A stretch of DNA of 64,000 nucleotides, from contig NW_027467782.1 of assembly GCF_004210375.1 (NCBI RefSeq), positions 33,903,771-33,967,770 of the forward strand. The letters are read 5' to 3'. Below are positions 1 to 64,000 of this stretch, piece after piece (within the stretch, counting starts at the first letter, position 1; the number at the start of each line of letters is the position of its first letter). The notes below the pieces were generated by a model. That model ran no database searches. It was not told the origin of the DNA and saw nothing but the letters and a program-made list of their open reading frames with translations. Both the position numbers and the translations under genes were made by a program. Source of the stretch: Tachypleus tridentatus. Lineage: Eukaryota; Arthropoda; Merostomata; Xiphosura; Limulidae.

Positions 1-197
1 CTAGATAGAAGGCAGCTAGTCATCACCACCCACTGCCAACTCTCGGGCTTCTATTTTACCAACAAATAGTGGGATTGAGTCTCACATTATAACAACCTCA
101 TGACTGAAAGGGTGAGCATGTTTGGTGTGACGGGGATTCAAACCCGCGACTCTCGTGTTATGAGTTGAGTGCCTTAACCACCTGGCCATGCCAGACC
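1..197 (-). mobile_element. SINE-A copy, cut by the window start
   Basis: tRNA-derived SINE, minus-oriented. The tRNA-like head lies at the right (about 125-197), with a B-box-like stretch reading on the minus strand as GGGTTTGAATCCCC. The body continues leftwards through the family-typical unit around 1-120 (AGCTAGTCATCACCACCC and CAAATAGTGGGATTGA). The (AAAC)n tail would lie before position 1. Several CpG sites of the younger copies are changed to TG or CA, so this is an older copy. Confidence 0.85.
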
Positions 198-3100
198 AAA
201 TATGCAAGGGATCTTCAAGTCAATAGACAGGACTTAAGTATTTTATCACAGAATTACACGACCCTGACCATTATATCACACTGATTACAAATATCCCAAA
301 ACATTTTAACAAGCATCTCAAAATCTTTGGACCATCAGTTTTATTTGGCAGTCTCCACAAGGGGAAGTTTTAAGGTGTTAAACAGTTTTAAGAATTTCCA
401 AAGACTAACTACCACATAACATTAATTTTTTTAAATGCATGTGACAATCATTCTCTTGTAATTCCATTGTTGGTTAGGGTGGTATTACTTTATTACTTGC
501 ATTTGAATATCACTCTTATACATTCTAAATTACTTTTTGTGTTACTACTTACTTACACAGGACCTCATGATTATAAAGAGAGCAACATGCCTACCTTAAG
601 CTACAGGTTCAGTATGAGAAGTTAATTTTTTATTAATGGAAGCTCCTTGAAAAAAGGCATACAAAAGAGATGATGAGTTAATAGTGTGAAACTGTCCTCG
701 TTTTCTTGTAATGAAATTTTTTATTGGAAGTAAAAAAACTGATATATAAAATATTTTTACAGACTCATCTTGTGTTATCCCTATTACTAACAGTAAACCT
801 TCTTGAATTTACAATTGAAGGTAAAGAGAGCTTTGAGAACATGGCTGTATCATGCTAAAAATATCCCTGGAAAAATGTTAATTTACTTTATTCAGTGAAC
901 TTTCTTCAAAGATAATAACAGCTGGGGCAAAATCTTGCTATTTGCCAATCAGCTATTTAAGGGGGAAGATATACATACAAACGTGATCACCAAATGGGAA
1001 TGACTAGGGTTGTAAAATTTGTACAAGGATTATAACATAGGATGGGAAATCAAAAGATGGAATCTCTAACAGAAAAATGTAAAAATGTCTTAACTGAAGA
1101 TAAATAGCAATGTATAAATAAACTTCTGTTTAATCCAGATTGTTAAATCCTCATTCTTCATAATGAACATTATGAAATGATTCAAGCAAATAACTCAAAA
1201 TATTCAAATATCCTGTATCATGTTAAAAATTCAGTAAATTTTCTTTTTCCTTCACAACCACTGTACTTAATATCACATTAGGACATATGATTGCATGAAC
1301 AAAAGAAAGAGGAACACTAAAAAATTTATCAGACAAGGATACATTGCTACAGCTGTACCAAACTATCCTTAAAACATCTCAAACTGAATGTTATGAAATA
1401 AAATATAATGCCACAATAATAATGTATGTTGAATAAAGTTGTGATGTTTACTTCCATAAAAATAATTTTACATCATTATAAGCAGAAGTATCAAATGAGA
1501 GGAACATCTTGATATTGTGTCATAAAAATTGTCTTCTTATTTTAGTTGTTAAAAACAAACAGTAACAAAGGCTGTAGATTATATTCATCACGTTTTTATG
1601 ACCTACAAATGAAATGATGTCTGATAAAAGTACTTGAGGGAGAAGTATATGTATCTAGAGTTGCATAGTAAATGTTACTACAAAGAACTGTGACCATACA
1701 GCAATATCTGTAAGTCACACACATCCTATAATAAAAACAATCTACAAAAAACATTTTGGAAACTATGTACTAGTCATTCTGTTAACAACTGTATTATTAT
1801 TTCTTAACTTAAAAAACAACAACCAACATCTCATTGAAGTATGCTTGTTTGTTATTGGATAAAACAACATAGTTTCATATAATATAGTACTCGTAAATAC
1901 ATACAAATTACTGTTTAAAACATTAAAATTAACACCAGCTAACAAAACGACACTAAGTATACAATTAACTTTTAATGTATTCTATCCATTCATCCATCCA
2001 ATATTTTCAGAAACCAAAACAAGTAATAAATATACTGTGTACATAAACATGTAAATATTGCTCTATATACAACTCAAGCAAAAAAATGGTGTTATTAAAT
2101 AGGATAAATTTACCAAAAACTTATAAACTGATTTTATGGAAATTGTTTGGTTTGCACACAAAAGGCACTTGAAAACTATCTCCCAAAAACTCAGCAACAA
2201 AGGTATAAACAGATAAGTTACAATAAACTATTTTGTGGAAAACAAATGTAACCCACAAACAAAAAAAACATACAATGTACAACACAGATAAATATCTTTC
2301 TCAGTTACTGAACAAAAAACATTCCACAAAACTTGATTTCTTCAAACTGAAAAATATCAACATCTAACACAACCAGAAAAATAAATATGTTATACAGTTT
2401 CTTTGTAGCAGTTATAAGTTTATAATGATTAATAAAATATTTTCCAAACACACACACACACAAAAATAGTTCTGACTTGTTTTATTTGAAGTCTACTTAT
2501 AAATATTATGTCTTAAAGTTAGTTTCTCTGATCAATTTTTATCATTTACACAAAAGCAAAAGCATGACAATATTATCAAATTTTATAACCTTTTAACTAG
2601 TGTTAAAATCCCAATTGAGTTAAATGGTTTTAGCTGTTTCCAGAAGTGTAAAACTAAGCATAAAGAAGCACTTCATAGTTCAAAACATCAAAGCAATATA
2701 CACATATTTACACTAATTATTCATGTCCACAGTAACATACTATTCTGAAAAAAAATTGCCTATGGTCAAAACAAAGTAATACAAAAGGCTGGGACAAGAA
2801 ACAACTAAATGTTGAACATTCAAGAGTAAGCAGTTTGAATCATGATGTGACCATTGAAGTCCAACCTGACAAAATGGATTGTAAACAACTAAGAGTTTTT
2901 GTGAAAACATTTAAGAAACACAGAGGCTGATACCTTACAGAAGTTTCCACCCTTCATGATGGTTATTAGCTTACAAATATTTTGAACCCTTAAGACAACT
3001 AATGGTCACAGAAAATGTTAACCCTTATCACTAATCTCTGTAACTGTTGAAGGCCTGTGCAAGGGAACTTGCACTATCATTAACAAATTGTTTTATATTA

Positions 3101-6045
3101 GTTAAAAGGCCACTCTGACTTTTTTTCCCAACAAATAACAAAAACAAAACATGAAAAGTTTTTACTCACTATCTAAACATGGCTATCTTTTGTGAGAATT
3201 TTATATTGCTCTGTACCTTTTTCATTTGTCTGAATCTCTTGAGTATCTAATATGATTCACAATAGGTATTCCATGAATTAAAAAAACAACAACATGATAT
3301 AGTACTATACTTGTACTAACATAAATTAATATGTAAATCAGGGAGTACTAAGTCTTCTGTTTACAATCAGTAACAGGAGTAATGTTACAAAAATTCTTCT
3401 TCATTAACAAATGTTTACTAGTAGTTCCAATGCTGTAAACATCTACAAGTTTGGGATCTTCAAAATTGGTATTTCATATAACAAACAAATTAAACAAACA
3501 GAAGCAGAAACAGTATAGTGCTAGAGACAAAAAAAAACCCTTAATGTTTAATTACATCTCTCCCATGAGCAGTCAAATTTATAAATGAAAAAGCATGAAT
3601 GATATTAAAAAAAAGCAACACTTAATGATTGTAATTATGAAAAAAAATGGATCTTAACATATTTTTCATGAAGTATGTATTATTCATACAAACAATGTAA
3701 ATTATATTACCTTATTATTAACTGCAATGGACTATTCCACTAAAACCTCTTTGCAAAGGAAAAGTATTTAACTACACCATCTACCAAATAGTGGGGTTTA
3801 TTTAATGTAAAGTACAAAAACTGTTGAAAACTATACCACCATAATAACCTGATGATGTATCATTCATTATGAGCTGAAAATGCACTTTACAACATAGCTA
3901 ATAATTATTTTATCTAATTAGTCAATTACAATTCAACCAGTAGCATACTTATATGACAAGTAAAATGCACAACTTTAAATGTTTCATAAAAGTTAAGCAC
4001 AACTAACTTCTTTCAGTGTCAAATTATTAGAGAAACATGTCAAACATTATTCCCATTTTTTAAGAATCTTTAAAAGTTCTTTTCCCATTTGTAGACTATC
4101 CTACCAAACATTTCTTACAAGCATGAGATGTGAGATTTATTTCAAAATAAACTGAACACTGGCTTTCAGATACGCAGCTCGTAAATATGTTTAATATTGA
4201 GTAAAAACCAGCTGCCAGCTCTAAGTGTCTGATGTAAGTAGAGGATGAAAAGTCTGTTTATACAATGACAAACAAATTATACTACTGTGTAATATTACTA
4301 CAGACATATTTGTTTTGTATATGTAACAAATAAACTGAATTATTCTATAGTAGTAACATCATATGCTCTTCTGCATTAGTTTGGTAAACAACTTTGTCAA
4401 ATTATTTAGCACCACAAAACAGTCACCTTATAGCAACATCAAGGTACAGCACAGTGACAATCATTTAGCCACTTTTTCATGGTTGTAGTACTGTTTGTTT
4501 GTTTTTAGCATCTCCCACTACATTAGAGTATTACCATATTAGCACATAACCATTTTTTATTCCCTTGTCATAATACTGTGATTTTCTAGTGTCTGCCATT
4601 AGGTTGCAGCAGTTGTGGTATAGTAACAATCATTTTACCATTTATGGATTATTATAACACAATGTATTCTTAGCACCCTTCATGATGTTACAGCATACCA
4701 GTCAACTATACCTAAATTATTGTACATAATACTAACTGTTCTCTCCTGTATTGTCTGCTTACCATTTTACTTCACCACATACCAGGTTGGCAATTTTACT
4801 TTGCATCCACATGAAAATGTTTCTTCCAGTAATAACTGGGACCACACTTGAGAAACTGTATTAAGTACCATTCTAAAAATCTCATAAAGGCCCTTGGTGT
4901 TTGTTTTGAAAACATATCTTTACAGATATTGTTTATACAGATGACTCTCTTAACACAACTATATCAGTGTGTTGAATCATAAAGAAGACAGTTTAGATCT
5001 ATCATAGCTGCTATTTATTATACTACAAGGTTTGTTTATATTCTAATATCTGTATGTAACTTTACAATTAGTTGTTAAGTTATGTTCAGAAAACACGAGG
5101 AATTCAGTTGTGTCACAACAACAGTTTATAAGATGATTCAAGTTAATTTTCTACTATCTATATATTACCTTGAGACCAAACAGTTATGAGCTAGCTATTA
5201 AATCAAATGGAAAATTAGAACAGAACTATTACATGTACCACAATAGCAACATGTTAATTTACCTAGTGATTTCTTGAAATGTCTACATTCATACTATAAT
5301 GAAGTTTTTTTTTCCCTAAATTTCTAAATCAGTTAGAAACCTTATGAATTTTATTTTTTTTATGTTAGAAAATATTTCAGTGTTTGTCTTATATTGTAAT
5401 ATTTTACTTATAATTTCACTCAAGGTATAATTATTAATAGACTAATACACTAAAATCTGCCAGACAACACTGACCCGTGTTTAATGTCTTTTTTTATTAT
5501 TTGTGTTATGATTACAATTTAATTATAATATCAAACTTCCCTCAGAATCACACTTTCCCTATTCTATAACACAATAAATGGGCTAAACAAAAAGTGATTT
5601 AAAACTGAGAAATAAAGCAACACATGGGTCAAATAATTTTAATAATTTAGTGTTATAAACGTTTTTGTCTCTCACAAAATTTTAAAACTATATAGCCAAA
5701 CAATTAAAAACTGGTCAATATATTTTGTTAGAAATAAGTAGAAAGTGCACTTCTCGGCCTAATTTCCTTGTAAGGCAAATATTAATATGGTAAGCTCTGC
5801 TGCTAGAACTATCCATTTTTTAACAAAACTGTGGTCATGATAAGAATCTTTATATTTTATTAATGTTAACTGAAAGCCTGGTTCAGTCACTTCTCAGAAT
5901 AATTGATATCAATGTTCTTGACATTGAACAGTCACATTTTACTAATTCATTAAACACACAAAAAACTGAATGGATACTTTCCATCAAGCCAGTAATTATA
6001 GGAAACCAAAATATGTAACAAAGGGAAGAATTAAGTACAATTATA
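198..6045. other. AT-rich non-coding stretch
   Basis: I see no supportable gene in these 5.8 kb. The sequence is strongly AT-rich, with short A and T runs and a short (CA)n tract near 2450-2463. Its right part may include the 3' UTR of the minus-strand exon at 6046-6124, because that exon ends in a stop codon and reads leftwards. No repeat of the families recognised elsewhere in the window was evident. Confidence 0.5.
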
Positions 6046-6124
6046 CTAATCACTGTTTGATGTTAACTGTCTGAGCTGTTTTAGGGCAGTTTCTACCAAC
6101 TTCTTCTTGTCTGCTTCTCTCACC
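6046..6124 (-). CDS. Candidate terminal coding exon of an unidentified host gene
   Basis: On the minus strand an acceptor-like tract (TTTACTCCCTTAAG) is followed by an open reading frame with the peptide VREADKKKLVETALKQLRQL, a few further residues, and then a TAG stop at about 6046. The lysine/glutamate-rich, probably helical peptide is out of character for the surrounding AT-rich DNA, which favours real coding sequence. I do not recognise the protein. The 79-bp length, the phase and the acceptor are inferred, and a chance ORF cannot be excluded. It may belong to the same gene as the candidate exon at 10424-10480, since both are on the minus strand and would be in the right order. Confidence 0.4.
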
Positions 6125-7109
6125 CTTAAGGGAGTAAAGAACATTAATTCACACTAAAAGTATGGATAGGTCAAATTAATATTTTAAAAAATTAGTAAAT
6201 TATATTATTAAAATTGTACAAATCCTTTTCATTCACAAGACTGAACAAGACCTACCTAAAAAAAAATAAGACCCTTTAAAAAATGTTGCATTATTTGAAA
6301 CTTGTATTTTTTATCAATAATTTTATTTCTAAAACAACTTGAAAGGTAGTTATACACTTTTCATAAATAAATAAACTTTGGTTCAAAAAACATGCATTAT
6401 AAAATATAAAGTGTAAACACACCATTGTAAAGTAAAAAAAACAAACAAACTTTTTATCTTTATAACACAAATTCATCAATCAATCAACTCTTTTACAAGT
6501 CTGCACACACACAAATTTGCCCAAAACAATGTTTTAGGTAACACTGCATAACAAATCATTTGCTACTAGAGAAAACTCAAGTGATTCTTGGTAGTTAACT
6601 AGTTTTGGTTTCAGATACGTAATCAAAATTTGTCCATCACCTCTAGATTTTAAGATACTGTAGTATCTCACTACTTTATCAACAATATGTGGAATACCAT
6701 ACAATCAGCTCAGTTCAATAGGTTTATACTGTGAAATTAAGTTTACATAGAAAGTTTAATGAACAAAAGGAATAAATTTTTGATAACTTCAAACAGTAAC
6801 TGTATTGTATTGGTGTAAAACTCCATATATATTGTTTATATGTGCTACTTGTTCTTGATAAAATTATAATGACTTGCACCAATTTTGCTTCATTCCCATG
6901 TTCACCTTTTCTGCACAGGAATATTTGAGGAGTCCCTCAACTGAGCTTAAAATGGGCAGAGTGATACACCTCTCTCTCAACTGCTTTTCACTCACTCACT
7001 CAGTTGGTTACTTTGTCTGGCTCTGCCCGCACTCAAAACAAAGTCCATCTTCCTCACATCATACCTGTGATATAATCACTTTCACTTCAAGTAAAGTCCA
7101 AAAAACCAC
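6125..7109. other. No gene seen
   Basis: AT-rich DNA that could be intron of the gene suggested by the candidate exons on either side. The right end (about 6870-7109) is less AT-rich and may be an unrecognisable N-terminal part of the decayed element that follows. Confidence 0.4.
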
Positions 7110-8470
7110 CTAAACAGTTTATGCTACATTTGTCTTGTACAGTTTCCAAATCTGGCTTCACACAGTGGCTAAATAAAAGAAGAGCAATTGTGTCATTTAC
7201 AATTTCAATGATACAGTGTGAGCCCAAACATCATCTAACTTACTGTTATTTTTGCATTAATATTTCTGGATATTCAGACAAAACTAAACAATACACTAAA
7301 TATCCAGAGATTGCATCTGTGATGAAACCAGTACCTCATGGGGATGATTTTCTTGTGTCACATCCAGCAGCAAAGTGGGAAATAGAAGTTATACTGCAAA
7401 AAAGACAATGAATGATCTTTACTTCCTTCATTTAATAATTTTACCCCTGTGGCATCTCAGCATAAACTGCCTCATCTGATCACACAAGATGAACTAAATG
7501 ATCAGATTTGTGACTTGTTTTATACTGAAACAGCATGGGGAACTTTCATTTACGGCAATGGAATTTATCATAAAAGTCTTGCTTCTCACTACAGCATGCA
7601 AGATACTTTGTGTTTCTGTACAAATGTTGATGCACTAATTGAAGAATCAAGTACTGATTATACTCTCAAGAAAGAAAACATTTTACCCATTCATCTAAAG
7701 TTAGTGTGAAAATTGTGCTTTTACATAATGGGAACACTAAGCCATTGGTTCCTGTTGTTAATGCTGTGAACACAGTAGAACATGCAGCTTATTCCTGAAG
7801 CAATCAAATATCCACTACTGCTAAGTCCATAAAGTGAGTAAACCAAACACTGTAGCTTTTTGTCTGTCTGGGATAGCCAATATCATAAAATTAATTAAAA
7901 AAAACGGAATGGCCAGTGAGAGAATTACGTTCCAGGAAAACAGAAAGTTGAGTTCCAACTTTCAGTGAATCATCAAGATATATTTCTTTCATCACTCCAT
8001 CTATCTTATAAGTTTCAAAAAGTTAGTGAAGTAAAAACTAAAAGGTGGTATCTTTGTTGGGCCACAGATTTGGGAAGTGCTGATGAATGGTGATTTTGAA
8101 ACACTACTCAGTCAGAAAGAACTTACTGCTAGGAAATCACTCAAACTGGTTGTTAAAGTTTTCTTAGGAATTTACAGAGATGAAAACTATGTTGTGATGA
8201 TTAATGATATCCCTGAGAACTAGAGGAAAACTGGGTCCAAGATGTCACTAAATTTACACTTCTCACATTTTTAATTAAGCTTCTTATCAAATATCTAGGT
8301 GCAGTGAGCAATAATCTTGGTGAGCACTTCCCTCAAGTTATGTCTATAATAGAACAGTAATATCAAGAAAGACAGTGGAATACTGTGATGATGGAAGATT
8401 ACTGTTGATTCTTATAGCATGAAACTAAAAACATACATAAAAGATACAACAAGTCTGTCAGGTATTTTGT
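7110..8470 (+). pseudogene. Decayed copy of a repeated arthropod protein family of unknown function
   Basis: Pieces of one protein run in order through different frames. At 7121-7411 lies a Cys-containing segment (EPKHHLTYCYFCINISGYS) followed by a KPVPHGDD motif. At 7449-7709 lies LITQDELNDQICDLFY and a CTNVDALIEESS segment. Between 7740 and 8110 there are short collinear pieces including VEFQLSVNHQDIFLSSLHL. At about 8060-8270 lies GPQIWEV, KSLKLVVKVFLGIYRDENY and KMSLNLHF. From memory, this order of motifs (ExKNHxxDCYFC, PVxHxxxxPVP, FLGNxxxENY, MSLKxHFLxSHLDFF, GERFHQD) belongs to a ~700-residue protein found in many copies in spiders, aphids and related genomes, which suggests a mobile element. 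Many stops and frameshifts show that it is dead. The function of the family is unknown to me. Confidence 0.65.
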
Positions 8471-10423
8471 AAAAAGAAATAAAAAATAATACCATGATGA
8501 AAGTTTTAAATATAGCTTAAGTGTATTTTCAGTATATAATTACATGTTGTTTTTGAACATTCTTAAATGCAATTTTCAATAAATAAATAAAGTTATCAGA
8601 GTGTTATTTTCATAATATATAAGAATATTTAGAATAAACCTAACATAGCTCAAAAACTAGAGGTGATCAGTAATATTCAACAATTTTTAGAATCAGGATC
8701 AACAAACTACTCATGAACAGTTGTATTTTTATTGTGGTAGAGAAGCTTCTTTTGTGCACAGTGTAACTTCTACTAAACATATAATTACTGTGACTCAAAC
8801 ACTTATATGCTTTACATATTTCTACAAATTACTTTCATTGAATGACTTAAGGATATTTCAACACACAAACAAAAAACATGAATTTTATCTCATAACTAAA
8901 AGCTGGTAGTTAAAACCATATGTAACTTCTGTTATAAAGAAGCTTACACATAGAACAACCTTAAATATAAAATTTTCAAAATTACTTACAGATCAACCTA
9001 TACAAAATATATACTTCATGATATTCCTACAAGTATCTATATTCTTAGTTATGCCAACTAACAAGACATGCTTTAACAGATATGAGGTGTTCTTTCATTA
9101 TAAAAAGCCTAGACACCTAGTTATCATAAAAAAAGGTGAGGAAAACTATTGTATTTATATGCAAGAAAGTATCAATTAATTGTGCAAATTTGTGGTAAGC
9201 ACTGTTAAATATATGAATAAACAAACATTCTGAATTCAAGTGGTTTTCTACTAAATGAAACTAATTATGGCTAAATTAACTAACACATTTATGATTATTA
9301 ACTTCAAAATGTAAAATAGAATTTTAATTATAAACATTATACCATAAATTTAAGATTTTATTTCTATCTATCTTAGAAAAATAATATATTAATAATATTT
9401 ATCTACTTTGTATTCAATGTTTTATTACTCTCACATTACACGTGGAGATGAAAATGTCAGAATGTTTATTTAATTTGAAGCATTGGAACCTATCATCTTG
9501 TGAATATGTGCAAATTGTATGCATGTATGATTAACTGACTACACAACAGACATTCAACTATTATTAAACTCTAGACAGTTAAAACTGATTCATTAATAAT
9601 TATGGTATTAATACAGAGAATTCTCAGGTTATGTTTAATATATTACAATGATAAAAAACATCTATGGAGAGAAACTTTTTGGTAATAAAATCTACAACTT
9701 TTTCCAACTTCTGATCAAAACAAAATACCTACATAGTTCAAATAAAAATTAAATGAGTAATGAATATTATGTACATCTAACATATCACCATACTAATGAT
9801 GATCAGAAGGGTGTCATGGAACCCTCAATGCAAGCAAAGTTTTTGCTATAATCCCAAACACAAGATTCAGCTGCTTAGAAGGTTTAGTTTTGTTCTAAAC
9901 ACATACCTTAAGATAACAATGCAAAATAATCCTCATAAACAAATATATATATATATCAAACAATTTAACCAATACTAAAAATAAACTAACATTAAAGAAA
10001 GAAAAAATAAAACATTACTTTATTCAGAGTCTACAACTATTTATCATCTTACCTTCATTCTTTCTAAATTTGTATTTACACCTGTTAAAGGCTAGTTGAG
10101 AAACTAAATAAGACTTAACTTTTAATTTAAAAAATGAAACTTGACATCTTGCAGGACACATCTTGAAGTAAGACATCAATAGTATCAGGTATCTTAAGGG
10201 CAACATATGACTAGGTAACTAAACATACAACTTTTAAGGTGGCTATATGTTTTCATTTTCCTTTTTTAAAAATCAAAACATGCATAATAATTATTGGAAA
10301 GACTAACAATTTATAATAAAGCAGTATAGAGTGACATTTAAAATTAACTTTGATTACTTTTATGTTCCACTTACTTTTCAAGCAGAACTACAGCAACTTG
10401 TGGGTTTACCCTTCAATACTTAC
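8471..10423. other. No gene seen
   Basis: AT-rich DNA without recognisable repeats or coding signal, possibly an intron on the minus strand. A short splice-like arrangement near 10048-10090 (acceptor TTTAACAG, donor GTAAGAT) frames a segment of about 30 bp, too short to call. Confidence 0.4.
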
Positions 10424-10480
10424 TATTTTCTTGTCCATAGTCATGAAAGTAGGTTGCCCAGTCCCATGTCATGAAAAGAT
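10424..10480 (-). CDS. Candidate 57-bp internal exon of an unidentified host gene
   Basis: On the minus strand an acceptor (ATTTCTAG) and a perfect consensus donor (GTAAGT) enclose 57 bp, exactly 19 codons. Only one of the three frames is open; it reads LFMTWDWATYFHDYGQEN, which is rich in Trp, Tyr, His and Asp and unlike AT-rich noise. I do not recognise the protein. The GT-AG pair, the length divisible by three and the composition support an exon. It could be joined to the candidate terminal exon at 6046-6124. Confidence 0.4.
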
Positions 10481-10763
10481 CTAGAAATTATAAGAAAATA
10501 TAACTACAAAAATTCTACAAGAAAAATTCCAGTGCACCAAAATAAAGTAAACTGTTATATGTAAATTAACTAACAAAATTACAAGAAGAAGGAATTGTAC
10601 ACCGTAAGTCAGAAAGTAATAATAAGAAATCAGTTTTAGTGAAAGGAGACTGATGGACTCTGTGACTAAACTAAAATAATTGGAAGATGTGATATCGAAA
10701 AATATATGTAACTATTTTACGTAGTGGAGTTTCCACAGTTAATACATCTTTAATTATATTTAT

Positions 10764-10809
10764 TTGTTTGTTTTTGAATTTCATGCAATGCTACACGAGG
10801 GCTATCTGC
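10764..10809 (-). mobile_element. SINE-A 3' tail feeding into a minisatellite
   Basis: The segment starts with the (GTTT)n complement of the SINE-A tail and continues with GAGGGCTATCTGCATTAGCC, the standard tail-proximal sequence of SINE-A. The remainder of the SINE, including the tRNA-like head, is absent. In its place the tail-proximal block is repeated in tandem (next entry) and then stops at about 11117. Confidence 0.8.
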
Positions 10810-11117
10810 ATTAGCCATCCCCAATTTAGAAGTGTAAAACTAGACAGAAGTCAGCTAGCTATCCCTAATTTAACAGTGTAAGACTGGAGGGAAGTCAGCT
10901 AGCTATCCCTAATTTAACAGTGTAAGACTAGATGGAAGTCAGCTAGCTATCCATAATTTAACAGTGTAAGACTGGAGGGAAGTCAGCTAGCTATCCATAA
11001 TTTAACAGTGTAAGACTGGAGGGAAGTCAGCTAGCTATCCCTAATTTAACAGTGTAAGACTAAACGGAAGTCAGCTAGCTATCCATAATTTAACAGTGTA
11101 AGACTGGAGGGAATTAC
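10810..11117. repeat. 44-bp minisatellite made from SINE-A sequence, 7 units
   Basis: Seven head-to-tail units start at 10810, 10854, 10898, 10942, 10986, 11030 and 11074, each exactly 44 bp. Each contains TATCC(C/A)TAATTTAACAGTG followed by TAAGACTGGAGGGAAGTCAG. The unit equals the SINE-A block lying between two near-identical heptamers, GCTAGCC and GCTAGTC, which sit 44 bp apart in intact copies such as the one at 24355-24638. The units differ by only a few substitutions, so expansion followed some divergence of the founding SINE. Confidence 0.93.
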
Positions 11118-12561
11118 GTACTTTACATTCACACTTAGACACAACTAGCTATCATCTGATCTTAACATTAGTAACAGAAGGTGTATTTAATGGGCTAAAT
11201 ATAAGCATTGGGTGTAAAACATTATTGTAACAAAGGCTTAGTTGAAACACTACTCCACTGAAACCCTTGGTAATTTTTATCTTACTTTTGTCTATACCTC
11301 AATGTTAATAAACAACTGAAAAAAATATAAATAAAATGCTATCTAACTTATCATGGTGCAATAAGTGAGCCTAGGGTATTATTTGTTTTATAATTAAGCT
11401 TAAAAATGTACTGTGCAATAACTTACTCTAAGCTCAATAAAGACAAAATATCAATTCTAAATCTATATACTTTCTGAATTAAATTGTTTTGTTCTATCAC
11501 CAAAGTTAACAAGAAAAAAAAACAAACCAATATGTATATTAAACATTCACAACATAAATACCATAGTTGACCTAACAATATCAATTGGTAGTTTTGTTAC
11601 AAAACAATGATATAAATTGTAGACCATTACTATTAAAACAAAGAAGCATGACACAAACTGTTTATTATATATATTAACACCAGAGGGACATTTAGAGTGT
11701 TCCTTCTACCACACACATTATACTCTTTAACACTGTAAATACCTGACAGCCATAAAGCTTCTTATTTCCAAAGAATGCAACATGTAGATCTTCAATGTTT
11801 TCAGTTTACTAAAATGTTTAGTTAAAATAAAGTTATTTCAATTTTTAAGTCCATCTCATGCTACGTTTATCATTTTTATAAAGTACTTCATAACTTAATG
11901 TTTCATTAAAAATTCAAAATCTTCCTATTAACAGTAAGCAGCGCCAATCTTTATACATATACTCAAAAGGTGATATACAAAACTAACTTTTATCTCTGTA
12001 TTTCTATAGACTGATGGAACTTTTAGGTGAATAGGTCTATTCAGATACCAATAACTATTTTGAATCTATTCAATGTTACACAGCGTGGCTTTCAAATGCA
12101 TCACTAAACTTTTGGAAAAGAAATATCAATAACTAACATACTGAGCAAGAGCAAGAATTTAAACTGAACAAAATACACTATTCATTTCAAGCAGGCCAAA
12201 CTAGCCTAACAATCCTTTGACTGTTTATTTACATGTAAAACTGAATGAGTGCTTAAATCTTTATCAGTACAACATATAACCCAATAAATGTGACATAAAA
12301 TATCTTAACTCGATTGACTATTATTTATTTAGGATAATAAAGAGCAATGATTAGTAGGGCACATTACAAGTACAGATGTTGATGTCATTTATGTAAATAA
12401 TAACAGAAGGCATTCCTGTCATGTTTAGATGTACATAAAAGAATGTGCACATTACATGAAAGATGGCAGTGACAACAGTTAAAAAATGTTAAAACAGGTT
12501 TCACAGAATAGAAAAATAAAAAGGAATGGGAATTACAGAAAATGATAATGTAAAGAAATAT
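11118..12561. other. No gene seen
   Basis: AT-rich sequence without a recognisable repeat or coding region. Confidence 0.45.
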
Positions 12562-12722
12562 ATAGGAAACAATACTAATATATGGGAAATAGAAAAATTA
12601 ATAAAAATATAGGTGATATTAATATACAGGTAACAAAAAACTAATATACGGGAAATAAAAAAATGAATAGAAATATTGGTGATATTAGTATATAGGAAAC
12701 AATCCTAATATACGGGAAATAG
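12562..12722. repeat. Imperfect 64-66-bp tandem repeat, about 2.5 units
   Basis: Units begin with CTAATATA(T/C)GGGAAAT at about 12574, 12640 and 12704, and share TAGGTGATATTAATATA-like and GGAAACAAT-like blocks. The array directly abuts the 3' end of the RNase H LINE fragment that starts at about 12723. It is therefore either a target-site peculiarity or derived from the element's end. Confidence 0.7.
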
Positions 12723-13620
12723 AAGCTGAGCCTTGAATACAGTACTGTAGTCCATATATAGAACAAGCAAAGCAGTGACAGCACCAGATCAGACCAACTT
12801 AATGTCAGCAAACTTGTTCCTGTGAATACCAACATGACCAGTTATCCAGAAAAACTGGATGTGAATAGAAGATAGAAGAAAAATAGGCCAGCCAGTGTTG
12901 AATATTGTGAAAATAAGGTTAGAATTAACACAAAGCGATTCTCTGACCAGTAGAGAGTGAAGAGAGTTGGTATAAATAGAACAGTGAGTGTACTGTGTAG
13001 CTTCGATATCATTCAGAACAAAAGAAATGCCATATAACTTGACAGTGAACACAGAAACTGTAGAGTGGATATTGTACAAAACCACCTAGCTGCAACAAAC
13101 CATGGCAGATCCAATAGACTTAACTGATTTTAAACCATCTGTATAACTGGGAATGAAAGAATGATTCAAAAGATGTTTGGCAATGAAAACAGTACAACCA
13201 AATGCAAGTATCAACCTTCCTCAGATGACTCAGAGAAAGGCAACAGGCAGAGGTGGTAATAACACATAGTGTGGTGGGCTGATTGATGGAAAAAGCAACA
13301 TCAATCTGTGACATACTGAACTCAGTCAGCTTCACCTAAATATGAAGACCAAAGGGAAGAATGGCAGACTGTATATTCCCAAAAAAGTATAACCAGTGGA
13401 ACCCAGTGTACAGACTCTGAACTGGAGACATATGGAAAGACCCTGTTCAAGGCTGAAGTCTCAGATGGTGAATAGGGTACAGCATCTTCAAGGCCAAGGT
13501 CCTGGCAGAAACTTAAATAAGAGACAAATAGTTCAGTTTTGAACAAAAAATCAATCTGCTCCACAAGAGGTGGAAGAAGGGATCTGGATCTTGAAGATGT
13601 TCAGTGCCGTTGTACACTTT
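12723..13620 (-). mobile_element. 5'-truncated fragment of the RNase H-bearing LINE
   Basis: Minus-strand remnant of the 3' half of ORF2, from the RT thumb region to RNase H. At 12789-13085 an RNase H domain shows IYTNSLHSLL (family IYTDS, so the catalytic Asp reads Asn) and FWITGHVGIHRNKFAD (family FWIPGHVGIxGNExAD). Two further shifted frames (13120-13335, 13322-13564) cover the linker. Nucleotides align with the copy at 60410-61400; both contain GAAGCTGAGCCTTGAATACAG. The fragment ends at about 13620, within the part equivalent to 61390, as expected for a 5'-truncated LINE insertion. Confidence 0.85.
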
Positions 13621-13955
13621 GTATTTCAGTCGGTTGGTTAAGTTTTACTTCTGTGTATATTTAACAATTACATCATTATATTGGGTCAGAAAGGCATTGT
13701 AAAGTAATAAAATCAAAAGCAGCCAATCAGGAAATGTTTAGAAAACTGAGGCTGTGCAAAAATAAAAATTCTTATTGCATTTTCACAATCTGCAATTATT
13801 ATGTACTTCCAACATTTGTTTCACTACTTTCATTACAGTTGGTGTTATGGTGGTGAAGATGAGAGAGCAAGTTTAAAGTTCTATGAAAAATAAAAAAATG
13901 ATATTCATTAAGATGGTATTATAAGTAAGGTAAATTAAACATAAAAACCATGAAA

Positions 13956-13978
13956 TATAATAATAATAATAATAATAA
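13956..13978 (-). repeat. (TTA)n simple tail of the LINE
   Basis: The 3' end of the minus-strand element is a run of TTA triplets (ATAATAATAATAATA on the plus strand). Simple-repeat tails of this kind mark the priming end of several LINE clades. Confidence 0.8.
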
Positions 13979-14025
13979 ATTTATTAAGCAATAAATTAGA
14001 CACAAAAAATCAAATAACAATATAA

Positions 14026-14062
14026 AACCATCAACAAAGAGTTAACTCGTCCTGTGATGGTT
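14026..14062 (-). other. 3' UTR stem-loop of the LINE
   Basis: A perfect 8-bp inverted repeat (AACCATCA at 14026-14033, TGATGGTT at 14055-14062) encloses a 21-nt loop that contains the palindrome GAGTTAACTC. It lies between the end of ORF2 and the tail. In several LINE clades a 3' hairpin is what the reverse transcriptase recognises, so this is a plausible recognition element, inferred from position and structure only. Confidence 0.5.
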
Positions 14063-14097
14063 AAACACATAATAAAGTAAAATCAAAACTTACAAAA

Positions 14098-16965
14098 TCA
14101 AAATAAAGTTCCCAGAATATTATCATCAGTATTTAAGATCCATTGTTTTAAGTATTTCTTTTGATTAACACGATTAATAGAAGATCTTATACTATAAGGA
14201 ATAAAATTATGAATACGAGGTGCCAAATAAAGATATTGATGAAGTGTAACTGTTTTACGTGGTGTGGGTACATTAATTGGAAAAAAAGATTGAAGTCGTG
14301 TAAAATATGAAGTGACTTTAAAAGGCCTATTAAAAAAAACATGCATTGTAGATAAAGCTAAAAAATATAAATAAAGTTTATCATATGAAAGAGGGGAGTT
14401 AAATTTACTGAAATCGGTATCAAGCCTATGGGTAAAAATAAGAGAGAAAACACTTTTTTGCAACTTGTGAATAGGAATTAAAAAAGTCTTATATGTGCCA
14501 CCCCAAATTGAAATACAATATTGTAAGAAAGATTGAAAGAGAGCATAATATACACTTAACAAAATATGATAAGGAGCACAATGACTAAGTTCAAAATTAG
14601 CATAGAACTATATTTTAATTTATTAACTAAAAAATTAATATGAAATTGCCAATTTAATTTTCGATCTAAAATAATTCCTAAATATTTAACAGAGGAAACT
14701 TGAGTCAATTTGGGACACTTACAATTAGGGTAAGTATAACAATCATTGGAATGATAAAAAATAGAAGGAAAAGCTGGAATGACACCATAAAGGTTAAACT
14801 GAAGAAGAAAAGATTTAGATATATTTAAGGAGAAGCCATTACAGAAAAGCCAATTTTTAATTTTATTAAGATCACTAGAAATAATGGCTTCATTAATTAG
14901 ATTTGGCTTACTATAAACAACAGCAATATCATCGGCATAGGCTTGGATATCTCCAGAAAACTGTTGGTAAAGAATATCATTTATATAAATGAGAAATAAT
15001 AAAGGGCCCAGAACAGAACCTTGTGGTACTCCAACATTAATTGTAAGCCAATTACTATAATTATTATGGATACAAACCGATTGCTTTCTATTGTGAAAGT
15101 AAGAAAAAAACCAATCAAAAACAATGCCTCTAAAACCATAATAAGATAATTTATTTAACAAAATTTTATGATTAACAGAATCAAAAGCTTTGGCTAAGTC
15201 AAGAAAAACAGCAATTGGATGAAGATCAGAATCCAAAGCTTCTGTAATACTTCCCACAAGTTTAGCAACAGCAACCTCCGTTCCAAGCCCAGGCCGAAAG
15301 CCAAATTGAGAAGGAGACAAAACTGAATGTCTATCAAGAAATGATAAAATTCTAATCTTCATAGATTTTTCAAATAGTTTAGAGAAATGTATTAATAAGG
15401 AAATAGGTCTATAATTCGTAAAATCAAAAATATTACCAGATTTATAAATAGGAATGACCAATGATAACTTTAAAGCATTAGGAAACTTCCCTTGAGTAAA
15501 AGATAAATTAATTAAAAAAGTCAAAATTGGTGCAAAAAGATTAGCATTAGCTTTCAAAATCTTAACCGAAACACCATCTACACCATTAGAAGCTGAATTT
15601 GATAAGGAGAAAATATTATTCATAGTTTCAGATACAGTAACAGGATATAGGTAACAAGAAGAAGAAGGAGCAGGAGGCATGCCCTGAGAACAAAATTTAG
15701 GATCGGAGCAAGTAGATTTAGCAACATTAACAAAAAAATAATTCAAATCAGATAAATCAGTAGTACCAAAATTACAAAATTTCTTTTTTTTTTTTTAACA
15801 TCAATAATAGAGTTAACAATATTCCAATTCTGTTTAATAGTTTTAGCATTCTTAAACAGGTTATGATAATAAGTCCATTTAGTCTTACGGGTCAAACTAA
15901 CAACATAATTCCTTAAACACTTAAATCTAATCTTTAGATAAATATCATCAGGAAATTGATGTACTTTCTTTTTTAACTTATCTCTTTTAATCATTAACAA
16001 AACCAATTCACTGGTAATCCATGGCTTAATTTTTCTAAACTTTCGTGACACAGAAACAGTAGTAGTACAACTTTGAATACAATCAGTTAACACTTCAGCA
16101 AAATTATCATAAGCAACATTAACATCAGAACAATTCATAACACAAGACCAATCTGAAAAATTCAAACAAGAACTCAAATCATTATACTTAATCTTTTGAA
16201 CATTTGAGACATGTTCTAGATCCGATAAAATGTCTATACCTAAAACAATTGGAAAATGATCGGTCAAAAAACTCTCAACAATATAAGAATAACAATTTTT
16301 AACAGTATTTCCACTAATTAAAAAATGATCAATACAAGAATTAGTAACATTGGTTATCCGTGTAGGAGAAGAAATAATAATACGAAGATTGTTCTCAGAC
16401 AAAAACTTAAAATATGCATTTTTTATAACAAACATCATCAAATGCCAAAACATCTATATTAAAATCACCAACAAGTATATTAATATCATATTTGTATAAA
16501 TTCAATTCTAATGAAAGCTCATCAATAAATTTCAATACAGGCAATCTAGGAGATCGATAAACAACAAAGAGATTAAATTTCTTATTTTGAATCATACAAA
16601 ATAAAATTAAAGCATCAGACTTAATGTACTGTACTTCTCTTATCATAGTCAGTATCTCAAATTTAACAAAAACTGCCACTCCACTAGCCTTATTTAGACC
16701 AGAAGATGAAGAATAAAAGGAGTAACCTGGAATCGAAAAGGAAACAAATCCATCCTCAACAAACCAAGTTTCAGAAAAAGCTATTATATGAAATTTAACA
16801 ACGCTTGATTGTAAAAAAACAAGAAATTGGTCAAAATTTTGAGTAAGACTTCGAATGTTAACATGTATTAAATTTAAATGACCAACAGAAAAAAACATTT
16901 GGTAAATCAGAAAGAGAAGACAAAGTTGGTGTAACACCAACAATATCATCAAAATCATCAGCCAT
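14098..16965 (-). pseudogene. LINE ORF2: APE endonuclease and reverse transcriptase, frameshifted
   Basis: The start is probably the ATG at 16965 (peptide MADDFDDIVGV), 9 bases after the ORF1 stop; a T-run near 16890 shifts the frame. Endonuclease: HLNLIHVNIRSL, FSETWF and LVGDFNIDV at 16407-16958, then TRITNVTNSCIDHFLISG and TDHFPIVL in a second frame (15743-16453). Reverse transcriptase (14556-15746): NYRPISLL, GFRPGLGTEVAV, VFLDLAKAFDSVNHKIL, GVPQGSVLGPLLFLIYIND and catalytic YADD at about 14927-14938. The thumb and C-terminus (YCISIWGGTY) are in a fourth frame at 14098-14562. Frame changes lie near 16890, 16440, 15785 (long A-run on the coding strand) and 14600. The catalytic YADD is intact but the protein cannot be made whole. 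Confidence 0.9.
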
Positions 16966-16973
16966 TGCAGTAT

Positions 16974-17699
16974 TTATAAATTATTAAGATCAATCAAGCA
17001 GCATAAAACAATGGGCTGAGTAGTTTCTGATTTCCTAATAAGAATATTACCATTCGATACCCAAAGAAATTTATAGCCAAGATCTTTCTGTTTTCGTTTT
17101 GCTTGCATGAAAATATCACGATAATATGGGGAGAGATGTTCGTTAACATAAACTGGATAAGATTCATTACAGACCTTAATATCATTTGTATTAAGAGAGC
17201 GAAATTTAGTTTTCTTAAGTTTAAGCAGATCAAATTTAATTTGCTTACGACAAAACTTAACAACAATCTGTCTCGGACTCTTATTTTCAGTTGTTTTCTT
17301 TCCTATACGATGAACAGTGTCAATATCTGTAGGAGCACAGTCAACCCCAAAAGTAGTTGTAATCTTCTCAACAACTTCTTGCAAATTCTCATTAGGCTTC
17401 TCTGGAATACCTCCAATCAAAACATTATAGTTATAAGAATATTGTTCCGCGTCACACATCTTCCTCCGAAAACTTGCCATCTCCTTCCACAATTCTTCAT
17501 TTTCGTGCTTTAATGTTTTATTTTCCTGTTTACACTCCTTAACTTCAGCTCTCAAAGTTGTGATATCCTTACTCATAGTTTCTACCTTCTCTGAATAAAA
17601 TTGAAAGGAAGTCACTAATTCTTCGACCTTTACTTTAATTAAGTGAAAGTCATCAAGTCTTGACAAAATTTCAGTAACTTTTGTCTTAAGCAACTTCAT
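16974..17699 (-). pseudogene. LINE ORF1, coiled-coil and RNA-binding part
   Basis: 241 residues. Residues 1-85 form a heptad-rich coiled coil (LRAEVKECKQENKTLKHENE). Residues 86-170 resemble the L1-ORF1 RRM-like domain (EQYSYNYNVLIGGIPEKP, TVHRIGKK). Residues 185-230 resemble the C-terminal domain shared with baculovirus FP25-like proteins (PVYVNEHLSPYYRDIFMQAK, NGNILIRKSE). ORF1 proteins of this type bind the element's RNA and act as chaperones. This part is in a different frame from the PHD finger upstream; a single extra G in the run at about 17707-17712 explains the break. The apparent ATG at 17699 is therefore probably an internal Met. Confidence 0.85.
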
Positions 17700-17991
17700 A
17701 TCTGCCTCCCCCCATATTTAAATCAAGCTCACTATTCTCAACAAGATTCACTGTCTCCCCCTCTAACGAAATGGACACAGTCCTTCTTAATGGAGATTCA
17801 CTATTTAGGCTTAACTTTCTTTTTCTCATACAAAAATCACATTCATAACTTTTCCCAATTTCATTAAAATATTCCAAATCCTGTTCAGTAAAGTTCTTAC
17901 ATCTTAAATGATACCATTTTTGACACTCACCAGAGCAATGAAGGGCTTTATCACCAACTTTAATATAAACTTTACAAAATCTACGTGGCAT
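17686..17991 (-). pseudogene. LINE ORF1, N-terminal PHD finger
   Basis: Starts at the ATG at 17991. Residues 6-54 follow the PHD C4-H-C3 pattern: Cys6, Cys19, Cys23, Trp26, His28, Cys31, Cys51 and Cys54 (HCSGECQKWYHLRC, YECDFC). The second ligand of the first pair is missing: residue 9 is Tyr (codon TAT at 17967-17965) where Cys (TGT) is expected, a one-base change that would cripple a zinc site. PHD fingers in LINE ORF1 are known in CR1-like elements and may tether to chromatin. The frame runs into the coiled-coil part after the homopolymer indel at about 17707-17712. Confidence 0.85.
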
Positions 17992-18130
17992 GCTAGTCAG
18001 CCATTTGTAATGTAACCATTAATTTTATTCTTAGCATGAAAAATCACACTTTTCACAGAATTACTTGACAGAGAATTCAAAAAATTAATGGATAAATGTT
18101 TTATGAAAGCAATTTACTTGAAATATAATT

Positions 18131-18571
18131 TCAGTTAATAAATGGCTTGTAACTTTTACATAAACATTTGCCAAAACTCATGATGATACACTTTGTATAT
18201 TTAGAACATTTCAGTAGTTCATGTAATTTCATGGTTACATGGAGATTACAGAACTGGTCAGAATGACCAAGCACACATACAGGTTTAATAGAATATAATT
18301 TAATTGATAATGGAATATGTATGTGGATCACAATCAGTAGCCTAAATGTTTTGAAGTGCATTTTTTTAAATTCTTCAGATACACTTGCCATTTTGGAAAC
18401 TTTTTGTAAGCCTAATTTTCTTTTCACTTTTGATAAAACACCACCAGTGACTTGATCAGGAAAACTGCTCTTGATTGGATGCTGTAAAAAATTACTTTTC
18501 ATAAATGTACTTGCTACAGTTAATTTTAAACATGAGTGAGGAATAAAATCAGGAGAATGTTTATAATACAT
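18131..18571 (-). CDS. Unassigned 146-codon open frame
   Basis: A long open frame for such AT-rich DNA, on the minus strand just upstream of the LINE. Residues 30-75 (PDQVTGGVLSKVKRKLGLQK, then a short Ser/Glu stretch) look protein-like. The downstream part (HIHIPLSIKLYSIKPVCVLG) is less convincing. An acceptor-like TTTTTTACAG precedes the convincing segment at about 18487, so this may be one exon read through into an intron. I do not recognise it. It could also be part of an unrecognised repeat. Confidence 0.3.
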   Translation of the reverse strand: MYYKHSPDFIPHSCLKLTVASTFMKSNFLQHPIKSSFPDQVTGGVLSKVKRKLGLQKVSKMASVSEEFKKMHFKTFRLLIVIHIHIPLSIKLYSIKPVCVLGHSDQFCNLHVTMKLHELLKCSKYTKCIIMSFGKCLCKSYKPFIN

Positions 18572-18579
18572 AATATAAA

Positions 18580-20190
18580 GTTTGTTTTCAATGGCCCATA
18601 ATTAATCTTTTTGTTAAAATACAGTTTACTACTAATTATTTGGTATTGGAAACTTTTGTATTAAGGTGGTTAATTACCTCAGACACATTTCAGTTACATT
18701 GTTAACCATACTGTTGGCAAGTCTTTCTGCAATTTTATATCAAATCTTATTTCTTTATTGAAGAAATTATAATAAAATAAATAGATTTTATAATCTTAAA
18801 ATCCCTTTCTATGGGAAAAGATTAAGTATAGAAAATCTTAATGGTTTACATAAAAAACATAATTAAAGAAAAAGTTATTAATTCAAATTCTGTTAAACAC
18901 TTATGAAACAAAAAGTAACTTCTGAATTACAAGGTGACAAGTGCCTGCAGGATCAAACAACTTCATGAGAAAGATAATCAATATATCTTGCTCTGATCCA
19001 CCAAATACTTATGAAGTGGTGTACAACTTTGATTTTCATGCACAAGAAGGAATGGTGATGTATGAAGGACTGTTCAGAGTGATGCAACTTAAACTGATTA
19101 TCAAGTAAAACGAGGAAGTTATCTTTCTATTCAAGCCACTAGTTGGTCCTCGATAGTCTTCACTTGAAATATTGTGTGAGCTTTGTCTGAGTAATGACAC
19201 TGATTTGTTGTAAATTGTTCACACCACAGCTACTAAACTTACTCCAGGGATGGAAAGGTTATATTAAGATCTCTTTATAAAAGATCAACAGACAAGGTTT
19301 TCAGTATGTTTAAGTGGGTGATACTAATGAATCAGGGAGATAATCCTGTCAGTGTACTATGTAGTGCTGGATTGTGACTCTACACCATATTTTATGCACA
19401 ATATCTTAAGGAAGATCCAGAGGCATGCTCTCCCAGAAATATTTAAAATCAGAAACACCATTCTCTCTATTTTCTGGTCTCTTTTAAAATAAGGGTATAA
19501 AAAGTGATTAAATTTGCAATGAACATGTGATTTTGTGTTTCCTTCATTAGGTGTAAAACAACTTTTCATAAATGTTATATCTTTTCTCCTTTTGTAATGT
19601 GAAGATGCCTTTGAAGTAGGCTAAACTCTTTGGTAAATATAATTTTTGTGGGGGAGTGGGTGGGGTGGTTTGATTTACTGACTGAATACGAAACAACATG
19701 ACTACATTTAATTTCGTATGATTGAGTAGAGAATGCCCATTAAGTACATACTACTGACCATACAATCTACATTACATTTTTCTCTCTCACAATAAAGTAT
19801 TTAAAATGACTTTAAAACATATTCCTATAATTAAGAACATGAAAAGTTCAGTTAAAATAATGTTGATGACTGAAATTTTACAAAATAAAAAAGCTTGTTG
19901 ACAAGAAATGTACAAAACCATAGAAACTAGACAGAATTAGGTAGATTCTCTGTTTTCAACTGAAATACGTGATTGACTTACCTGGCAACTTATGAAAAGC
20001 ATGTTAAGAGCATTAAAAAAAAGAAGAGAGAAAATAGATTTTATTGAAATATATAAAATATTCAGGAAGGATGAATGTGTTGTGATTTCTTGTGATATAT
20101 CTAAAAACCAAAGGATAAGAATGTACAAGTTTAGGATTTTAAAAAGACACACTAGATTTCAGGTAAGACCAATTTTATCCTCTTAACAAG
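18580..20190. other. No gene seen
   Basis: AT-rich sequence. A short G-rich tract (GGGGGAGTGGGTGGGGTGG, 19650-19668) stands out, but nothing supports a function. No repeat family seen elsewhere in the window was recognised. Confidence 0.4.
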
Positions 20191-21160
20191 GTGTCATGCA
20201 TAAACAATAAATTATCACTAGCATTAGTGTACAGCAACACCTTGCAAGATAGGAATAGACTCCAAGAGTGCATCCAGTGGCAAAGACAGGGTGGGCACAT
20301 GCTAATCAACCAACAATGCCACCCCTACATGTGCTCATCCATCACACAGCCTGTCATTTCTGTACAAAAAAAAAAAAAAAATACTGAAAGGTAACTGTAT
20401 TGGCAGGTTACTGGTATATTTCCTGTAAGGAAAGACATGCAGAATGGTAGGAAGCAATCTGTGTTTTGATGTCATCCAGATTACAACGTAAACCTCGACA
20501 GTTCCATTGTATCAAGTTGGACATTATTACTCATGTGCAGGGAAGTTGGGTGGAGAACCCTTCTGTTTTCGTGCATGTCTTTTGTTCTTTACTGTCTTTA
20601 TTTGAGGGAGGTCTGTCAACCTCCGTGGATCCTGTCCTGGGTCGATTGGGTAGGTCTATGCTGTTTAAAGAGGATTCCAGTGACTGGGGACAAGAACAAA
20701 TGATCCTTTTGCATCTTGTGGTGGGAGAAGGTGATGCACCCAAAGAAATGCCTGTACCCAGAACCAGAGGAAGTGGATCTTGGGATTTGTTGGAATGTAT
20801 GTTAGGGACAGAGATGGATGTTAAGCTAATTCATCAACTTTTTTAACAATGCAGGTCAAAATCCTTTTCATTTGGTTTGAGAATGATTCTTTTGGAGACA
20901 CAGAGATATCTGTCTGCACTCCCACTGTAGTTGTGGGATGACATGCAGCAGCCATACATCTGAGATGAAGTGCTGGACAGCAATTTTCAAGCCTCAGGAT
21001 AAGTAATGTTATGAATCGTTTTCAAATGCTGCATCTCTTTTTCTTCTAACTATTCTGGACAAGAATGAGCACAGTTCAATGAACCACAACATGACGTCTT
21101 TGAGCGACCAAACACTGACACTGGAAATATCTGAAAGGGTTTGTAATGTATGGCTATACC
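20190..21160 (-). mobile_element. Internal fragment of the RNase H LINE (ORF1 C-terminus and ORF2 N-terminus)
   Basis: On the minus strand, from right to left: a first zinc-knuckle region (NPFRYFQCQ, then KTSCCGSLNCAH in another frame, about 21070-21150); the conserved ORF1 C-terminal block that aligns with 63800-64000; PPSNKDSKEQKTCTKTEG-like sequence at 20531-20743; and the start of the ORF2 endonuclease (20190-20460), equivalent to 63230-63470. It stops inside the endonuclease, so the 3' part of the element is missing. That is the opposite of the usual 5' truncation and implies a later deletion or rearrangement. Between the first knuckle and the SCPE-like block the other knuckles have been lost. 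Confidence 0.8.
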
Positions 21161-21164
21161 CTGC

Positions 21165-22480
21165 AATCAAGATAACCTGCCTTGATTGTGGCAGGTTGAT
21201 GTGGTAATATATATATCAGAAAAAGGATGTGTTACACTCATACTGGTGGAGAGTTGTTGAATGCTAATTTGCACATGTGGCATACATGTGTAATTAGATA
21301 GTAATTCACAGCTAGTAGTGAGTGACAATCTGTGCACGAGAAGGAAATCATATGAAAAATAGCTATAACTGTGAAAAAGGGTGGGTAATTGCACTGGAAT
21401 TTCAATGTGTGTTTTTTCAGTAAAACTTTACGTGTTATGTTATTTTCCCCATTCTAACTCTACACCTCATATACCGTGAAAAGAAAATATATTGCCCTTT
21501 TTATTTTCAAGAATGACTTCACGACACATTTGACTATCTTAAATAGCTTTAAGCCCTTAACAATATATGTATATTTATGCTTAAATTTTATTGCTCTTTG
21601 AACTGTGTCTAACTAATGATATCACCACACAAGTTGTGAACCACTTTGTAAACATGTAGCTTATGTTACCTGAAGAAATTATGTAATGCATTGGTTACTA
21701 ATGAGCATATCACAGGAAATCATTTTGTTTTTTTATTTATTTAACCTACTCTAAAACTTATATTTTATTTACCTTTATAATAATAAATAGTACACATGAA
21801 AAACTAGAAATATAGTACTTACCTGGGCCTTTTTTTTATCAACTCTCAATTAAAACTATTATTATAATGGTATTACTGCACTAAATGATTTTTAGTTAAT
21901 CAAAATTGCAACAAAGAATACAAAATAACATGCTAAAAGCACATATTGTCCTAGGACTATCAAAATTTTCTGGCTTTCTTACCATTCAGTAAGACCCAAT
22001 AAAAATTTAGCTAAACTTGCCAATGTGTTTCCTGTGGGAATAAAATTTGCACTGGAAGCAAAATAAACAAACTCCTGTACAGAAAATTATGTAATATAAT
22101 ATTTGGATTTCTGTTGGTTAAAAGTAATATAGTTTTAAATATCAAAGAGAACTAAATATTGGAAACTTGTGAAAGAGAAAACTTAATTATGGGTATGGCT
22201 AAATGGACTTGATTTTCTAGTTTATGGCTCTGTAACCAAATGAGATTGAAGGCTGTAAAAATTATACTTTATCTGAGTAATAACAATATTATAATGAGCG
22301 ACTTATGTTAAATTTTGTACTTCTTGGACAAGTGGTCAATAAATGAGAAAAGAGGAAATACTTAAAATGCAAATATCACAATTCTGAAACAATGGAAAAT
22401 TGAAGACATTTTTAAATGTTGTCCTATAAAACTAGGAAATTAAAACTATATAATTTCCAAATTTGTATTACAAGCTAAGT
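21165..22480. other. No gene seen
   Basis: AT-rich sequence without recognisable coding or repeat content. Confidence 0.4.
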
Positions 22481-23537
22481 TTTGTTGCCAAGTTTACTTA
22501 CCACGATAATAAAAGTAACTTATTAACCATAGTTAATATTAAGCGTCTGCCCAGAAGCGGTGTCTTTGTTCAAGGGCATGACGTAGCTGACCTTAACAGA
22601 TTAGTAAAGGAGGGGCCAGCAGATACCTTAAAACCAGGAAAAATTAAAATTCACCTTCCAGGAAGTGAGCAGCAGCCTAAAGCCATTGTGGTAAGAGGGG
22701 TTCACCAGACCATTAACTTAGAATCAGTCACACAAGCTTTAGATGAACAAGGCATTCCACACAATAAAATAGAACGTATAATCTCAAAGAAAACACAGGC
22801 ACCCACGAATCTCATACGCATTGATATTGACGACAGTTACAACATACAAAAATTAATAAATAATGGAATAACGCTTTGGTATAAAAAATACCAAGTAGAG
22901 CAACTGAAAACTCCGGTTGTTGTAACACAATGTTGCCAAAGATATGGGCATGTCTCAGCAGCCTGCTTAGCAACACCGAGATGCTGCGGATGTGGCGGGA
23001 ACACCATATCAACCAATGCAAAAAAGATAAGGAAACACCTAAATGTTGTAACTGTGGTCAAACCCATACAGCAAATTACAAAGGATGTGATAAATACAAA
23101 CAAATAAAACAACGTATTTATCAGATCAGAACACCAACAGAACAAAACCAACCTAATACAAACAGCTTACCTAAAACAGACATATCAACAGAATTCAATA
23201 AAACAACAAAACCACGTAAATGCTGAAAGTAAAACAACCCCACAAACAGCAAGAGCAGAACATTAAAACCCAGGACAAGAACACTTTAACACAAACACAA
23301 AAACCAGAAGAAAACAGCACCACCATACAAGAAACAAATATTAACACATCAGATAAAACAAGCCTATTCACAACAATAATCAAAAACATAATTACAGAAT
23401 TCATAACAGAATACACTAAACCAAACCAGACAACTAACTGTTTTGAACTACTGATCAATATCTCCAAAAAACACATCACACCCGACATAATATCAACACT
23501 TACTGGATACATGCTCACAGCACAATGTTCACAGTAG
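22463..23537 (+). pseudogene. LINE ORF1, Gag-like with three zinc knuckles, frameshifted
   Basis: Residues 20-160 of the first frame hold an RRM-like nucleic-acid-binding region (KIKIHLPGSEQQPKAIVVRG, LESVTQALDEQGIP, NLIRIDIDD). CCHC knuckles follow: CQRYGHVSAAC (its first Cys pair reads CC), then, after a frame change at about 22990-23010, CGCGG-EHHINQC, then CCNCGQTHTANYKGC. A K/T/N/Q-rich linker follows, interrupted by a stop at 23224, and a C-terminal segment (TNCFELLINISKKHITPDII) ends at 23537 with a short overlap with ORF2. The protein would coat LINE RNA. The methionine at 22463 may be flanking sequence; recognisable similarity begins at about 22530. Confidence 0.8.
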
Positions 23538-24330
23538 TATATATCAACATCCAAGGTGCAATAGCTTCCAAGAAACATGAGATCGAAGACCTAATACAAG
23601 AAACTAACCCCCATATTATAACAGTAAGCGAAACTCTAATATACAATAACAATAGATTTAAAATAGCAAATTATTCAACCATAAGAAAAGACAGAACAAA
23701 TAAAAATGATGAAAACAGAGGCATAATGCTTTTCTACAAAGTGGAGCTTTCAGTAATAGAAATTAAATTTAGCAGCAGCAATGAACATGATACTGTAGAT
23801 ATCCTGCAAAGGAATAAAACTGAAGTAACAGTAGCAGGAATTTACTGCTCACCTAACAAACAAATAGATATAACATTACTTAGCAACATCCTTTCCCACA
23901 ACCAAAACTCCATAGTTATGGAGGACTTAAATAGTAAAAATGTTACCTTTGGATGCCAAAGCTCAAATTCCAATGGTAGAAATCTAATAAAATTCATAGA
24001 CGATAATAATATAGCTTTAGTAAATGATACCACCCCCACACATACAGCGTATGCCACTAACTCCAGTGACATACTAGACCTGTGTATGTGCACATATAAC
24101 CTAAGCCAGAAATTAATAAAATTTCAAGTGGGAAAGGATGTTGACAGTGATCACCTCCCAATATATTGTGTCTTTGATCTCGCCCCCATAAAAATATAAC
24201 ATATAGGAAAGAAAAATTTAATTACAGAAAAGCAGATTGGCAATATTATAAACAGGAATTAGATAACCTGTTACCTAATAAAGTTATAAAAGAAGTTAAA
24301 ACATGTCGAAATGGATAACTACTGTCAAAC
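23525..24330 (+). pseudogene. LINE ORF2, APE endonuclease part
   Basis: Starts at the ATG at 23525, overlapping the ORF1 end by 13 bases in another frame, a usual arrangement for linked LINE ORFs. Motifs of the APE fold in order: VVYINIQGAI, HIITVSETLI (catalytic Glu of SETLI present), VAGIYCSP, the GDxN-type motif altered to VMEDLNSKN (Gly lost), NDTTPTHTA, and the terminal SDHLP motif (VDSDHLPIYCVFD). A stop at about 24197 is followed by further collinear peptide (FNYRKADWQYYKQELDNL) in another frame, up to the SINE insertion at 24355. Confidence 0.85.
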
Positions 24331-24343
24331 AATTACGGAATGC

Positions 24344-24354
24344 CTTCAGAAAGC
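24344..24354. repeat. Target-site duplication, left copy
   Basis: CTTCAGAAAGC, repeated exactly at 24639-24649 on the far side of the SINE. It shows that the SINE inserted into an existing LINE ORF2. Confidence 0.95.
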
Positions 24355-24638
24355 TTTGTTTGTTTGTTTGTTTGGAAATTTCGCACAAAGCTACTCGAGG
24401 GCTATCTGTGCTAGCCGTCCCTAATTTTGCAGTGTAAGACTAGAGGGAAGGCAGCTAGTCATCACCACCCACCGCCAACTCTTGGGCTACTCTTTTACCA
24501 ACGAATAGTGGGATTGACCGTAACATTATACACCCCCCACGGCTGGGAGGGCGAGCATGTTTAGCGCGACGCGGGCGCGAACCCGCGACCCTCGGATTAC
24601 GAGTCGCACGCCTTACGCGCTAGGCCATGCCGGGCCGT
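24355..24638 (-). mobile_element. Full-length SINE-A inside the LINE ORF2
   Basis: 284 bp, minus-oriented. The (GTTT)n tail complement is at the left. The tRNA-like head is at the right, beginning on the minus strand with GGCCCGGCATGGCC and containing a B-box-like GGGTTCGCGCCC. The copy keeps many CpG sites (CGCGACGCGGGCGCG on the plus strand) and is almost identical to the copy at 33284-33562. It is therefore young compared with those at 1-197 and 55758-56000. It is flanked by the perfect 11-bp duplication CTTCAGAAAGC. The A- and B-box-like motifs predict RNA polymerase III transcription. Confidence 0.96.
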
Positions 24639-24649
24639 CTTCAGAAAGC

Positions 24650-26607
24650 AGCCAAGTTAACAATACCAAAACAACACCATAAAACAACAAACAACACATG
24701 TAAACCCACCACAGAAATGATCAATATAATCAAAAAACGAAGACAATTAAGAAGCCAGTACATGATTACAAGAAACAGAGAAACCAAAACGCAAATAAAC
24801 AACATTAGAAATCACATCAGAACACAAATAAAACAACAAAAACAAAATAAATGGGACAATTACTGCAATAAACTAAATGATAAGACTGACTCGAAAAAAT
24901 TCTGGTCACATCTTAAAAGACTCACAAATGAAAACACAAACACAAAGAAATATCCTCCACTCGAACATAATAACACTATAGCACACACAAATAAAGAAAC
25001 AGCCGAAGCTTTCAAAGATCAACTCCAAAATATATTTGAAACTCACACTGATCCAGATATGAATACATATTTCTACAATAGTCACTAATCACATAGTAAA
25101 CAATAAACATCAATTTGAGCCAATTTTTCCAGTAAACATAACTGATACAAATACAAGTTCCGATACAGATTATGCAAGCACATTAATAACAAATGAAATA
25201 TCCCTTCAAGAATTACTAGAAGCAATAAAAAACACAAAAAACAAAGCACCAGATGAAGACGAAATACAAGCTATCCTCCTAAAAAAAGGGCACTCCGAAA
25301 TTGTTTGACCACTTAAATTCACTTTTTAACTTATCACTATCCTCAGGATACATCCAAGTTTCTTGGAAGCTTGCAAATATATTAATGTTCTATAAGGAAG
25401 GAAAGCCAGCGAATAAACCTAATAGCTACCGACCAATCAGCCTGACCAGCTGTGTAGGCAAAATTCTTGAAAGAATAATCAGTACTAGACTCTCCACATT
25501 CTTGGAGATAACATCAAAATTACCAAAAGAACAAAATGGATTCAGGAAACTTAGACAAACGACAGACCACCTAATCAGATTAACCGAAACCATAATAGAT
25601 AGTTTCAACAAAAAAGAATGTACTGTCGCTTGCTTCCTTGATATCGAGAAAGCATTTGACACTGTTTGGCACGATGGTCTAAGGTTCCGAATGAATGAAA
25701 TGGAACTACCGCGAGGAATTATTCGCTGGTTATCTAACTTTTTGAAAAATAGAAAATGTAGAGTAAATGTTGAAGGAACTTTTTCTGAATATTTTACTCC
25801 ACAAGCTGGTGTCCCTCAGGGAGGGTGGTTAGCCCTATACTTTTCATCATGTATGTAAACAATATTCCACTGAGGGATCCAAATCATGGATTCTCTTCAC
25901 AGTTCGCAGATGATATGGCAGTCTGGAAAAGTGCCGAAACACCCACGATAGCAGCCACGAACATACAACCACAACTAAATAGAATAAGTGAATACTGTCA
26001 AAAATATAGAATAAAAATAAACACAGCAAAAACACAACTCGTAGTCTTTACGAAATCCACAAAACACAAAAACAACAGCCAGAACTATATATGAATGGCA
26101 CTCTACTCCAGATTGCCCCATTGGCAAAATTTTTAGGTCTGACCTATGATTCAAAACTAACTTGGATCAATCATGTGGACGAAATTAAAAATAAAGTCTG
26201 GCGAAGAACTAACTATGCTAGAGTCTGACTGGTAAAAACAGTGAAGCATCTACAGATAACATACTAAAAATCTATAAAACATATATTAGACCTGTAATAG
26301 ACTATGCAGCTCCAGCATGGATAACTGTAAGCAATAAAATAATTAAAACTAAACTACAAACAATCCAAAACACACTCCTCACAACTGCACACAGAGTTCC
26401 AAGAACAATATCATCTCAATTCATTCACAAATACTCGAACATACCAACCATACCAGATAGACTCCCACATATTACAATTATGTACTTTAATAAGAATTGG
26501 ATGAAAAACGAATTACTATGCGAACTAGACCGGTACCTCATACATGATGAAGCTAGTCCTAAACATCTCTCCCCAGTTAACTTATATTTCAAATATAAAA
26601 ATAAATA
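24650..26607 (+). pseudogene. LINE ORF2, reverse transcriptase part after the SINE
   Basis: The linker 24650-25088 continues exactly where the target site breaks the frame (QKAAKL). Reverse transcriptase: SYRPISLTSCVGKILERII, EQNGFRKLRQTTDHLIRL and VACFLDIEKAFDTVWHDGL in 25301-25858; then GVPQGG, with a frame change caused by one missing G in the G-run at about 25820-25830; then VSPILFIMYVNNIP and catalytic FADD (25903-25914) in 25825-26094. The C-terminal part (LTWINHVDEIKNKVWRR, YIRPVIDYAAPAW, RVPRTISSQFIHKYSN) continues in other frames to a stop at about 26607. No RNase H domain follows. Confidence 0.88.
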
Positions 26608-26735
26608 ATAAAAAATATATATATAAACTTTAAATAATAATAAAAAATATAAACTTTAAATAATAATAAAAATATAAAGTTTAAATAATAATAAAAAATA
26701 TAAAGTTTAAATAATAATTAAAAATTTACATATTT
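26608..26735. repeat. AT-rich tandem repeat in the LINE 3' UTR
   Basis: About four units of 25-32 bp, each built on ATATAAA(C/G)TTTAAATAATAAT. They follow the ORF2 stop directly and end in A/T-rich sequence, as in LINEs whose 3' end is a short tandem repeat. Confidence 0.8.
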
Positions 26736-26904
26736 ATAGTTTATTTATTTATGTATTAAAAAATGCTACAAGCAAACTTGACATTCTGCTAATAGAATAA
26801 AAACTGTATACGAGCCAAGATACATGGACATTGTCCTGAAAAGGACCAAATGAAATTCAGTTCACAGTCATAAATATCAATCAGCCAAGAATATAAGTAC
26901 GGGG

Positions 26905-27180
26905 TAGGGGCCCGGCATGGGGTAGCGCGTTAAAGGCGTGCGCCAGTAATCTGAGGGTCGCTGATTCGCGCCCGAGTCGCGCCAAACATGCTCGCCCTCC
27001 CAGCCGTGGGGACGTCATAATGTGACGGTCAATCCCACTTTTCGTTGGTAAAAAAGTAGCCCAAGAGTTGGCTACTTGGGTGGTGATGACTAGCTGCCTT
27101 CCCTCTTGTCTTACACTGCAAAATTAGGGACGGCTAGCACAGATAGCCCTCGAGTAGCTTTGTGCGAAATTCCAAAAACC
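26905..27180 (+). mobile_element. SINE-A copy, plus-oriented
   Basis: The head begins CCCGGCATGGGGTAGCGCG and the body carries CCCAGCCGTGGGGACGTCAT and AATCCCACTTTTCGTTGG. The tail is short (CCAAAAACC). Target-site duplication AAGTACGGGG at 26895-26904 and about 27181-27190. The copy is slightly diverged in the head, and the region near 27070 (GTTGGCTACTTGGGTGG) departs from the usual GTTGGCGGTGGGTGG. Confidence 0.92.
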
Positions 27181-27481
27181 AAGTACGGGGAGGAGGAAGA
27201 GGTCATACAGAACCTGACCCTCCAGGGTATGAACTTTTACTACCCAAACACCGACGACTGCTTACATTAAGCAGACTTTTATCACTTGTTTTGATTCACC
27301 CTAAGAATATCAGTGACCTAACTATTGAAAAACACACTAAAATTATGAAAACTCATTTAATATTAAAGATAGTTATGTACAGTATAATAATTCATGCTTT
27401 TAGTTAATATGTACACAATACTTGTACCACACACTTGTTACATAAGTTGTTTTAATTTTTAAAGTTATAAAAACAGATAAA

Positions 27482-27839
27482 ATGTACCAGCATGCATTTT
27501 TAAAATGTATAAAAATAACATTCAATAAAATTACAGTAATATAATAGCTTATGCTCTTTGTTTTGAATGAGTTTTAGCTACATAAATAATGTCATTGTAC
27601 TTATAAAGCCAATTATTGTTGGTTAGTCACAATTATCTACCTGATTTATGTCTCTGCTAAATGTACCAGCATGCATTTTTAAAATGTATAAAAATAACAT
27701 TCAATAAAATTACAGTAATATAATAGCTTATGCTCTTTGTTTTGAATGAGTTTTAGCTACATAAATAATGTCATTGTACTTATAAAGCCAATTATTGTTG
27801 GTTAGTCACAATTATCTACCTGATTTATGTCTCTGCTAA
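27482..27839. repeat. Perfect 179-bp tandem duplication
   Basis: Units 27482-27660 and 27661-27839, each starting ATGTACCAGCATGC and ending CTCTGCTAA. I found no difference between the two when reading them side by side. Both are AT-rich with no coding content. Confidence 0.93.
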
Positions 27840-28599
27840 GTGTTATAACTGCAGAACTCATATGGAATAAAACTGTATTTCTTTCCAACCACTCCGAAAG
27901 AAAATATTTAACTCTCACTGATAAAGAATAAATATTTATAATTACAAGTTATACATTAGTACAATTTTAGTGCCAGACCTTAAAAAAATAATGAAAAATA
28001 AATATTTAGAACTTTAAATGGGTGAAATTGTAAACCTGATGTTCCACACTTTAGAAATTCTTTTATATATGACTAATGCTAAAAAAATCCTCACTTATGT
28101 CAGGGAAATGTATCTCTAAAAGTAGAAAGCAAAGAGGTTCCATCTTTAAACACATTTAAGACTACATGTCAAGAGCAATATTAATATGGTAGAATACATC
28201 ATGATGTATTTCAGTTTCTATATAATACATAAGGTATAAAAACCATAATAATTCTGGAAAGTATTTTAACTTTTTCTTGAATAACTCAGTTTGAAAGATT
28301 CAACTTATGTTATTTGCTATTTCTAAAAAATAGCATCTTAAAATCCTTTATCACCAACTTAGACAGCCAGATCATTGATGTATCCAAAGATAATCTGTAT
28401 TAATAACATTTTATGTAGTAATTCTTAAAAGTCTTCAGTTAACTATAAAATCCTATGTTTTTTAGTACTATTAAACCTCACATTGACATATTCTCCTGCT
28501 CATTTTACACCACTTTAAAACAAGCAAAAGCAATAATGGAAAAAAAAAAAATCAAAATTTTTGTATTTATATGTTTACAAAAACATGCCATATCAACAT
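27840..28599. other. No gene seen
   Basis: AT-rich DNA. No recognisable repeat or coding signal. Confidence 0.4.
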
Positions 28600-28790
28600 G
28601 TAGGGAGAGGTTAAGTGATTAATAATATATCACGTATTTCGTGATGACGAGAAACCAACTTGAAGTAAAAATGTATTTCAGGACAACTGTTGCAAACTCC
28701 TTCTTTGTTAATCTGGAGATGACCTAAGAAGGTCAAAACATTGTTCTCAATTTTGTTTTGGTATCACCAGTTGTCCTAAGATACATATCA
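28600..28790 (+). mobile_element. Probable Penelope-like terminal remnant with hammerhead-like core
   Basis: The segment contains CTGGAGA-T-GACC-TAAGAA-GGTC-AAAAC (28713-28739), close to the hammerhead ribozyme pattern CUGANGA, stem II, GAAA, with two core differences and one extra base. It is enclosed by an inverted repeat (AGGACAACTG at 28680-28689, CAGTTGTCCT at 28768-28777) that extends outward with two mismatches to GTAT/ATAC. From memory, arthropod Penelope-like elements carry the sequence GACC-GAAGAA-GGTC-GAAACGTT, and such elements are known to encode hammerheads in their terminal repeats. The copy is decayed. Confidence 0.5.
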
Positions 28791-29310
28791 CATACTTGTT
28801 ATGTTACTGGAAAGTGATACAACAATGGGAATATACAAATTTCAGAATTTCCTGCTCACACTCTCTATTGAATTACATAGAAATAACTTATGAGAAAGCT
28901 AGTCTAATCTAGCATTTGTATTAGGTAAAATTAAAATAATAAACCTTTACACTCCATACAAAAATTACACTGCACAACAATTTTTTTAAATTTTTTGCTT
29001 CCTGAAAAGGTTTTGCTGATTGTGGCAGGTATCTGGGTGGGTATGCACAAATATAGTTTTGGTTTTGCTTCATCAGTAGAAACTTTGAGAAATAGTCAGT
29101 TAGCTGTTTACTGGCAATAACTTATTTAATTGTGTTTATGTTTGTAATACACTATTAAGTTCAACATAATTAAAAGTGTTTTGCTCCTGATTTTGTTTGT
29201 ATTCAATGTCCAGTGCATCACGTTCCAGTGTTCAAGAGTAGTCAGCAAGCATTGACAAATTCCAGTTGCCCTGATATTGTTTTCCCATTGTAGCAAAACT
29301 GAAGATTTCA

Positions 29311-29607
29311 ATGAAACTATACGTAATGGGCAAATGTGGACGTGATTTTCATGATCAGCAGCCAAACATCTATAAGGAACACCCAACAGTGTTCAAGAAG
29401 CAAAAACTTCGTTGTGCAGTGTTATCTAACATTAACTTCATTCTCCACAAGCAAGGAAAGGTGACAGAAAAAAACCTATTTCTTAATATAAAGAGTAGTA
29501 TTTTACCTTTCTCATCTTTCTGTGTTGTTACAGATTTTAATGTCAAGTTCAGGTCCTCAATTTCCTTCTTTTTCTTCCTACTTGTTGATCTACCTAAGGT
29601 AATGTGA
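29311..29607 (+). CDS. Unassigned open frame
   Basis: 98 codons. The first half (MKLYVMGKCGRDFHDQQPN and EHPTVFKKQKLRCAVLS) looks protein-like. The second half, from about residue 62, is low-complexity phenylalanine/serine, as in chance reading of T-rich DNA. It might be an exon ending at about 29470. I do not recognise it. Confidence 0.25.
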   Translation: MKLYVMGKCGRDFHDQQPNIYKEHPTVFKKQKLRCAVLSNINFILHKQGKVTEKNLFLNIKSSILPFSSFCVVTDFNVKFRSSISFFFFLLVDLPKVM

Positions 29608-29609
29608 GT

Positions 29610-31170
29610 AGAGTGTGATTACTCTTATATTACCAACAATTTGTTTGAACCTTTGTATCAATAACTTTAATAAACATGGCATACTATTTCACTGATTAAG
29701 TAAACAAATTATGCATTACAAAGATAATTAGAGTTTTAAAATATTCAAAACATATTATGTAATAAATGTTCATTAAAAATAAAGAAAATGTGACAGCTGT
29801 TAAGATGAAAATTACACTTTATGAATTTGACATTAATGTGGTACTTATAAGATAACTATATGGAAGTATTATTTTACACAGCCTTTCATACTGTTTTTCT
29901 TCATACTTTTCTACAGACAATGTTGATGATAATTATGAAATTACAAAGTGTTAAAGACATGTTAAAAGGTCAACAGAAAATTCTGCAGTTTCAAACACTG
30001 GTAAAAGTTAAGGTAGCCTTGGATACCTTGTTTGACTAATATTTTGAATGCTAATGCACTGTCTTCTCATAAGTTTATAAGAACTGACCACACCTTTTCA
30101 GCATGATATTAAAGCAGTAAAATGAGGTAAATAACACCCAGAATTTGCCTTTATCAGACCCAACTTAAATTCATCTGATCTATTTAGGATGTGTGTGTGT
30201 TGGTGTGCATCACCACTGAATATACCCCAAATCAGTCATTTTCTGACCTCAACAAAGTATTTGGTTATTTCAAAATCAGATTTGATACACTAGCCAAAGA
30301 ATACTATAAAAAAACAGAAACAAGAAACAGTCTCATCTTTACCTGACACACCATCTCATGTGCACCAGACAAAACAATATCACCAAACAAGAAGCATCAC
30401 AATGTAATTTGAAAAACAATTAGTCAACATGACTGTAATCCATCATTACTACACAACCTGTGTGAGGAAATTAGTCACTCACACAATCAGCAGAACTTCA
30501 CAAGTAGCATGGAAATTTCTAAGGCAGACATAAAGACAGCTTTCTGTGCAAGACGTGAACTGCCTCTAAAAGATTAATTTTGATTACTGAATATTGAAGA
30601 TGGTAATAATTGGACACACAAGTTGATTATTTTCATAAAATTAATTGATTACTTTGCATGAAACTAACTCATGTATCAATTCTCATTCTGATTAAGAAAT
30701 TTTGAAATTTAACCATGAATTTTGCAACAAGTTATTTTATGGTCTGGCCTAAAGCTAAGCAATGTAAATCTAATTCAGATAGTCAAAGTGAGAGAAAAAT
30801 AGTGCCACCATCAACACAGATAACCATTTATTTTAGTTTCTGTTCATATACATTAAAATTACAAATGGTTGATATAAATAAATCAACTTTTTTTAGACTG
30901 TTTGCAAATTTTTAACACTGCTTCCACAGGCCAGACACCCAGGATTTGTGCTGAATGGCTATCCTTAATAAATAAAATCATTCTAGAATGAGCTAAAACT
31001 CACTTTTAGAGTTTTCTGGTTGAACAAAATCTCCTACAAAGTTTTATGAAAAAAATATGCAGATTTAGTAATGCTATTGAAAGTTTTGACTCCCATAGTA
31101 CACAGTAGTAAACTTGGAAGATGTGTATGTTATGTTATTAACTATTTGTTCTCATTCTTGCTTTTTGTTT
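29610..31170. other. No gene seen
   Basis: AT-rich DNA. A GTGTGTGTGT run lies at 30190-30200. Between 30150 and 30560 the composition is less AT-rich and short frames resemble broken coding sequence (TLPDTPSHVHQTKQY-like on the plus strand), but I cannot assign them. Confidence 0.35.
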
Positions 31171-31179
31171 TTAGAGTAG

Positions 31180-32190
31180 GTACAAAGGCCATGACCTTCA
31201 CATCAGTGGGATAATTCTCATCTAGCTATTTCAAAAGTTTGTTCTTCAATCTATCTTTCATTTCTTTAAACATCATTGACTAGAATATCAGTGCAAGTAT
31301 AACTTTTTCTGGCAAAACTTGTTGCACATTATTGGCATATGAGAATAGTTTTGTATCATCAGATTTAATTGTATTTCCAGTCATGTTCATAAGATCATCT
31401 GGATCTCCTGGAAGTAATGTAGTACTAAAAATCCTTAATCCTGCCATGCAGAATGCAAGCAATCAACTGTTCTTTTCAAGAGCACTGAAACTTGATGCTT
31501 TTCATCGAGCTTCTTGATTTGGAAAGTTTAATGTTGTTGTGCATTCAATACCAAATTGAATCGGCATTGCTCCTGTGCCATGTTGAAATACCACAACGTC
31601 TTGCTTTTACACTTCAATTTTTGGATTATCTGCATCATTCATTCAGTGTCACAAACTCCATGGGATCCTCAGAAGTTCTTTATATGCAAAAACGGCTCGT
31701 TTGGGTTGAGAAAATATTTTACATAGAAGAGCGAACAACGTTGTTCGCTCTTCTATGTAAAATATTTTCTCAACCCAAACGAGCCGTTTTTGCATATAAA
31801 TTTCTCAACAAGTGGGTTTCTCGACCTCAGAAGTTCTGCTAGACATTTTGTCTTCATCACTCTCCAGTGGAATAGATGAATCAGTCCTTTATTTTCTCTT
31901 TCTTCATACTTTTAAATTACCTTGCAGTTCTTTCACACCTGTTTTTTATGCAATTTTGACCTCTAAGTCTGAACCATTACATCTACACTGTCACTTTGAA
32001 CTTACAAGTCACTTTCTTCTTTTCCTGTATCAATGTTACTTTATCAATACAGGATCAGCACACTTAATCACTGAATGTTGTAGCATGTTGACATCTGTTT
32101 TGTGGCCAGCTGTAGATCAAATTTTCACAAAGTGTGCAACAGTTATCTGTATTTTGGCCAATCAGGTTTTGGTAAAGGTATCAACCAATT
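31180..32190 (-). pseudogene. Broken coding sequence of an unidentified protein
   Basis: On the minus strand a protein-like sequence runs across several frames. From right to left it includes FQHGTGAMPIQFGIECTTTL at about 31560, then AGLRIFSTTLLPGDPDDLMN and SYANNVQQVLPEKVILALIF at 31280-31462, then MMFKEMKDRLKNKLL and VMAFVPTLKT near 31180-31280. The pieces are collinear, with a few stops and frame changes, so this is a decayed copy of something about 250 residues or longer. I do not recognise the family. It is interrupted by the palindromic insertion at 31680-31824. A processed pseudogene and a transposon or viral relic are both possible. Confidence 0.4.
31680..31824. mobile_element. 145-bp palindromic insertion, probable Penelope-like terminal junction
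   Basis: An insertion flanked by a perfect 13-bp target-site duplication (CCTCAGAAGTTCT at 31667-31679 and 31825-31837). Its bulk is a spacerless perfect palindrome with 61-bp arms (31679-31739 and 31740-31800, counting the base shared with the duplication), followed by a single-copy 24-bp extension. The centre reads GAACAAC-GTTGTTC. From memory, the arm sequence (GTTGTTCGCTCTTCT, then CAACCCAAACGAGCC) is what follows the GAAAC hammerhead-type core in Penelope-like repeats, so the palindrome looks like two element termini joined head to head. The palindrome and the duplication are direct observations; the family is inference. Confidence 0.75.
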
Positions 32191-32199
32191 AACTAAAGA

Positions 32200-33272
32200 T
32201 CCGAAGTGACTGCAAAGTGCAATTATCTACCCATGCTGTTTTTGGTCTTGTATCTAAATTTGTTTTAATGAAAAACTATTTAATATTATAAAAAACTAGT
32301 TTTTCATAGTTTAAAACTTGCACATAAAGAATCATTAATACAATTAAGTTATGAAGAGAAGTACTTGCCCTGTTAAGTGCTCTTGAAGCTTTACTAGTTG
32401 CTTCACGTGTACAAGTGACAGTAAGAATAAAACCATAATAACCTGTAGGACTCACTCAACCACTAGAAATACCTTTTTCTGATTACAATAGAGCCACAAT
32501 TCAAAGCACGTTTTTCACCATTGCCTTTAAAGTCTAAAAATTTACAATTTATGTAGTCCCAAGTTATATACTAATAATTTCATTTTAAAATGTTGTCCAT
32601 ATCTACTTACACAATTCGGCAGACACTACTTGTAATGAGAATGAACAATTATTAATTATGTGGTTAACTAACTCGTTTTCGTATTAACCCTCACAGACCA
32701 GCATTAGGCTTAGCAGCTACGATAAATTCAAGTTACAGTACATTTTTTACAAGTACAAATATTGCACTGGTTAATATTTACAATGTCCTTGTACACGACA
32801 ATAAAATTTAAATATGTTTCACTTTTTTTCTTCTTGTAAATTTTCTTTCCTGATTCGTTTGGTTTTTCCTTGGGGTGATCACTTCACATAAATAAATCTA
32901 TAAACATTTTACTGCATCATATCTTTTAACCCCAACGTAATGAATGCAATATTTTGCTTGCAAATTGTCAGTGACCTGCGTAGTAAGCTACATGTGTTAT
33001 CGAGCGACCTCTACAATTCCAAAAAAGTGCCAAGCGAATCTGCAAGAAAATTCTCGTCATATTAAGAATATTAAAAAGCGTACGTATGCTTATATTCTTG
33101 TCATTGTTAGTAGAATGGAATATTTTGTAATTCTAGCAGTATTATGAGATTAAAAGGTGACAAATAGGACTTGGATGATATCACAATAGTTGTCTCCAGA
33201 TCCTAAGGTAAGTAATTAATGTGATTTTAATCTGTAATGTTTAATATTGCATTAGTACTAAAACTGGCGCTC
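32200..33272. other. No gene seen
   Basis: AT-rich DNA. A 67-codon plus-strand frame at 32944-33147 has no supporting features. Confidence 0.4.
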
Positions 33273-33283
33273 ATGCCCACGAA

Positions 33284-33562
33284 GGCCCGGCATGGCCTAG
33301 CGCGTAAGGCGTGTGACTCGTAATCCGAGGGTCGCGGGTTCGCGCCCGCGTCGCGCTAAACATGCTCGCCCTCCCAGCCGTGGGGGTGTATAATGTTACG
33401 GTCAATCCCACTATTCGTTGGTAAAGAGTAGCCCAAGAGTTGGCGGTGGGTGGTGATGACTAGCTGCCTTCCCTCTAGTCTTACACTGCTAAATTAGGGA
33501 CGGCTAGCACAGATAGCCCTCGAGTAGCTTTGTGCGAAATTCCCAAACAAACAAACAAACAA
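33284..33562 (+). mobile_element. Full-length young SINE-A
   Basis: Plus-oriented. The tRNA-like head (GGCCCGGCATGGCCTAGCGC) has a B-box-like GGGTTCGCGCCCGCG, followed by the SINE body and an (AAAC)n tail. Perfect 11-bp target-site duplication ATGCCCACGAA at 33273-33283 and 33563-33573. CpG-rich and nearly identical to the copy nested in the LINE at 24355-24638, which indicates recent activity. Confidence 0.97.
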
Positions 33563-33850
33563 ATGCCCACGAAATGTGTAAAGCTAAAATTCTACGTCGG
33601 ATGTTGATCAAAGCTGGAAGTAGCGGTAGTTGTGAGTTTATTATTGCAATTACAAACTATAAATTAAAGTACTTCAAAGTGTATATGAGATTGGGATAAA
33701 TGGCTCATTTATTATTTGAGTTCATATTGTTTTGTGATACAATAACTTGTAAGTTACTCAAAATTTCGAATAGAAAGACTTACATTTTCAAAGCAGTATA
33801 GTTTTGTAATAAACTTTTCAAATTCCGAGTGAAAATTCGTTGGATATCAG

Positions 33851-33980
33851 TTTGTTTGTTTGTTCAGAATTAAGCACAAAGCTGCACAATGGGCTATCTG
33901 TGCTCTGCCTACCATGGGCTTCGAAACCCTGGTTTTAGTGGTGTGAGCCTGCAAACAAACCGCTGTACCATTTGAGGCTT
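33851..33980 (-). mobile_element. SINE-B copy (short tRNA-derived SINE)
   Basis: About 130 bp. The tail is (GTTT)n at the left, then AAGCACAAAGCTGCACAATG, GGGCTATCTGTGCTCTGCC, and a B-box-like region reading on the minus strand GGGTTTCGAAGCCC. The same family occurs at 45070-45192. Target-site duplication GGA(T/C)ATCAG at 33842-33850 and 33981-33989, with one mismatch. The CTATCTGTGCT block is shared with SINE-A, so the two SINEs probably have related tails. Confidence 0.85.
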
Positions 33981-34215
33981 GGACATCAGTATGAGCACCT
34001 TTCTAAAATCTAAATTGTATTTCATTAGGTGTCAATTAAGTCCTAAAACGTAACCTTAAGAATATTAGCAATAGAAATAATACATTTAGCAGATTAGGAA
34101 TAAAATATTAGTTCTTAAAGCTATAGTCTTTGATTGACAATGTAGTACCAAAGAAACTGCTGTTGTGGCATATAACACAACTCATTAAGGATGTTCATTC
34201 GAAGCATTCAATTTC

Positions 34216-34248
34216 ACACACACACACACACATATATATACATACATT
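34216..34248. repeat. (CA)n(TA)n microsatellite
   Basis: CACACACACACACACA followed by TATATATACATACAT. Simple sequence only. Confidence 0.85.
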
Positions 34249-34517
34249 CTTTTGGGATCACTGGCCATTAATAGGAAGCCAAAGGGTCTGATATTAATGA
34301 AGATGAAAAAAGTTCTTAAACTGTTCAGTTACTTATTTTGCTTATGCTTGTGACGTTTTTGGATAAAATACATATAATTTTCACAATAAAAGATTATTAC
34401 TTAAATCTCAAATATTTGCATATTTTATACAAATTTATTATAAAAACATTTTCACCATTTCAGTGTTGATTTGATAAAAATACACATGTACTGATTATAC
34501 TTTATATATGTATATAT

Positions 34518-34732
34518 TTGTTTGTTTGTTTTGAATTTCGTGCAAAACTGCTCGAGGGCTATCTGCGCTAGACATTCCTAATTTAGCAGTTTAAGACTAG
34601 AGGGAAGGCAGCTAGTCATCACCACCCAGCGCCAACTTTTGGGCTAATATTTTACCAACGAATAATGGGATTGACCGTCACATTATAACCTTCCCACGGT
34701 TAAAAGGGCGAGCATGTTTAATGTGACGGGGA
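34518..34732 (-). mobile_element. SINE-A fragment, tail half of a composite locus
   Basis: Tail and body of a minus-oriented SINE-A, from the (GTTT)n tail through CATCACCACCCAGCGCC to GAGCATGTTTAATGTGACGG. It stops just before the tRNA-like head. Preceded by ATATATGTATATAT (34504-34517), the same 14 bases that follow the head fragment at 35213-35226. Confidence 0.85.
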
Positions 34733-34984
34733 CTCTCAAAGTAATTACAGGTATTAGAAAACATTTCTTCTGTCTGGTGATAAGGTGGAGTGAGAAACTT
34801 CGAATTCAGAAATAATCCGCGAAGTACAAATGACTCAATAAAGGAAAATGAATACTGAATACTACATGTTGTCTTCGTTTCTTTGTATCAGAAACATTAC
34901 GCGAAAAGTAACACAACAAAATATGTTTTGTGAGGTGGATAGACTTAAAAGTACATTATTTTGTTATTTTGCTTCTCTTGTACT

Positions 34985-35055
34985 CCTGGAAGGTTCTACA
35001 TTTATGTTATTTCCTCTGAGACCTGAATATCCACCTCGGTGTTTGCCTTATATGG
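34985..35055 (+). mobile_element. Fragment similar to the 5' region of the RNase H LINE
   Basis: This stretch matches 42370-42445 over about 70 bp with gaps: both contain GGAAGGTTCT, an (A/T)TTNCCTCT-like block, ATCCACC and GTGTTT(G/A)CC. At 42330-43395 the equivalent sequence precedes ORF1 of the RNase H LINE, so this is probably a scrap of that element's 5' region. It directly abuts the SINE head fragment at about 35064. Confidence 0.55.
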
Positions 35056-35063
35056 AGACTGCT

Positions 35064-35212
35064 ACTCCTTTACCAACGAATAGTGTGATTGACTGTAACA
35101 TTATAAAGCCCCCATGGCTGGGTGGGCGAGCGTGTTTGGTGTGACCGGGATTCGTACCCGTGACCCTCGGATTCCGAGTCGAACACCTTAACACGCTTGG
35201 CCATGTCGGGCC
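35064..35212 (-). mobile_element. SINE-A fragment, head half of a composite locus
   Basis: Body and tRNA-like head of a minus-oriented SINE-A, from CTACTCCTTTACCAACG to GGCCATGTCGGGCC. Its body overlaps in content by roughly 80 bp with the fragment at 34518-34732. It is followed by ATATATGTATATAT (35213-35226). Confidence 0.85.
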
Positions 35213-35390
35213 ATATATGTATATATACAGTCATAAACTTTCGCAGTTTGTAAAACAATTTTAAAAATATTTTTAGCATAATATTTTTACAATTTGAGTT
35301 ATCTATAAGTATATAAGATAACGTGTACACTCTTGCATAATTTTAAAAGGTAATAGTTTTTATACATTTAATTATTTTCCTACTGTAAAT

Positions 35391-35694
35391 TGTTGTTTTG
35401 TTTTTGAATTTTGCGCAAAGCTACTCGAGGGCTACTTGCGCTAGTTGTCCCTAATTTAAGACTAGAGGGAAGGTTGCTAGTCATCACCACCCAATGCCAA
35501 CTCTTGAACTACTCTTTTACCAACGTACAGTTGGATAGACTGAACCATTATAACGCCTCCACAGCTGAAAGGTCAAGCATGTTTGGTAAAGACTAACCTA
35601 GGGTTGGCAATAGGTAGTGTTAAGTCGTTGCTCTTCCGAGACCCTCAGATAACAAGTCGCATGCCTTAACCCACATGGCCATCCCGGGCCACCA
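35391..35694 (-). mobile_element. SINE-A copy, diverged but complete
   Basis: Minus-oriented, from the tail (TGTTGTTTTG) to the head (GGCCATCCCGGGCC). Target-site duplication ACTGTAAAT at 35382-35390 and 35695-35703. It carries a ~35-bp extra stretch near 35590-35625 (AACCTAGGGTTGGCAATAGG) between body and head, and lacks part of the GCAGTG block near 35455. Confidence 0.92.
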
Positions 35695-36380
35695 ACTGTA
35701 AATAATATGATATGATGGTGGATTTGTTAATGTATCTTTGTATGTATTGGAGCCTTCTTAACCATGAAATATTGTTTTTACTGCAAAATACTTACAGGTA
35801 AATATCAGCCATTTTCTTTGAAATTAAACATCTGTTTTCAATTTTCTAACTTTGAACTTCATACAACTTTTGAACCACTTACTTAATCAAATGAGATTCT
35901 GGTTCTTATTCCATAGTATCAACTATTATTTGTATCTTGATAAAATTATTGCAAATTTTAACAACAAAGACACCATATATAAATATGTTTTGAATCCCAT
36001 TAGAAAATAATGGTAGTGTGAAGGTTTAAAATTATTTAAGTATGATTATTTACACACATTGAAAAACCTTCAGTAGTCTAATGTATTTGACTGTGGTGAA
36101 ACAAGCTAAAAGAATTAGGAATCTTTTTTTTTAGAGAAATTTATAATTTGAAAACAAGAAGGCTATTTTAACCTTGATATAAGATTTTGATGTGGGCTAC
36201 CATTGCATTTAATAGCTTATAAGGCTCACTGGCATACAACAACTACAGTAGTGGTTGGAATACTATTGATGTAAGTAGTTTGTTATAACAACAGTTTTTA
36301 TGATATGAAGTTTGTGAATGCTAACTTAGAAAAGGTATTCACTCCATAACAACTGTTATACAAGTGTTCATTGTCTGTTC

Positions 36381-36497
36381 CCTAGTAGGAAAGAGGTTAG
36401 TGTTTGAATTTATAATGCTAAAGTCAGGGTTTTGATTCCCCTTGGTGGACACAGCAGATAGCCTGATGCTGCTTTGCTATAACAGAACAAACACATT
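36381..36497 (+). mobile_element. Third tRNA-derived SINE type, diverged copy
   Basis: Plus-oriented remnant with a B-box-like GGGTTTTGATTCCCC, then TGGTGGACACAGCAGATAGCC and a GGCTTTGCTATAA-like end (TGCTTTGCTATAACAGAAC). Its architecture matches SINE-B, but the 3' part differs. From memory, similar SINEs (GGTGGGCTCAGCAGATAGCC) occur in chelicerates. Confidence 0.7.
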
Positions 36498-36499
36498 CC

Positions 36500-39350
36500 A
36501 TCTAATGTGTACAGAATATTATCCACCATCCATTCACCATATTGTCTGGTTGAAATTATTTATGAATGAAATCATTAGATCATTAATGCATATAATAAAC
36601 CTTTGAAGTCCAAAGTACATGTAGTTTTATATTAATTAATGCATTCAGAGGGATTTTATGTTTCTAGCTTGTTATATTACATTCTCAAAGTATATTTGCA
36701 ATTTTTCTTCATTTTGTTTCACACAACTATTTAAAAGTTATTATATTTTATCAGAATATGTCACTTTTATGACTGAACCTTTTTATATTTATTATTCAGG
36801 TAAAATAATAACATTTGGTCAATCTACAATCTCTTAAAGGTGAAAAAAAATTATATCTGAGGTAGCTCATATCCTTATGTTTTCATTATCAGTTTTGAGG
36901 GTTATTTTTAGGAGTCACAAGACAATGGAAAAATTCCATACATATAAAAAATTTGCTAATGTGTTCATGTGCTATGTAGCAGCAGTAGTGGATTTATCAA
37001 GTGGAAGCTGACATATGCTCTCCACAGAGATCCATTGTATGGGTTTTCTCTGCACAAAACCACAGCTGGCCACTGTACAATGTTTTATCTCATTAGACAG
37101 GACTTAGTGTACAAACAGTACCGGTATGTATTTTTTTTTCTGGTTATAATCAGCTATGTTTTTTGAGTAGTTGTGATACATGCTTTATTACATAGTGGGG
37201 TTTAACTACATTGATTTAGTGATGATGTTGTGAATTTTATTTCCTGAAAAAAGGTAATTATAGCCTTTAGGTGTTGATGATCTTCCTTATCTGGTAAAAC
37301 ATAACTGGAGTAATCATGTTGTATATTTTGTTATTCAGTGAGGTATGAGTTTAGTGCATCATGTAGTCATAGAATTTGATTTTGGACCTTTTGAGATGTA
37401 AATGCAGTGTTTTGTTATCATGAAAATTGTAGTCAAAAAATAATAATATCTAGATATTTTCAAACATTTGTTAACTTTTCATAAGTCTATGCAATCACTG
37501 TCTTCAGAAAGTTTTACTCATGAAAAAATCTAAAGGAACTCAACACTGCCAGTTTTTATGCCCCTGTAAAAGTGTTTTATGTGCATTACATCAAGGTCAT
37601 AAAAGCAAGAATTTGTTTATCCTTTTTAATACTACTAAAATACTAGGGTATAAACATTTGATAATTTTTTAGATTTTATAATGTCATTAAAACTTTTAAT
37701 TACTTTTCCATTATCTACAATTTTTACCCTCTTGTAAGTTACAAAAACACAATGTGCTCATTACCTTTGAAGGATTTTCAAAATGACAGGGTTTATAATT
37801 TTGTTGTTTTCTGACAATAATTATATTTGCTCAGGCTGCAAGCTAAGAAGTGATGTACTAAATTAATTTTAGTTCTCCTATATTGTGTTTATGAAGAACA
37901 CTTGATTATAAGTTCCAATAAAAAATTGCCAGGTTTATCAGCAGCTTTATTTAAAACCTTTAGATACCTACCTTGTAGCTTAATAATGGAAAATGTTACT
38001 ACCACAGCAGCTTCTTGGATATAAAATATGGCAATTGTCAGTCAGGTCTTCAAAGAAATCTATGCAGTCTTGATAACATTCTGTAAGCCCTGACATAATG
38101 TGATTGGGATTAACTTGTTGCCACTTGCTGGTAATATCAGCAGCAGGTTACCACAGAGATGTATTGTTCTTAGTAAACATATACAGTAAATGCCATTGAA
38201 ATAATGGACTTTGTGTAATTTCAGATTACTGTACCTATTTGGGCAGCTGTTTTATACAGGGTGAAATTCCAATGTAGGGTTAAGAATGTAAAAGAACAGA
38301 CCAACATTTACTATTATGTAGTATATATAGCTGCAAATCTACAGTATGACTTAAATGAGTCTTACATATTATAAATGATCGAGTCTGATTGTAAGCACTT
38401 GCCTGTAATGGCAAATTCATTGCTTCTGACTTTAACCCTCTTCCTCTAGAAATATTTCTTGAGACATCTCTGAACCAAATAGTTTAGAAATAGAAGATAT
38501 TTTATTTTTACCTAAAAAACATTGGATGAATTTCTATTTCTTAAAATGTTACAGAAGTTGCTATTTAAGAGATGTTTTCTTTTAGGAAAGACAAATAGAA
38601 AGTTCACTAACATAAGTTTCAGTACTAAATGATGAAGAGAAAAAAACAAACAAACATGCAAATCAGGTACATATTGTAATGATGTAAGGAAAACACTAGG
38701 TAAAAAAATGAAGTAAAGAAAAAACAAAATACAGGAGTTTGAGAGTGTTTACAATAGGATAACTTATTGTTTAATTTTAAAAGTATAATAAAGAGAACAG
38801 ACTACTAAAATTCATTATTTTACTGATAAATTGGAATAGCTGATGCAGCTCACTTACCATTTCAAACAATACAATGTTCCTCTTCTACAAGATGGTTGGT
38901 GTTTAACCTTCCAGTCCTCTTTACTTCAAGATTGATATCTGTAATGCTAAATATTTAGCTCTTCAAAGTAGTGCATCTTTCTTTTTTTGATCATTTAGTA
39001 AAAGTGTGAACAAAGAAAGTAGGCTCATATCAAGAATTTCAACTTACATTCTTTGTCCAGTGAATAAGGTCACCTCATTACCTTTGTTCACTGACAGCAA
39101 TGGTCATCAGACATTTTCAGTCATTATCATACTTGGTCAACCATGAATATTTTAGTTGTAACCCAGTTAACCTGTATTCTATATACAATACTAAAACATA
39201 CCTAGGAGTGTAAGAGAACAGAGGATAAAAGAACTAAAATAAAGTGAAGTTAATAAATTTCTGGACCTCATATTGCATTTAAGACATTGTAAAAATCAAG
39301 TAAGTAAGATTGAGGCATAATTGTTAGTGTTCCTAAGGTCTTCTAGACAA
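36500..39350. other. No gene seen
   Basis: AT-rich DNA. Short frames at 36969-37166 and 38512-38727 carry no recognisable features. Confidence 0.4.
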
Positions 39351-39539
39351 TATATGTTAGTTAATCATAAGGAAAACAAGATTTTAGGTTGCATGCAGGG
39401 AAATGCTGAGTAAAGAAGAGTAAGAAGTGATCTTATGATAGCTGAAAAGATTATTGGAAGGGGAGTCACCTTCCATAAAAACGTCAGGTGACTTTCCTTC
39501 TGGGGTTTTTTCTCTTTTCTCTCCCTTTGCACCACTACA

Positions 39540-41231
39540 ACACGCTTGAGACTCACTGGACCTATTTCTCACTAAAAACTTGTCTAATAAGATTTGTTTT
39601 TTGCCTGCATTTTAAAATGTTTCAGAAGTAAGACATGGCATTGTCATTGAAAAGGTTTATGCTGCAGTTTGCTACAGCTTTGTCAGGGTGAAATTTTTCC
39701 ACAAAACTTTGCAACTCTCCCTATTTTCCACACTTTCCTTGATTAATGAACTAGGAACACCCTCCCTTCCCTCCTCCTCATCTGAAGACACTTCCTCAGT
39801 GTTGCCTTCTGTTACTGCTCCTTCTAAAGGTCTTGGAGTTCTTCCATGGTGAGCTCAGTGTTGTGGTCTTCCACCAACTCCTACACATCATCACCACTCA
39901 CATTCAAGCCCATACACTTGCCTAGTGAGACAATATCCTCGACAATAGGCTCAGACTCAAAGTCTTCAAAATCTCTATCTGCTACTGAATCTGGTTGCAA
40001 TTTCTTCCAGGTTGAGTTCATGGTCCTCAAAGACACTTCCTTCCAGGCTTTGTCTATGATCCTCAAGCAATGGAGATTTTTAAAGTGATTTTTCCAGAAC
40101 TCTCTGAGGGTTAACTCTGTGTCATACTTTACTATTAGCCCTCCACATGACATTTAATTTTCTTTTCAGAAAATTATTTTTAAAAAAAACAACTGGGTTC
40201 TCAGAATGGTAAACAAGCAAAGGCTTAAGTTTTAAGACCCCACTTGCATTATTACATGACAATACAGTTAGCCTGTCCTTCATTGGCTTGTGCCCTAGCA
40301 GTGACTTCTCCTCCTTGGTGATGTTGGTCGTCTTTGGCATTTTCTTACAAAAGAGGCCTGTCTCATCACAGTTGAACACTTGTTCGGGAATAAAACCCTC
40401 AGCTTCTACATAGTCCTTAAATTCCCTGACAAATTTATCAGCAGCATCTTTGTTAGAATGAGCACCCTCCCATGTCTCACAAAGCTATGTATGTCACTTC
40501 TCTTCCAATATTTTTCAAAACACTCCTACTAGCCTTAAAGACATCACTTGGATCAGCACTCGTTCCAGAAGTATTTTTCAGGAGGTCAGCATAAAACTGC
40601 TTTGCTTTCTCACAAATGATGGTCTCAAAAATGCTATCACCAGTTAACTGTTTTTCGTTTACCCAAATCAACAACACTTTTTACACCTCTTCCATTGTTT
40701 GTGATCTTTGTTTCGTAAGCACTGTCACTCCTTTTGCAACATCACCTCCTTTATTTTTCAGTATGGTGCAGACTGCAGACTTTGCCATTCCAAACTGTGC
40801 AGCAAGGTCAGACAAGCTAACACCACTCTCATACTTCGTTACAAGATCTTTTTTCTCCTTTATTGTGGCTCTTACAATGTTTCTTTTTGGTTTGCTACTT
40901 TTATTATACTTCTTTGACCCCATGGTGGCTTATTTAATCAGAATATTTAGAAAAACAACAACAAAAAGAAAAACGTGAACGTTCACAGCAGATTTTAGTG
41001 GGGGTGTGGACTGAGTGACTGGTATGGGTAAAATGTTTGGGCAAGCTTAGTGCAGGACGAAAATGGTTGAAAGGTCGTTCAGCTCATCAGTCGGGTTATT
41101 TCAGGGGTTCAGGCTAAACAACTTTGTTCGGGAACTGAGTTTATGTTCGACAACCGAGAAATTTTTTTCTCAAACAATATGTTCAAAAACCAAATAGTTC
41201 AGGAAGGGAGTTATTCAAGAAGATACCACTG
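39540..41231 (-). mobile_element. Tigger/pogo DNA transposon, internally deleted
   Basis: Minus-strand transposon. The right end at 41231 reads CAGTGGTATCTTCTTGAATA on the minus strand and is preceded by TA, as expected for a Tc1/mariner-Tigger terminus at a TA target. The transposase runs leftward from 40923 to about 39780. I could not find the matching left terminal repeat, so the left limit is only the end of recognisable transposase-related sequence. Confidence 0.8.
39780..40923 (-). pseudogene. Tigger transposase, stop codon and catalytic-core deletion
   Basis: Residues 1-80 (from the ATG at 40923): a Psq/CENP-B-type helix-turn-helix (EKKDLVTKYESGVSLSDLAA and AKSAVCTILKNK). A TAA at 40683-40681 interrupts the frame, then the CENP-B-like second DNA-binding domain (LLIWVNEKQLTGDSIFETII, AKQFYADLLKNTSGTSADPS) to about 40480. 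Then the DDE domain: FNCDETGLFCKKMP (first catalytic Asp), KDRLTVLSCNNASG and LLVYHSENPVVFF, up to MWRANSK at about 40126. There the sequence jumps to YDTELTLREFWKNHF, which normally lies about 100 residues later, so the segment with the second and third catalytic Asp is deleted. The C-terminus is acidic. It is related to the TIGD family of domesticated proteins, but this copy cannot be active. Confidence 0.88.
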
Positions 41232-41234
41232 TAT

Positions 41235-41812
41235 TTGACTTCATTTTATATGCCATTATTCCATATTTTAAGTAAGTTATGGATTCCACGTGAACAAAAT
41301 TCCTTGAATTTGGATTCAAAAAACAATCTTAAGTCAGTTTTGAGTTCCTCGTTTTTACAAACCTTTCTTCATCTTAGTAATGCTGCGAGGATCTTAAAAC
41401 ATGATAATCAGATGGAGCAGTATCTAGTGAATAGGATCGATGAGGCACAACTTCCCATTTTAAGGCCTGAAGTTTTTCTTGGGTCATTTATGAAGTGTGT
41501 AGGATTCAAAACACAATCTTAAGTGGTGAAAAAACATTAGTCTTCTATATTGATTAATGCAGTTCTTTTCCTTACCAGTGCTTGGTGTTAGCACTCCAAC
41601 TGATGACAATATCTTTCAGCTGTGATTTGGATCAAAAATTTTGTGATAAACTGCACTTCCCAGATCTCACCAAACACAAGGCAAAACTTTTTTTTTTGGA
41701 TATCAGCCATTCTTCGGTGTTGGTACAGGTGTGTAACAGAGATTCAACAATTGTCTCTTACGTTGAGTATGCTCATAACAAAAAAAAAAAAAAAACTTTT
41801 CGTTGCCACTAA
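41235..41812 (+). CDS. Unassigned open frames beside the transposon
   Basis: Two plus-strand frames (41235-41522, then 41582-41812) follow the Tigger end. The first contains FLQTFLHLSNAARILKHDNQ and LVNRIDEAQLPIL, which look protein-like. The second contains FSCDLDQKFCDKLHFPDLTK. They might be pieces of one broken gene or an older transposon in which the Tigger landed at a TA. I do not recognise them. Confidence 0.25.
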
Positions 41813-42329
41813 CAATTCTTTCCAGAATTGGTTCATGAGCATTTCTTGTTGTCAAAGATTAACAAATAGTGACTCTCTCAACATGTTAATTATCCGAAAC
41901 CTAGTGTCCAAGTTTTGAAACTTTTCCAATTTCGTAGATGTAGGTAATGATTGTTACATGGAGCTGTTGAGCCATTTCTCACATAGTCAACTTTGAATTG
42001 CTTCAAATATTAAAATATTGACATTGGGAAAAAGCATAAATTTGCAAGTTCTTTTCCTCAAACCGAATGACAACTTTTTGCAAAAAACGTTATTTACTTT
42101 CCTACCTAATATTCCCTGTGATAATTCTCAGTATCATTAAAATTTTGTGCTCTGGTAGTCATCACTATGGTCACAATTTTCGTGTTTGCAGCATCCCTAA
42201 TGTGTTTCTTTAAATATTTGTTATACACGCACACTCGTATATAATTGATTTGAAAAATTGATATTTCACATTCTGTATTTTATTCCATACAACAACTTTA
42301 TTTCTTTATTTTAATTTTTACTGCACTTC

Positions 42330-43395
42330 TTATTCTCACCCCTCAGTGTGGACTCCTGTACGTGGTGAAGGGAACTCCCAGGGAAGGTTCTGTTCTTTCA
42401 GATTACCTCTTCTGGGATCTAAACATCCACCCACGTGTTTACCGTGTGTGGTGAACCGTGAAGGGGAGGAGAGGATCCTGTTGGTTGGGGGTCCAACCAT
42501 AACACACCATTTTGACCTTGAATTCCTATAGACAGGCAGCCTTGGGGTGGCCCCCCTTGGATCAATCAGCTGGTCCACTTGGGCTATGGTCAACCAGGTA
42601 CCAGTGTTGAAAGTTCTTAACAGGTGTTGTGGACTTTGTGTCTGATGCAGGTGTTTGGGTGTAGTGCTCACAAAACCCTGTCGTTGCTGCAGTGTCTTTG
42701 CTTGACATTGTAGTGCGTCTCCTTATAGGGCTCTATGGTGGGTGGGATCAGAGGGCACCAAATGTTTCTTTTCTCTTATGGATCCTCCAAACAAACATTT
42801 AAATAAAATAGTGAAAAAACAGTCAATAGGAAAACAATCACGTCTTGAAGATTCTGATCAGCAATGTTCAACATCTGTACCACCAGTTGTACCTCATTTT
42901 ATTATCCTACATTCTCTTTCAGAGAAACCTTGAGGGCAAATGTCCTCCTTTTTTATTCAGAAGGGACTGTAGGGACTTGCTAGCTCTCCAAAGTCAGAAA
43001 AGAAGCTTTGATCTGGAGACATATCAGTGGAAACATCCAACAGTTATTGTTGAGAGGGATTTGAAGAACATCCCGAGTCAGAGATTTTAGCTGGGTTCTC
43101 TACTCGAGTTTCTGCAGTGAGGCGTATCTCCACTCACAAAGATGGAGTTACAATACCGAACAATATCCTCATTCTGACATTTACATAACCACCTGCACCT
43201 GTCACCATCAAGGCAGGTTATCTAAATTGCAGGGAATGGCCGTACATTCCAAACCCTCTCCGATGTTTCCAGTGTCAGAGGTTCAGTCACTTAAAGACGT
43301 CACATCATAGTTGCCTGACATATGCTACTCTACACACCCTTCAAGGGCGTTGCCATCCGTGTTTCCTTGGGTCGTACTATCACTGTTTGTAAATG
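42330..43395 (+). mobile_element. RNase H LINE: 5' region and ORF1 N-terminus, plus strand
   Basis: A GC-richer 5' region (42330-42780), partly matching 34985-35055, precedes a decayed Gag-like ORF1: MDPPNKHLNKIVKKQSIGKQ at about 42780, ERDLKNIPSQRF at about 43050-43088, then in other frames GVTIPNNILILTFT, IKAGYLNCREWPYIPNPLRC and FQCQRFSHLKTSHHSCLTYA (zinc knuckle CxxCxxxxHxxxxxC). It ends in GRCHPCFLGSYYHC at about 43390, where similarity stops. The KTSxxxSLxCA knuckle also occurs at about 21080-21130, so these belong to the same family. Several stops and shifts make it dead. Confidence 0.78.
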
Positions 43396-43599
43396 GCATC
43401 CAGTGTAAAGATGTCGTTTAAATTGATATATTTACATTTTTTACTCTTCATTTTTAAACTAGAATATGTAAATATAACAATATGAACCAGTATTGGGCAA
43501 GAATGCCCTATGAAACAGGTATTCATTTTTTTTCTGGGCTGCCATAACAAGTAGAGACGTGCATGTCATTTGTAAAATTTTTATGCTTTACTAAAATAA

Positions 43600-44710
43600 A
43601 TGATGTCAAAAAATGTAACTTATACAAGCTTGGATGCTATTGGTGAGCTTTTCAGAAATTTTTGATGAAAAATGTGGATGTAGGAGAACATATTTTAATT
43701 GAAAGCATTAGTTCTATGGAAAGGATGACTAGGCTTTCGCCAATTCATAAAAACTAAATGTACAAGGCATCAAATTATTTGTCATGTGCAACAGTGAAAA
43801 CAATTGGTGTGAATACAGCTTAAGGGCGTACTACAGAGAATACCCAACAATCAATATTCTTTACTTGATGTTGAAGGAGTAAATAAGCTTACATCTAGTG
43901 AAAAAATAAATAACTGTCCATTTATTAGAATCTGTTCTTGAACAAGGGTGTCATGTAACTGTAGTCAACTGGTATACAAGTACTTGATTGGCACATTTTT
44001 TGAAAACTCAAAATATAATGAGGATGACTACTATTCACACTAATAGAGAAATCCCAAAACAGCTCGCTAATGAGCATCTGGAGAGTCATGACACAGCTTT
44101 TGTTCGTAATGACAACGCTCTGATAGTAAAATGGGAAGACAGAAGAGCAGTATATGTGATAACCACAAAATATTCAGCTAATTTTGTTGAAAAGGATAAA
44201 ACTTACTTTGGGGGGACCAGACAATTTTACAAAAAAACTATGCTATATAGAAAAGTTTAATGAAAACATGGGAGCAGTTGATAAAGCAGAACAGTTGCTG
44301 AAGCTTTATGAGCCAAGTCATAAACCCCACGCATGGTTTAAGAAGCTAGACCTACACTTGCTGACATGTATGCTGCTAAATAGTTTTCATGTTTACAAAA
44401 ATACTGCAAAAAAATATTTACTTTCAAGAGGTATGTCGTAATGGTCACACAGCAACTGGTGGAAATGCATAATTCAGATGGAATTGCCACTAAAAAGAAA
44501 TTTGTTGCTAGCAATCCTCATGCAGGTTGCAAGCAATAGCCTGGAAAAAAACTGTCCATGCTTTAGTTTCTATTCCACCCTTGCCTGGTGGTTGAAATAT
44601 GCATCCAAAAAAGTGATGCAGAGTGTGATATCCAAAATGGAAGGAAACAAGAAAGTGTTGTAATGAATGCTCTGAAAAACCAGGTCAATGCAGTACAGAC
44701 ACTTTGAAAT
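43600..44710 (+). pseudogene. piggyBac-like transposase remnant
   Basis: DDE_Tnp_1_7-type transposase read across frames: LLESVLEQGCHVTVV then NWYTST at about 43925-43985; LANEHLESHDTAFVRNDNAL and IVKWEDRRAVYVITTKYSAN at 43988-44260; then FNENMGAVDKAEQLLKLYEP and WFKKLDLHLLTCMLLNSFHV at 44184-44441; then VATKKKFVASNPHAGC and a broken C-terminal zinc domain (KWKETRKCCNECSEKPGQC) to about 44690. The catalytic Asp of the family's VDNWYTS motif is Val here (GTC at 43964-43966, expected GAC). The third Asp in MGxVDK is kept. Frame changes confirm that the copy is dead. No terminal repeats were identified. Confidence 0.88.
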
Positions 44711-45069
44711 ATGGCATAATAAATAGGATTCTTCCATTTACGTAAGTATTACAATTCAATAAAGTTATATACTAATATACTCGCATATTTTTCAAGAACA
44801 TATTATATAAGTAATACACTCATAAAAACAAAGTGTATAAAAATTAATTATTTGGGTGGGTAAAAATCATTTTACGCTACATGTGGCAATTTTCACAATT
44901 TGTACAGAAAGGGTTATTAACAAATTGTTAGAGTACAACAAGGACCCAAATTATGAATATATTTTCTATAGCATATTCAATAAATGCAAAGAGTTAGATT
45001 GCAATATGAATTTCAAATTTAATTTCTTGTATCTCATGTCCATTTCACTGCTGGCACAAAGATTTAAGG

Positions 45070-45192
45070 TTGTTGTTTTGAATTAAGCACAAAGCTACTC
45101 AATGAGCTATCTGTGCTCTGCCCACCATGGGTATCGAAACATGGTTTTTAGCGTTGTAAGTCCACAGACATACCGCTGAGCCACTGGGGGGC
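45070..45192 (-). mobile_element. SINE-B copy
   Basis: 123 bp, same family as 33851-33980: AAGCACAAAGCTACTCAATG, CTATCTGTGCTCTGCCCACC, and a head reading on the minus strand CCCCCCAGTGGCTCAGCGG, with a B-box-like GTTTCGATACCC. Perfect target-site duplication AAGATTTAAGG at 45059-45069 and 45193-45203. Confidence 0.93.
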
Positions 45193-45204
45193 AAGATTTA
45201 AGGG

Positions 45205-47918
45205 AAGGTGGAACATCAGCATGATGGCTGATTATTGCTGAAAATTGAAATAAAATAGCCAGAAGCAACATATAAAAGACCACATCCCATAGTTTTGAGA
45301 CTAAAAGATGTACACTTCACTAAAAAAATCAGGAAGAATGAGAATGCATATTCATTGTAAATAATATTCATTTTTTTCTGTCAAATAAGTTTTACAAATC
45401 AGGAAGAAGAAAAACCCTTACTTAGATCAAATTATTATTTTGTTTATGATAATGGATAAAAATACAAACAAACTAAAAAAAAGAATATTATTTTTAAAAC
45501 CAGTGGAGCTGAATTATGGGAAATTGAATATTAAATCCAAAACAACTTTAATTATTACCATTTTTATAATATCAAACATCCAACTGAGAAAACTAATGTT
45601 ATATTTGTTTGTTTACTGCTAAGTACAAATCTGCAGGACAAACTATTTGTAATATGGGTAGTTACTGCTTCATAAGTCGTTGTCTTTTTTATTTTACTTC
45701 AAGCTTGTTCAGTTTTCACATTTCAAACATCTGGAGTTTGATTCATACTTCCACCAAACTTGTTGGCCCTGTCTCTGTTATGGCAATTTCTCAGTGCTAC
45801 TGTTTTGAACTGCTGATCAGAGAGAAGGCAACTGTTTGTTAGCACCCACCACCATTTGATTTTATTTCTAGAACAATGTACTAATTAATTAATTGATTAA
45901 AATACCACTAACTGCTCAGCTATAGTGGTCAGTTTGAATATATTAGTTTACTTAGAAAGGTTGGCAGTGATTTCTTTTGCTAATTATATTTATATTCACT
46001 AACTTAATACATACGTCAGCAGCAGAAAGTATACAAGACTTTACAAATCTACCTATTAGAAATTTTATCATTTTATCTGCCAAAAACCAGACATAGGCCT
46101 GTCGATTGATACAAAACTAGAAGTGGTTACAGAACAGTTGGAAATGACTTACAGAATCACCTTTTAGCCAGAATTATGAGTTAACAAACAACTTTTGAAC
46201 CATTTACATTTGGACTCAGTCAGTTTTGTTTTAACACCTAAATATTATACAAAAGTCTCCTATTCCAAATTTGTATGGTCCTTTCAAGACAGGATTATTA
46301 TCAAGACTTCTATGTACCACAAACTTTAATAAAAAAAGTAAAACCATCCTCTCTCTTATAGCTGGGCTATTTATTAATGAGTTAGTACTAGCATGACAAA
46401 GCTATAGTTCTATTCAGTTATCTCATATTTTGTAAACATTCTGGACTATATTAAGTCCATAAGAACCAATATTCAAAAGCCTTGTACTTTTCTGAATTTG
46501 ACAAAGAAAAAATCCCACTTTACATTTGGGTCACACCTCTTGATTTATATCATTTTGGTGATACTGTGCCTCACTGACTATACTATAACTGAAATGATGT
46601 TTATTTATACAATGGCTGATTAACATAGAAATATCCTCTGAATTTGTAAACACATTAGTAAGATTAGATACCAATAAACACAGAATGGAAGTAGCTAGAT
46701 ACTACATATCTATTATTTTTTTTGATAACACAGGTGGAAGGGGGGGGATAAGATGAGGATCATACCACTGGTAAGTGAAATACCAACCACAACCTAGTCT
46801 CTTGAGAATAATATTAAAAAAATCATAAAATTGGACAAATTTAAAAGCATGACAAAATACACCTTGACATGAGTACTGTCAAATGAGAAGTGATAATTTG
46901 GCAAAATTCAATAGGAGTGTCACATGTGTCTAGAGTGTGTGTCACACTACTTTTTTGTTTGCTAGAGGGATGTTGCATGATGATTTACAGGGGAGATGCA
47001 TTTGAATCAGTTGATTATAAGGTATGTAAATGCTCAAGACGTGTTGCATATGAAAAAAACATTTCTGTATGGGGAGCAACATTTGAGAGGGTATAATGTA
47101 CCATACTGGAAGGCAATTTTTTTTCCCTTACTTTTTAAGAACTTTTCAGAATAAGGGCTTCTGGCTTGAAATTTATTAACTTTCTAAACTTTTATGAACT
47201 CTTTATACATATGTGATCAGGTGGAATTAGTGTGACTCGAGTTTATTTACCCATTTTTTTCAAAAAAATTATATGATTCTGAAATTTAGTTGGTAATTTG
47301 CAAACTTTTGGCTAATGAGATTTGTTCAACCTCAAACTTTCTTTATTATCTAGCTAGTGGTACAATAAAATTTGTTTCAGTGATCATCTGGGTTAGGGGT
47401 TCTTTTGATAATCAAAATCCCTGTTCTGCAGATGATAGCATTGTTCCAATTGGTTTAGGGTGTAGTTTCTGAGTCTGTTGTTGTCCTAATTATTTAGTCA
47501 CAAAATTTCTATACTTCACTGATGAAAAGTGAAAAACTGCCTTCCTTATGTTAATGTTGTTTTTGGCACTAAATCATTTAATAATTTCATTACATGAAAT
47601 GAAAGGCCTATGATATGTTCCTCCACCTACAAGTCTTATAATACGACAGCACTGTATTATTAAATAGTGTGGAACTGTGAACTTCAATATATAAATCTGT
47701 TAAACATATCATTAACACTTATATCTGTAGCAACACATCACTCCATTAGCGTATGTAATTCATCAAGTATGATTAACCTTCAGTACCCATGAACATATCA
47801 TCTACTTAATAAATTGTGCCAAAATAATAAAGATTAAAATATACCTGAATGAAAAATTAATCTACTCTAGGAATAAATATATACAATTTTCTTCCTTTCT
47901 TACTATTTCTATACATAC
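45205..47918. other. No gene seen; expected ATR 3' exons not found
   Basis: AT-rich DNA, with an eight-G run at about 46740-46748. It lies 3' of the last ATR exon I can see. I looked on the minus strand for the next ATR segment (the region after the ISRICHSH motif, with a WMM-type motif) and for the kinase domain, and found neither. Confidence 0.4.
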
Positions 47919-48029
47919 CTGAAGCTGTAATGATATTCCAGGATGGGAGTGGCATATGCGAGAGATTAGCTGAGAAAATGCTGTATAAAATAGATATGGA
48001 GGAAGCTTTTCCACAAAATTTGGAATGAC
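47919..48029 (-). CDS. ATR: ATR exon, intact
   Basis: Acceptor ATTTTTCAG, donor GTATGT, 111 bp, 37 codons: VIPNFVEKLPPYLFYTAFSQ then LISRICHSHPGISLQLQ, equivalent to human KVITEHTNYLAPYQF and LTAFSQLISRICHSH. The 180-bp intron to the previous exon is in phase 0. This is the last ATR exon visible. Confidence 0.95.
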
Positions 48030-48209
48030 CTGAAAAATTATTAAAACTGTGAATAAAATACAATCCATAGAAACTGGTATACTAGAAATTAAATCTTAAG
48101 GTATGGTTACTGTCTTACCTGTAATTCTACATAATAATAAAATAATAATACTTTTGTTACCAAACAGAAAACAACAATGAATTGTAAGAACAGAAGAGAT
48201 TTTATTTAC

Positions 48210-48405
48210 TTTGGTTGTCATAACGTTTAACATCCTTTCCCACTGTTCCAGATTCTGAGGAGGTTTCTTACTCTTCTGGTGCTCTACAACTTGTGTGCCT
48301 AAGTCGAACCAAAGTGACAGCATCCTCGGCATGGAGTGAAAAAGATGTCTGCATCCATACTGTAGAGAGCGCCCATAGCACTGAACCATGTGGACAATAA
48401 CTTCA
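48210..48405 (-). CDS. ATR: ATR exon, intact
   Basis: Acceptor AATATTTCAG, donor GTAAAT, 196 bp. It reads EVIVHMVQCYGRSLQYGCRH, then LFHSMPRMLSLWFDLGTQVV and LEQWERMLNVMTTK, equivalent to human LHFGRSLQYG and QSMPRMLTLWLDYGT. These motifs distinguish ATR from mTOR and SMG1. Phases fit both neighbours. Confidence 0.95.
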
Positions 48406-51254
48406 CTGAAATATTGACATCAAATAAATATACCATTGTAATAACATTCTTATCTCTTTACTTTCCACAAAAAAAGAAGATGAGGGGGTTTACTAGAGAT
48501 AAAAGATAGTATTTATTCGCCAAAATATTTTTTGTAATGAGTCTCAAACTTAAAAGTTGAAACAAAAACAAACTGAGTTTATAAAAAGTTTTACAAAGGA
48601 TAAAATTGTGGAAACCATGTTAGTTTTCAACTCTTTCCATATACATCTCATTTGCAACCACCATGGTAACCACTATATTAGTCATACTATAACTTCTGAT
48701 AATGTAAGAATATCTTCATGCTGTTTTGCAGAGTATCAGTAAATATTACCACTATTTTGTATCTAACAGAATGACTTTTAATTAAGTATTTCTACTGAAA
48801 ACTTCATCATGAACACATGAAGTCAAAATGCTGACTTCATTTGCTAATTTCAATCTTAAGATGAAAAATACTTTTATTTATCTGAAAATTGCAAATCTTC
48901 ATCTGTACAATTCTAAAACCTTTTAAATTAGTATCAAATGCTTACCAACCTGAAGACACCATAAATAACTAGACAATAAATCTACATCATACTTTTCCTT
49001 ATAGAATGATTGCATATTGTTACATAACAATACAATTTGTTTATCCTAAATAGCTTAAAGCTATTTTGAAACAAGCCTAATGAATAATCTTGCCATATAA
49101 GTAGTAAGTCACTTGGCAAACATGCAACTGACATTAGTGTATAAAATTACCTACCCCATGAGCATACCTTCTGAAGAATTGTTATTATTTACTAGGAAAC
49201 AAAACTGTTTTCCAACAAAACCCAAAACTGGAAAGGAAAGGCATGTTAATAAACAACAGAAGTCATCAAAGCAAATGTACTTTCACTAAACTGAGATAAT
49301 GGTCCCAGTAACATTAGACATATTCAGCTAAGTTTATTCACCACTCACACACTTGACATAGTTTATATAAACTTGTCACTGGTGTAATTTTTCTCGACAT
49401 TAATCCCTTATTTTCCTTGTCTTCTACTTATATATAAAACCCTGTATTGCTTAATTACATATCACAGCCAAAGAAAACAGTCAAAACATGTACATGATTA
49501 TAAAACTGCGCAGTGACTTTCCGAACATCCTGTACTTAAAATAAACATTTGAAGTTTCCTATTAACATATTACAGTAATTTTAGAATGAACAAAGCATAA
49601 TTTAAATTTAACATTATTCATCTATTTACATTTATTATCTTTTATTGAGCTTTCAGCTGTGTCTGAATAACAGTAATGCCACAAAAGTTGCAATCACGTG
49701 ACACATGAGCAGCTCATGTTAGCATATCCAACAGTGGTCTTTAAAAAGTACAACTGTTTTAGTTTTTTACAAATAGTGCACCTAGTGTTTTGTAAAATAT
49801 AATCACATTTCAGTTACATTATGTATGTATGTATATTATTACTATTTTCAAATTAATTTTAAATTTCAGTCATTATTCATAAAACAGAAAACTATGTGAA
49901 CAAATATAGAAAATAATTATCTTTGCTACCTACAAATGTTAAGGTTTATACTTGCTTGGCATAAACTGTAAACATTGTTAAATTTAACACGAGAAAAATA
50001 TAAAACAAAATAATCTTTTAAATTTTATATATGCATTTTGAAATGACAAAAAATATATAAATTATTATGTAAATGCCATAGAATTTCACTGCAATGTATC
50101 AAGGCTACCAACTAAGCAGCATTTGGGTCTAAAAAATACATCCAATCTCCATTTTGTCTATATTTAAAAAAGGTGGTTCTTTAGTACTTAAGCCTTGCAA
50201 AGGCTGAGAAAAGAATGTGAAGGAGAAGTCTGAGCTTTTGATTTGCTATGTATACCTCATGAAGTGCAGTGGGTTATGTGTAAAAATATGGTTTCAAAAA
50301 TGGAAAAGGAGACAGAGCAATTATGGTGGATTCATTGAACAGAATGATATCTCAGGACACAGAAAATATAAGAGGTTCTTATTTTATATTCCAGCTTGCA
50401 ATATTAATAATTTGAGTTTGTAACTCATAAGAAACTAGAGATGTTGTATTGTGAGCTTTATAAAATGTAATATGACCAAACACATCACATGACAAAAAAA
50501 ACTGATATTTAGCAATCTTATTTTGATATTTATTTTCAAATTAAGAAATTAAATAATGTATAGTTTTATGCCAAATTTACTGACATGAATTTATAAAATA
50601 GTAGTTCAATAATATTTTGAATATAACTCTACAAACATGATAACATGCCCTCTGCCTCCAATCCATAGGAAAATTTGCCTCGATGTGGTTAATCACTACA
50701 AAAATTATGCTTTGCCTGAGTAGTAACAATATTATAATAAGTAATTTACATCAGTTCCTTATTCCTTGAAGGGATAGTAAATTAATTAGAGAGGAGACTT
50801 AGGGAGTAGACATCACAATTTTCATACTGTATAAAATTAAGAACTCAAACTGACATAATATTACATGTTTTAACATTTGATTTATTAACTTTATTTGTGA
50901 CCATCTTTATTTGAAGATGTTGATACTACTATCATGATATTCTGTAAAAGGGTTGCAAAGTGCAGAAAAGGGTGCTTGTATAGAAAATGTTAAACATAAA
51001 AAATATAAAGACAAATTAGATTTAAAGGAAAAATAGTAAAATTTATCAGAAGATGTTAATTCAACAGTGTTTGTAAAATGCAACATAACCCTGAAATTGT
51101 CAAGCAAAGTCATTCAGCATAGATGTATATGATATAATGATGAATTTGTTCAATGAAGAAAAAATTCTGAGTGTGAAAAACATATACTTATACTGTGTAA
51201 GAAATTTAGCAATAAAATATTTTGTGAAATAAACAACAACCTAGGCACACACAC

Positions 51255-51430
51255 CTTTTCTTTTCTGATTTCTCTAATGTAGTCATAACTCGGTCATAAT
51301 ACTTGGCTAAATGGAAGTGACCTTCTTCCCATTCAGGCTGAATGGCAACCACATCTCGGTACATTAGAATAAGGGCATTACTCTCCAAGACAGCCGATTC
51401 TTCACTATATTTGGCAAGCATTAATGTTGC
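51255..51430 (-). CDS. ATR: ATR exon, intact
   Basis: Acceptor TCTTTATTAG, donor GTGTGT, 176 bp. It reads ATLMLAKYSEESAVLESNAL, then YRDVVAIQPEWEEGHFHLAK and YYDRVMTTLEKSEKK, equivalent to human NFESNAIMKKYKDV and LPEWEDGHFYLAKYYDKLM. Open throughout; the final split codon joins the next exon in phase. Confidence 0.93.
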
Positions 51431-51832
51431 CTAATAAAGATAACAGAAAGTGGTATTACAATAAATGAACTTAGTTATCTTAAATTATTTCATATGCTCT
51501 ATATTATTCATGTGGTCCTAAGCAAAATTTATACAGAGATGGAACTACCACAGTATTCAGATTTGAATTTATTCAAAACACCCAATCTACATTATGATTT
51601 TATATCTACACACTAATAACCCAGATGGAAGGAGAAGATACCAATAGTTTAGGGTGATGGAATAATATTTTACATTATTTGATCAGACTGAAGCTTCAAA
51701 TTTTACAGTTGAATAAACTATTAAAACTCTGGAGGATTTAACAGTGTAACAAAGGCAGTATATATTTCACAAAAATATTAGATATTTTGAAATGAGAATG
51801 GAAAACTTCAGCTTTCTTAAATCATAACTTAC

Positions 51833-51941
51833 CATTAGAAAAGTTAAAATGAAGCACTTATTATGTATTTTTGCTTTTGTTAAAATACCCAAAAAAGAAA
51901 TACCATTGTTAACTCTCTCAACATGGGCTTGGTTGACTTGA
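51833..51941 (-). CDS. ATR: Probable ATR exon, boundaries uncertain
   Basis: Ends at a perfect donor (ATG|GTAAGT). The frame reads QVNQAHVERVNNGISFL then LTKAKIHNKCF, resembling human DVHQALIVLQKGVELCF and of nearly the right length (about 36 residues against 35). The nearest acceptor (TTGTGGTCAG, exon from 51941) is weak and puts the exon one base out of phase with the upstream exon. Either the start is elsewhere or this is another lesion. Confidence 0.5.
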
Positions 51942-52589
51942 CTGACCACAAGACCTCTTTGCACTCATTTCTACTCTTTTATATTTAATACTTCTAACTT
52001 TCAATACAGTGTATCTGTCCTCACAAAATTTGGCATACTTTCAGTTAACATTCCAAGTCATTCACATACAAAATCATATCTTTAGTGAAGAATTAAAAAA
52101 AATACAATGGAGATTTTTCACGAATTTATTGAGCATTTACTTTGAATAGTCCACAGGCAAAGTAATTTTCATATTAAAATAAAAAAAACAACTTTTTGTC
52201 ACCTCAAGAATCTCAAATTTCCTTTGTGTAGTCCCTATAATCTCCTAAGTAATACGTTTCAAACAATTTTTGTTCCAGTAAAAGTTTATAGTTCATGTTA
52301 TTTTCTTTACCCTATCTCAAAATAAAATCAGTCAATGTTAGATACCTTGTCAGCACCAGAAAAAAACAACCAAAAAAGTACCCATCTTTTCTTTCTAGAA
52401 TGACTTAAATTGTAACATAAACCTACATTCTTTTATCCCAAGTAGTTTTAAGCTCACAGCAGAATAAACCTACTTATAACTAAACCACTAACCCACCATT
52501 ATGAGATGTTAATCACCTGGGAAACATGCAGCTCACATTACATTAATGAACTACATTACTTGTGAGTTGCTTGCTCATGAAAAAATATT

Positions 52590-53990
52590 ACTTAAAACAC
52601 CAATATAGAATGAGGAATGACTCCACCGTGAACTGTGGAAGATTTAGGAATTGATTTAAATGAAAAGACTGATGACAATATGGGCACAACAAATATACAG
52701 AAATAAACCTTAGTAAGAACTGAAACAACTCTCTCAATCACCCAATGACCAACACATCTCTGATAACCATGGATGGAATGAAGGTAAAACATTTGAGGAC
52801 TTGCAGGAAATGAAATACTATAAGATGATGAAAAATGGTAGTGGATATGAGAAATGAATGATCAATTCTGATGCAAGGGCCTGTAGTACCCATGGATCTG
52901 TGGTAAAGGTTTTCTACATGTACAAAAAATTAATGTAGATGAGTCCCCACAGGACACAAAGGAATACAGTAGTCATTTACACTGCTGGCAATACTCCAAT
53001 CAATTGAACATGGAACCCTGTAGATAAGGGCATAAAATATTGTAAGTAATGATGAAACAAGGGGTTGTTGTTAGGGTCAGGACAACATTGGAACTAGACC
53101 TCCTGTAAGAGCTGAGGAAAGTCAAGCAACCAACAACTAAGACGAATGCAGATGGGTGACATAAGCCCTTGAATATGAAGGGTCTGGAATGCCTGCAAAA
53201 TCAAGAGTTTGAGAAAAAAGGACTCATATAACACATGGAGGTTGTCAGTAAGTAGACAAATGCCCTCTAATATGTTTCAATGAAATACCAGCCAAGAAAT
53301 TCAGGAAAGTGTTGAAGTCGACAACTGAAATGAGGAGAAAAAAAAGTGTCCATACAGTAAATATTACAGTGTTAGTTAAGGTCAAACAAATCCTACAAAA
53401 CTGTGATATATTCAGATTAAGCATAAACTTCTTTATGGAACTTCACATTTTCAGGAGCTGATCTATTCTCTGAGAGTCTAAACGTGTATCTACCTCATGA
53501 TAATGAGTTAAACATGCTGTTCTGACAAACATGGCAGACAAGACATAGCTGTCCCTTTACAAAACTGAGCAGCATAAACATCTCTTATATGAGCCTCAGT
53601 ATTAGGGAATGGAGGGAGGACTAAGTACTCACCAAACTGAGCAGAAACATCTCTATATGAGCCTCAATTAGGGAATGGAGGGAGGACCCACCCACCTTCA
53701 GACCTTTCCAATGAAAACCCACCAAGTAATGACAAAAAACATGACACACTGAATGAACTAAGTAAAGAAAAGAAGTTGGTAAAAGGTGATCAAAATTAGC
53801 CTCATTAGAAGCAAACAGATGAAAGGAAGGCACAAGAAAAAAGCAAATCTAAATTATCTCCAGAATGTCCAGGATCACCTAAAAGTTCAGCATCACAGTC
53901 CCCTGGAGACCACCACATCAAACCTATGTTTCCACCTTACTACAGATAAGGTCATGGACAGCCTCAACTAAGAGCGACTCCTTTCCCAAT
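52590..53990. repeat. Unclassified, less AT-rich intronic block with a local duplication
   Basis: This part of the ATR intron is noticeably less AT-rich than its surroundings and looks like an old repeat insertion, but I cannot classify it. Inside, 53562-53620 and 53634-53686 are a near-perfect duplication (AAACTGAGCAG, ATATGAGCCTCA, TTAGGGAATGGAGGGAGGA). Frames in it (52592-52792, 53621-53833) have no recognisable domains. Confidence 0.45.
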
Positions 53991-55078
53991 TTGGGAGCAA
54001 TGTTATATATCAGAGGTGAGATAGAGAGGCCTAATTTGTTTCCATGCTGGATACATTAATTCATGAATTCAAGCTGTAAACGTACATACCAAACAATTTT
54101 TTTTTTTTACTTCACGAAAGTCAAATATATAACCTGAAAAATGCATAAAATATCTTCAACAACTGTACTACATGCACCTGTTAAGAAATGCTTATATACA
54201 GTTTTAAAACAGAGGTCACATTGATGTAGGTGAAAAGTGTAATGAGATAGATTTAAAGGTGAAATAAAACACTGGAGCAAGGGAGAAAAAATCAGACCTA
54301 TACTTAGATGGACAAAGGAAAAAAACCATAGCAGCTGAATAATAACTGTAAGGTAAGAAGATATAAATATATTTTGAAATTTTATTTTGATGTAATGCAA
54401 CTCACATTTGAACTAATTGTTTCTTTTTTTAAGAGGTATAAGATACTAATACTGCACTGATGTGGTTCTAATTTGAGATAACAATCATATGCATAAATAA
54501 AATTTATTTATTTACTATTAGTTCAAAAAATGCAAGTTGACAGAAAACTGTTATAACTAAACACTAAAATTTGCCAGTAAAGTGCCAAAATAAATAGACT
54601 GCTGTAACATTTTGTTAATTACAAATTCATCATTATAATCTTCACAAAAAACTCAGATTCAAAGTAAATATTACAGTTTAGAAATACCAAATGTTATGGT
54701 GTTTGATGAGAAAACATTTTTTACTGCCTCAAATATAAAAAATTTTCACTTCCAAGGTTAAATTCTTAATGCTTTTAAGTTCCAGAATCTTGTACTTCCA
54801 AATGTATACATTTAGAACATACAATGTTCATAATTTAACAGTTTCAAAGTTTAAAAAGTGACATTTATAAATTAATAATTTTCAAATTTACTACATTATA
54901 ACATAATAGTTCAAAAATTTTAAATCACAGCAAAATCCTGAGCTTCCAATTTCACAATTTTGGCATTTCAAAATATTAAAAGAGGTACTTTAAATAATTT
55001 CATCAAAAGTTTTACAAACTAAGAACAGTATCTGCTTTAATAATTACAAAAAATATTACCACTGAGATTTATATTTAC

Positions 55079-55178
55079 TTTATTCCAGTGCCACTTAGAC
55101 TTTTCCACAAATGTCTCAGGTATGTTTAATACTGAAGCTTCTAGCAGACAACTATAAGCCCTCTGTTGATGACCACTT
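55079..55178 (-). CDS. ATR: ATR exon, intact
   Basis: Acceptor GTTTTTTTTAG, donor GTAAAT, 100 bp. It reads (K)SGHQQRAYSCLLEASVL then PETFVEKSKWHWNK, equivalent to human KAGHHQTAYNALLNA and ELYVERAKWLWSK. The split Lys codon joins correctly with the upstream exon (AA|A). The frame is open throughout. Confidence 0.85.
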
Positions 55179-55757
55179 CTAAAAAAAACAGGTTGAAAAT
55201 ACTATTCTGAAAATTAATGGACATGATTCATTGTACAGTTAATGGGTTCTAATCATAATGTATGCAATATAATAGTGCAATTAATTATTACATAATTAAT
55301 ATAATTATGCAATTAATTATTACACAGATACTTTAGTTTTTAATAACAGTTAAATCTAATGATATAATTTAATTACAACTCATTCTTAAATAAATTCTTC
55401 ACTTAGTGTATGGTACTAATTCTACAGTTATCAGATGAATTACTATCAAATATAATATTTATTCTAATGATTCAAATCTAGTACCAGTTCTGGACTTTAG
55501 CAGTGAACTTGAACACAAGCTATTAATATGCACAAGATTAGTTGATGAACACATGAAAGCTTCAAGCATGTCAAGAACTTGAAGTGGCTATAAAAAATAC
55601 AGTTAAAACAAAGAGCATTTATTATCATAAAAAAAACAAACCTAGATACAGCACTTACAGATTCCTGTGCTAACAAACTTCCAAAACAAGCACTGAGAAA
55701 CTAATGTCCCCATAAATTAAATCAATTATAGAAAGCATGGTGTCCTGAGACTCGTTG

Positions 55758-56000
55758 TTGAATGTTTATGCAAAGCTACACAAGAGCCATCTGCACTAGC
55801 CTTCTAATTTTGAGTGATGAATTATATAGAAAGCAATTAGCCAATACCATCCACCACTAACCTTTGTCAGACTGAATAGTGGGACAGACTGTCACAATAT
55901 ATAATGTTCCCACAGCTGAGAGGGCAAACATGTTCAGTAATGAGGTTCAATCCTGTAATCTGTAGATTACGAGCTGAAAAGCCTAATTATCAAGTTTCAG
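55758..56000 (-). mobile_element. Old, decayed SINE-A in an ATR intron
   Basis: Degenerate but collinear copy: AAGCTACACAAGAGCCATCT, CACTAGCCTTCTAATTTTGA, ATAGTGGGACAGACTGTCAC, CCCACAGCTGAGAGGG and TTCAATCCTGTAATCTGTAG. Most CpGs are gone, so it is one of the oldest SINE-A copies in the window. The intron position shows that the ATR intron predates it. Confidence 0.8.
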
Positions 56001-58170
56001 ATGTAATTTCTACATGACAGTTGCATGAAAGAGCCTTCTGTAATGGAGACTGTGCTGTCAGAATATTGTCAAGATGTACAATCGTTAGACAGAGCACAAC
56101 TATTTGGCAACATGAGCTGCAGCACTCCAACAAAATCATTGACTCATTCTCTGTGTTTGAATATTTTCAATAGGGGTATACAAGTTTAGATTGATTGATA
56201 TCCTAGGTAGATTATGTATGATATCAGTAGTAACCAGATGTATACATTTATTCGTATTACCTTTTGTTATATGGGGTTCAAGTCCTATTATTTTAGCATT
56301 ACTCTAAGAAGAAAACTATATGTCAGAGATTTCTCTAAAAACACATATACAGGATATGTACACAATATTAAGTCAGAAAAGCATTTAGAAGCCAAAAACA
56401 ACTGTAATTAATTTGCATCAAATCACCTAACAGAGAGATCATATACAGCATCTTCTGTGGATTCCAATATGCTGTAGAAACATCAAGACTAAAAAACACT
56501 AGAATTCAGAAATATAAGAGATACACAGTAACTGGTAAAAGTAATCTATTATAAAGCCCACCATGCCACAGAATAATTCCACCTTAAAGTTCAGAAAACT
56601 GCTAGTGGGGTAATTGTCAAATTATCAATACAATATCATTTTCATATTCAAACCCAGTTCTGCACAAGAACCATATCAATCCACACACACAAAATGTTAT
56701 CCTCATCACCTCTTATGCCAGACTTACAGTCCCCTGAAACATGTATGTTGTATTTATTCACTTATGTACAGAAAATGTGAGATAGAAGAACATAATCAAA
56801 TATCTATCAGATCAACTGAAACAAGCTTTAGTTTCACCTTACATCCATCAGTAGGCCTCCATATTTCTGTAAAGTTTGAGGTCTGTACCCTCACGATTTT
56901 GGACATTTTGCTACTCTGGTATCAAGCTAATCCCTAAAAATTAAGCTACTTCAAAATAATCTATTCTAGACAAAGTTCAATGGTTCTTACAATATTCTGA
57001 GTAATGGCACACATTTAAATCTCCATTATCATACTGTTGACAAAAAAGAGAAATAAAAGCAATGCCAGATGGTAAACAAAATTATTTTTGAAACAGTATG
57101 ATTTGGTTTGTAATGTCCTCTTTGTTTGATCATTCCTGTATAAAACTTATGGACCTTATCTATGAAGATAGAATCATTTTAAATATGAAGTTTTCTTTCA
57201 AACTTATAACTGTTACAAATAATACATGTCTTTTAACTTGACATAATTTTAGGCTAAAGTGACAATGCATAATTAAAATATATATGTAAAACGGTTGGTA
57301 TGGGCAGAGAAAAACTCTATGTAGCAGGTTTTCTCACCATCATGGATCATAAATTATTTCTTTAACATTTTACTATGTGACACTAACAACAGAATCAAAA
57401 GTCAGATTTTGATGAGAAATACTCCCCAACTTAACTCAGTAAACTGGATTACGAATTTGTTTTTTTTTAAAACTGCATTTAGTTTAAATTTTCATCAGAA
57501 GCTTACAACCAAGGTGTGCTACTTGTATAAATTGTGAGACTAATATATAACTTTACTGTGATTATAAATTAAAATATTTTAATAAACATTAATGATTCTG
57601 TTAATGTGAACAAAGTGTTAGAAGAAAATGATACCCCATAAACACATTATATAATATTCTCTCTGTGAGAATGTACATAAAAGCTCAATAATGTCTTACA
57701 AAAGAATTAGAGAATGAGTAATAACTTCTACATGCATGCACTGACAGGTTTAGGAACTTTTCAATGTGATATCTTCAGTATTAGTGGTGCAGGAAGGAGA
57801 GAAATAGGTGGAGTGCTTGACTAGACACGCATAAAATGTACAACGAGGAATTTAAAGTATAAGAAGCTGCTAAAAGTGTTTCCCCTGCTGTCAAAGTCAG
57901 CTAAGTCTGTAAAGATTTAGGGCATGTCCTCACCAGAAAATTGATATAATAATTTACAGTTGCTATGCATGTAAAATATGTAAAAGTGGGGATGTTACAA
58001 CACCTCCAGGTCTGATGCCTCTGAAATACTCCATACACATTTCAGAGAAATGTATGTTACTATATGATATTAATGAAAGAATAGATCAGATTAATAATTG
58101 ACTGAAAAGTTAAAGGAACAGTACAGATGAGGTGATTACAAGAATTTATTTGCAGTGTAATAAAACCTAC
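56001..58170. other. Intron of the ATR copy, no gene seen
   Basis: AT-rich intronic sequence. Frames at 56214-56411 and 56614-56937 have no features supporting a protein. Confidence 0.45.
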
Positions 58171-58312
58171 TTTCTGGCAAGTTTTGCACTTTGTAACCAG
58201 CAAGTTACGATTTCGTAATCAATCTTTTGGTCTGCTCAGGAATGTGGTTCTTGGCTATTGTAAGGAGAACCCGGTACAGATTAAGAAGAGGTTCCTGATA
58301 ATGAAGTGAGGA
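58171..58312 (-). pseudogene. ATR: ATR exon with frameshift
   Basis: Acceptor TTGTTTTACAG, donor GTAGGT, 142 bp. The first part reads SSLHYQEPLLNLYRVLLTIA (human NSYRAKEPILALRRALLSL) and the last part, in another frame, IDYEIVTCWLQSAKLARK (human PDYNEMVGECWLQSARVARK). The shift must lie within about 20 bases around the AAAA run on the coding strand (58224-58227); one missing A restores a plausible reading frame. Such a loss could be real or a homopolymer error. Confidence 0.82.
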
Positions 58313-59102
58313 CTGTAAAACAAAGAAGTAAAAAAAAACAACTCATGAATACAAAATATTATTTCTAATTCAAGATCTCCTCTACTAAGTACTGTTTAAA
58401 GGGAAGTTAAATACAATTAACAAACATTTATAATCATAAAATATAATTCATCTAAATTTTAGCCTTTAAAATAAAGAAATTAAGTAAAAATAGACAAATA
58501 TTATATGAAAACCAATGAAACAGTTGTTATAATTAAAATGGTATATCTTTAAGTTTGGGTCATGGTATTTCAGTAAATTTCATTTCTATATTACTTTTAA
58601 TTATTTCTAGAGAGACAAACAGAACTATAAGTGCCTGTTCAAGGTTAGATTAATAAAATTTTAATCTTTGTTTTAATGAAGACTTTGATTATTAGTATAC
58701 TAATTATTTTAAAACGTTTGTGTATATGATCATTAAATGATTCTTTATTATTTATATTGTATAATCTGCTTTAAACAATTTATGTTTTTAAACTCAGAAA
58801 TGTGTTCTCGTACCTAAAAAATGTACAATATCAAAGATATAAATGTTGAAGTTCTTATCATTAGAGTAGTTGCTCCCGATATATAATGAGACACTTTTTT
58901 TTTAAAACAAGAATGATAAGTGCTTTCTCTTTTTCTTCACATCTCATTTGGTATCTTTAAAGCTTTAAAGAAATAATCAGTAATGTATACAAACTATAAG
59001 TTAAATTATCAATATCATTAGATAAAAAAATCATTCCTAGCTTTTGAGACTGCAGTTTTTATATATTCTATTTGCAATAAAAGTAAAACCTGAAACACAT
59101 AC

Positions 59103-59242
59103 TTGAACCAATTTTCTTCTTCCTCTCCACTCTTCTAAGAGTGGAGTTCAATCTACTGACTGAGGAGTAGCTTCCTTGAAATGAAGGGCAGAGACCTGTA
59201 AAAACTTAGACTGCTTTCTCCATATCTGTCAACATGTGTAGT
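59103..59242 (-). pseudogene. ATR: ATR exon with frameshift and stop codon
   Basis: Acceptor TTTCTTCCAG, donor GTATGT, 140 bp. The start reads LHMLTDMEKA (human LHMLCELEHS). A one-base excess is then needed to continue as SKFLQVSALHFKEATPQSVD. A TGA at 59150-59148 follows (probably from TGG, Trp), then TPLLEEWRGRRKLVQ, equivalent to the human WVARLEMTQ region. With one base removed, the length and phases fit the next exon exactly. Confidence 0.75.
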
Positions 59243-60059
59243 CTGGAAGAAAAAACAAACACATACTCCCTAAAATCTTAACAAACTACATTTCAGTGTC
59301 TGACGAATACAGAAAAACTAGTATATATATATATAAAAAAAGTAAACTAACAAAAGAAAAACACAACTGAGATAGAGAATCATGTTAAATATCTTTCTAA
59401 ACCATTTAAACATTTTTTAGCATGAAAAAGAAAACACAGCTGAAAGCAGCATAATAAAAAACATACTTCTAATTCACTGTTACTAAGATAAAAGAATAAT
59501 ATCTGATGATATGATGATACCCCCAAATATAATGTAACATTTCCATGCAACTAGACATGGAAACAATTACATGGATGGCTGGTTGATTTGGTGTTCTAGC
59601 AACCAGGCTATGTGCACCAAACATCTGGTTAAAAGTTAAAAGTAAAGTAAAATTATTAAAATTCATTAAAGGAAATTAAATTAAAATAAAACAAAACAAA
59701 GTTACATTTTTGAATTAAAAACACAAATAGCATTAAATCCAACTTTTACATCTAGTCTACAGCAGTAAGAAGAAAACTACAGTAATACAAGTTGTGAAGG
59801 ACTTTTTATAGCATAATTATAATTATCATAACTTGCCAGAATGACCAACAGGTAGTTAAAAAGTAGCATTAGTCACCTGAAGTTGGTCTTTCCATTCCTG
59901 GTTTCAAGTTATTGGATGTTATGGCCATTTTCTAATTTTAGATCGAACTAGATGTACTTTGATTCTTAAAGTGAATCACATCAAAAAAATGTCTAATATA
60001 TAAAGTAAAAAAAAACAAAAAACAAACTTAAATAGCATTAAAAAGATTAATAGACTTTA
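59243..60059. other. AT-rich stretch between ATR and the LINE
   Basis: No further upstream ATR exon is seen. The right part (from about 59820) may be the 3' UTR of the adjoining RNase H LINE, but I cannot place its end. Confidence 0.4.
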
Positions 60060-61299
60060 AACAACTAAAAACATTTCAAAGGTGGACAATGTCACCATTG
60101 CCAATAACAATATCTAACAAATAAACCTTGGGACAAAACATGTTTAAAATGGTGCCATAATTAAGTCGTAATGACACCGAAACAGTAAAATGTGGCTTAA
60201 TGTAACAGACAATACATTGGTGCATCAGTCCCAGATAAAAGAAAACGATGAATTAAAAACTGTGACCAATGTGTAGTCTAGTTGGGACAATTTCCTCTTT
60301 CCATTTCTGGTCCTTAAGAAAGCAAGATAGCCAAAGTCCAATAGCACGTTTTATTTAGAAAAGCTTGTTTTCACGTTGCTCTCCCAAGTCGACTGCTAAC
60401 TGGCATGAAGCTGAGCCTTGAATACAGGACCATAGTCCACGTATGGAACAGAAACAGCAGTGATAGAGCCAGAGCAGACAGATTTATCTGCAGTGTCACC
60501 AAGCTCGTTCCTGCAAATACCAATGTGGCCCAGTATCTAGAAACACTGAACAGAAGTAGATGTTAAAGAGAAATGGGCCAGTCGATTTTGAATATCAGTA
60601 AGAACTAAGATGAAACAATTCAAGGATCAGTAGAGAACTAAGAGTCAGTATAAATAGTACAATTTGAGTACTGCTTAGCTTCTGTGTGATACAGGACAAG
60701 AGAAATGACATACAGTTCAGCAGTGAACACAGAAACTGTAGAGAGGATTTTGTGCACAACCACCAAACCATGGCTGAGCCCACAGAGTCACCTGATTTTG
60801 AACCATCTGTATAAATAGGAATGGAAGGGTGGTTTGAAAGATGTTCTGCAAATAACATACAGTATTTCCAATCAGGAGTGTCTGCTTTTCTCAGATGACT
60901 TAAAGAAAGGTTACATCTTGGGACTGTAATAAGCCATGATAGGATGAGCTGACCAGTGGATACAGCAAATGTTATCCAAGGATAGACCCAATTCATCCAA
61001 CTGTACTTGGATACAAAGGCCAAAAGGAGCAATGGCTGATTGTCTATTTTGCAAAAGCATGGCCCACTGAGGAAGGAAAACATAATCCCAGGTGGAATGT
61101 TATGGTAAGGACTGAAGTTTTGAAGCATACAGTAAAGACAGTTGCAAACGGCAGAGGTTAAAATTTCATGAGATTCTACGTATAAGCTATGAACAGGGGA
61201 AGTGCTGAAAGCCCTGGTGCAGAGCTGAAGTCCCTGATGATGATCTTGAAGGCCAAGGTGCTGGCAGAGCCATAGACCAGTGATCCATACTCTAGTTTT

Positions 61300-62322
61300 G
61301 ATCAAGTAATAGCCTGATATATCTTTAGCAAAGAACATTGATCCACTTCCCAAGATGTGAAAGAGTGGACATGGAGGATGTTCAGTGCTCTTGTACATTT
61401 GACCTGTAGCTGCTTGATGTGTGTTATGAAGCTCAGCTTACAGTCAAAGATAAGCCCAAAGAACTTTGTTTCAGGGACCACAGTTAGCACAACTTCACCA
61501 ATATTGAGTTCAGGATCAGGGTGAATACCCCATTGGTGGCAAAAGTGCATACAAACAGTTTTAGAGAGAGAGAATTAAAACTGTTTGCAGTGATCCACTT
61601 CAGAAAACAATTGAGGGCAGTTTGTAGCTGTCGCTCAATATACTGCATGTTTGATGATTGACATGAAATGTGAAAGTCATTGACATAGAGACCGTATGCA
61701 ACAGTAAGAGGGAGTAGTTCAGTGATGGCATTAATCTTTATACTGAAAAATGTGTCACTCAAAACACAGCCCTGAAGAACTCCAAGTTCCTGTAGATAAA
61801 AACTGGAATGTGTTGAACCCACATGAACTTGGAATCACCTGTCCATTAAAAATTTTTTAATAAACATGGGTAAATGGCCAAGTAACCCATACATATGGAG
61901 GTCTCGCGAAATGCCATACCTCCATGTTGTGTCACAAGCCTTCTCAATATCAAAGAATATTGATACAAGATTTTGTCATTTGAGAAAAGCTTCTCTGATT
62001 AATGTTTCAGGTCGAATCAAGTGGTCCATGGTGGAGCACTGTCGTTAGACACACACTAGGTGGGCGAAAGGAGGTTATTTTCTTCAAGGAACCAAACAAG
62101 ACGAGCTTTAACCATCCTCTCTAAGGTCTTACAGAGACATTTCATCAAAGCAATTGGATGGTAGTTTGAAGGAATCTTCGGATCCTTCCCAGGCTTAGAA
62201 AGATAGGAATATAGCTCAGTGCCAGGCATCAGGAAAACATTCTCCTGCCAGATCTGGTTGGAAACAATCAGAAAAACAGCAAGAGAAGCAGGAGAGAGAT
62301 AGCACAGCATTTCATTGTGCAC
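61300..62322 (-). pseudogene. Reverse transcriptase of the RNase H LINE, catalytic Asp lost
   Basis: Fingers: KPGKDPKIPSNYHPIALMKC and LCKTLERMVKARLVWFLEEN (62056-62322). Palm: LQGCVLSDTFFSIKINAITE followed by GLYVNDFHISCQSS (61484-61822), where the active site should read YVDD; the first Asp is Asn (AAT at 61681-61679). Then KLFVC, PDPELNIGEVVLTVVPETKF and FGLIFDCKLSFITHIKQL in another frame (61302-61550). The region 61850-62050 joins the two in broken frames. The active-site change alone would inactivate it. Confidence 0.85.
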
Positions 62323-63480
62323 ATCATCAGATCCAACCAGATGTACTGACAGACTGATGAAGAGCCAGTGTAAGAGGGACGATTATAGTCACAGAGACAA
62401 TCAGCTCAAAGGAAAGAAGTGATTACTCTGCCCAACTGGTGATAAAAGATATGTTGATTGTGAACTTAATCCAAGAGTCCTTCTGGCTTTGACATATTAC
62501 CCACCAAGCATGTGCATGGGCCTGTTGGAAAGTGATGCGATTCGAGAATGTGGGATACCTTGAAAAGTATCCCACGTCCATTTTGAGTCTTCTGTGCCAT
62601 GTGGCAGGCAAGATTCCACCACAGATGATGATATTGTGGAAACATGTCAAGGCTTTAGGAATACTTTGAGCAGCTTTCTGTACAATACAGTCAGTTATTG
62701 CTGTCACACAGTCGTCTATTGATGATGGATGATGATGGCAGGATCAAGTTCTGTAAGAACAGTGAAAGAGAACAAGTTTGCTTGATCCTTTTTCCATTGG
62801 TGCACATGGGTTGGGTGGCATTGACCACAGCCAGTCTCTCTCAAAATTGTAGAAAAATTATCACTGCTGCATGGGTTATTGTCAACCCTCCACGAAAAGT
62901 GGGAGAATAGTGAAGGGGAGTAAATGGAGAGATCAAAAGCAGTAAAGAACTGACTAGATGCATGAAAATAAGTATAAGAACCACTATTGAAGAGAGAAAA
63001 GTTGTGATCAGAGAGCATACACTCTACAGAGTGACCCTCCCATCAATATCAGCACTTCCTCAGAGAGGACGATTTCCATTAAAGCCCCCAGCATTAAAAT
63101 GGAGATGGCAACTGTTTAATGAGAGCATCAAGGTCTGATTGATCATAGGTCTCTCTAAGCAACAGGTAGAGAGAACAAACAGTGATGGTACGACACAAAA
63201 GAAACACAAATGGCTACAGCCTCCAAGGGTGTGTTGAGTAACAAAGACAGGGTAAGCACATGCTGATCAACCAACAGTGCTACCCCTCCATGCACTTGTC
63301 CATCACACAGCCTGTCATTTCTGTACAAAGAAAACTGCTGAAAGGTGATTGTATCAGCAAGTTTCAGAAAGATTTCCTGTAAGGAAAGACATACAGGATG
63401 GTAGAAAGAAATAAGTGTTTTGATGTCACCCAGATTAGAATGTAAACTTCAACAGTTCCATTGTATCAAGGTGGCTACTT

Positions 63481-64000
63481 TTATTTATGTGTAGGCATAT
63501 TGGGTTGCAGACCATGTTTTATTTCTTTATTGTCTTTATTCGAGGGAGGTTTACCAACCTCAATGGATCCTACCCTGGGTTGATTGGGCAAGTCTTTGTT
63601 GTTAGAAGAGGATTCCAGTGACTTAGGGTGCAAACAAATGATCATTTTGCACCTTGGGAAAGGAGAAGAAAGTGTAACCAAAACCAAAGGAAGCAGATAT
63701 TGGGGTTTGCTGAAATTAATGTTAGAGACAAAGATGGGTGTTGACATTGATTCATTAACTTTTTAACCATGGATGTCAGAAGACTTTCTGTTTGTTTTGA
63801 GAATGATTCTTTTGGAGGTACAGAGAGATCTGTCTGCACTCCCACTGTAGTAGTGGAATGAAGTGCATCAGCATAAGTCCAACATAAAGTGGTAGATAGC
63901 AATTTTCAAGCCTCAGGGCAAGTAATGTTTTGAATCGTCTTTAAACACTGTACCACCTTTTTATTCCTTCCAACCATTTAGGGCAAGAATAAAAGTAAGA
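63481..64000 (-). pseudogene. ORF1 C-terminal part of the RNase H LINE
   Basis: Frames at 63642-63902 and 63481-63747 plus the window edge give a Gag-like C-terminus: CPKWLEG and a DDSKHYLP-like stretch, then TTTVGVQTDLSVPPKESFSK and LPNQPRVGSIEVGKPPSNKD. The same blocks occur at 20531-21040, which confirms family membership. The zinc knuckles should lie beyond position 64000. Confidence 0.75.

Follow-up and report, generated by a model that had tools for sequence, protein, structure and literature searches.

A 145-bp insertion in the 64,000-nucleotide stretch of Tachypleus tridentatus DNA analysed here (the window) consists of a perfect palindrome and a short one-sided tail between the two copies of a target-site duplication. 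Judged from its sequence and from those of its relatives in the genome, it is, with a probability of roughly three in four, a minimal insertion of a Penelope-like element (PLE) produced by two-ended target-primed reverse transcription. Such short copies bear on the way PLE insertion works and on the origin of the inverted ends and optional tail of PLE copies, as a single short copy displays the two outer starts together with the joint and the duplication within one read. They also suggest a rule that can be tested: each target strand has one start site, and two cDNAs meet in one joint.

Structure of the insertion in the window

The palindrome extends from 31679 to 31800, with two arms of 61 nt each that are 100% complementary and separated by a spacer of 0 nt. 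The second-longest perfect palindrome in the window measures 18 bp; in 20 first-order Markov windows of equal length, the maxima ranged from 14 to 22 bp. The insertion itself (31680–31824, 145 bp) is bounded by a 13-bp direct repeat, CCTCAGAAGTTCT, whose left copy lies at 31667–31679 and right copy at 31825–31837, both on the forward strand, with a duplication score of 13 (the window copy is L001). Base 31679 is common to the repeat and the palindrome, and the insertion boundary is therefore uncertain by about one base. Palindrome, arm length, lack of a spacer, insertion size and duplication had all been described in an earlier note on this DNA, and recomputation confirmed each of them.

The insertion is asymmetric, with 24 nt (31801–31824) beyond the palindrome on the right side only. 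Using the body of a long copy, L032 (2199 nt), as the reference for piece coordinates, the left arm (31679–31739, reverse strand) is an inverted piece of a PLE 3′ end that starts at what we call site 2 (TTTATATGC...), lacks the tail and is 100% identical to reference 2166–2102 inverted. The right arm (31740–31800, forward strand) is a direct piece of the same 3′ end, and it is followed on the forward strand by the first 24 of the 33 nt of the tail (31801–31824). In most other copies the tail extends to ...ATCACTGA, and the window copy ends after 24 nt. The center of the palindrome, AACGTT at 31737–31742, is self-complementary.

Other repeats are present in the window. Broken frames of non-LTR retrotransposons lie at 14098–17699 (reverse strand; reverse transcriptase, endonuclease and Baculo_FP_2nd matches) and at 22463–25858 (forward strand; reverse transcriptase, endonuclease and a weak PRE_C2HC match). 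A 179-bp unit is repeated in tandem at 27480–27843 (2.0 copies), and the 99% matches between its copies suggest that the duplication is probably recent. An array of a 44-bp unit (10812–11113, 6.9 copies) is similar, by eye, to a dispersed repeat flanking L018, L033 and L047.

Identity of the palindrome arms

The earlier note had proposed a search for full Penelope-like elements with the same ends, and a longer copy was found. L032 (2.26 kb) has both ends as in the window insertion, with a reverse transcriptase encoded between them (RVT_1, E 4.8e-10) that is of the PLE type by context rather than by phylogeny. Downstream of the reverse transcriptase, the stretch IYKIQCDNCHDFYIGETSR resembles by eye what we take to be the GIY-YIG endonuclease motif; searches of Pfam, NCBIfam, PDB sequences and a protein database gave no named match for this stretch.

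In the long copies, GTGAACCTGACGATGACCGAAGAAGGTCGAAACGTTGTTCGC or a near variant stands before the arm; this is a minimal hammerhead-like core that reads by eye as CTGACGA ... GAAAC GTT. The AACGTT of the palindrome center lies inside this core in the long copies, immediately 5′ of the predicted cut. The minimum-energy fold of the region contains stems I and II, with core bases paired as well, and the Rfam hammerhead models gave no match in the window at the gathering threshold or in seven loci at E values up to 1. The earlier note's placement of the palindrome center at the point where a hammerhead-type core meets the downstream sequence fits both the longer copies and the printed template of PAc, the Poseidon PLE of Anolis carolinensis. 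Because the same ends occur on a longer copy encoding reverse transcriptase, and because the hammerhead-like core stands beside the arm, the palindrome arms are the 3′ end of a PLE. The PLE features found here are a reverse transcriptase in a long copy, a 33-nt tail on right ends only, within the 30–40 bp range of PLE tails that span the interval between two starts, and an inverted 5′ piece within the duplication.

Copies across the genome

The source genome of the window (2.17 Gb, 205 contigs) was searched for further copies. The earlier note's reading of the arm as part of a mobile element implied that the arm is multicopy, and this proved to be so: a search with the 122-bp palindrome yielded 104 candidates, of which 40 were scored places, and the exact 18-bp center occurs at 18 places compared to 0 for its reversed control. 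A query of the right arm with its right flank found the window and four more places. The sample comprised 50 places, namely all 40, 6 of the 18 center matches that were not already included, and the 4. Five of these (L012, L022, L050, L036 and L049) repeat the flanks of another copy, leaving 45 unique insertions.

These insertions were grouped by eye. Palindromes with both arms account for 19 of the 45, while hammerhead sequence separates the arms in three (L014, L016 and L017) and part of one arm is absent in six (L018, L028, L029, L030, L038 and L039). Nine have unequal pieces (L031, L032, L034, L037, L040, L042, L043, L045 and L046), and one (L009) has an additional direct copy of the element end. 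The remaining seven are irregular: in L035 and L047 the start of the left piece lies within the arm, L033 has no left piece, and in L025, L026, L027 and L051 the ends are diverged or not recognized. Since the sample was picked by likeness to the palindrome, these counts give no frequency of palindromes among PLE insertions. In L009 (1201–1532), hammerhead, arm and tail come directly after a tail-less palindrome, as though reverse transcription had begun anew at site 2 on another template.

A common plan of two pieces

Most of the dissected copies are built alike: the left piece is inverted, with a fixed start and no tail, the right piece is direct and closes with the 33-nt tail, and the variable inner ends meet in a head-to-head joint, all within a target duplication of mostly 12–15 bp. 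These copies bear out the earlier note's suggestion that two copies of the element end were joined head to head inside a target duplication. An inverted left piece with its outer end at reference 2155–2174 is present in 40 of 45 tabulated rows (three duplicates and the window copy are counted among the 40), and the five rows lacking one are L033, L035, L036, L043 and L047. None of the 40 left pieces runs through the whole 33-nt tail (2167–2199); in L002, L003, L007, L015, L023 and two duplicates the alignment enters the tail by a few bases that are also letters of the target duplication. The left match was wrong in 2 of the 40 rows (L037 and L020), both of which were re-read, L020 from its own arm. 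Left pieces generally start near reference 2162–2169, and the right pieces are direct and end near reference 2190–2199, past the 33-nt tail. L026, L027, L049, L051 and L052 lie outside the 45-row table, and L052 fits the plan by eye.

A duplication score of at least 8 was obtained for 30 of 36 tabulated insertions compared to 6 of 1440 (0.4%) mismatched flank pairs; this table omits L043, L052 and the seven irregular copies. By score, no clear duplication was seen in the other six (L008, L021, L024, L045, L046 and L048). The left end of L043 lies beyond the locus first retrieved, and when sought at the place predicted by the rule it was found to start at site 2 with a 14-bp duplication.

Inner ends and the joint

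The lengths of the left and right pieces are independent across copies. The left and right pieces measure 819 and 485 nt in L031, 884 and 33 nt (the tail only) in L040, 63 and 2199 nt in L032, and about 1.83 and 1.12 kb in L043. In the palindromes both pieces stop at AACGTT, while in L014, L016 and L017 only one of them does so and the other continues into the hammerhead. Five such one-sided copies (L014, L016, L017, L033 and L034) have an inner end at AACGTT, and TC precedes AACGTT in all five, which in four of them also fits a joint of 2–4 shared bases. According to the hammerhead numbering that we assume, the predicted cut is six bases from this stop point, and by itself it does not explain the stop at AACGTT. 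The six copies with part of one arm absent retain GTTGTTC or GTTGTTCG to either side of the center and have lost the adjoining part of one arm beyond these bases; by eye, their inner breakpoints lie at about reference 2112–2114, 7–9 nt from the center.

Older, independent insertions

The window and all fetched loci (306 kb) were scanned with tail and hammerhead pieces, and older insertions were read by eye. The full plan was recognized in three of them: one in the window and the second elements of L046 and L034. The insertion in the window (28640–28786, reverse strand) belongs to a related subfamily with the hammerhead-like core CTGGAGATGACCTAAGAAGGTCAAAAC; its tail is inverted and on one side only, an inverted piece with the core lies opposite, and an imperfect duplication (28627–28639 and 28785–28797) is alike at 11 of 13 positions. 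The second element of L046 retains about 11 nt of the left end. In that of L034 (near 2883–2930), about 7 nt of the left end are joined to the tail within a duplication of about 14 bp; by eye, this insertion is even smaller than 145 bp. Older insertions in L038 (near 6581–6770) and L018 (near 840–984) have an inverted left piece and a one-sided tail, with the left start inside the arm. Scan matches in L033 and L040 gave no clear plan.

Proposed mechanism of insertion

Under two-ended target-primed reverse transcription, the element endonuclease would make a staggered cut with 3′ overhangs of about 12–15 nt, as the duplications suggest; overhangs of this kind would be required for a duplication when a cDNA grows from each target 3′ end. 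Each overhang would then prime reverse transcription on the element RNA, apparently with one start per target strand. Priming at site 2 would give the left piece without the tail, and priming at site 1, 33 nt further 3′, the tailed right piece; both fixed outer ends can be seen in the copies themselves. The two cDNAs would extend separately toward the 5′ side of the RNA and stop at different places, and the unequal lengths of left and right pieces argue that they grow independently. Their 3′ ends would finally be joined head to head, as the joint in the copies indicates, and filled in. When both stops fall at or just past the hammerhead-like core, the AACGTT ends could pair, and fill-in would yield a perfect spacerless palindrome. 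The window copy would represent this case, with both cDNAs ending at AACGTT. Activities of the kind needed are on record in vitro: a purified PLE protein cleaves and extends both target strands and starts at two adjacent internal sites, the interval between which is the "tail" (PMC11167929, which describes later steps of PLE insertion as yet to be validated).

The earlier note, largely right on the other points, had regarded the insertion as a minimal mobile unit made only of ends. This part of its proposal is not borne out by the copies. The two-piece plan is found with left pieces of up to about 1.8 kb (L043) and right pieces of up to 2.2 kb (L032), so that ordinary PLE insertion, of which the palindrome would be the shortest product, is the better reading. 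A broader proposal, which we put forward tentatively and at somewhat less than even odds, is that insertions of such PLEs are in general pairs of independently primed cDNAs with a fixed, different start on each strand, that the self-complementary stem III (AACGTT here, ACGU in PAc) serves as a built-in joint, and that perfect palindromes are the natural shortest product.

Several observations count against the mechanism. Seven of the 45 unique insertions are irregular, 6 of 36 are without a clear duplication, and the older insertions in L018 and L038 start inside the arm. Furthermore, in the assay of the purified PLE protein no difference in start site was observed between the top and bottom strands (PMC11167929). 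The assay thus leaves the strict division of starts by side unexplained; target geometry or later steps may account for it.

Alternative explanations

One cDNA or antisense RNA could instead fold at a palindromic end and copy the second arm from itself. For palindromes at the head-to-head junctions of rotifer PLEs, self-priming on an antisense template was the preferred account in the available part of PMC3846280; the AACGTT center is self-complementary, and the left pieces of L047 and L035, which comprise just a short internal stretch of the arm, would fit a snap-back of limited extent. An arm copied from itself should extend to the template end, so that both pieces or neither would carry the tail, but none of the 40 left pieces runs through it, and in several copies the inner ends are hundreds of bases apart and would need very large loops. 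We consider this snap-back course unlikely. About as unlikely, in our judgment, is that the palindrome moves as a unit of its own, with a palindromic RNA retrotransposed by the PLE protein like a SINE or a retrozyme. Its RNA is predicted to fold as a near-perfect hairpin, and a subgroup with GTGTTTTCTCAGCCC in place of ATATTTTCTCAACCC comprises six palindromes (L006, L007, L010, L013, L019 and L023) and the irregular L047 and none of the nine unequal copies; in the first four of these palindromes, the two arms differ at only 0–1 positions. However, palindromes and long coding copies share site 2 as the stop of their left end, making a special palindromic source unneeded. Arm divergence is 5.6% within copies compared to 13.3% between copies (19 copies; 0 of 10,000 permutations). 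This difference is compatible with a single subfamily or a single RNA for each event, but would be expected of a copied palindrome too and is thus not decisive.

Perfect palindromes are prone to artefacts, and an assembly or sequencing error at the center might be suspected. The dispersed copies are many, each with its own target duplication, and the arms differ by up to 17% in some of them (L048), neither of which an artefact would produce, so that such an error is very improbable. We give the least credence of all to a DNA transposon of the fold-back or MITE type, with long terminal inverted repeats and no relation to PLEs. Inverted repeats, small size, dispersal and target duplications would suit such an element, but its terminal repeats should be symmetric at the very ends, whereas the tail here is on one side only; moreover, a reverse transcriptase is encoded by longer copies sharing these ends, and the center matches the hammerhead-like core of longer copies.

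Comparison with known systems

Among the titles and abstracts found, which covered few subscription papers, none dealt with palindromic minimal PLE insertions or with one start site per strand. The copies described here share several features with known elements. Like the animal retrozymes (PMC7229834, available part), which have a type I hammerhead, they are short, non-autonomous and dispersed, with target duplications; unlike in those elements, the palindrome here is without a hammerhead core. In Adineta vaga, Penelope copies such as Pen2a_Av carry a head-to-head, inverted pLTR on the 5′ side, and one of the inverted pLTRs has a 31-bp tail, comparable to the 33-nt tail here; the inverted pLTR is 37 bp shorter and the target duplications are short, 8–10 bp. 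These copies are full or long, whereas the window insertion has 145 bp and no coding sequence (Adineta vaga data from the available part of PMC3846280).

The closest comparison is with PAc (PMC11167929, as far as available to us). The order of its hammerhead motifs before the end region (CUGANGA, AUG at stem II, GAAACGUH) is the same as here, and its two reverse transcription starts are likewise about a tail length apart. Here, the correspondingly placed ATG lies 115 nt from site 1 (2085 to 2199), and the PAc starts are reported at 111–118 into the ORF. The PAc protein cuts and extends both target strands in vitro. The available part of that report does not describe palindromic insertions. PAc starts did not differ between the strands, while here they are divided by side. 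Compared to the in vitro work, the new element suggested by these sequences would thus be the division of two starts between the two sides of one insertion.
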